The translations under genes and the position numbers were made by a program. Positions 1-34,815 of a stretch of DNA of 34,815 bases are shown piece by piece; the first letter of the stretch is position 1; every line of letters begins with the position of its first letter. The stretch is from Candidatus Omnitrophota bacterium (GTDB lineage Bacteria; Omnitrophota; Gorgyraeia; Gygaellales; Profunditerraquicolaceae). Below the pieces are notes generated by a model that saw nothing but the letters and a program-made list of their open reading frames with translations, ran no database searches and had not been told where the DNA came from. The DNA is taken from positions 1-34,815 of the forward strand of contig CAINQO010000120.1 of NCBI GenBank assembly GCA_903852325.1, read 5' to 3'.

Positions 1-873
<873 letters not shown>

Positions 874-944
874 AATTCTTAGGAAAATTATGAATAATGG
901 CTCTGTGATTTAATTTTGCATATCACTCTCAAAATTGACCGTCA

Positions 945-968
945 AAAAATCCTAATTAAAGGATTTTT
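945..968 (-). other. A/T-rich hairpin in the 16S leader
   Basis: Arms AAAAATCC (945-952) and GGATTTTT (961-968) face each other around an 8-nt A/T loop, about 75 nt before the 16S 5' end. On the minus strand it is followed by TTGACG (934-939) and, 17 nt on, TATGCA, which could be a weak leader-proximal promoter. The hairpin could be an rRNA leader fold or processing element. No function is proven by the sequence. Confidence 0.4.
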
Positions 969-992
969 CTTTGGCCTCGCTTGGCAATTCAA

Positions 993-1004
993 TTATCAAA
1001 GAGC
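993..1004 (-). promoter_or_regulatory. boxA-like antitermination element of the rRNA leader
   Basis: The minus strand reads GCTCTTTGATAA, close to the E. coli rrn boxA core TGCTCTTTAACAA, about 120 nt before the 16S 5' end. In known systems boxA binds NusB-NusE and protects rRNA transcripts from Rho-dependent termination. The assignment rests on similarity and position; no boxB or boxC was identified. Confidence 0.55.
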
Positions 1005-1036
1005 GGTTTTTTGCCCTTAGCCTTGCGGCCAGACAC

Positions 1037-1066
1037 AAAAAAAAGCCCCGACAAATTTGTCGGGGC
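1037..1066 (-). terminator. Rho-independent terminator, minus-strand direction
   Basis: A perfect inverted repeat with 11-nt arms, GCCCCGACAAA and its complement, occupies 1045-1066. It is followed on the minus strand by eight T residues (1044-1037), the classic intrinsic terminator layout. There is no T-run on the other side, so it works only for minus-strand transcripts. It would end the gspF operon, which stops at 1307. It also lies between the best rRNA promoter candidate (1189-1216) and the 16S gene. Confidence 0.85.
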
Positions 1067-1120
1067 GTAAAATTTATTTTACGACGCGCCCTTATTGTCG
1101 ATCTTGTTAAACCGTTAAAT

Positions 1121-1126
1121 TGTCAA
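1121..1126 (-). promoter_or_regulatory. Possible second -35 element upstream of 16S
   Basis: A perfect TTGACA lies on the minus strand in an A/T-rich stretch upstream of the 16S gene. No good -10 hexamer stands at 16-18 nt (the 17-nt position reads GATCGA), so this is at most a weak tandem promoter. It is listed because tandem promoters are common in rRNA operons. Confidence 0.25.
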
Positions 1127-1188
1127 CTGCTGTTTAATTATTATTCTCACAATAATTTTTAGCCCACCGTTTTTGCAGTGGGAATGTT

Positions 1189-1216
1189 ATTTTAATACAA
1201 TCGCGGATTTTGTCAA
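1189..1216 (-). promoter_or_regulatory. Sigma-70 type promoter, probably of the rRNA operon
   Basis: The minus strand carries a consensus -35 TTGACA (1216-1211), a 16-nt spacer and TAAAAT as -10 (1194-1189). A/T-rich sequence precedes it, as expected for an UP element. Transcription would start near 1182 and give a leader of about 310 nt before 16S. It follows the gspF stop codon (1307), so the rRNA operon is the obvious target. The terminator-like hairpin at 1037-1066 lies inside this leader. Confidence 0.65.
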
Positions 1217-1306
1217 GAACTTTTTTTAGTTATTTTTGTATTAATTAACATTTTCTAAAAGAGCAGCTAAGTGCTTAATTCTACTGCGGATTAGCGCCTG
1301 CCCCCT

Positions 1307-2515
1307 TTAATGGGAGATCAGCTGCGAGATCTTGAAAATCGGTAAAAACAGGGCGATGACTATGCCGCCGATGACGATCCCCAGGAAAGCAATGACCATC
1401 GGCTCGATCAGGCTGGTCAGGGCGCTGGCCGCGGCGTCTACCTGGTCATCGTAAAAATCGGCGATCTTGGCAAGCATTTTTTCCAATTGCCCGGTCTGCT
1501 CCCCTACGCTGATCATCCGGGTGACCATGGGAGGGAAAACCCCGCTTTTCCCCAACGGCCGGGCGATCGGTTCTCCGTTACGCACGCTTTTAGAACAATT
1601 CACTACCGCCTCTTCCACCAGCTTGTTGCCCGAAGTTTTGCTGACAATGTCCAGGGCGCTTAAAACCGAAACCCCGCTTTTAACCAAAGTAGAAAAAGTC
1701 CGGGAAAATTTGGCCACCGCCAGTTTTTTTAACAGCGGGCCGAAAACCGGGACCTTTAGAATGAAACGGTCGAATTTATACCTCCCCTTTTCCGTCCCCA
1801 GCCATCTTTTGAAGGCGTAACCGCCGACAATCATAACCGAAACCGCGATCAGAAAATATTTTCTCAGGATGTCGCTGACCAGGATCAGGATCTGGGTGGG
1901 TATAGGTAGCGTGCCACCGAGAGAATCAAAGATCCCTTTGAAGGTCGGCACGACCTTGATCAAAAGCACCGCGGTAATAATGATCGCCATGGTCACCACC
2001 ACCGCCGGATAAACCAGGCTGGAGGTGATCTTGCGGTTTAAGGCCGCCTGTTTTTCCATAAAGGTCGCCAGGCGGTCCAGGATCTCATTGAGCATACCGG
2101 AGGCTTCACCGGCCTTGACCATATTCACAAAAAGATCGGAGAATATCGCCGGGTGCTTGGATAAGGCGTCGCAGAAACTCATCCCCCCTTCGATATCCTG
2201 GCGCACCACTCCCACCACGCTTCTTAGATTATCGTTTTCGATCTGCTCGGCTAAAATTCCCAGGGCATTGACCAGGGGGATGCCGGCATCGATCATCGTG
2301 GCCAGCTGCCGGGAAAAAACCACCAGGTCATCCAGCTTGATCCTTTTGCTTTTTAATTTTGTCTGGGCCTCGGAGACTTTGGCGAACTCCACAGACATCA
2401 CCATCATCTCTTTTTTATGCAAAATTTCCGCTACTTCCGGCTCGGAGGCGGCCTGAATTATGCCGGTAACAGTTTGTCCTTTTTTATCTTTAGCGGTATA
2501 TTTATAAGAATTCAC
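1307..2515 (-). CDS. gspF: GspF/PilC-family inner membrane platform protein
   Basis: This 402-residue protein is the inner-membrane platform of type II secretion and type IV pilus machines. It sits under the pseudopilus or pilus and couples the cytoplasmic ATPase to pilin insertion. Two homologous GspF domains are visible, with repeated cores VFSRQLATMIDAGIPL (from residue 66) and FSRTFSTLVKSGVSVL (from about 270). Membrane segments lie near residues 168-190, 219-234 and 368-395, the usual three-segment plan. The C-terminus LFLPIFKISQLI is typical and the length is normal, so the gene looks complete. It is the last gene of the motor locus and is followed by the terminator at 1037-1066. Sequence alone does not separate type II secretion from type IV pilus; no secretin or pilin gene lies in the window. 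Confidence 0.93.
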   Translation of the reverse strand: MNSYKYTAKDKKGQTVTGIIQAASEPEVAEILHKKEMMVMSVEFAKVSEAQTKLKSKRIKLDDLVVFSRQLATMIDAGIPLVNALGILAEQIENDNLRSVVGVVRQDIEGGMSFCDALSKHPAIFSDLFVNMVKAGEASGMLNEILDRLATFMEKQAALNRKITSSLVYPAVVVTMAIIITAVLLIKVVPTFKGIFDSLGGTLPIPTQILILVSDILRKYFLIAVSVMIVGGYAFKRWLGTEKGRYKFDRFILKVPVFGPLLKKLAVAKFSRTFSTLVKSGVSVLSALDIVSKTSGNKLVEEAVVNCSKSVRNGEPIARPLGKSGVFPPMVTRMISVGEQTGQLEKMLAKIADFYDDQVDAAASALTSLIEPMVIAFLGIVIGGIVIALFLPIFKISQLISH

Positions 2516-2605
2516 CCCGCACCTTCCTTTTATTCAATGTATAAACCAATGGTTTTAATGCCGGAACAAGAAGAAGGTGCGGGGTCCAACCCTACCTTCT
2601 TTAAC

Positions 2606-3676
2606 CTACAAATTATCTACCACCTTCAAAAACACATCGACGATCTTCGGGTCAAATTGCGTGCCGCTGTTGCGCTTAATCTCCAGCACCGCGTCATCTT
2701 TAAACAGGGGTTTTTTACGGTATGAACGCGCCGAACGCATCGCTTCATAAGCGTCGGCCAGATGAATGATCCGGGCTCCCAGCAGGATGTCATTGCCTTT
2801 TCTTCCATCCGGGTAGCCGGAACCGTCATAATGTTCATGATGCTGCCTCACTAAGTCTACCACCCCGTTTAAAAAAGTCAACGGTTCCAGGATTTGCGCC
2901 CCGATCACAGGGTGTTTGCGCACCTGTTCCCACTCTTCCCCGGTAAGCCCGGAGCATTTGAGCAAAATATTGTCCCCGATACCGATCTTGCCCAAGTCAT
3001 GTAATTCGCAGGCCTGCCGCAGAGTCTCGATCTCTTTTGCCGGAAGCTTCATGAAGCCGGCGATCTCCACCACGTAACGGGCGACATTCTCGGAATGGCT
3101 GTGCGTATAATGATCCCGGGCGTCGATCGCCTGCGCTAAAACTTTAATTGTGCGCATGTAGGTCGAACGCAAATCTTCGTAAAGCCGGCTTAAATTGGTG
3201 GTCGCCTCTTCGATCCTGCCGGCTAAAAGCATGTTCTGCTTTTCCAGGGAGCGGTTACTCTCCTTCAATCCTGACAAAAATTTCCGGTTAGAACAAAGCA
3301 GGGAACGCAGCTTGATCCCTTTGTCGATAGTAAATTTCAATTTATCCGCATCCACGGGGCTGACCAGATAATCGAATGCCCCGGCGTCGATCAATTCGGA
3401 GACATCCTCTTTTTCCCGGGACTCCAGGAGGACAAGGATCACCGAATACGGGTCGAGAATTTTGAGTTCAGCGATCAAATAATCGGCGCTGGTACCTTCC
3501 AGAGGCGGCTTGATTATAACCAGGTCGTAATCCTCCTGCCGGATATTTTCCAAAATGACCCGTAATTGCGACCCGGAAAAAACCGCGTAATCCCCTAACT
3601 TCAGGATCTTCTCCTTGATCGCGGCGCAAAGCTTTTGGTCTTCGCAAATTAAAAGTATTTTTCTCAGGACGCCCAT
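2606..3676 (-). CDS. Receiver-like/HD-GYP protein, predicted cyclic-di-GMP phosphodiesterase
   Basis: This 356-residue protein has an N-terminal CheY-like domain (about 5-120), a helical linker (130-170) and an HD-GYP domain (185-353). The HD-GYP part keeps the metal and catalytic signatures: HDLGK at 226-230 and HHEHYDGSGYPDG at 279-291, so c-di-GMP hydrolysis is predicted. The receiver is degenerate. The acidic pair E12-D13 remains, but the phospho-acceptor aspartate is Lys56 (context IIKPPLEG) and the conserved lysine of the K-P motif is Ser106 (YLVSPVD). Classical phosphorylation is therefore unlikely. The ATG is preceded by GAGGAG and lies 1 nt after the stop of the upstream ATPase gene, so the two are co-transcribed. 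It is probably the brake on c-di-GMP made by the GGDEF protein of the same locus. Confidence 0.92.
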   Translation of the reverse strand: MGVLRKILLICEDQKLCAAIKEKILKLGDYAVFSGSQLRVILENIRQEDYDLVIIKPPLEGTSADYLIAELKILDPYSVILVLLESREKEDVSELIDAGAFDYLVSPVDADKLKFTIDKGIKLRSLLCSNRKFLSGLKESNRSLEKQNMLLAGRIEEATTNLSRLYEDLRSTYMRTIKVLAQAIDARDHYTHSHSENVARYVVEIAGFMKLPAKEIETLRQACELHDLGKIGIGDNILLKCSGLTGEEWEQVRKHPVIGAQILEPLTFLNGVVDLVRQHHEHYDGSGYPDGRKGNDILLGARIIHLADAYEAMRSARSYRKKPLFKDDAVLEIKRNSGTQFDPKIVDVFLKVVDNL

Positions 3677-3677
3677 T

Positions 3678-5390
3678 CTACTCCTCGGTAGTTATACGGA
3701 GCGCTTCATCTAAAGTAGTCAGCTCTTCTTTAACCTTCTGGAAGGCATCATCGCGCAAAGTTTTCATTTCCAGTTTTTTTACCGCGTAAGCCTTGACCTC
3801 ATCCATGGATTTTCTGCGGATGACCATTTCCCGGATCGTGTCGTCGATCAAAACCGTTTCCAGGACGGCGATCCTGCCGAAGAATCCGGTATTATTGCAA
3901 TATTTGCATCCCTGGGCGGCATAAAAGGTAGTTTTACCGAGGAACCCTATTTTCTTCAAAAAATCTTCCGGGATCTGGACCGGCTTGCGGCATTTCAGGC
4001 AGATCTTGCGCGCCAGGCGCTGGGCGCAAAGCATCACCACGCTGGAAGCCACCAGAAAAGGCTCAACCCCCATATCGATCAGCCGGGTGATACTGGAAAT
4101 CGCGTCATTGGTGTGCAGGGTCGAAAGCACAAGCTGTCCGGTAAGCGAAGCTTTGATGGCGATATCCGCGGTTTGGGCATCGCGGATCTCTCCGATCATA
4201 ATTACATCCGGGCTCTGGCGCAGGATAGAACGCAATCCGGAGGCAAAATCCAAACCGATATCCGGCTTGACCTGCATCTGGGTGATCCCTTCCACCTGGT
4301 ATTCAACCGGGTCTTCAATGGTGATAATATTCCTCTCGGCGGTATTTAACTGGTTTAATACTGAATACAAAGTGGTAGACTTGCCGCTTCCGGTCGGCCC
4401 GGTAACCAGGATCATTCCGAAAGGTTTGGCGATCGCCGCTTTAAAAGTGGCCGCCGGCTGCTCGGAAAAACCTAATTTGTCCAGGCCGATGGAAAGGTTC
4501 CCCTTATCCAGGGCGCGCAGGACAAATTTCTGCCCGAAAGTCGTCGGCAGGCTGGAGACGCGGAAATCCACTTCCCTTCCCTCAGTTTTAACTTTAAACC
4601 GGCCGTCCTGGGGAATGCGGTTTTCCGTAATATCCAGGTTGGAGATAATTTTAAGGCGGGCTAAAATCGCGTTTTGATTGATCTTGGGCACCCGCAGGAC
4701 ATCGTGGAGGGAACCGTCCACCCGGTAACGGATACGCAGGCAATCGATCTCCGGCTCCACATGAATATCCGAGGCCCTCCTTTTTAAAGCCTGGGCCAGG
4801 ATGATATCGACTAACTGCACGATAGGCGCTTTTTCGCTCTCCAGCAGGACATTAGACAATTCGATCTCTTCGGACTTAAATAATTCCACATTTTTTTCCT
4901 GGCCGGAGAGGTTGGTCAGAGAGGATTCGTCAAGGATGCTCTGCATTTCCTTGGCCTCTTTGCGGTACTGGCTGTCGATGGCGCGGGAAATTTCATCTTC
5001 CGGGCTTAAGACGATATCGATATTGCACCCGGTAAAATTACTCAGATCGTCGAGAGCGAAAATATTCAAAGGGTCGGACATCGCCACAGTAAGGGTCGAA
5101 CCGATCTTGGAGAGGGGGATCGTGTTATAAAGTTTAGCCATCCGCTCCGGGATCAGGTTGACGATATCGCTGTCAAACCGGAATTTTGCCAGGCGCAAAG
5201 TCGGCAGGTAAAGCTGCTCGGAAAATAAAGACAGAAGCGCTTCTTCGTTAACGATCCCGGCTTCGACCAGCACCCTTCTTAAGGGGATCCCTTTCTCTTT
5301 CTGCAGATTAAGGGCCCGCTCCAGCTGGTCTTTGGTGATCTGCTTGCTCTTAAGCAGGATCTCAATTATATTTTCTTTTAGTGAATGCAT
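3678..5390 (-). CDS. gspE: GspE/PilB-family motor ATPase (second copy)
   Basis: This 570-residue ATPase would power pseudopilus or pilus assembly at the inner membrane together with the GspF-like protein. An MshEN-type N-domain covers about 1-145. The ATPase core has RASDIHVEP (205-213), Walker A GPTGSGKS at 331-338, Walker B VIMIGEIRD at 396-404 and the histidine box LVLSTLHTND. Four cysteines (464, 467, 495, 498) form the zinc-binding C-M domain usual in GspE and PilB. The first MshEN repeat has lost its glycines (IIEILLKSKQ at the expected RLGxxLxxxG), so nucleotide binding by this copy is doubtful. No Shine-Dalgarno sequence is visible before the ATG. It is the near-paralogue of the gene at 5423-7138 and runs straight into the HD-GYP gene. 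Confidence 0.93.
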   Translation of the reverse strand: MHSLKENIIEILLKSKQITKDQLERALNLQKEKGIPLRRVLVEAGIVNEEALLSLFSEQLYLPTLRLAKFRFDSDIVNLIPERMAKLYNTIPLSKIGSTLTVAMSDPLNIFALDDLSNFTGCNIDIVLSPEDEISRAIDSQYRKEAKEMQSILDESSLTNLSGQEKNVELFKSEEIELSNVLLESEKAPIVQLVDIILAQALKRRASDIHVEPEIDCLRIRYRVDGSLHDVLRVPKINQNAILARLKIISNLDITENRIPQDGRFKVKTEGREVDFRVSSLPTTFGQKFVLRALDKGNLSIGLDKLGFSEQPAATFKAAIAKPFGMILVTGPTGSGKSTTLYSVLNQLNTAERNIITIEDPVEYQVEGITQMQVKPDIGLDFASGLRSILRQSPDVIMIGEIRDAQTADIAIKASLTGQLVLSTLHTNDAISSITRLIDMGVEPFLVASSVVMLCAQRLARKICLKCRKPVQIPEDFLKKIGFLGKTTFYAAQGCKYCNNTGFFGRIAVLETVLIDDTIREMVIRRKSMDEVKAYAVKKLEMKTLRDDAFQKVKEELTTLDEALRITTEE

Positions 5391-5422
5391 TTTTTAGTTT
5401 ACTGTGTACTGTTAACTGAAAA

Positions 5423-7138
5423 CTACTCATCAGGTGTAGTCACCCTGAGCACTTCTTCGATCGTGGTTAGTCCTTTAAGCGCCGCGTCCAAACCATCCTC
5501 GCGCAGGGTTTTCATTCCTTCCAAGCGCGCCTGCTGTTTAATGAAATGCTCCTGCGAGTTGATAAGGATCATTTCACGGATCTTGGCGCTCAGCTGCAGC
5601 ACCTCACAAATTACCGTCCGTCCGGAATAGCCGGAGTTAAAACAGTGCGGGCAGCCTCTACCTTTAAAAAACTGTAATTTGCCGGTCTTTTGCAGGTCAA
5701 TTTTCAAACTAAGCGCGATATCATCCTTAAGCACATAGGATTCTTTACAGAAGGTGCAGATCTTGCGCACTAACCTCTGCGCCAGCACGCAAACCAGGGA
5801 AGAATTGATCAAGTACGGCTCCACTCCCATATTCACTAAACGCACCACTGCTCCGGCGGCGGTAGTGGTGTGCAGGGTGGACAAGACCAGATGGCCGGTG
5901 AGAGCGCTTTTTATGGCGATATCCACGGTTTCATAATCGCGGATCTCTCCGATCATAATAATATCCGGATCCTGGCGCAAAATGGAACGCAGCGCCGCGG
6001 CAAAACTAAGCCCGATTTCCGGCTTGGCGGTCACCTGGTTAATCCCTTCCAACTGAAATTCGACCGGGTCCTCGACAGAAACGATATTTTTATCCGGGCT
6101 GTCCACGGATTTTAAGACCGCATAAAGGGTTGTGGTTTTTCCGCTGCCGGTGGGCCCGCAGACCAGGATCATTCCGTGGGGAAGCGCGGAGACCTTGCTC
6201 AAGACTTCGATCGGGTATTCGCTGAAACCCAATTTTTTTATGTCCAGGTTTGCCTGCGATTTATCCAGGATGCGCAGCGCAACTTTTTCCCCGAAGCTGG
6301 AAGGCAGGATGGAAACGCGAAAATCCACCTCCCGGTTAAGGATCTTGACCTTAAACCTGCCGTCCTGAGGGAGGCGGTGTTCGGCAATATCCAGTTCGGC
6401 GATAACTTTGATCCTGGAAACCACGGAAGCATGCATATTTTTCGGGGGAGCTTTTTGCTCCCGCAGCATTCCGTCGATCCGGAAACGCACGCGCAATTTC
6501 TTTTCAAAAGGCTCAACGAGGATATCGGAAGCTTTTTTCTTGATCGACTCCTCCAGCATCATATTCACCACTTTAATTACCGGCGCTTCGTGGCTGATCC
6601 GGTCAAGTTCCTGGTCGCTGGGGGCAACCTCTTTATCCTCCTTGATCAGCTCAATGGAAGAAGTAGTCATCTCCTTAACCAGGTCGTCGATGATCCCCTT
6701 GGAAGTATCCGGGTAAGACAATTCGATCGTCTGGTTAATATCGGCGACGCTGGAGATGATCGGGTTGATCTTAAAACCGGTAAGCGCCTGCACATGGTCG
6801 ATGGCAAAGATATTCAGGGGATCGGCCATGGCCAGGGTAATCGTATCCCCCAGCTTGGAAATGGGGATGATCTGGTAATGCCGGGCAATATCGACGGGAA
6901 TGATCTTGGCGATTTCCGTGTCGATCTTAAAACGTTTTAAATCGATCAGCGGTAACCCCAGCCCTTCGCTTATGGTCGAGATCAATTCGTTCTCTTTGAT
7001 GAACTTAAGCTCAACGATAATATCGCTGAGCTTCCCGCCTTTTTGCGTCTGGACTTTTAAAGCCTGGGCAAGATGCTCGGGAGTAATGAGCTTGTTGTTG
7101 ATCAATATTTCGGTAAGCCGGTCTTTAAGTGATACCAT
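5423..7138 (-). CDS. gspE: GspE/PilB-family motor ATPase (first copy)
   Basis: This 571-residue hexameric-motor ATPase is collinear with its neighbour at 3678-5390. It has an MshEN-type N-domain (1-145), Walker A GPTGSGKT at 328-335, Walker B IIMIGEIRD at 393-401, the histidine box LVLSTLHTTT and the zinc cysteines 461, 464, 496 and 499. The conserved SDIHxEP motif reads SDILVEP here, so its histidine is leucine, unlike the second copy. In the first MshEN repeat R7-L8 are kept but the glycines are replaced (T9, K16). Tandem ATPases suggest separate substrates, or extension versus a modified assembly role; retraction is less likely because both have the long PilB/GspE architecture rather than the short PilT one. 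The ATG follows an intergenic inverted repeat and has no clear Shine-Dalgarno sequence. Confidence 0.93.
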   Translation of the reverse strand: MVSLKDRLTEILINNKLITPEHLAQALKVQTQKGGKLSDIIVELKFIKENELISTISEGLGLPLIDLKRFKIDTEIAKIIPVDIARHYQIIPISKLGDTITLAMADPLNIFAIDHVQALTGFKINPIISSVADINQTIELSYPDTSKGIIDDLVKEMTTSSIELIKEDKEVAPSDQELDRISHEAPVIKVVNMMLEESIKKKASDILVEPFEKKLRVRFRIDGMLREQKAPPKNMHASVVSRIKVIAELDIAEHRLPQDGRFKVKILNREVDFRVSILPSSFGEKVALRILDKSQANLDIKKLGFSEYPIEVLSKVSALPHGMILVCGPTGSGKTTTLYAVLKSVDSPDKNIVSVEDPVEFQLEGINQVTAKPEIGLSFAAALRSILRQDPDIIMIGEIRDYETVDIAIKSALTGHLVLSTLHTTTAAGAVVRLVNMGVEPYLINSSLVCVLAQRLVRKICTFCKESYVLKDDIALSLKIDLQKTGKLQFFKGRGCPHCFNSGYSGRTVICEVLQLSAKIREMILINSQEHFIKQQARLEGMKTLREDGLDAALKGLTTIEEVLRVTTPDE

Positions 7139-7145
7139 AATGAAA

Positions 7146-7212
7146 GTAGGTAGCAGTCAGTAGGGAGTATATAGGAAAACCTAAATGCTAACTACTATCT
7201 ACTACCTACCCC
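7146..7212. repeat. Intergenic imperfect inverted repeat
   Basis: Between the MshEN-like gene and the first ATPase gene, GTAGGTAGCAGTCAGTAGGG (from 7146) faces an inverted relative ending CTACTACCTAC (about 7189-7212). About 18 of 22 positions match. It fills nearly the whole 86-nt gap. It belongs to the AGTAG/GTAGGTAG-rich class also seen at 26553-26668. No T-run follows on either strand, so it is not an ordinary intrinsic terminator. Confidence 0.65.
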
Positions 7213-7224
7213 TATTTTTGTCTT

Positions 7225-7671
7225 CTAATCTTTGTCTTTATAGTACTTCTCGATCGCTTTCTTGACGTCGGATGAGGTGGAAACAAATGTCTGCACGCTG
7301 CAGCCGCTGAGCAGCTCCACGTCTTCAATCGCCTGGATATTCAAAGGGTTGGACATCGCCAGGGTAAGGTTGTTACCGATCTTGTCGATCGGCACCAATA
7401 AATACTGCCGCGCCACCCTGCCGGGGATAATGTTGGTAATATCCGTATCCACGTCATAATTGCCCAACGGCAGATACGGAAAGCCGTACTGGGCGGTAAG
7501 CGCCTGGGCAATATCATCCTCTTTGACAAAACCCAAATCCACCAGGATCTCGCCGATCAGGCCGCCTTTTGCCTTCTGGACTTCCAGCCCCTTGTCCAGC
7601 TGGGACTGGCTGATAATCCCGCGGTCAAGCAGCATTTCGCCCAATGGTTTATTATTGATTCTTCTGATCAC
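7225..7671 (-). CDS. Stand-alone MshEN-type (GspE N-terminal) domain protein
   Basis: This 148-residue protein is collinear with the first 145 residues of both adjacent motor ATPases and then stops. It has no ATPase domain, membrane segment or signal peptide. Two 24-residue MshEN-like repeats are visible at 9-32 (PLGEMLLDRG then L25, L29, Q32) and 38-61 (LIGEILVDLG then I54, L58, Q61), joined by the 5-residue spacer known for c-di-GMP-binding MshEN domains. It keeps the repeat glycines (11, 18, 40, 47) better than either ATPase, although the leading arginine of the consensus is missing in both repeats. The start is GTG, preceded by AAGGA. It may be a free regulatory subunit or c-di-GMP receptor for the motor. 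A truncated ATPase remnant is possible, but it ends cleanly and no downstream ATPase remnant is seen. Confidence 0.82.
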   Translation of the reverse strand: MIRRINNKPLGEMLLDRGIISQSQLDKGLEVQKAKGGLIGEILVDLGFVKEDDIAQALTAQYGFPYLPLGNYDVDTDITNIIPGRVARQYLLVPIDKIGNNLTLAMSNPLNIQAIEDVELLSGCSVQTFVSTSSDVKKAIEKYYKDKD

Positions 7672-7688
7672 TCTTATTCCTTATCTTG

Positions 7689-7711
7689 TCCGCCACCGGT
7701 ACGCTGGCGGA
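7689..7711. repeat. Short intergenic inverted repeat
   Basis: In the 78-nt gap between the GGDEF gene and the MshEN-like gene, TCCGCCA and TGGCGGA face each other around CCGGTACGC. Fragments of the same CGGCG/CGCCG words recur further on in the gap. No T-run follows, so it is a hairpin of unknown role just before the GTG start of the next gene. Confidence 0.45.
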
Positions 7712-7749
7712 TCATCGGCGTACTCTTATCAAAACTTTATGTCCGCCGA

Positions 7750-9162
7750 TTAAAAAACTACCACTTTATTTTTTCCGCCGGCTTTAGCCTTTTTCAACAA
7801 TTCTTCGGCTTTGGCGGTCAGTTGCTCCACCGCCACCCCATCCAGGGGATTTTCGCTCACCCCGGCGCTGCAGGTAAGCTGCTCCTGGCCGGAGCCAAAA
7901 GCGTTTTGGATCTCCCTGCAAATCCTCTCCGCGATGCCCTGCGACTGCCTTTTATTCTTCTCCGGAAGGATCAACGCGAATTCATCGTCACCGATGCGCC
8001 CGGCCCGGTCCACCTGGCTGATACACTGCAGGATGATCCCGGCCATTTTCTTCAGCGCCGATTCCGCATAAATCAAGCCGAACTTGTCCCGGTAATTATT
8101 AAAATTATCGATATCGAAAATAATGTAAGAGCACGGACGCTGATAGGCGATCGCCCGGGCGATCTCCTCTTTCAACCGGCTTTCGATAAAATAACGGTTA
8201 TACAGCCCGGTCAGGGCGTCTTTTATTTCCAGCCTCTCGATACGGTGGGCCATCGCGTCATTTTCGACGGCCACGGCGATCTGCTTGGAAAAGATATCCA
8301 ACAATTCGATATCTTTTTTATCGTAAGAGAAATTTTCCCGGGTGTTGGCGATCCCCAGGACCCCTTTGACGTTTTCTTTTAAAAATACCGGCACGCATAA
8401 GCAATTTTTTACCTGGAACTTGGCCAGGAGATCCTTCCCGAGATTGCCGCCCAGCGAATTGCGCTCATCCAGGATAAGGACCTTATTGTCGTTAAGCGCT
8501 TTTTTATAAATTTCTTCGCCCGGATCGATCTGCACGCGGTTTAAATAACCCGACTTTTCCCCGTCGGCGACCTTGACATAGAATGAACCTTTGGCTTCGT
8601 CCTTAAAAAGCAGGAAGGCAATCTCGGAATTAGCCAACGCCCGGCTTTTTTCCACGGCAATCTTCAGGATCTCGGTGAATTTCCCTCCCTGGGTGATCAG
8701 CGCGCTTATCTGCATCAGGTTGGAAAGCACCATTATTTTCTTCTGGATCTCAATGTTGATCTGGGTGGTTTTCTCGCTGTAACCTTTGAGCTCATCCATG
8801 TTGCGGCGGATCCGGCCGGTAAGCTTGTTTAAAACATCCCCCAGCTCCCCGACTTCGTCCCCCTGACGCACGGAAAATTTCCGGCCCAGGTCCCCGGCAG
8901 CGATGAATTTAGCTTCCGTGGCTACGGCAATCAGGCGGTCAAAAACCTCCTTGATCACTAAAAGCCCGACTACCGCCAGGAACACGCTTACCCCCAGATA
9001 AACCAGGATATCCGGCTTTAAACCGATCTTCGGAAAAATATAAATTGAGAGCAAATAGACACAGACTAAAAAGGGAAGGATAAACATCAGCTGGAAAGCC
9101 ACCATCAGCTTTTGTTTAATGGTGCGTGAATTCAAGGAAAGGCGATCAAGCTTATTTTCCAT
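7750..9162 (-). CDS. Membrane HAMP-GAF-GGDEF protein, predicted diguanylate cyclase
   Basis: This 470-residue protein has two membrane segments (about 21-46 and 51-70) separated by only a short loop, a HAMP linker (71-125), a GAF domain (about 146-298) and a C-terminal GGDEF domain (310-470). The GGDEF domain keeps LTGLYNR and the metal motif DIDNFNN, but the signature reads GDDEF (391-395) with the second glycine replaced. The product-inhibition RxxD site is absent, because Ser stands at the arginine position. GAF may sense a small ligand. The protein would make c-di-GMP for the MshEN-bearing proteins encoded next to it, if the altered signature is active. The ATG is well placed behind GGAGAAAACT. 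It is the first gene of the motor/c-di-GMP block. Confidence 0.9.
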   Translation of the reverse strand: MENKLDRLSLNSRTIKQKLMVAFQLMFILPFLVCVYLLSIYIFPKIGLKPDILVYLGVSVFLAVVGLLVIKEVFDRLIAVATEAKFIAAGDLGRKFSVRQGDEVGELGDVLNKLTGRIRRNMDELKGYSEKTTQINIEIQKKIMVLSNLMQISALITQGGKFTEILKIAVEKSRALANSEIAFLLFKDEAKGSFYVKVADGEKSGYLNRVQIDPGEEIYKKALNDNKVLILDERNSLGGNLGKDLLAKFQVKNCLCVPVFLKENVKGVLGIANTRENFSYDKKDIELLDIFSKQIAVAVENDAMAHRIERLEIKDALTGLYNRYFIESRLKEEIARAIAYQRPCSYIIFDIDNFNNYRDKFGLIYAESALKKMAGIILQCISQVDRAGRIGDDEFALILPEKNKRQSQGIAERICREIQNAFGSGQEQLTCSAGVSENPLDGVAVEQLTAKAEELLKKAKAGGKNKVVVF

Positions 9163-9217
9163 AGTTTTCTCCGCAAAAATTCACATTATTTTACGAATAA
9201 TTATACTCCTTAACTCC

Positions 9218-10972
9218 TTAGCTGGCAATAGTTTTATTAAATTCCGCGCGCAGGTGTTCCTTGCTGATACCGGTGTCGATAAAATCCCAGGGAAATAATT
9301 CTTCCGCGGGTTTTTCCGCAAGATATTTCTGCGGATCGACCCCGCATTCCTGGAACGCTTCCTGCCATTTAGAGAAAGAAAAATGGTTGCTCCAGGCATC
9401 AAACCTGGCCCCTTTTTTATAAGCGGACAGGATCACCGGGCCGAGGTTACGGTCACCGCGGGAGAACACCCCCTCCAGATACGCCATCTGCAGGTCATGA
9501 AAACTGAATTTGAGCCTCTTATTCTTACAGCGGCTCCTTAAATAATCCTGTTTTTGCCGGATAAGCTCAGGGGGATCCATCTTTTGCCATTGCAACGGCG
9601 TGTGCGGCTTGGGGATCAGCGGGTTAACGCTGATATTGATTTGCGCGGGAGACCCGTTTATTTTTCTTTTTTCTTCCGAGGCAAAAACGGAAAAATCGAT
9701 GATCCCCTGCAAATCCTCCTGCGTCTCTGAAGGCAGGCCGATAAGGAAATACAATTTTAAATGCTGGTAGCCCCCCTGATAGGCCCGGGTGATCGCCTGG
9801 AGAAATTCTTCTTCTGAAAAATCTTTAGCCAGCGCCTGGCGCAGCCGCGGGGTCCCTGCCTCCGGGGCAAAAGTCAACCCGGTTTTTTTAGTCTTGGCGA
9901 TCACCGCCGAAACCTCTCCCAGCAAAGCCTTGGCTTTTAAGGAAGGCAACGCCAAATTCACCCCCAGGCGGTTAAAATAATCGCTCAACTCCGAAACCAA
10001 CTCCTGGATTTGCGGATGATCTCCGACGGACAAACCGGTCAGCGCCAATTCTTCATAACCGCTGGAGGCGTAAGCAAGCTTGGCCTGGGCCATTATTTTT
10101 TCCTTTTTCCTTATCCTTAAGGGGTAGTATTGGCTGCGCGCCTGGCAAAACCGGCAGCGGTTGGGGCAACCGCGCATCAATTCCAAAGTGATCCGGTCAT
10201 GGATCGTTTGCACGTAAGGCACCATCCAACTGCAGGGAAAATATGCGGCGTCAAAATCCTCCACAATGCGTTTTTTTATTTTTGCCGGCAGCGCCGGAAA
10301 CCGGGGGACAAAACTAAGCAGCTCTCCCTCCCCGCCATATTCTACCCGATACAAAGCCGGGGCATACACCCCTTCCACCGAGGAAAGCATGATCAAAAGT
10401 TCTTCCTTGGTCATTTTTCCCGATCTATATTCCTCCTTATATTTAGCGTATGAATTCAAAAGCTCAACCGCTGCCTCTTCCGCCTCCCCGATAATAAACA
10501 AGTCAAAAAAATCCGCCAGCGGCTCGGGATTGAGCGTGCACGGCCCTCCGCCGATGACCAGCGGGTACTGCTGGCCGCGCGCCGTTGCTTCCAGGGGGAG
10601 CCCGGACAATTCCAGGATGTTTAAAATATTGGTATAATTTAATTCCGAGCCGATCGAAAAACCCAGAAAATCAAAACCAGCCAATTCCCGGCCGGATTCC
10701 CAGGAAAAAAGCCGGCGGCGGGAATTTTTTAATCCCTCCTCCATATCCTGCTCCGGGGCAAAAAACCTTTCGCAAATCACCTCAGGCAAAGCATTCAGCA
10801 CTCCGTAAATGATCCGCAATCCCAAATTGCTCATCCCGACCTCATAAAGGTCCGGAAAACCCAGGGCAAAACTTACCCGGCAGGAATGAAAATCTTTTTT
10901 TACGGCGTTCCATTCGTTCCCCAGGTATTGGCCGGGGCGGTGGATATTTTGTAATAAATCTTCTTGGATCAT
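9218..10972 (-). CDS. Radical SAM protein of the TIGR03960 type
   Basis: This 584-residue protein begins with a domain resembling the B12-binding-like N-region of the family (FALGFPDLYEVGMSNLGLR, about 35-53; IGGGPCTLNPEPLADFFD, about 140-157) followed by a radical SAM core. The 4Fe-4S cluster cysteines are in MRGCPNRCRFCQ (C269, C273, C276), a CxxxCxxC motif. In many bacteria this family is linked to rodA/mre genes and to a TIGR03936/DUF2344 partner often followed by rng. Here rodA is indeed the upstream neighbour, but the partner and rng are not present in the window. The substrate is not established to my knowledge. The start ATG has only a weak AAGGG eight nucleotides upstream. A 64-nt gap with a hairpin separates it from rodA. 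Confidence 0.85.
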   Translation of the reverse strand: MIQEDLLQNIHRPGQYLGNEWNAVKKDFHSCRVSFALGFPDLYEVGMSNLGLRIIYGVLNALPEVICERFFAPEQDMEEGLKNSRRRLFSWESGRELAGFDFLGFSIGSELNYTNILNILELSGLPLEATARGQQYPLVIGGGPCTLNPEPLADFFDLFIIGEAEEAAVELLNSYAKYKEEYRSGKMTKEELLIMLSSVEGVYAPALYRVEYGGEGELLSFVPRFPALPAKIKKRIVEDFDAAYFPCSWMVPYVQTIHDRITLELMRGCPNRCRFCQARSQYYPLRIRKKEKIMAQAKLAYASSGYEELALTGLSVGDHPQIQELVSELSDYFNRLGVNLALPSLKAKALLGEVSAVIAKTKKTGLTFAPEAGTPRLRQALAKDFSEEEFLQAITRAYQGGYQHLKLYFLIGLPSETQEDLQGIIDFSVFASEEKRKINGSPAQINISVNPLIPKPHTPLQWQKMDPPELIRQKQDYLRSRCKNKRLKFSFHDLQMAYLEGVFSRGDRNLGPVILSAYKKGARFDAWSNHFSFSKWQEAFQECGVDPQKYLAEKPAEELFPWDFIDTGISKEHLRAEFNKTIAS

Positions 10973-10995
10973 AGCTTCAACCCTTGCTTAGTTTT

Positions 10996-11022
10996 GAGCA
11001 GTGCGGAGTGGCCTCACTGCTC
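10996..11022. repeat. Intergenic hairpin between rodA and the radical SAM gene
   Basis: GAGCAGTG (10996-11003) and CACTGCTC (11015-11022) form a perfect 8-bp stem with an 11-nt loop, just after the rodA stop codon. There is no T-run on the minus strand, so it could be a mobile palindromic repeat, an mRNA 3'-end stabiliser or a weak terminator. Confidence 0.6.
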
Positions 11023-11036
11023 ACCCTAAAATTATT

Positions 11037-12140
11037 TTAAAATACATTACGCGTACGGTCGATATTCACCAGGATACCTAAGGCAATAAAAGTGACCAGA
11101 ACGCTGGAACCGCCGTAACTCATCAGCGGTAAAGGCAGGCCAACCACCGGGGCAAGACCCATGTTCATCGCGATATTAATAAATACCTGCAAGGCCAGTA
11201 AAAGCGAGATGCCGTAAGCCAGAAGCCTGCCGAAAGCATCCTGGGTCCTTTGGGCGATAATAAAACCCTGGCGGATGATCAAATAATACAAAAGCACCAG
11301 GAAGAGGCTGCCTAAAAATCCCCACTGCTCGGAAAAAGTGGCAAAAATAAAATCCGTGTGCGATTCCGGCAGGAAATACAGTTGGCTTTGGGAGCCGTGC
11401 AGCCAGCCCCGGCCGAAAAAAGTGCCGCTGCCGATAGCGATCCGGGATTGGATGACCGTGTAACCGGCGCCCAGCGGATCGACATTGGGGTTCAGGAAAA
11501 CCAGGAGCCTTTGTTTCTGGTAGTCATGCAAAAAATGCCAGAAAAAAGGTAAAGGCAGGATCAGGGTGAACAAAAGAATAAAAATATATTTTAAGCGGAC
11601 ATTGGTTAAATAAAGCAGTCCCACAAAAACCAGCATCAGCATCAGGCCGCTGCCCAGGTCCGGCTGCTCGATGATCAAAAGCATAGGCACCGCCACAAAA
11701 ATCAAAGGCAAAATGATCCCGCGGAAGATCCCGAACTTTCCCGAGGAGAGGGAAACATCGTCGGCGCTCTTTCCGCTGAAATACCTGGCCAGGAAGATGA
11801 TGATCGCCAGCTTGGCGAATTCCGAAGGCTGGAAATTGAACCAGGCGATCTTCAGCCAGCGCTGCGCCCCCAGCCGGATCACCCCCAGCCCGAAAACTAA
11901 AAGCAGGAAAAATAAAGCCGTGCCGTAAATAAGGTAATTGGCGTCCCAGAGTTTACGATAATTTAACTTGGAGGTAAAAAAATAAAAAGCCAGGCCGATC
12001 GCCAGCCAAAGCAGCTGGCGCTTGTAAATATCCTGCCACTGCGTCCCTTCTTTCTGATAAGTGCTGCTGTAAATCGAAAGGACCCCTAAGGCCGCAATGA
12101 TCAAAGCAATAATTAAAATTTTAAAAAATGAGCCGCGCAT
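11037..12140 (-). CDS. rodA: Rod shape-determining peptidoglycan glycosyltransferase RodA
   Basis: This 367-residue SEDS-family membrane protein polymerises lipid II into glycan strands for side-wall growth, working with PBP2. About ten hydrophobic segments run along the chain. Family motifs are WLKIAWFNFQPSEFAKLAII in the middle and the C-terminal VVGLPLPLMSYGGSSVLVTF. The neighbouring mrdA (PBP2) and mreBCD genes identify it as RodA rather than FtsW; a separate FtsW lies at 33749-34527. Its ATG follows the mrdA stop by one base, so the two are translated together. Length and both conserved ends are normal. Confidence 0.95.
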   Translation of the reverse strand: MRGSFFKILIIALIIAALGVLSIYSSTYQKEGTQWQDIYKRQLLWLAIGLAFYFFTSKLNYRKLWDANYLIYGTALFFLLLVFGLGVIRLGAQRWLKIAWFNFQPSEFAKLAIIIFLARYFSGKSADDVSLSSGKFGIFRGIILPLIFVAVPMLLIIEQPDLGSGLMLMLVFVGLLYLTNVRLKYIFILLFTLILPLPFFWHFLHDYQKQRLLVFLNPNVDPLGAGYTVIQSRIAIGSGTFFGRGWLHGSQSQLYFLPESHTDFIFATFSEQWGFLGSLFLVLLYYLIIRQGFIIAQRTQDAFGRLLAYGISLLLALQVFINIAMNMGLAPVVGLPLPLMSYGGSSVLVTFIALGILVNIDRTRNVF

Positions 12141-12141
12141 A

Positions 12142-13857
12142 TCAGATCAACCCCTGCTTGTTCATATTTTCAATAATCTGTTGTGCCGTTACCGCCGCGG
12201 CGTGCCCCGGGCCGCCATGCTCCAAGAAAACACAGACCGCATATTTCGGCTTATCGTAAGGGAAATAACCGACAAACCAGGCGTGGGTCTGGCCGCGGGG
12301 GACCTGGGCAGTGCCGGTTTTTCCGGCGACTTTCACCGGCAGCGCCGCCATGGCATTAGCCGTACCCTTATCATCGGAAACTACCTCCCGCAGGCCGCTA
12401 TCGACAATATCAAAAGTAGTTTTCTTAAAAGCTACCGGGGAGAATTTTTTCCTTCTGGCGGAAAGGTCCAGCCCTCCCACATTTTTCACAATGTACGGGC
12501 TGACCAGGTATCCGCGATTGGCAAAAACCGCCGCCAGAATTACCGCTTGCAGCGGGCTCACCAGGCAGTCCCCCTGGCCGATACTTAAATTTGCCGTATC
12601 CCCGTCGTACCAGTTCTGGAATTTATTCAGTTTTCTCCATAAGGGGGAGGGAATAAAACCGCTGGTTTCCCCGGAAAGGTCAAAACCCGCCGGATGGCCC
12701 AACCCCAATTTTAAAGCATAATCATGGATGTTTTGCGCTCCCACGAGCAATCCGGTCTTATAGAAAAATACGTCGCAGGAATGCGCGATTGCCTGGATAA
12801 TATCCTGCGGCCCGTGCGTTTCCCAACAGCTGTATTTCCTGGCCCCAACCATGGTCGAGCCCTGGCAGACAAAAGTAGTGGAAGTGTTTATTTTTTTTAA
12901 TTCCAGCCCGGCGGCAGCCAGCACTATTTTAAAAACCGACGCCGGCGGATAACTGGAGGCAACCGCCCGGTTGACTAAAGGGGCGTCCGGGTCATTGAAT
13001 AAACCGGCGATCAGCCGGGTGCGCTTGCCGATAAAAACCGAGGGATTAAAATTGGGAAAATTGGCCATCGCCAGGATCTCTCCCGTGTAAGGGTCCATCA
13101 GGATCGCGCTACCCTTGCGGCCCTGCATCGCTTCCTCGGCGATCTTTTGGATGCGCAGATCCAGGGTAAGGGAAACATCTTTACCGTTTTTCGGAGGCTC
13201 GAAACCTAAAACCCGGGTAAACTTCCCGCGGTGGTTTACTTCCACCGACAGCCCCCCTTCCTCCTGGCGCAGATAGTAATCGTATTTCTCCTCTACGCCG
13301 CCGAAGCCGACGATATCCTTGGTCTTGTAACCGTAATCCTCCAGCTTGGTCAGGCGCCAGCGGTCGATTTCGTTAACGTAACCGATCACATGCGAAGCCA
13401 GCGGGCCGTAAGGATAATGCCGCAGCGGTTTAGGCACGACAATGATCGCGGGCTGGTCGATTTTATGCTCCCCCAAAAGGATCGCGCTTTTTAAATCGAT
13501 ATTGGCGGCCACGGTCACCGGGACACTGGAAGAAAGAAAATTATTTTTGAAGGTTTTTTTCAATTCCTGGGCGGGAACGCCGATCAGTCGACTGATCAAG
13601 GCCAGGACTTGATTAACATCCTCAAGATCCTGGGGCAGGATCATTACGTCGTAAGAAATGGTATTATCCACGATCACCTGGCCGTTGCGGTCCAGGATAT
13701 TCCCGCGGCTGCCGAATTGCGAAATAAGCCGGATACAGTTGGAATCGCTTAAGCGTCGGAACTTCGGACCCTGGATTATTTCCAGATTAAACAGCCCCAG
13801 GACCAAAGCGATAAACATTAAAATAACGATGACACTGATGATATTTTTTCTTTCCAT
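12142..13857 (-). CDS. mrdA: Penicillin-binding protein 2, elongasome transpeptidase
   Basis: This 571-residue class B penicillin-binding protein cross-links peptidoglycan in the elongasome. One N-terminal membrane anchor (about 6-28) is followed by the PBP dimerisation domain, with the motif SRGNILDRNGQVIVDN (50-65), and by the transpeptidase domain. The active-site motifs are SVFK (307-310, nucleophile Ser307), SCD (360-362) and KTGT (513-516). The SxD form of the second motif is usual for PBP2. The gene sits between mreD (4-nt gap) and rodA (1-nt gap). All catalytic residues are present and the length is in the normal range for a short PBP2. Confidence 0.95.
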   Translation of the reverse strand: MERKNIISVIVILMFIALVLGLFNLEIIQGPKFRRLSDSNCIRLISQFGSRGNILDRNGQVIVDNTISYDVMILPQDLEDVNQVLALISRLIGVPAQELKKTFKNNFLSSSVPVTVAANIDLKSAILLGEHKIDQPAIIVVPKPLRHYPYGPLASHVIGYVNEIDRWRLTKLEDYGYKTKDIVGFGGVEEKYDYYLRQEEGGLSVEVNHRGKFTRVLGFEPPKNGKDVSLTLDLRIQKIAEEAMQGRKGSAILMDPYTGEILAMANFPNFNPSVFIGKRTRLIAGLFNDPDAPLVNRAVASSYPPASVFKIVLAAAGLELKKINTSTTFVCQGSTMVGARKYSCWETHGPQDIIQAIAHSCDVFFYKTGLLVGAQNIHDYALKLGLGHPAGFDLSGETSGFIPSPLWRKLNKFQNWYDGDTANLSIGQGDCLVSPLQAVILAAVFANRGYLVSPYIVKNVGGLDLSARRKKFSPVAFKKTTFDIVDSGLREVVSDDKGTANAMAALPVKVAGKTGTAQVPRGQTHAWFVGYFPYDKPKYAVCVFLEHGGPGHAAAVTAQQIIENMNKQGLI

Positions 13858-13861
13858 TATT

Positions 13862-14332
13862 TTAGAGGGCGATCAAGTCCGTTAACTTTAAAATTACAGG
13901 CGACAACAGGGTCGTATAAACGGCGGTGATAATGAGATTGCGCAAAAAAATTCCCGCCGGGACGATGTTGCCGGCGACAACCACATTCAAACCTAATGCC
14001 AGGTTATTCAACAAAGCGGCGGCGAAAATTATGCCCAGGCGCACGTAACTTTCCTTGGTGGATATCTGGCGGCTGAGCCGATAGGCGCCGTAAATCCAGA
14101 CGCTGAAACATAGCGCATTTATCCCGAAATTTTGCGGCAGAAAAACATCCTTAACCAGCCCGGCAATGATCCCGAAAAATAAGGCCGTTTTCAAATCCTC
14201 ATAAAAAACCAACGCGACCGCGAAAATCAAAAGCAGGTCCGGCTTACAGTAGAAAAAATTCAAAAACCGCGGCCAGCTCAAGGCTGCGGTAGCCAGGATC
14301 GCGATCAAAAGCAGGAAATATAATTTTCTCAT
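13862..14332 (-). CDS. mreD: Rod shape-determining membrane protein MreD
   Basis: This 156-residue, very hydrophobic protein has about five predicted membrane segments and the MreD feature of acidic/aromatic loops near FYCKPDLLLIFAVALVFYED. MreD is an inner-membrane partner of MreC in the elongasome. The sequence is weakly conserved across bacteria, so the call rests on topology, length and position between mreC and mrdA. Its ATG overlaps the mreC TGA as ATGA, a sign of translational coupling. Confidence 0.88.
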   Translation of the reverse strand: MRKLYFLLLIAILATAALSWPRFLNFFYCKPDLLLIFAVALVFYEDLKTALFFGIIAGLVKDVFLPQNFGINALCFSVWIYGAYRLSRQISTKESYVRLGIIFAAALLNNLALGLNVVVAGNIVPAGIFLRNLIITAVYTTLLSPVILKLTDLIAL

Positions 14333-15102
14333 GGAATGATTACCAGCACTTCTTCGATATTGGACAGGTCTACCGCCGGCTTGATCAGGGCGTAACGGTT
14401 CAGGCCCGAAAACTCCCGCCCGACATTCATCACCCGGCCGATCAAAATACCCTTAGGGTAAACCTGGCTCAACTCCGAAGTAACCACCATATCTCCGGAG
14501 GCAATGGAAGCGTCATCCGGCAGGTAACGCATCACCAGGTTAGTGCCCAGGGTTCCGTTAACCAAACCTTCCTGGCGGCTGCGCTGGACAATACTGGAGA
14601 TACCCTGATTGGGATCGTTGATCAAAAGCACTTTACTGGTATTATCCGCGCTCTCAATGATACTGCCCACCAGCCCCCGGGGAGTGATCACCGCCATCCC
14701 CGGACGGATACCGTTATTCCTGCCCTTATTAATGATCAGGCTGGAGTTCCAGCTTTCCGGGGAGCGGGCGATCACCCGGGCGACGATCAGGCGCAAGGGG
14801 GATTTTTGTTTAAACCCAAGGACATTATTGAGCCGTTCGTTTTCCAGGGCGACTTCCCGCAGATCGAACAGCTTTAAGCGCAGCACGTCGATATCATTCT
14901 GCGCTCTTTCCGCCAGGAGCATGTTGCGATGATAAAAAATAATCCCGGAAAACTCGTGCTTGAGCATGCCGATCAGGGAAAGCTGGGGTTTAAATGCTTT
15001 TTGCGTGGAGTTTTTAAAACAGGACAGGGAATTGGCTGCCAGGAGAACTGCGCAGGCAGCAAGAACGGAATAGATTAAGGTTCTGCGGGGTAACTTAAAC
15101 AC
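14329..15102 (-). CDS. mreC: Rod shape-determining protein MreC
   Basis: This 257-residue protein has one N-terminal membrane segment (about 8-24), a coiled-coil (about 55-90) and a periplasmic beta-rich MreC domain. The latter includes NNGIRPGMAVITPRGLVGSI, followed by the conserved VLLINDPNQGISSIVQRSR. MreC forms filaments in the periplasm that activate PBP2/RodA. The start is GTG at 15102 without a visible Shine-Dalgarno sequence. An ATG one base further upstream is out of frame. It lies 44 nt after mreB and overlaps mreD by 4 nt. Confidence 0.94.
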   Translation of the reverse strand: MFKLPRRTLIYSVLAACAVLLAANSLSCFKNSTQKAFKPQLSLIGMLKHEFSGIIFYHRNMLLAERAQNDIDVLRLKLFDLREVALENERLNNVLGFKQKSPLRLIVARVIARSPESWNSSLIINKGRNNGIRPGMAVITPRGLVGSIIESADNTSKVLLINDPNQGISSIVQRSRQEGLVNGTLGTNLVMRYLPDDASIASGDMVVTSELSQVYPKGILIGRVMNVGREFSGLNRYALIKPAVDLSNIEEVLVIIP

Positions 15103-15146
15103 ATTTAGATTGTTTGCTTTTACCTGACGTTAAATGGTGGGAAAAA

Positions 15147-16220
15147 CTAACTCCGCACTTCGGTTTTAACCGAAACGGTAACTTTTTTAAGATATTGGAT
15201 CTCGCTTAAAACCACGCCCGTCCCGTTGACTACCGCGGTAACCGGGTCATCGGTAATATGCACGGGAAGCCCTGTCTCTTCCGAGATCAATTTATCCAAT
15301 CCTCTTAATAGGGAACCGCCTCCGGCCATGACGATACCATGATCGATAAGGTCGGCGGCTAATTCCGGAGGAGTCCTCTCTAAAGCTATTTTTATCGCTT
15401 CCAATATCGCCCGCAGCGGTTCCTGCAAAGATTCGCGGATCTCTTCTGAGGTAATGGTCACGGTTTTCGGAAGGCCGGCAACCAGGTCCCGCCCCTTTAC
15501 TTCCATACTCATCTCTTCTTCCAGGGGATAAGAGGAACCGATCTTGATCTTGATTTCTTCGGCGGTGCGCTCGCCGACCATCAGGTTATAAGTTTTTTTC
15601 AGGTATTCGATGACCGCTTCGTTCATTTCGTCGCCGCCGATGCGGATGGACTTGGAAAATACCGTACCGCAGAGCGAGATTACGGCGATCTCCGTGGTGC
15701 CGCCGCCGATATCGATGATCATATTGCCGATCGGTTCCTGGATCGGTAAACCTACCCCGATCGCCGCGGCAATCGGTTCTTCGATCAAAAACACTTCCCT
15801 GGCCCCGGCGCGTTCCGCGGAATCTTTTACCGCGCGTTTCTCCACTTCGGTGATCCCGGAGGGAATAGCGATCACCAGGCGCGGCCGGCGTAAAACTTTG
15901 CGGTGCTGAACTTTCTTAATAAAAAACCGAAGCATGGCTTCGGTGATCTCGAAATCGGAAATGACCCCGTCTTTCATCGGCCTGATGGCAATAATATTTC
16001 CGGGGGTACGGCCGAGCATGCGTTTGGCTTCCTCTCCGACCGCTAAAACATGGGAGGTGCCCCTTTCAATCGCAACTACCGAAGGCTCACAAAGCACCAC
16101 CCCTTCCCCCTTAACAAAAACCAGGGTCGTGGCAGTTCCCAGGTCGATCCCCATATCATTAGAGAGAAGACTGGAAACGTAATTTATCGCTTTTTTCAGC
16201 TGCTGATTGAAATTTGCCAT
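15147..16220 (-). CDS. mreB: Rod shape-determining actin-like protein MreB
   Basis: This 357-residue bacterial actin polymerises under the inner membrane and directs lateral wall synthesis. The nucleotide-binding elements are all visible: phosphate-1 loop [20 protein letters not shown] (from residue 23), phosphate-2 loop [14 protein letters not shown] and adenosine motif [14 protein letters not shown]. The start ATG is preceded by AGGAGAAAAAT, an excellent ribosome-binding site, and the gene is read from the near-consensus promoter at 16251-16279. It heads the mreB-mreC-mreD-mrdA-rodA cluster. Length and motifs are normal. Confidence 0.97.
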
Positions 16221-16250
16221 ATTTTTCTCCTAAAATTGCACAGTTTAAGG

Positions 16251-16279
16251 ATTCTATCAGGAATTTAAACCTTTGTCAA
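16251..16279 (-). promoter_or_regulatory. Sigma-70 promoter of the mre operon
   Basis: The minus strand has a perfect -35 TTGACA (16279-16274), exactly 17 nt of spacer and TAGAAT as -10 (16256-16251). An A/T-rich stretch lies upstream. The start of transcription would be near 16244, about 25 nt before the mreB ATG at 16220 with its AGGAGA ribosome-binding site. It separates aroA (stop at 16315) from the shape operon. Confidence 0.82.
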
Positions 16280-16314
16280 ATATAATATTAATGCGGTAAA
16301 TACCCTTGGAGCCT

Positions 16315-17676
16315 TTATTTTAAGCCTTGTAAGGTCCGTAAAAAACCGGGGAAAGATTTATTAATACAGTTTATATCATCAAGCCGGGATTCCCCGTCCG
16401 CGGCCATTGCCGCTACCACCATGCTCATTGCCGTGCGATGATCACCGAAGCTTTTAAGGCTGGCTCCGTAAAGCCTGTCCCGGCAATTGATCACCAGATT
16501 TTCCTGCCGGCCGGCTTTATTAACCCGGATATCCGCGCCCATCGCCTTTAAGTTAACCAGCATAGAATTGATCCGGTCGGTTTCCTTAACCCGCAGCTCC
16601 GCAACCCCTTTTATCACGGTTGCCCCTTCAGCAAAACAAGCCGCCACCATCAAAACGGGTAACTCATCGATCAGAGAAGGTATCTCCTGCGCGCTGACTA
16701 CCGTGCCATTAAGCCGAGAACTTTGCGCGATGAGCTGTCCCATGGGTTCGCCATCGGCCGCTCCCCGGCAAAGGGCGATATTTATCTTCGCCCCCATCCT
16801 CTTGAGCACCTTAATTATGCCGGTGCGGCCGGGATTAAGCCCCGCCCGTTCAATAACGATCCTGGCTCCGGGAATAATAGAAGCCAAAACAATAAAAAAA
16901 GCTGCCGAAGATATATCCCCGGGGATATATATCTGCCCCGGGCTACGCAGGCAGCGTACCGGATCCAAAATAACCCGGTTATTGTTTACGGAAATATTTG
17001 CTCCGAAATTTTTAAGCATCCGCTCGGTATGATCCCGGGTACTGACCCGTTCGCAAACCTGTGTTTTTCCTTGGGCAAATAAACCCGCTAAAAGCACCGC
17101 GGATTTTACCTGCGCCGAAGCAACTTTAGGCCGGTAAACAATCCCCCGGAGATTTCCGCCCCGGATAACCATCGGCGCGTATTCCTCTTTGTTTTTTATC
17201 CGGGCACTGATTTGTACCCCCATCAAGCGCAAAGGCACGGTCACTCTGGACATCGGACGCCGGGAAAGCGCCTGCGCTGCGGTAACCTTAGTTTTGAAAT
17301 TCATCCCGGCAAGCACTCCTAAAAGCAGACGCAGGGTGGTTCCGGAGTTATGGGTAAAAACAGGGTTTGCGCAGGCTTTTAAACCTTGTTTACCGCGGCC
17401 GTAAATTAAAACTTCGCTTCCGTTACGGCGGATCCTTACGCCCAGCGTAATTAAGGCATTTAAAGTCGCCAGGGAATCTTCATGGAGGGGAAAATTTTTT
17501 AAATTCGTTCTGCCGCAGGTTAAAGCGCTTAGAATAAGCGCGCGGTGGGCGATAGATTTATCTCCGGCAAGAATGATCCTGCCGCGCGGTATAAATTTAT
17601 TTTTGATTAAAAAAGGCTTGGCGGATGCCCGCGGTTTTACCCGCCGGCGCTTTGCGGATTTTTTTATGCGGCTCAC
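16315..17676 (-). CDS. aroA: 3-phosphoshikimate 1-carboxyvinyltransferase (EPSP synthase)
   Basis: This 453-residue enzyme joins shikimate-3-phosphate and phosphoenolpyruvate in the shikimate pathway to aromatic amino acids. Family motifs are GDKSIAHRALILSAL (substrate lysine and arginine), HNSGTTLRLLLGVLAG, RRPMSRVTVPLR, SLIDELPVLMVAA, RVKETDRI and FGDHRTAMSMVVAAMA. The GTG start overlaps the upstream TGA as GTGA, so it is coupled to the coiled-coil gene. The first 22 residues (MSRIKKSAKRRRVKPRASAKPF) are an unusually basic extension before the normal start of the fold. No internal ATG or clear ribosome-binding site offers a shorter start in this part. Catalytic residues appear intact. Confidence 0.95.
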   Translation of the reverse strand: MSRIKKSAKRRRVKPRASAKPFLIKNKFIPRGRIILAGDKSIAHRALILSALTCGRTNLKNFPLHEDSLATLNALITLGVRIRRNGSEVLIYGRGKQGLKACANPVFTHNSGTTLRLLLGVLAGMNFKTKVTAAQALSRRPMSRVTVPLRLMGVQISARIKNKEEYAPMVIRGGNLRGIVYRPKVASAQVKSAVLLAGLFAQGKTQVCERVSTRDHTERMLKNFGANISVNNNRVILDPVRCLRSPGQIYIPGDISSAAFFIVLASIIPGARIVIERAGLNPGRTGIIKVLKRMGAKINIALCRGAADGEPMGQLIAQSSRLNGTVVSAQEIPSLIDELPVLMVAACFAEGATVIKGVAELRVKETDRINSMLVNLKAMGADIRVNKAGRQENLVINCRDRLYGASLKSFGDHRTAMSMVVAAMAADGESRLDDINCINKSFPGFLRTLQGLK

Positions 17677-18521
17677 CTTGACTTTTGCGTTACCGTATCA
17701 TTCTCCTTGAACTGCTCTTTTAGCTCAGGGGCGAAACCCGCGGCAGACATAAACTCGTGGACCTTCTCGATTTTTATGTCGCCGATCGTTTTGCCGGCGC
17801 GGGAAACAAAAAATTGATCGCCGACATTTACTTTATCCTTACTTCCCAGGTTGATCACCACAAAATTGAATTCCTTGTTCACGATCATGATCTTGCCTTC
17901 TATCCCGCCGGCGGCAGGAACACGCTGCTCTTGCTTGGCGGCTTTGGGCTCAGGAGCATTCTTTTTTTCGGCGGCTTTGGTCGCCACTGCGGGTGCTGCC
18001 TGCGGCTGGACGACTTCGGAATTTACCACCACCTTACCCAGCTCGATATTGGCTACCCCCGCCTCCAAACTTTTGATCTTGTCTTCCAGCGCCTGTTTCT
18101 GCTGCTGCATGATCCTTATCTGTTCCTTAATCTGCTTGCCGTCCTCCTGCACCTGGCTGAGCCGGTTCTCTAAATCTTCCCGCTGGGTTTTCTGGCTGGC
18201 AAGGTCCTGCCGCAACTGATCCAATTGGCTGATCGTATCGGCGTGCGCCATCTTTTCGGAAGTAAGTTCAGTAGACAAAGAATCGATCCTGGTCTTGGCT
18301 TCCTGCAGCTGCAATTCAAGATCGGCGGCTTTCTTTTTAGATTCCTCAAGCTGGCCGACGGTCTGCTTCTGCCTGTTTTCCAGATCCGTCAATTGCCCCT
18401 GAAGCTTAACATTCTGGGAATATTCGTTGCGGTAAAGATAATAAATCCCGCTGGCAAGCGCTAAAGAAAGAACGATTAAAATTATTAATACGGGAAAGAT
18501 GATTGCGCCTTTACGCTGCAT
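17673..18521 (-). CDS. Membrane-anchored coiled-coil protein of unknown function
   Basis: I do not recognise this 282-residue protein as a named family. It has a short basic N-terminus, one membrane segment (about 8-28), then a long heptad-rich coiled-coil (about 30-155; many L/Q/E/K residues). An Ala/Pro/Lys-rich linker follows (170-205), then a compact beta-rich C-domain (about 206-278). The C-domain starts IEGKIMIVNKEFNFVVINLG and continues DKVNVGDQFFVSR and IGDIKIEKV, a pattern recalling small beta-barrel domains such as the FlgT C-terminal type. It is probably anchored in the inner membrane with the rest in the periplasm. A near-perfect Shine-Dalgarno sequence AGGAGGT precedes the ATG. 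It overlaps aroA by 4 nt, which looks like operon economy rather than shared function. Confidence 0.85.
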   Translation of the reverse strand: MQRKGAIIFPVLIILIVLSLALASGIYYLYRNEYSQNVKLQGQLTDLENRQKQTVGQLEESKKKAADLELQLQEAKTRIDSLSTELTSEKMAHADTISQLDQLRQDLASQKTQREDLENRLSQVQEDGKQIKEQIRIMQQQKQALEDKIKSLEAGVANIELGKVVVNSEVVQPQAAPAVATKAAEKKNAPEPKAAKQEQRVPAAGGIEGKIMIVNKEFNFVVINLGSKDKVNVGDQFFVSRAGKTIGDIKIEKVHEFMSAAGFAPELKEQFKENDTVTQKSR

Positions 18522-18577
18522 TTGACCTCCTGAATTTAAATATATTGATAAGGCGAAACTCTAAATCCGAAATCACT

Positions 18578-18591
18578 GCCTGCCGGCAGGC
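18578..18591. repeat. 14-bp perfect palindrome in an intergenic repeat remnant
   Basis: GCCTGCCGGCAGGC is fully self-complementary. It lies in the 199-nt gap between rluD and the coiled-coil gene. On both sides the words AAATCCGAAA and AACTC occur twice (near 18551-18572 and 18599-18616), as in the degenerate TTCGGATTTAGAGTTT type of intergenic filler. The rest of the gap is A/T-rich with no convincing gene. Confidence 0.6.
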
Positions 18592-18720
18592 TAAACAAAC
18601 TCAAAATTATAAATCCGAAAAACAGAACTGCTTCTAATAAATTCCTGTTTGTAAGAATTATTAATCCTTAATATAACACTACTTAGGTAAAAATCAAGGG
18701 AAAATTTATAAAGCCTGGGT

Positions 18721-19635
18721 TTAAAAATTTTTCTTAATGAATTCCTGGAACTCCGGGGGAAGGTTACTGGTAAAATGCATGGCTTTATTGGTAGCCGGAT
18801 GGATAAAACCGAGCTCCTGGGCATGCAGCGCCAGGCGGCTGAAACTATCTTTTTTTCCGTATTTGCTGTCGCCAAGAATGGGGTAACCCAGGTAAGCCAG
18901 ATGCACCCGGAGCTGGTGGGTCCTGCCGGTAAACGGCTTTAATTCCAACAGGCTGAAATCTTTCGAACGCTTCAAAGTCTTATAGGCGGTCCGCGCATAT
19001 TTGGTGTTTTGCGTAAAAGATACCGCCATATTCTTGCGTTTTACCGGATGCCTGCCGATCGGGGCCTCGATAATATCCTCATCAAATTCCACGCGGCCGC
19101 TGACCAGGGCAATGTATTTGCGCTGAATACTGTGCTGCGCAAACTGTTTGACCAGATTTAAATGGCTGGAATTATTTTTAGCGATAACCAGAAGGCCGCT
19201 GGTTTCTTTATCCAGCCGGTGCACGATCCCCGGCCGGTTTTTGTTAATATCGGAAAGCGCGCTCAAACGCCCCAGCAGCGCGTTGACCAAAGTATGCTCC
19301 CGGTTTCCCGGGGCCGGATGCACCACCAGGCCCGGGGGTTTATTGATCACCAGGAGATCGGCGTCTTCATAAACGATATTCAGGGGGATCGCCTCGGCGG
19401 CTAATTCCGTTTTTTCCGGTTCAGGAAGAATAACCTGCAGCGCGTCGAAGGCATTCAGCTTATGATGCGGTTTAGTGATCGCCTGAGAATTCAGGGACAC
19501 TTTTCCGCCATGGATCAGTTTCTGGATATTGGTCCGCGATAAACCCAGATTATTGCGCAAAGCGTAATCCGCCAGGAACAGGTCCAGGCGCATTTTCCCC
19601 TCTTCCGCTCCGACTTGTAATAATAGTTCTTTCAC
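18721..19635 (-). CDS. rluD: RluA/RluD-family 23S rRNA pseudouridine synthase
   Basis: This 304-residue enzyme converts uridines of structured RNA, typically 23S rRNA helix 69, to pseudouridine. An S4 RNA-binding domain (about 15-75; RLDLFLADYA, SRTNIQKLIHGGKVSLN) precedes the catalytic domain. The signature GIVHRLDKETSGLLVIAKN holds the catalytic Asp in the HRLD motif. GRTHQLRVHLAYLGYPILGD is the usual C-terminal motif. The start is GTG, 4 nt after the lgt stop codon. RluD is the most likely family member because of the S4 domain and length; RluA-type targets cannot be excluded. Confidence 0.92.
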   Translation of the reverse strand: MKELLLQVGAEEGKMRLDLFLADYALRNNLGLSRTNIQKLIHGGKVSLNSQAITKPHHKLNAFDALQVILPEPEKTELAAEAIPLNIVYEDADLLVINKPPGLVVHPAPGNREHTLVNALLGRLSALSDINKNRPGIVHRLDKETSGLLVIAKNNSSHLNLVKQFAQHSIQRKYIALVSGRVEFDEDIIEAPIGRHPVKRKNMAVSFTQNTKYARTAYKTLKRSKDFSLLELKPFTGRTHQLRVHLAYLGYPILGDSKYGKKDSFSRLALHAQELGFIHPATNKAMHFTSNLPPEFQEFIKKNF

Positions 19636-19639
19636 GGTT

Positions 19640-20374
19640 TTATTTCTTTTTAATGACGAATAATTTGATAAATATTCCCAGGGAAAGGAGAAAAAGCAAA
19701 AGGCATAGAACCTGGAAAAGGGTCATCCCGTAGTATATGCGGGGGCTGTCATCGCGCAGGAACTCGATAAAAAAACGTTTCAAGGAATAAAGGAAAAGAT
19801 AGCTGACAAAAATTTCCCCCGGAAGATGCTTCCTGTTCTGCTTCCACCTTAAAATAAAAAAGATGAGCAATAAGGCCAGGGAAGAATAAAGCTGGGTAGG
19901 GATCAAAACCTTATCGAGGGATTTAAAATAAATACCGAATTGGGATTCCCGGCCGTAACAGCAGCCGTTAAGCAGGCAGCCGATCCTGCCAATCGCCTGG
20001 CCCAGCGCGACAAAAGGAGCGATGAGGTCCAGGGTCCCGGTTAAATCCATTTTGTGCTTGCGGATGAAAATTACCGCCCAAACGGATCCGGAAATCAGGC
20101 CGCCGAACCAGGCCATCCCTCCGTGCTGCAGCATGAGGATCTCTAAAGGATTCTGCAGGTAAAAAGAAAGGTTATTCAGCACATAAAAAATGCGGCAGCC
20201 GATGATCCCGGCAATAAAAACCTGAAAAAGCAGGTTAAAGATCCGGTCCGGGTCCACCCCTTCTTTTTTGGCCTGCAGGCCGCACAGGAAAGAAGCGGTA
20301 AAAAAAGCCAGGACCATCATCAGTCCGTAAGAGTAGATCGTCAAGGGTCCGATTTTACAGATCTCAGGCAGCAT
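19640..20374 (-). CDS. lgt: Prolipoprotein diacylglyceryl transferase
   Basis: This 244-residue membrane enzyme moves diacylglycerol from phosphatidylglycerol to the lipobox cysteine of prolipoproteins, the first step of lipoprotein maturation. About seven hydrophobic segments are visible. The signature region reads IGRIGCLLNGCCYGRES, the cysteine-rich version of the GRxGNFxNxE Lgt motif, and the N-terminus has YSYGLMMVLAF as in the family. Its ATG lies inside the end of lspA (11-nt overlap), linking the first two steps of lipoprotein processing in one transcript. No apolipoprotein N-acyltransferase gene was found nearby. Confidence 0.95.
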   Translation of the reverse strand: MLPEICKIGPLTIYSYGLMMVLAFFTASFLCGLQAKKEGVDPDRIFNLLFQVFIAGIIGCRIFYVLNNLSFYLQNPLEILMLQHGGMAWFGGLISGSVWAVIFIRKHKMDLTGTLDLIAPFVALGQAIGRIGCLLNGCCYGRESQFGIYFKSLDKVLIPTQLYSSLALLLIFFILRWKQNRKHLPGEIFVSYLFLYSLKRFFIEFLRDDSPRIYYGMTLFQVLCLLLFLLSLGIFIKLFVIKKK

Positions 20375-20798
20375 TTTTGTTAAAGATTAACTCCCAGGTT
20401 AATAAAACGGCGGCAACGGTGATCATCGAATCGGCCAGGTTAAATACCGGCCAGACGCGCAGGTCCAAAAAATCGATCACGCAGCCCAAACGCATCCGGT
20501 CGATCAAATTACCGGCCGCCCCTCCCAGAATCAGGCTTAAACACAGCTTCAAAAGAAAAGAATGGGTTTTACTTTTTAAAGTATAAAGGATCAAGCCGAT
20601 GGCAAAAAAAGAAACCAGCACGAACCAAAAAAGCTGGTTCTGGAAAAGTCCGAAAGCCGCGCCGCGGTTACGCACCAGGGTCAGGTTTAAAAAATTTTTG
20701 ATTATCGGGACCGGGGTATTCAGCGGCAGAAACTTTAAGGCAAGAAATTTAGTGATTTGATCAAGAATAATAATACCACAGGCGATGATAAAGATCAT
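20364..20798 (-). CDS. lspA: Lipoprotein signal peptidase (signal peptidase II)
   Basis: This 144-residue aspartyl protease of the inner membrane cleaves signal peptides from lipidated prolipoproteins. Four membrane segments, the motif VRNRGAAFGLF and the two catalytic aspartates in GGAAGNLIDRM and FNLADSMITVA are present. The gene lies between the dksA-like gene and lgt and overlaps lgt by 11 nt. The ATG has no good Shine-Dalgarno sequence; the long hairpin at 20818-20868 ends 19 nt before it. Confidence 0.96.
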   Translation of the reverse strand: MIFIIACGIIILDQITKFLALKFLPLNTPVPIIKNFLNLTLVRNRGAAFGLFQNQLFWFVLVSFFAIGLILYTLKSKTHSFLLKLCLSLILGGAAGNLIDRMRLGCVIDFLDLRVWPVFNLADSMITVAAVLLTWELIFNKNAA

Positions 20799-20817
20799 CT
20801 TTTTGGGTGACGGTTTT

Positions 20818-20868
20818 ACCCCGTTAGACCCAGAAAACCCCGGCCTTCAGGCAGGGGTCTAACGGGGT
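20818..20868. repeat. Perfect 14-bp stem hairpin between dksA-like gene and lspA
   Basis: ACCCCGTTAGACCC (20818-20831) is exactly complementary to GGGTCTAACGGGGT (20855-20868), and the 23-nt loop holds a smaller C/G-rich hairpin. It starts directly after the stop codon of the dksA-like gene and ends 19 nt before the lspA start. No T-run follows on either strand, so it differs from a normal intrinsic terminator. It could be a mobile palindrome or an RNA element setting lspA expression. Confidence 0.75.
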
Positions 20869-21252
20869 TTACTTCTTTTCCCTTTTCTGCTGACATTTGA
20901 TGCACAGCCGGGCGGAAGGGACCGCTTTTAAGCGGATCTTGGTGATCGACCCCTTGCAGTCATCGCAAATACCGAAAGTGCCCTCTTCGATTCTTTTGAG
21001 CGCATCATCGAGTTCATAAAGGGATTTTCTTTCACCGGAAGCCAGGCTCAGCGAAAACTCACGGTCGTAATTATCCGTAGCCACATCCGCCATATGATAG
21101 GTATACCCGGAGATGTCCCCGGAAGCTTCTTTCTGAGATTTCCGTAAAGTATCGTCGGAGATATGCTTAAGATCGCCGAGGAGCTCCTCTTTCTTCTTAA
21201 GCACGATCTTTTTGAATTCCTTTAAATCGGTTTTCGTGAATTTTTTCTTCAT
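20869..21252 (-). CDS. dksA: DksA/TraR-family RNA polymerase-binding zinc finger protein
   Basis: This 127-residue protein has an N-terminal coiled-coil with the acidic tip region (MADVATDNYDREF) and a C-terminal C4 zinc finger (GICDDC, then LCIKCQQK). DksA enters the RNA polymerase secondary channel and modulates rRNA and stress transcription with ppGpp. The ATG at 21252 is chosen because GAGGAG lies 8 nt before it. An in-frame GTG at 21273 would add seven residues but would place the ribosome-binding site inside the gene. It sits between ileS and lspA, an order I know from several anaerobic lineages. Whether it is a true DksA or a generic TraR/YocK-type relative is not certain. Confidence 0.9.
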   Translation of the reverse strand: MKKKFTKTDLKEFKKIVLKKKEELLGDLKHISDDTLRKSQKEASGDISGYTYHMADVATDNYDREFSLSLASGERKSLYELDDALKRIEEGTFGICDDCKGSITKIRLKAVPSARLCIKCQQKREKK

Positions 21253-21304
21253 TAAATTATCTCCTCGCCGCACCGGGTGCGCGCAGTCAACACTGCTTAG
21301 AAAT

Positions 21305-24091
21305 TTAACTGACCACCCTGACGCAATTATCGCAGAGCGCAGGATGTTCCTGATTCTTGCCGACTTCCAGCGAATAATTCCAGCAGCGCAGGCATTTTTC
21401 CCCTGGCGCTTTTTCCGCTTTCACCGAAAGCTCCGACGGATTATCCTTGTCCAAAGTTACTTCTACCCGCGAAACCTTGAAGATCTCGCAAAGCCCGGTA
21501 AGGAAGCTTTGTAAGAATGTATAACGATCCTGGGTTTTTGTCAATATATTTATTTGCGCGTCAAAAGAACTGCCGATTGCCCCGCTGGCACGCAATCCTT
21601 CCAGTACTTTTGCGGCTTGGGGAACCAGGGCGATCACCTCTTCCAGCTCCCGGGCAACCTTGCGGAACTGCGGATTGGCCTGAGGAAAATCCAAAAGATG
21701 CACGCTGGGAATTTGCGCTTCCCCGCTTAGCTTAGGGATATTCTGCCAAATCTCTTCGGAGGTGAAAACTAAAATGGGGGCCATCAATCTTATCAGGCAG
21801 TGGAGAATTCCATAAATCGCCGTTTGCGCCGCGCGCCTTTCCAGGGAATCCGCCCGGCAGGTATAAAGCCTCCCCTTGACCATGTCCAGGTAATACATGG
21901 AAAGTTCTTCATTGCAGAAATCGTAAATCTTTTTGTATGCCAGATGGAATTCAAACCGGGGATTAGATTCGGTGCCGTAAGCGGATTCGACATAATCCCT
22001 GGTTTCCTCCATCCGGGAAAGGATCCACTGGTCGATCTTCCGCATCTTTTCATGCGGGACCTGATCGGTTTCCGGATTAAAATCATAAAGGTTGCTTAAA
22101 ATAAATTTGGCGGTGTTGCGGATCTTGCGGTACGCCTCGGAAAGCCGGGTAAGGATCTCCTTGGAAATGCGGATATCCTCATTGTAGTCGCTGGAAGCCA
22201 CCCACATCCTTAAAATATCCGCGCCATAATCCTTGATGATCTGTTCCGGAGAAATAACATTCCCCTGGGATTTGGACATCTTCCTGCCTTCTCCGTCAAC
22301 CACAAAGCCGTGCGTAAGCACGCTTTTAAAGGGCGGATTGCCGTCGATGGCTACCCCCGGGATAATCGAGGACTGAAACCATCCCCGGTGCTGGTCGCTT
22401 CCTTCCAGATATAACTGCGCCGGCACCCCGCCTAATTCTTTCCTTTTTTTCAAGACCGCCTGGGAACTTACCCCGGAATCAAACCAGACATCCAGGATAT
22501 CCGCCCCCTTGCTAAAAGTTTTTCCCTTTTTGCATTTCGGGCAGGTCAGTTCGCCGGAAAGAAAATCTTCTACCGGACGGGCAAACCAGCAGTCCGAACC
22601 TTCGGCCGCGGTAAATTGGGCAAATTTTTCAATTACCTGCGTGTCAAAAAACTCTTCTTTACATTCCTGACAAACCAAAGCCGGGACAGGAACTCCCCAG
22701 TAACGCTGCCGGGAAAGGCACCAGTCCGGGCGCAGTTGAACCATCGCCGAAATCCTCTCCCTGCCGGCTTCCGGGATCCAGGTGACCTGTTCTTTTATCG
22801 CCGCCAATACTTTCCGGCGCAAATCGTGTTGATCGATATCCAGGAACCACTGTTTGGTCGCCCGGAAAATTATCGGGTTCTTGCAACGCCAGCAGTGCGG
22901 ATAAGAATGGGAAATCTTTTTTTCTAAAAGCAAAGCGCTCAAGGACTGGAGCTTATCAATGATCGCTTTATTGGCATCATACACATTCTGCCCGGCGAAT
23001 TCTCCGGCGGTAGCGTCGAATTTGCCCCGGGGGTCCACCGGCATCACGATCTCCAGGTTATATTTAAGCCCCGTTTTATAATCATCCGCGCCATGGCCGG
23101 GGGCAGTATGCACTAAACCCGTGCCATCATCTGCAGTAACATAATCCGCCAGGACCACCTTGCCTGAGCGCAATCCAAAAGGATGATCGTAAACGATCCC
23201 TTCCAAATCTTTGCCTTTAAATTTTTTGATCAACTCGTATTTACCGATACCCATCTCTTCTAAAACGCCCAAGCGCACGTCGGCAATCACCAGGTCCCCT
23301 TTTTCCGTTTTAATATAGGAATAATCGAACTCCGGGTGCACGGCGACGGCAACATTAGCGATCAAAGTCCAGGGGGTGGTGGTCCAAATCGCCAGAAAAC
23401 TTTCCGGCGAAAACCCTTTATCCTCTTTGATTTTAAATTTTACGAAAACCGACGGCGAGGTATGGTCTTCATACTCCACCTCCGCCTCGGCTAAAGCGGT
23501 CTCGCATTTAAAACACCAGTTAACCGGCTTAAGCCCGCGGATAATATAGCCTTTACCATTGTCATATAATTTATTAAAAGACCGGATAATCGCTTCTTCG
23601 TATTCGTGGCTTAAAGTCAGATAAGGATTCTCCCATTCCCCGAACACCCCCAGGCGCTTGAACTGCTCCCTTTGATTGGTGACATGCTTCATCGCGTAAT
23701 CATGCGCCTGCTTGCGGAACTCCAGCTGGGCGATCTGGTGCTTGGCGATTTTTAATTCTTTAAATAACTGGTGTTCGATGGGCAATCCGTGGCAATCCCA
23801 GCCGGGGACATAAGGACTGTAATAACCCTGCATGGTTTTATATTTAACCACGATATCTTTTAAGGTTTTGTTCAAAGCGTGGCCGATATGGATATCTCCG
23901 TTAGCATAGGGCGGCCCGTCATGCAGGATGTATCTGCCTTTGGGCGCCGGTTTTTTAAGTATGCTGCCGTAAAGGTCTTTCGCATACCAGTCCGCCAGCA
24001 TCGCCGGTTCCCGCCTGGGCAGATCCGCCTTCATCGGAAATTCAGTCTTCGGTAAATTTAAAGTTAATTTGTATTCTTTATTTTCAGCCAT
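21305..24091 (-). CDS. ileS: Isoleucyl-tRNA synthetase
   Basis: This 928-residue class I aminoacyl-tRNA synthetase charges tRNA-Ile. The catalytic signatures are HIGH at 68-71 and KMSKS at 604-608. The editing (CP1) domain has WTTTPWTLIANVAVAV and GTGLVHTAPGHGADDY. A C-terminal zinc finger with Cys 900, 903, 920 and 923 (CLRCWNYS, CDNC) marks the bacterial zinc-containing form. Length is normal. No T-box leader is visible upstream: only 12 nt separate it from mtnP, so it is co-transcribed. No Shine-Dalgarno sequence precedes the ATG. Confidence 0.98.
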   Translation of the reverse strand: MAENKEYKLTLNLPKTEFPMKADLPRREPAMLADWYAKDLYGSILKKPAPKGRYILHDGPPYANGDIHIGHALNKTLKDIVVKYKTMQGYYSPYVPGWDCHGLPIEHQLFKELKIAKHQIAQLEFRKQAHDYAMKHVTNQREQFKRLGVFGEWENPYLTLSHEYEEAIIRSFNKLYDNGKGYIIRGLKPVNWCFKCETALAEAEVEYEDHTSPSVFVKFKIKEDKGFSPESFLAIWTTTPWTLIANVAVAVHPEFDYSYIKTEKGDLVIADVRLGVLEEMGIGKYELIKKFKGKDLEGIVYDHPFGLRSGKVVLADYVTADDGTGLVHTAPGHGADDYKTGLKYNLEIVMPVDPRGKFDATAGEFAGQNVYDANKAIIDKLQSLSALLLEKKISHSYPHCWRCKNPIIFRATKQWFLDIDQHDLRRKVLAAIKEQVTWIPEAGRERISAMVQLRPDWCLSRQRYWGVPVPALVCQECKEEFFDTQVIEKFAQFTAAEGSDCWFARPVEDFLSGELTCPKCKKGKTFSKGADILDVWFDSGVSSQAVLKKRKELGGVPAQLYLEGSDQHRGWFQSSIIPGVAIDGNPPFKSVLTHGFVVDGEGRKMSKSQGNVISPEQIIKDYGADILRMWVASSDYNEDIRISKEILTRLSEAYRKIRNTAKFILSNLYDFNPETDQVPHEKMRKIDQWILSRMEETRDYVESAYGTESNPRFEFHLAYKKIYDFCNEELSMYYLDMVKGRLYTCRADSLERRAAQTAIYGILHCLIRLMAPILVFTSEEIWQNIPKLSGEAQIPSVHLLDFPQANPQFRKVARELEEVIALVPQAAKVLEGLRASGAIGSSFDAQINILTKTQDRYTFLQSFLTGLCEIFKVSRVEVTLDKDNPSELSVKAEKAPGEKCLRCWNYSLEVGKNQEHPALCDNCVRVVS

Positions 24092-24103
24092 ATAATTTTA
24101 GGT

Positions 24104-24964
24104 TTATCCGATATACTTGCCGATCAAAGGAGCCAGATCTTTCTTTGTTTTGGCGGGGATAAGCTTCTTATCCGTCACGATGGCAAACTGCAGCGCCTTG
24201 CCGCAGCCGCACCCCCGCTGCGGATCCAGCTCCCTGATTACGCGGCTGATAAGTTTTTTGGCATTATCTACATTCTTGGCCAGGTTGCTCATCACCATTT
24301 CCAAAGTTACGCTGCCATGGTCCGGATACCAGCAATCGTAATCGGTAATGCAGGCAACCGTGGAATAACAAATTTCCGCTTCCCGGCAGAGTTTGGCTTC
24401 GGCCATATTGGTCATCCCGATCACATCCATCCCCCAGCTACGATAAAGCCTGCTTTCGGCTAAAGTGGAAAACTGCGGGCCTTCCATATTCAGGTAAGTG
24501 CCCCCTTTATGCATATTTAAATTCAGTTCTTTGCCCGAAGCATAGATCTGGCCGCTTAATTGCGGGCACACCGGATGGCTGAAAACTATGTGAGCGACGA
24601 TCCCGGCATCAAAAAAAGTCATTGGCCGGGCCTGATTCGTCCGGTCCACGAACTGGTCCACGACCACAAAATCCAAAGGCTTCAGTTCTTCTTTAAGGCT
24701 GCCGCAGGCGGTAACAGAGATGATCCGTTCCACCCCCAGCTTCTTCATCGCGAAAATATTGGCCCGGTAATTTATCTGGCTGGGGGAGATCCGGTGGCCT
24801 ACTCCATGCCGGGGCAGGAAAACCACTTCTTTACCTTCTAATTTTCCGATGGTAAATTTATCGGAAGGCTTTCCGAAAGGCGTAGTGACCTGTGCTTGTT
24901 TAATGACCTTAAGGCCGTCAATTTTATATAACCCGCTTCCGCCGATAATCCCGATCCTGGACAT
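24104..24964 (-). CDS. mtnP: S-methyl-5'-thioadenosine phosphorylase family protein
   Basis: This 286-residue protein is a purine nucleoside phosphorylase-type enzyme that cleaves methylthioadenosine to adenine and methylthioribose-1-phosphate. Seen motifs are IGIIGGSGLY, phosphate-binding LPRHGVGHRISPSQINYRAN, VTACGSLKEELKPLDFVVVD, MEGPQFSTLAES and DVIGMTNMAEAKL. The ATG is preceded by AAGGAG at ideal spacing, lying inside the end of proC. Some members act on inosine or guanosine (MTIP/PNP types), so substrate choice between adenine and 6-oxopurine is not settled. No other methionine-salvage gene is in the window. Confidence 0.93.
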   Translation of the reverse strand: MSRIGIIGGSGLYKIDGLKVIKQAQVTTPFGKPSDKFTIGKLEGKEVVFLPRHGVGHRISPSQINYRANIFAMKKLGVERIISVTACGSLKEELKPLDFVVVDQFVDRTNQARPMTFFDAGIVAHIVFSHPVCPQLSGQIYASGKELNLNMHKGGTYLNMEGPQFSTLAESRLYRSWGMDVIGMTNMAEAKLCREAEICYSTVACITDYDCWYPDHGSVTLEMVMSNLAKNVDNAKKLISRVIRELDPQRGCGCGKALQFAIVTDKKLIPAKTKKDLAPLIGKYIG

Positions 24965-24965
24965 T

Positions 24966-25796
24966 CTAACTCCTTTTCTCTAGTTCCGCCGCGCGCCGGG
25001 CGGCTTTTTCCGTCGCTTCTTTAAGGGAACCTCCCGCACGCAAAATCTCCAGCCCCGCTTCGGTAGTCCCGCCCTTTGAGGCGACCATTTTTATTACTTC
25101 TTCGCAGGATAATTTACGCTCGATCAACATCGCGGCAGTTCCGTCCACTGTCCCGGCGGCCAGCAGTTCCGCTTCCCGCTGGTCAAAACCCAGGTTCACC
25201 GCCGCCTCCGACAATAACTTTACGAATTCATCGCGCTTAGTGACGGCATCTTTACTTTCTTTGATGTAAAAGCAAAAAAAGGCCGGCCCGCTCCCAGAGA
25301 TCGCCGTGGCGGCATTGATCTTTGCCTCTTCTTCCACGGGCAACACTGAACCTAAATTGCTAAAAATATCGAAAGCCAGCTGCCAGGCTAAATTAAGATC
25401 CCCTTCTGTGGCGTTCTGCCCTTTAGAGATAACCGAAACCCCCCGGCCGATCTGCGCGGGCATGTTCGGCATAATCCGCACGATCCGGGCTTTGGCATCA
25501 AGGTAACTGCTGATATATCCTGAACTGATGCCGGCGGCAATGGAAATAAACAGTTTATCCGCGGCAAAAGGCTTGATCTCTTTAAGCAGCGGCTCAAAAT
25601 CCTGCGGCTTAACCGCCAGGATAATAATTTCAGACTGCTGCACCAGTTCACCCGCTGTAGCGAAGGCGCCCATATTGATTAAACCGGAGGTTTTCTTTTT
25701 ATCTTTATCGTAAACACTCACCGCGTATTTTTTGTATATACACTCGGCGATCGCCCGGCCCATATTCCCGTAACCGATAATTCCGACTTTTTCCAT
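24966..25796 (-). CDS. proC: Pyrroline-5-carboxylate reductase
   Basis: This 276-residue enzyme makes proline from pyrroline-5-carboxylate with NAD(P)H. The dinucleotide fold starts with VGIIGYGNMGRAI. The family signature is near the C-terminal third: AATAISGSGPAFFCFYIK and the LAAGTVDGTA / VASKGGTTEAGLEIL region. The ATG at 25796 is preferred because AGAGG lies five nucleotides before it. A GTG two codons upstream (25802) would overlap that site. It is placed between yggS and mtnP, the widespread yggS-proC pairing. Confidence 0.95.
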   Translation of the reverse strand: MEKVGIIGYGNMGRAIAECIYKKYAVSVYDKDKKKTSGLINMGAFATAGELVQQSEIIILAVKPQDFEPLLKEIKPFAADKLFISIAAGISSGYISSYLDAKARIVRIMPNMPAQIGRGVSVISKGQNATEGDLNLAWQLAFDIFSNLGSVLPVEEEAKINAATAISGSGPAFFCFYIKESKDAVTKRDEFVKLLSEAAVNLGFDQREAELLAAGTVDGTAAMLIERKLSCEEVIKMVASKGGTTEAGLEILRAGGSLKEATEKAARRAAELEKRS

Positions 25797-25822
25797 ATCC
25801 ACCTCTTTTTGGTTAAACTGTT

Positions 25823-26476
25823 TTAAGGCTCAAAGATCACCCTGCCCAACCGGAGGATATCCGCCCCCTCTTCAATGGCCACCTCAAAATCATCGGACAT
25901 CCCCATGGAAATGATCCAGGCGGGATCAAGTTTATCCCGCAGCTGCCGTAGCCTGGAAAAATAGGGCCGCGCTTCCTCCGGCTGATCTGCCGCCGGGGCG
26001 ATCGTCATCAGCCCTTTCACCTTCAACTGCTTAAATTTAAATATCTGTTCCACTCCTGCGGCCAGTTCCTCCGGCGCGAACCCGGTCTTACTGGGCTCCG
26101 GAGAGGTTTTCACTTCCAGGAGGATCTCCTGGACCTTATTGATCCTGGCGGCCTGCCGGTCGATCTCCTGCGCCAGACTCACACTGTCCACAGAATGGAT
26201 CAATTCGAAAATTTTGAGCGCTTCTTTTACTTTATTGCTTTGGAGGTGCCCGACCATCTCCCAGTGCGCCCGGGGAAACAAAGTGAACTTTTGCGCAGCT
26301 TCCTGGACCCGGTTTTCTCCCAAATACTCCAATCCCAGCCCGATTACTTCCTTTATCTCTTCCGCGCTCCTGCCCTTGGTAACACAAAGCAGCTTGATCC
26401 CGGCCGGATCGGTATTGATCCTGGCGCAGGCGGCGGATACACGCTGGCGCACTTTTTCGATATTCTCTTTGATCAT
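25823..26476 (-). CDS. yggS: YggS/PROSC-family pyridoxal phosphate homeostasis protein
   Basis: This 217-residue, single-domain PLP-binding protein resembles the alanine racemase N-domain barrel. The PLP lysine is in LLCVTKGRS, and LEYLGENRVQEA, HWEMVGHLQSNKV, SMGMSDDFEVAIEEGA and ILRLGRVIF are all typical. YggS controls free PLP levels rather than catalysing a known reaction. In many bacteria it sits in the cell-division region directly after ftsZ; here it follows ftsA after a 232-nt gap. The ATG has no Shine-Dalgarno sequence and lies only some 11 nt from a TATAAT box, suggesting a nearly leaderless transcript. Confidence 0.94.
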   Translation of the reverse strand: MIKENIEKVRQRVSAACARINTDPAGIKLLCVTKGRSAEEIKEVIGLGLEYLGENRVQEAAQKFTLFPRAHWEMVGHLQSNKVKEALKIFELIHSVDSVSLAQEIDRQAARINKVQEILLEVKTSPEPSKTGFAPEELAAGVEQIFKFKQLKVKGLMTIAPAADQPEEARPYFSRLRQLRDKLDPAWIISMGMSDDFEVAIEEGADILRLGRVIFEP

Positions 26477-26487
26477 CTAAACAATAT

Positions 26488-26515
26488 ATTATACACAATT
26501 AAAATTAAGAAGCAA
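26488..26515 (-). promoter_or_regulatory. Possible promoter of yggS-proC-mtnP
   Basis: On the minus strand TTGCTT (26515-26510) and a perfect TATAAT (26493-26488) are separated by 16 nt in A/T-rich sequence. The predicted start is about 5 nt before the yggS ATG (26476), so the message would be nearly leaderless, which fits the absence of a ribosome-binding site. Confidence 0.5.
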
Positions 26516-26552
26516 TGGTAAACCACTAGGACTAGACTGGTATAGCTTAGGG

Positions 26553-26668
26553 TGAGTAGTGCGGGTGGGGACGAGTAGTGAGTTTAGTATTGGGAATTGG
26601 TAGTGGGTATTGCACTAACTACTCAACCTCACTACTAAACACACTACCCACCCTCACCCACACTACGC
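26553..26668. repeat. Imperfect intergenic inverted repeat between ftsA and yggS
   Basis: Left arm GAGTAGTGCGGGTGGGG with ACGAGTAGTGAGTTTAGTA (about 26554-26590) and right arm 26627-26668 (CCTCACTACTAAACACACTA, then CCCACCCTCACCCACACTACGC in part) are complementary over about 40 nt with scattered mismatches. The loop of about 35 nt repeats the same words. Strand-biased G/T versus C/A composition and AGTAGTGAG words link it to the repeats at 7146-7212 and 10996-11022. It occupies most of the 232-nt gap; no ORF of note is inside. Confidence 0.7.
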
Positions 26669-26708
26669 ATTCCAAGGCAAGACAATCGGAAATAGGAAAT
26701 TTTTTATA

Positions 26709-27965
26709 TTAGAAATACTCTTGGTATACTTCTTTGAAGCGGTTAATAGTCTTCATGACCAGATTCTTGGCGGGTTTAACCATCGCCAGGGTGCCCACGG
26801 TCTTATTTTCCAGGTCCTCGCAGATCATCCCCAGGCAGGTCAGGTAGGTTAAATATTTTTGCGCGCTTAAATCGGTATTTTCTTTGACTAAATCGGCGAC
26901 GAGCGGATTATTGATCCGGCCGATCGCTACCGGCATGCCGATCACGTTTTCCATCATCTCGATAAATCCTTCGGTCAATAAGGTCCGGCCGACCATGATG
27001 AAATGATCGACTTCATGCAGCGGAACCCGATGCTCCACCGCTTCCTTGATCTGCGTGCAGATCAGCCGGCCTGAATTACTGGCCATCGCGGCGACATCGC
27101 GCTGCCGAATCGGTTTGTAGAACTCGTCTTTCTTGACCAGGATCTCTTTATCCTCGGGAATATTATTTACCTCCCCGATCGCTCCGTAAGAACGCTTAAT
27201 GTCTTCCGCCAGTTCAAAATTTATTTTTAACCCTTCGGAAAGTTGCTGGGTCATACTGGTCCCGCCTAAAGGCAGGATCTGCAGATTCTGCAGAAGCCCG
27301 TCCTTAAAGATCAACAGCTCGGTAACATCGCTGCCCACATCGCAAAATACGCTTGTCCCGCGTTTTTCTTCGGGGCCGAACACCGCTCTACTGGTCACCA
27401 GGCCCGAGAAAGATAACCCGCGGATCTCATATCCGGACTGGCCGGCCACCCGGCTTAAGCTTTGCAAAGAAGCCAGGCGCGCGCAAATCAGGTACAAGTC
27501 CACTTCCAGCCGGTGGCTGTACAAACCGATCGGGTTGATCACATTGCTTTTGGAATCGATAGAGTAGCTTGAAGGGATCACGTGGATTATCTCCTCCTCC
27601 AGGCTGGAACCCAGGATCCGCGCCTGCTCATTGGCCGCGGCGATATCCGTAGAAGTGATCACTTTATTGCCGCGTTCAGCAAGCGGAATGATCGCATGGC
27701 TGTGCTTGGTGGAAATATCCCTGCCGGAAAAATTGGTGTGGATGGATTTTATTTTTACCCCGGACTTACTTTTTAAATTTTTAAGGATTTTGGTCAGGCA
27801 GATAACCAGCTCGGTGGCGTCCACGATCAGGCCTTCCTTGACCCCGCGGGAAACCGCAGTCTCAAAAAAAATGTTGCTGATCTTGTTTTTATGAACCAAA
27901 GCCAGCGCCGCGGATATTTTATTTGAGCCGATATCCACGGCGCAGATATAACCGTTATTTAGCAT
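26709..27965 (-). CDS. ftsA: Cell division protein FtsA
   Basis: This 418-residue actin-like protein tethers FtsZ filaments to the membrane and recruits the divisome. Actin-fold nucleotide motifs CAVDIGSNKISAALA (from residue 8), FCDVGSDVTELLIF and IMVGRTLLTEGFIEMM are seen. SHTS-fold (1C) sequence lies between residues of about 85 and 165. The C-terminus NRFKEVYQEYF can form the membrane-binding amphipathic helix. Its ATG overlaps the end of ftsQ by 11 nt. It is the last gene of the dcw operon in this contig, and ftsZ, the usual next gene, is missing here. Confidence 0.95.
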   Translation of the reverse strand: MLNNGYICAVDIGSNKISAALALVHKNKISNIFFETAVSRGVKEGLIVDATELVICLTKILKNLKSKSGVKIKSIHTNFSGRDISTKHSHAIIPLAERGNKVITSTDIAAANEQARILGSSLEEEIIHVIPSSYSIDSKSNVINPIGLYSHRLEVDLYLICARLASLQSLSRVAGQSGYEIRGLSFSGLVTSRAVFGPEEKRGTSVFCDVGSDVTELLIFKDGLLQNLQILPLGGTSMTQQLSEGLKINFELAEDIKRSYGAIGEVNNIPEDKEILVKKDEFYKPIRQRDVAAMASNSGRLICTQIKEAVEHRVPLHEVDHFIMVGRTLLTEGFIEMMENVIGMPVAIGRINNPLVADLVKENTDLSAQKYLTYLTCLGMICEDLENKTVGTLAMVKPAKNLVMKTINRFKEVYQEYF

Positions 27966-28743
27966 TATTGAGTTTGATTAAAGGTTCCTTAAACCTGAGG
28001 TCGATATAGTTGAGATTATTCCATTCCCTGCGCTCCTGGAGCACGAGGCCTCCCAGGATAAGCATCTTTTGCCGGATATTGCTGGCGCCGATGCGCACTT
28101 CAAAACCCTGCCACTCCCCTTGAGGGGCGGCCAGGGTATAATTCACCGCTTGCCTGGGCAGCCCCAGGAAAAATCCGGCGCTTCCAGGACTACCTACGTC
28201 TATCCTTTTGATCGTCAAACCGCTGAAGGATTTATTCAGCTTGAATTCGTTGAGAATGCTCAAAGCCAGCCCCAGTTCGGAACGCTTGTAACTGAATCCT
28301 GCCCGGGGAGCGAAGATCTTAGTCTCTAAACCGTAAACCACCGGCAGCTCCGCGGCCTCCTCCGTTTCCCCGGGATAGAATAGCACCCCCTGTTCGTCGA
28401 CGGCAAAGTTCCTGTAGAATTTAACCAGGGCCACGGCTTTACGCTTTAAATAATCTACGACGATGGTGTCGGGAAGGACCCGGGCGAACCTGACCTTGCG
28501 GCAATCCGGGCACTTCAAAAAAGCCTTACGCGCCTCGTACTTTAAATTCAAACTCAAAATGTTGCGGCCTTTCAGGTAATCGAATTGATTATCGGAATTC
28601 CTGACCACAACATTTTTTACCGAAAAGTAATCCGCGGTTGTCAGTACTTTCCAAATATAGCCTATAATAAAAGCGAAGGCAAGGAAAATTATTACCAGCA
28701 GGATGACGGATTTTACGGGTAACTCAGGTCTTCTTTTTTTCAT
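27955..28743 (-). CDS. ftsQ: FtsQ/DivIB-type cell division protein
   Basis: This 262-residue protein has a basic cytoplasmic tail, one membrane segment (about 11-33), a POTRA domain (about 38-105; YFSVKNVVVRN, RNILSLNL, LPDTIVVDYLKRKAVALVKF) and an FtsQ C-domain with VDEQGVLFYPG. FtsQ links FtsA-stage and septal-synthesis proteins at the inner membrane. The POTRA region contains a CPDC motif (C78, C81), which I do not know from typical FtsQ proteins. The gene overlaps both neighbours (20 nt with ddl, 11 nt with ftsA). The call rests on topology, POTRA pattern and position, since FtsQ sequences diverge strongly. Confidence 0.88.
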   Translation of the reverse strand: MKKRRPELPVKSVILLVIIFLAFAFIIGYIWKVLTTADYFSVKNVVVRNSDNQFDYLKGRNILSLNLKYEARKAFLKCPDCRKVRFARVLPDTIVVDYLKRKAVALVKFYRNFAVDEQGVLFYPGETEEAAELPVVYGLETKIFAPRAGFSYKRSELGLALSILNEFKLNKSFSGLTIKRIDVGSPGSAGFFLGLPRQAVNYTLAAPQGEWQGFEVRIGASNIRQKMLILGGLVLQERREWNNLNYIDLRFKEPLIKLNNAK

Positions 28744-29668
28744 AAGCCAGTTCCAATAGTTTAAGACAAAGCCGGGTAAAATCGATACCGGCGACTTTTG
28801 CCGCCTTAGGCAAAAGGCTGGTGGAGGTCATCCCGGGGATAGTGTTTACTTCCAGGATATAAGGTATCCCCTGCGCATTAAGAATAAAATCCACTCGGCT
28901 ATAAGCATAGCAACCTAAGAGTTTATGCGCCGCCAAGCCCGCCTGCTGCACGGCGTTAGCCAGCCGCTCTTCAAGCACCGCCGGAACAATATATTCCGTC
29001 AGGTTATCCTGATATTTGGCCGCGAAATCGAAAAATTTACTGTGGGGAACGATCTCCACTACCGGCAAAGCCCGGTCATCCAGGATGCCCACGGTAAGTT
29101 CCCGGCCGGGAATATATTCCTGAATAATTATACGGTCATCGTACTCAAAAGCAAGCTCAACTGCCTGGCGGAATTGCCCGGGCCGGTCGATCAGGGAAAG
29201 CCCGATACTAGAACCGTGATTAGAGGGTTTAACCACCAGAGGAAAATCCATCCGGCTGGTAAAATCTTTTTCTTTTTGGTAAGCGGAGTTTGCCAGGAAT
29301 TGCGACCGGGGCACCGCTAATTTCCCCCGGGAGAACACTTCCAGGGAACCGATCTTATCCATCGCCAGGCGGCTGGCCGCCACCCCTGATCCGGTGTAAG
29401 GCAAACCCACCCCTTCCAGGATGCTCTGGATCCCTCCATCCTCCCCGAAACGCCCATGCAAAGCGACAAAAGCGCAATTCAGGTCATAGGTTTTCAACAA
29501 CCGGGCATTTTCCTGCGGATCTTCGGTAACAATATCAATGGCCACCGCATCCACTTGCGCCTGGGAAAGCGCGGCATATACCGCCTTGCCGCTTTTTAAA
29601 GATATCTCTCTTTCTGAGGAAGGCCCGCCCATTAAAACCCCGACCCTGCCGAAATCCTTTATTTCCAT
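28724..29668 (-). CDS. ddl: D-alanine--D-alanine ligase
   Basis: This 314-residue ATP-grasp enzyme makes the D-Ala-D-Ala dipeptide for lipid II. The N-domain begins VGVLMGGPSSEREISLKSG. ATP-grasp motifs are FPLVVKPSNHGSSIGLS, IIIQEYIPGRELTVGIL and the C-terminal YILEVNTIPGMTSTSLLPK with metal ligands Glu and Asn. The ATG is preceded by GGAG. It overlaps murB by 10 nt and ftsQ by 20 nt. The Y residue expected for D-Ala-D-Ala rather than D-Ala-D-Lac ligases appears in the loop FDFAAKYQDNLTEYIVPA, as is usual for Ddl. Confidence 0.96.
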   Translation of the reverse strand: MEIKDFGRVGVLMGGPSSEREISLKSGKAVYAALSQAQVDAVAIDIVTEDPQENARLLKTYDLNCAFVALHGRFGEDGGIQSILEGVGLPYTGSGVAASRLAMDKIGSLEVFSRGKLAVPRSQFLANSAYQKEKDFTSRMDFPLVVKPSNHGSSIGLSLIDRPGQFRQAVELAFEYDDRIIIQEYIPGRELTVGILDDRALPVVEIVPHSKFFDFAAKYQDNLTEYIVPAVLEERLANAVQQAGLAAHKLLGCYAYSRVDFILNAQGIPYILEVNTIPGMTSTSLLPKAAKVAGIDFTRLCLKLLELAYEKKKT

Positions 29669-30540
29669 ATTCTGATCTCCGGTTCCAGCTGAAGCTTAAA
29701 CCTGTCCTTTACTTTCTTGCGCATCAGTTCCATCAGCGCTAAAACATCCCCGCTTTTGGCCTTCCCCCGGTTTAAAATAAAATTCGCGTGGCGGCAGGAA
29801 ATTACCGCTTTCCCGCGGGCTTTGCCTTTTAATCCGCAGGCATCGATCAATTTACCGGCAGAGGCCTGCTCCGGGTTTTTAAACACGCACCCGGCATTGG
29901 GAAGATGGTCCCCCTGGGAAGCTTTGCGTTTTAAAATAACCTCTTTTAGGTTCCGGCTGACTTCAGTTTTCGCGGCCCGCCGGGTTTCCAGCTCGGCCCA
30001 AAGGATGATCTGTTTATTTAAATTGGATTTGCGGTAGCCGAAAACAAGCCGCTTTTTCGGCAATATATTGAATTTTCCGGCATAATCCAAAACCCCTGCC
30101 CGCGCGACGAGCGACCCGATGGAATAACCCCAGGCCCCGGCGTTTCCGCTCAAACCACCGCCCAGCGTCCCGGGGATACCGGCCAGGAATTCCAAACCGC
30201 TTCTATTATGCTCGCGGCTGAATAAGATCAACGCATTTAATTTTATACCGCTGCCGGCAACAATGCAATCGCCTTTTAAAGAACATTTCCGGAAATTCTC
30301 ATTGCTTAACCTGATCACCAGCCCCTTTAAACCGGCGTCGGCGATCAAAAGATTGCTCCCGGCGCCCAGAATATGCACCGGTATCCGGAAGCGGCGGCAA
30401 AGAACCAGCGCCTGCTGTAATTCTTTAAAATTTTGCGGTTCGAAAAAATATTCCGCCGGCCCCCCGATCTTAAAACTGGTCAAGCCGGACAGAATAACCC
30501 CGCGTTTTATTTTTTTACTTAAAGGTTTGGGCCAAAGCAT
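29659..30540 (-). CDS. murB: UDP-N-acetylenolpyruvoylglucosamine reductase
   Basis: This FAD enzyme of about 293 residues reduces UDP-enolpyruvyl-GlcNAc to UDP-MurNAc. The FAD-binding elements are LTSFKIGGPAEYFFEP, HILGAGSNLLIADAG and LAGIPGTLGGGLSGNAGAWG. The C-terminal motif LQLEPEIRIW carries the catalytic glutamate. The active-site segment reads NAGCVFKNP; the residue that protonates the substrate is cysteine instead of the E. coli serine, a variation that occurs in the family. It is a short, type II MurB. The start is uncertain: ATG at 30540 is chosen here, while TTG at 30555 is also in frame; both lie inside the end of murC and neither has a Shine-Dalgarno sequence. Confidence 0.94.
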   Translation of the reverse strand: MLWPKPLSKKIKRGVILSGLTSFKIGGPAEYFFEPQNFKELQQALVLCRRFRIPVHILGAGSNLLIADAGLKGLVIRLSNENFRKCSLKGDCIVAGSGIKLNALILFSREHNRSGLEFLAGIPGTLGGGLSGNAGAWGYSIGSLVARAGVLDYAGKFNILPKKRLVFGYRKSNLNKQIILWAELETRRAAKTEVSRNLKEVILKRKASQGDHLPNAGCVFKNPEQASAGKLIDACGLKGKARGKAVISCRHANFILNRGKAKSGDVLALMELMRKKVKDRFKLQLEPEIRIWK

Positions 30541-31873
30541 CGCTGAGTTTAACAATATCCCCGGCGCCCAAGGTCATCACCAGGTCCCCTTCTTTGAGCA
30601 TTCCCCGGACATGCGCCAGGATCTTTTCTTTGGGCAGATAAACCACCGGCTTGCCCGGTTCGCTGGCTTTTATTTTGTTTAGCAAAACCTGGGCGTTTAC
30701 TCCGGCAATTTCCGGCTCGCTGGCGGCATAAATATCGGTAATGATCAAATAATCCGCCTGGGAAAAAGCCGAAGCGAATTCATCCTGGAGTAATTGCGTA
30801 CGGGTGTAACGGTGCGGCTGGAAGATCACGATCTTGCGTTTTACCTCCAGGTTAGCCACTGCCGCAAGGGTCGCCTTTATCTCGGAAGGATGATGCGCGT
30901 AATCATCGATGACCATATATTTATCATCCCGGAATTTGATCTCCAGCCTGCGCCCGGCCCCGCGGTATCCTTCTAAGGCGGCGCGGATATATTTTAAATC
31001 CACTCCTAACTCAAGCCCCAGGGCGATCACGGAAAGGGAGTTGGAAATATTATGCCTGCCCCCCAGGGACAAGTGAAAACGGGAGATCAATTTCCCCTTT
31101 AGATAACAATCAAACTCGCTGCTTAATTGCCCGAAGGTAATATTCTTAGCGTAAATATCCGCCCCCTCCGCCAGTCCGAAGAAAAGCTGTTTTTGTTTGC
31201 ATTCGCCCATTAATTTTAAAAGCTGGGGGTCGTCGGAGCAGGCAAAAACACAGCCCCCCTCCCTGGTGCGCTGGATGAAACGCTTGAACGCATCCAGTTC
31301 ATTTTCAAAATTATGATAATAATCCAGGTGTTCCCGGTCGATATTGGTAATGATGGAATAAGTGGGAGTGTAGCTCAAAAATGAACCGTCGGATTCATCG
31401 GCTTCAGCCACGAACAATTCTCCGCTGCCCAGGCAGGCATTAGTGTTGATATTGTTTAGGATCCCTCCGATCGCCGCCGTAGGACAGCGCCCGGCTTCTA
31501 AAAGCATAAAAGAAACTAAAGAAGTGGTGGTGGTTTTGCCGTGGCTTCCGGCGACGGTGATCACGGTTTTATCCTGCATCAGCAGCGCTAAAGCCTGCGC
31601 CCGCTGGATCAAAGGGATCCCCAGGATCTTGGCCCGGTGCATCTCCGGATTTTCCGCGGTGATCGCCGAAGAATAAACCACTACCTCCTGGTCGATGATA
31701 TTCCGGGCGGAATGCCCCAGGAAAATTTTTGCCCCCAGCGTTTCCAGCTCCCGGGTAATCCGGTTTTCTTTTAAATCCGAACCGCTGACCTTATAGCCGC
31801 TGTGGAGCATCAACCGGGCGATCCCGCTCATCCCGATGCCGCCGATACCGATAAAATGGTAATATTTTTTCAT
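30515..31873 (-). CDS. murC: UDP-N-acetylmuramate--L-alanine ligase
   Basis: This 452-residue ligase adds the first amino acid, L-alanine, to UDP-MurNAc. The Rossmann N-domain starts HFIGIGGIGMSGIA, the ATP P-loop is VAGSHGKTTTTSLV, followed by ITNIDREHLDYY, and the C-domain has DDYAHHPSEIKATLAA and FQPHRYTRTQ. All Mur ligase motifs are present and the length is standard. Its ATG overlaps the TGA of the upstream peptidase gene by 4 nt (ATGA), and its end overlaps the murB start region. Confidence 0.97.
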   Translation of the reverse strand: MKKYYHFIGIGGIGMSGIARLMLHSGYKVSGSDLKENRITRELETLGAKIFLGHSARNIIDQEVVVYSSAITAENPEMHRAKILGIPLIQRAQALALLMQDKTVITVAGSHGKTTTTSLVSFMLLEAGRCPTAAIGGILNNINTNACLGSGELFVAEADESDGSFLSYTPTYSIITNIDREHLDYYHNFENELDAFKRFIQRTREGGCVFACSDDPQLLKLMGECKQKQLFFGLAEGADIYAKNITFGQLSSEFDCYLKGKLISRFHLSLGGRHNISNSLSVIALGLELGVDLKYIRAALEGYRGAGRRLEIKFRDDKYMVIDDYAHHPSEIKATLAAVANLEVKRKIVIFQPHRYTRTQLLQDEFASAFSQADYLIITDIYAASEPEIAGVNAQVLLNKIKASEPGKPVVYLPKEKILAHVRGMLKEGDLVMTLGAGDIVKLSDALAQTFK

Positions 31874-32643
31874 TTCAATATATAATTCTTCCAGCCTTCT
31901 TCGAGGGCATTGAAATCTTTAAAAGAATAAATTTTACTTAAGGCGCCCGGCAGGCTGCGATTATCCCGCAGCGCCCGGCAGAATTCCACAAATTGATCCT
32001 TGCCGAAGCAGGAGATCAAATAATTCACCAGGCTGTAAGCTTCCGCGTAAAATAACCTTACCTGCTCCTCGCCGGCCCCTTCGAACCGGAAATTATTCAA
32101 AGCATTAAGGCTCAGGTATTGGCCGTTGCGGATGATCTCGGCCAGGTCCCCCTTGATCAAACGGATATCCTTCTGCTGGTAGGTAGCCACCCCCTCCTGG
32201 AGCCAGAGCGGCACCGCCGGGTTGCGGTAACCGACCATCTCGATAAAAACAATGTGCGCCAGCTCATGGGGCAGGACATCCTGCATAAACCCCGGCGCCC
32301 CGATATAGCTTTGGATAAGCTTTACGCCGATCTCCACCTGCCCTCCCGACCAGCCGGAACTTTGCGTGGATTTCAGATACTCGTCCTGAGTATCGAACAA
32401 ATATATCCTGGCCCGGTTATCCCAGGTCCAGAAATTAAAACGGTTAAACCCGAACTGGCTGCCGATGGAGTCGTAATATTCTTCGGCTTTGCGGGACAGT
32501 TCATTAACCATCTCCTCCGGGGCACTTTTGTAGAAAATATTAAAATGCGTGCTTTTGGAAACCAGCCATTGATCCTGCGCAAAAAGTGCCGCCGGCAACA
32601 AAATTACGCACAATAATCCGGTTAAGCGGATGAATTTTAACAT
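31870..32643 (-). CDS. Secreted gluzincin-type metallopeptidase (peptidase MA-like)
   Basis: This 257-residue protein has a signal peptide (MLKFIRLTGLLCVILLPAAL, cleavage probably near Ala22-Gln23) and a zinc protease core. HELAH at 126-130 supplies two histidine ligands and the catalytic glutamate, and WLQEGVATY (147-155) supplies the third ligand Glu150. That arrangement is the gluzincin pattern of the peptidase MA family. The flanking RIYLFDTQDEYLKST is also typical. It is probably periplasmic. It lies between murG (12 nt gap) and murC (4-nt overlap), so it is expressed with cell-wall precursor genes, but its substrate is unknown and peptidoglycan specificity is not shown by the sequence. 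Confidence 0.88.
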   Translation of the reverse strand: MLKFIRLTGLLCVILLPAALFAQDQWLVSKSTHFNIFYKSAPEEMVNELSRKAEEYYDSIGSQFGFNRFNFWTWDNRARIYLFDTQDEYLKSTQSSGWSGGQVEIGVKLIQSYIGAPGFMQDVLPHELAHIVFIEMVGYRNPAVPLWLQEGVATYQQKDIRLIKGDLAEIIRNGQYLSLNALNNFRFEGAGEEQVRLFYAEAYSLVNYLISCFGKDQFVEFCRALRDNRSLPGALSKIYSFKDFNALEEGWKNYILK

Positions 32644-32655
32644 AGCGTGTAAATT

Positions 32656-33741
32656 TTACATCAGGTGCGCGGATAAAACTTCCTTCGCCAGAAGCTTGGC
32701 GGCATCCGGCTGTTCCTGGCAGGGATACCCCCGGCGCATCTGCGCCAATCTTTGCGGGTCATCCGGCATTCGAGCGAATTCCACGCTCAGCCTTTCCGCC
32801 GTCAGTTCCTGTTCATCAATAACCAGCGCCGCCTTAAACGCTTCCAGCACCCGGGCATTGGCCGCCTGGTGGGCGTAGGCAAAAGGATAAGGAACCAGTA
32901 TAGCAGGAATTTTAAATTTTTGAAGCTCCGCGATAGTGGTCGCCCCCGCGCGGCAGATTACCAGGTCGGATGCGCTGTAAGCGTATTGCATCCGGGGGAA
33001 AAAATCAAAAAGCTGATAGCGCAAGCCGCTGGCGGCGTATTTTTCTTTTAAGTCCCCTAAATCCCGGCGGCCGCAGATATGGATCACCTGCAACCGCTCT
33101 TTCTGCGGGTAAGCGGAAAACACTTCAAAACAAACCGCGTTAAGCCGCTGCGCCCCCTGGCTGCCGCCGGTAACCAAAACGGTAAACCCCTCTTCTTTGA
33201 AATTAAAAAACTCCCGCGCCCTTCTTTTATCCAACAGCTGCATTTCCCGGCGCAGGGGGTTTCCGGTCAGAACGATTTTATCCGGGGCAATATTCAAACC
33301 GCAGCCGGTGGCGCTAAACGATATCGCCACCTTGTCCACGAGCTTGGAAAGCAGCCGGTTGGCCCGGCCGCAGATCACATTCTGTTCATGGATTATGGTT
33401 TTGATCCTGAAAAACCAGGCCCAAAAAACCAGGGGCAGGGTATTCAAACTGCCGAAACCCACCACCACCTCGGGTTTAAATTTCAAAATGAGCTTAAAGG
33501 ATTCCCAGGCGCAGCAGAAAAAAGCATACAGCCCGAGCAGATTTTTCTTGTTTAATTTCAGGCTTAAATTTACCGCGGGTAGATATTTTACCTGCACCGG
33601 CGCAATTTCCAGCGGATCAAAAATGGTGCCGCGCGGCAGCGCCAGGAGCAATTGCGCTTCGGAGTGCGTTAATTCTTGTACCAGGGCGACCGCCGGAAAA
33701 ATATGGCCGCCGCTTGAACCGGTAACCACCAATACACGCAT
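32656..33741 (-). CDS. murG: Lipid II synthase MurG (GlcNAc transferase)
   Basis: This 361-residue GT-B glycosyltransferase attaches GlcNAc to lipid I on the inner face of the membrane. The glycine-rich N-loop is VVTGSSGGHIFPAVALVQEL, the second is VTGGSQGAQRLN, and ICRAGATTIAELQKFKIPAI with LVPYPFAYAHQAANARVL form the UDP-GlcNAc site. Length and motifs are normal. The first loop reads GSSGGHIFPA in place of the usual GTGGHxxPA, a mild variant. It follows ftsW by 7 nt, the usual ftsW-murG order. Confidence 0.96.
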   Translation of the reverse strand: MRVLVVTGSSGGHIFPAVALVQELTHSEAQLLLALPRGTIFDPLEIAPVQVKYLPAVNLSLKLNKKNLLGLYAFFCCAWESFKLILKFKPEVVVGFGSLNTLPLVFWAWFFRIKTIIHEQNVICGRANRLLSKLVDKVAISFSATGCGLNIAPDKIVLTGNPLRREMQLLDKRRAREFFNFKEEGFTVLVTGGSQGAQRLNAVCFEVFSAYPQKERLQVIHICGRRDLGDLKEKYAASGLRYQLFDFFPRMQYAYSASDLVICRAGATTIAELQKFKIPAILVPYPFAYAHQAANARVLEAFKAALVIDEQELTAERLSVEFARMPDDPQRLAQMRRGYPCQEQPDAAKLLAKEVLSAHLM

Positions 33742-33748
33742 AGTTTTT

Positions 33749-34527
33749 TTAAGGATATTCCCCGCAACGGGCGATATTAATCAATATCCCCAGGCTGACC
33801 ATATCGAAGATTAAAGAAGAACCGCCGTAGCTGATAAAAGGCAGCGGCAGCCCCTTGGTCGGAAAAGCTCCGCAGGAAACCCCGATATTAATGATCCCCT
33901 TAAGTGAGATCATCAGGATTAATCCCAGGGCAAGAAAATATCCGAACCGGTCCTGGGAATCCTTGATCACCTTAAGCCCCTGCTGGATAAAGATCATGAA
34001 CAAAATAATTATCCCCAACGTACCGACCAGCCCTAATTCTTCTCCGATAATCGAAAAAATAAAATCCGTATGCGCCGCAGGAAGATAAAAAAGTTTCTGC
34101 TGGGAATGCCCCAGCCCCCTGCCGAATAAGCCTCCGGAACCGATGGCGATCTGAGACTGAATGATCTGAAAGCCCATGCCTTTAGGGTCCAGCCAGGGAT
34201 TTAAAAAAGCCAGGATCCTTGCCCTCCGGTACGGAACGCTAAACACCAAAAAATAAAGCGCGGGGAGGCTGGAGAGCAACAAGGTAAGGATATACTTGCC
34301 TCTTACCCCGGCGACAAAAAGCATGATCAAGACCACGCTGCCCAAAGCGATCACCGTGCCTAAATCCGGCTGCAAAAGGATGAGTAAAACCGTCACCCCC
34401 AGCATACACACGCCGGGAAGAAACCCTTCCACCAGCATCTTGATCTTATCCTGTTTACGGGAAACAAAATCGGCGATATAAACAATAAGCGCCAGGTTAG
34501 CGAATTCCGAAGGCTGGAAAGTTTCCC
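33749..34527 (-). CDS. ftsW: FtsW, 5'-truncated at a sequence junction
   Basis: About 259 C-terminal residues of a SEDS-family septal peptidoglycan polymerase are present. They start at the conserved TFQPSEFANLALIVYIADF and end with LPLPFISYGGSSLIFDMVS and NIARCGEYP. Placement directly before murG marks it as FtsW rather than RodA. The N-terminal 100 or so residues (membrane segments 1-3) are missing: upstream of 34527 the frame turns to unrelated sequence and meets a TAA at 34532-34534. The bases there instead encode the opposite-strand accC tail. The truncation is therefore a join between unrelated sequences, not a normal short gene. In the real genome the gene is probably intact. Confidence 0.93.
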
Positions 34528-34733
34528 CCAATTACGATTCCATGATTGCAAAAATCATCGTCCACCAGAAAACCCGTCACGAAGCTATCACCACCATGAA
34601 AAGAGCGTTAAGCGAATTCGTCATCGAACCAATCAAGACAACGATACCAGCTTGCATAGACATCCTATCGCACAACCTCTACCTGGAAAACAAGATCGAC
34701 ACCGGCTTTATAGAACGAAATTTCACTTTCTAA
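34521..34733 (+). pseudogene. accC: accC (biotin carboxylase) C-terminal fragment
   Basis: The plus strand encodes about 70 residues ending at TAA (34731-34733) that match the end of biotin carboxylase: PNYDSMIAKIIVHQKTRHEA, then MKRALSEFVIEPIKTTIP, and DTGFIERNF. These correspond to the YDSMIxK and IxGIKTN region of AccC, the subunit that carboxylates biotin in acetyl-CoA carboxylase. No start or ATP-grasp core precedes it, because the sequence passes directly into ftsW on the opposite strand at about 34521-34530. It is the only plus-strand gene piece in the window. Codon choice (many ATC, AAC, ACC) and lower G+C differ from the neighbours. It is best read as foreign sequence joined during assembly. 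Confidence 0.85.
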
Positions 34734-34815
34734 AACGCTTTGTAAAGTCATTTTCGTCCCGAAATTCATCCGCCAAAAGCCAATGAATAAAGTAACATAG
34801 TTCAAACTGCTGCTA

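Follow-up and report, generated by a model that had tools for sequence, protein, structure and literature searches.

A free-standing MshEN protein with an intact c-di-GMP motif, encoded beside two PilB ATPases with eroded motifs, as a probable receptor subunit of a type IV pilus in Omnitrophota

The published complex of Vibrio cholerae MshE with c-di-GMP provides the MshEN consensus and the contact residues to which we refer throughout; in the same study, the MshE variants G11L and G40I showed poor or no c-di-GMP binding (PMC5013675). For Thermus thermophilus PilF, a KD of 6 nM has been reported for the domain GSPII-B, which carries lysine and leucine (L196) at the consensus arginine positions, and a KD of about 460 nM for GSPII-C, which has proline at the start of motif II; the authors extended the consensus to R/K/L and suggested that a hydrophobic residue at the arginine position indicates tight binding (PMC11731258). 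The PilB proteins of Xanthomonas and Pseudomonas are described as lacking the motifs, with FimX serving as a separate receptor that acts on them (PMC8389850, PMC11656802). How c-di-GMP-bound MshEN relays its signal to the pilus is called an unresolved question in two of these accounts (PMC11731258, PMC11656802). Myxococcus xanthus is credited with 17 to 22 MshEN proteins (PMC8844925, PMC5013675), and a Paenibacillus strain with a transcribed 60-residue pilB fragment containing MshEN, which is a truncated gene (PMC9765702).

The stretch of DNA analyzed here, referred to below as the window, comprises 34,815 nucleotides (contig CAINQO010000120.1, assembly GCA_903852325.1) from a genome of 1.63 Mb in 123 contigs. 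The organism belongs to the Omnitrophota, tiny bacteria about which little is known. The genes of interest follow one another on the minus strand:

9218-10972, minus strand: gene that we take to be radical SAM
7750-9162, minus strand: HAMP-GAF-GGDEF protein with a degenerate active site, GDDEF (Pfam and alignment)
7225-7671, minus strand: free-standing MshEN protein, 148 aa, GTG start (profile matches, AlphaFold2 model)
7576-7647, minus strand: c-di-GMP motif I, residues 9-32 (NF053729 match over residues 9-61; coordinates computed from the open reading frame)
7489-7560, minus strand: c-di-GMP motif II, residues 38-61 (same NF053729 match)
7234-7488, minus strand: alpha/beta half (MshEN_C), residues 62-146, carrying the family-specific D96 (PF05157)
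5423-7138, minus strand: PilB1 assembly ATPase with an eroded MshEN domain and 0 motif glycines (Walker A, Walker B-type GEIRD and two CxxC kept)
3678-5390, minus strand: PilB2 assembly ATPase with an eroded MshEN domain and one glycine remaining (Walker A, GEIRD and two CxxC kept)
2606-3676, minus strand: receiver-HD-GYP protein with HD and HHExxDGxGYP intact (Pfam and alignment)
1307-2515, minus strand: PilC/GspF platform protein (profile match)
1-873, minus strand as for pilC: 16S rRNA gene, after pilC at the contig end (RF00177)

The gap between the 148-aa gene and the next pilB is 86 nt. In the receiver domain of the HD-GYP protein, inspection by eye found an apparent lysine at the position expected for the phospho-accepting aspartate, so that this domain may escape phosphorylation.

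The 148-aa protein belongs to the MshEN family and consists of one whole, free-standing domain of this kind. An earlier note on this DNA had described two 24-residue repeats with a 5-residue spacer and four glycines, and this is indeed what the open reading frame contains: with positions counted as in V. cholerae MshE, G11, G18, G40 and G47 are all kept relative to the consensus, as are L10, L25, L29, Q32, L58 and Q61, while the positions of L39 and L54 hold isoleucine and R9 and R38 are replaced by proline and leucine. The NCBIfam c-di-GMP motif model NF053729, whose cut-off is 38 bits, matched over 53 of its 53 positions with 67.9 bits (E = 4.9e-19), a score that is not due to chance. The comparison with PF05157 suggested in the same note likewise gave a match (65.3 bits, cut-off 23.1, E = 4.9e-18); its reach is limited to residues 62-146, where no motif lies, and NF053729 adds the motif half. 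MshEN was the sole domain found by the Pfam search, which returned neither a GGDEF-EAL architecture nor a T2SSE match; the protein thus has no ATPase domain and is neither of the PilB/GspE type nor built like a FimX-type regulator.

The arginine that opens each motif in the original consensus is absent (Pro9, Leu38), as had been noticed before. By analogy with PilF, this need not disqualify the protein from the family, since the consensus has been widened to R/K/L, which accommodates the leucine though not the proline, and since GSPII-C binds with proline. Neither need it weaken binding, given the affinities of GSPII-B and GSPII-C, so that the observation in the earlier note holds and the altered binding that it attached to it does not follow of necessity. 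Among the 80 orthologs introduced below, position 38 is leucine in 78, and position 9 is glutamine in 52 and proline in only 5.

In an AlphaFold2 model built with 79 aligned sequences (mean pLDDT 92.1), the protein is predicted to adopt the MshEN fold. The best match among solved structures was the c-di-GMP complex of MshE (5htl_B; Z 18.9, rmsd 2.3 Å, 138 residues aligned), followed by the N-terminal domains of XpsE, PilF and Xanthomonas PilB. Helix 1 of the model starts at residue 10, directly after P9. For the ligand to enter PilF GSPII-B, this helix is reported to have to unwind at its first turn, and a mutant with a shorter helix bound more tightly (PMC11731258); by analogy, P9 might pre-open the c-di-GMP site of the window protein.

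In our view, a type IVa pilus machine with two tandem assembly ATPases probably uses the 148-aa protein as its dedicated c-di-GMP receptor subunit. A search counting all MshEN proteins gave matches in 191 of 193 genomes of the phylum, and a short open frame (about 145-250 codons) was present in at least 130 of the 193, with at least 113 of these at E 9.5e-44 or better. Out of these we fetched 80 loci, chosen by likeness to the window protein, a choice that favors rows with the motif. Among the 80 loci listed in a scan of genome contigs, nearly all were titled Omnitrophota, and they included the finished chromosome of Ca. Velamenicoccus archaeovorus LiM (L209, ortholog at 7989-8438), an organism reported to express type IVa pili (PMC10066038). 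The term c-di-GMP does not occur in the main text of that genome paper on type IVa pili and predation. In a plasmid collection, 4 of 16 matches were inspected, and all four had the domain on an ATPase-sized gene.

A pilB gene lay directly downstream of the free-standing gene in 77 of the 80 loci, with a median gap of 8 nt and an overlap in 26 of the 77 (mechanical ORF starts), and two tandem pilB genes were present in 69. Counting contig ends among the absences, PilC was found downstream in 66 loci and HD-GYP in only 25; upstream there were GGDEF in 61, radical SAM in 46 and, in 27, an ATPase as short as PilT (315-379 aa). Prepilin-like open frames, seen by eye further along in L083 and L209, together with the type of PilB and PilC, point to a type IV pilus locus.

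The link between the free-standing gene and the pilB1-pilB2 pair is nevertheless not absolute, as became apparent from individual genomes. Our control set consisted of 22 genomes without a strong match to the window protein, 21 of which had PilB-type matches. Among those with the pilB1-pilB2 cassette, three (G029, G085 and G151) do have a free-standing protein with both guanine-contacting glycines, G120 has a free-standing paralog further along, and the locus of G139 is cut by a contig end. G104 has pilB1 and pilB2, and both the free-standing gene and the GGDEF gene are absent; in G094, the free-standing gene and an HD-GYP gene are present with no pilB1 or pilB2 between them, for which a fault of the metagenome assembly is possible. 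This last arrangement, and the occurrence of paralogs between two PilZ genes or fused to PilZ, would suit a c-di-GMP receptor whose target is something else, such as the GGDEF or HD-GYP neighbor or envelope proteins encoded upstream, and which stands in the pil cassette by history. We regard this as unlikely, because pilB follows directly in 77 of 80 loci and frequently overlaps, whereas the GGDEF gene was not found upstream in 19 of 80 (contig ends included) and HD-GYP is no more frequent than stated above.

Other arrangements of the domain were also seen. In L110 and L129 (806-1414), the free-standing protein has 202-206 aa and contains an additional motif half, L129 giving two NF053729 stretches. 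A second free-standing MshEN paralog lies between pilB2 and pilC in L054, L069, L078, L080, L084 and L095; both glycines are present in 6 of 6, and these paralogs form a separate group in the tree. On contig C72 of the window genome (L116:6435-8011), a second free-standing MshEN protein of 160 aa (NF053729, 45.6 bits) sits between two PilZ-domain genes, which makes three putative c-di-GMP receptors in succession. MshEN proteins of 277-306 aa in relatives (L119:4581-5441, L118, L121 and L124) have a PilZ-like tail, confirmed by Pfam for L119 only; such fusions would combine two types of c-di-GMP receptor domain on one chain, and position 40 of their MshEN part is serine or threonine. A 705-aa PilB in L259 (3809-5926) has no c-di-GMP motif match and carries a C-terminal PilZ domain, perhaps another replacement for a lost MshEN sensor, and a PilB in L146 carries a C-terminal receiver domain.

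We compared the binding sites of the three proteins by aligning 80 free-standing proteins with the N-termini of 76 PilB1 and 72 PilB2, the window rows being outside the counts. Both guanine-contacting glycines, G11 and G40, were present in 79 of 80 free-standing proteins, in 0 of 76 PilB1 and in 0 of 72 PilB2; exactly one of them was present in 0, 9 and 11, respectively. The single exception, L110, is an alignment artefact: it is the 206-aa form with a repeated motif half, whose own first repeat has both glycines and was aligned out of register. In the 70 loci having all three proteins, both glycines occurred in 69 free-standing proteins and in no PilB1 or PilB2. Q61 was kept in 80/80 free-standing proteins, 0/76 PilB1 and 19/72 PilB2, Q32 in 77/80 free-standing proteins, and position 11 was Ile, Leu or Val in 54/72 PilB2. 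These counts uphold the assertion of the earlier note that the free-standing domain keeps the repeats better than the ATPases. Its statement that the ATPases of the window have lost the first-repeat glycines was also correct, and the loss reaches further, since PilB1 lacks all four motif glycines and PilB2 three, with the equivalent of G47 kept.

Conservation differed in the same direction along the domain. Across the 70 loci, the mean pairwise identity of the motif half was 0.574 for the free-standing protein, 0.407 for PilB1 and 0.326 for PilB2, and that of the other half was 0.56, 0.475 and 0.458. As judged from these alignments, constraint on the site has been kept in the free-standing protein and relaxed in PilB1 and PilB2. 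The free-standing family also has a signature of its own, D96, which is invariant (80/80) and is serine in 62/76 PilB1 and 65/72 PilB2. Loss of the glycines is not a habit of the phylum, since 15 of 20 PilB proteins taken to lie outside the cassette (19 of them from the control genomes and one from the window genome) keep both, and PilB3 of the window genome, encoded in another cluster, has the full motif (NF053729, 67.7 bits). One of the other five, L137, grouped with cassette PilB2 in a quick tree.

A persisting but altered c-di-GMP binding by PilB1 and PilB2, with the free-standing protein as one receptor of several, appears very unlikely to us. NF053729 does score the window PilB1 at 51.9 bits and PilB2 at 43.1 bits, both above the cut-off of 38, Q32 and most of the leucines are retained in them, and Wang et al. 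allow that perfect conservation may be unnecessary (PMC5013675). However, neither ATPase has a single row with both guanine glycines, and alanine in place of a guanine glycine cost 10- to 30-fold in affinity in a rebuilt PilF GSPII-A (PMC12002112). Moreover, in both ATPases conservation is lower in the motif half than in the other half, and in G118 both lack the motif half. Automatic annotation would label both window ATPases as c-di-GMP binders on these scores; if our reading is right, Omnitrophota PilB1 and PilB2 with motif-model matches are probably not binders.

The locus of G118 (L260) amounts to a natural experiment, in which PilB1 has shed its MshEN domain and the free-standing protein has been retained. 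The latter has 149 aa (NF053729, 49.5 bits), PilB1 has 412 aa and consists of the ATPase domain only, and PilB2 (542 aa) has the alpha/beta half and no motif match. A frameshifted or split pilB gene, which the sum of 149 and 412 aa would resemble, was considered and rejected because the short protein falls into the free-standing clade, a placement to be taken with caution given its long branch of 1.66.

A purely structural subunit that stabilizes PilB or fills its N-terminal ring, with no nucleotide involved, is in our view highly improbable, as the residues that would contact the ligand (G11 and G40, Q61 and Q32) are strictly kept.

The origin of the separate subunit was addressed by trees. 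In a quick first tree, the free-standing label changed three times and PilF GSPII-A stood at the base of the free-standing group. After removal of long or odd rows (PilF GSPII-A and -C, L151, L146, L114 PilB1, L108 PilB2 and L122) and addition of seven rows, a careful tree was calculated from 115 rows, comprising every third of the 80 loci (27), the window rows, non-cassette PilB and the additions; the free-standing form of L129 and PilB2 of L260 stood outside it, and its 147 alignment columns make the inner forks weak. Free-standing proteins and paralogs (43 rows) fell on one side of a branch with support of 100/97.9. On this tree, the separate subunit thus goes back far within the phylum and did not arise by a recent break of PilB1. 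The earlier note's division of labor, between a sensor-like subunit and motors with eroded sites, is supported by the phylum-wide counts, whereas its literal wording, that sensing moved from the motor, conflicts with the separate clade. Distance correlations provided no specific sign of co-evolution with PilB1 and this idea was dropped: with radical SAM as the control, the partial r was 0.57 for the PilB1 N-terminus and 0.56 for PilB2, and with PilC as the control 0.62 and 0.33, with no significance computed. The chance that the gene is a decaying remnant of pilB, as its short length beside the pilB neighbors might suggest, is negligible in view of its own clade, the short open frames in at least 130 of 193 genomes, and a mean identity over the 70 loci of 57%, compared with 45% and 41% for the ATPase N-termini. 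The decaying remnant that the earlier note named as a refutation is thus excluded by the alignment across the family.

The GGDEF protein adjoining the 148-aa gene is probably not a cyclase, judging from its GDDEF sequence; a second-position glycine was present in 12 of 62 aligned rows. With this degeneration, and with the gene not found upstream in 19 of 80 loci as given above, a local source of c-di-GMP in the cassette is doubtful, and a local circuit fed by this gene was rejected. Intact GG(D/E)EF proteins are encoded elsewhere in the window genome, on contigs C27, C24 and C35, and HD and HHExxDGxGYP are kept in 25 of 26 aligned HD-GYP rows, the remaining row being masked; c-di-GMP is thus likely made in this organism.

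An intact site beside the motor genes, together with a worn site on the motor, suggests a split in which sensing and driving fall to different proteins. For the 148-aa protein we infer c-di-GMP binding, partner and direction of effect as follows. The four-helix half would bind one c-di-GMP between motifs I and II, with the guanine edges on the backbone of G11 and G40, the bases on leucine triangles, the phosphates on Q32 and Q61, and L38 in place of arginine capping the base at motif II. The bound or the empty subunit would then dock, probably via the alpha/beta half with D96, onto the N-terminal domains of PilB1 and PilB2 or onto the stator protein PilM, which is thought to contact such domains, and would thereby set pilus extension. 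In its most far-reaching form, which we put forward only tentatively and with some doubt, a trans-acting, arginine-free MshEN subunit of high affinity would switch type IVa extension throughout the phylum, including the predatory Ca. Velamenicoccus archaeovorus, by joining or displacing the burnt-out N-terminal domains of PilB1 and PilB2, and c-di-GMP sensing would reside wholly on the separate chain. If the protein is such a receptor, the sensing step of a pilus motor could be studied apart from the motor, with a soluble 148-residue subunit that can be added to or omitted from the ATPases in vitro, and a control point would be available for the pili of a phylum in which they have been tied to a predatory or epibiont life (PMC10066038).

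Among known systems, the PilB/FimX pair (and PilZ) is alike in outline, as a PilB without c-di-GMP motifs is served by a separate c-di-GMP receptor; FimX also has a degenerate GGDEF domain, a feature that recurs in the cassette's GGDEF protein in most relatives. Unlike the 148-aa protein, FimX has about 700 residues, binds c-di-GMP through a degenerate EAL domain and shares no homology with it. Given this precedent, sensor and motor on separate chains are already known in principle, and the division of labor that the earlier note thought undescribed is in its general form not new; in the literature we found no MshEN protein described as standing alone next to PilB, preprints and the domain-partner tables of PMC5013675 aside. 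MshE from V. cholerae (PDB 5HTL) shares with the window protein the fold, the length (145 versus 148 residues), the two 24-residue motifs with their 5-residue spacer and the numbering of the contacts. It differs in that the domain lies on the ATPase itself and in its leading pair of arginines, where the 148-aa protein has proline and leucine; D108 of MshE, which touches guanine 2, is asparagine in the 148-aa protein and in 61 of 80 orthologs. PilF of T. thermophilus (GSPII-A, -B and -C) resembles the Omnitrophota in having several MshEN domains per pilus motor, only some of which bind c-di-GMP, and motif II starts with leucine in GSPII-B as in the 148-aa protein, and with proline in GSPII-C. 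In PilF, however, the three domains are on one ATPase chain, whereas in Omnitrophota there are two ATPases and the intact copy is separate. What is new here is that the motor's own domain occurs as a stand-alone copy in the role of the candidate receptor.
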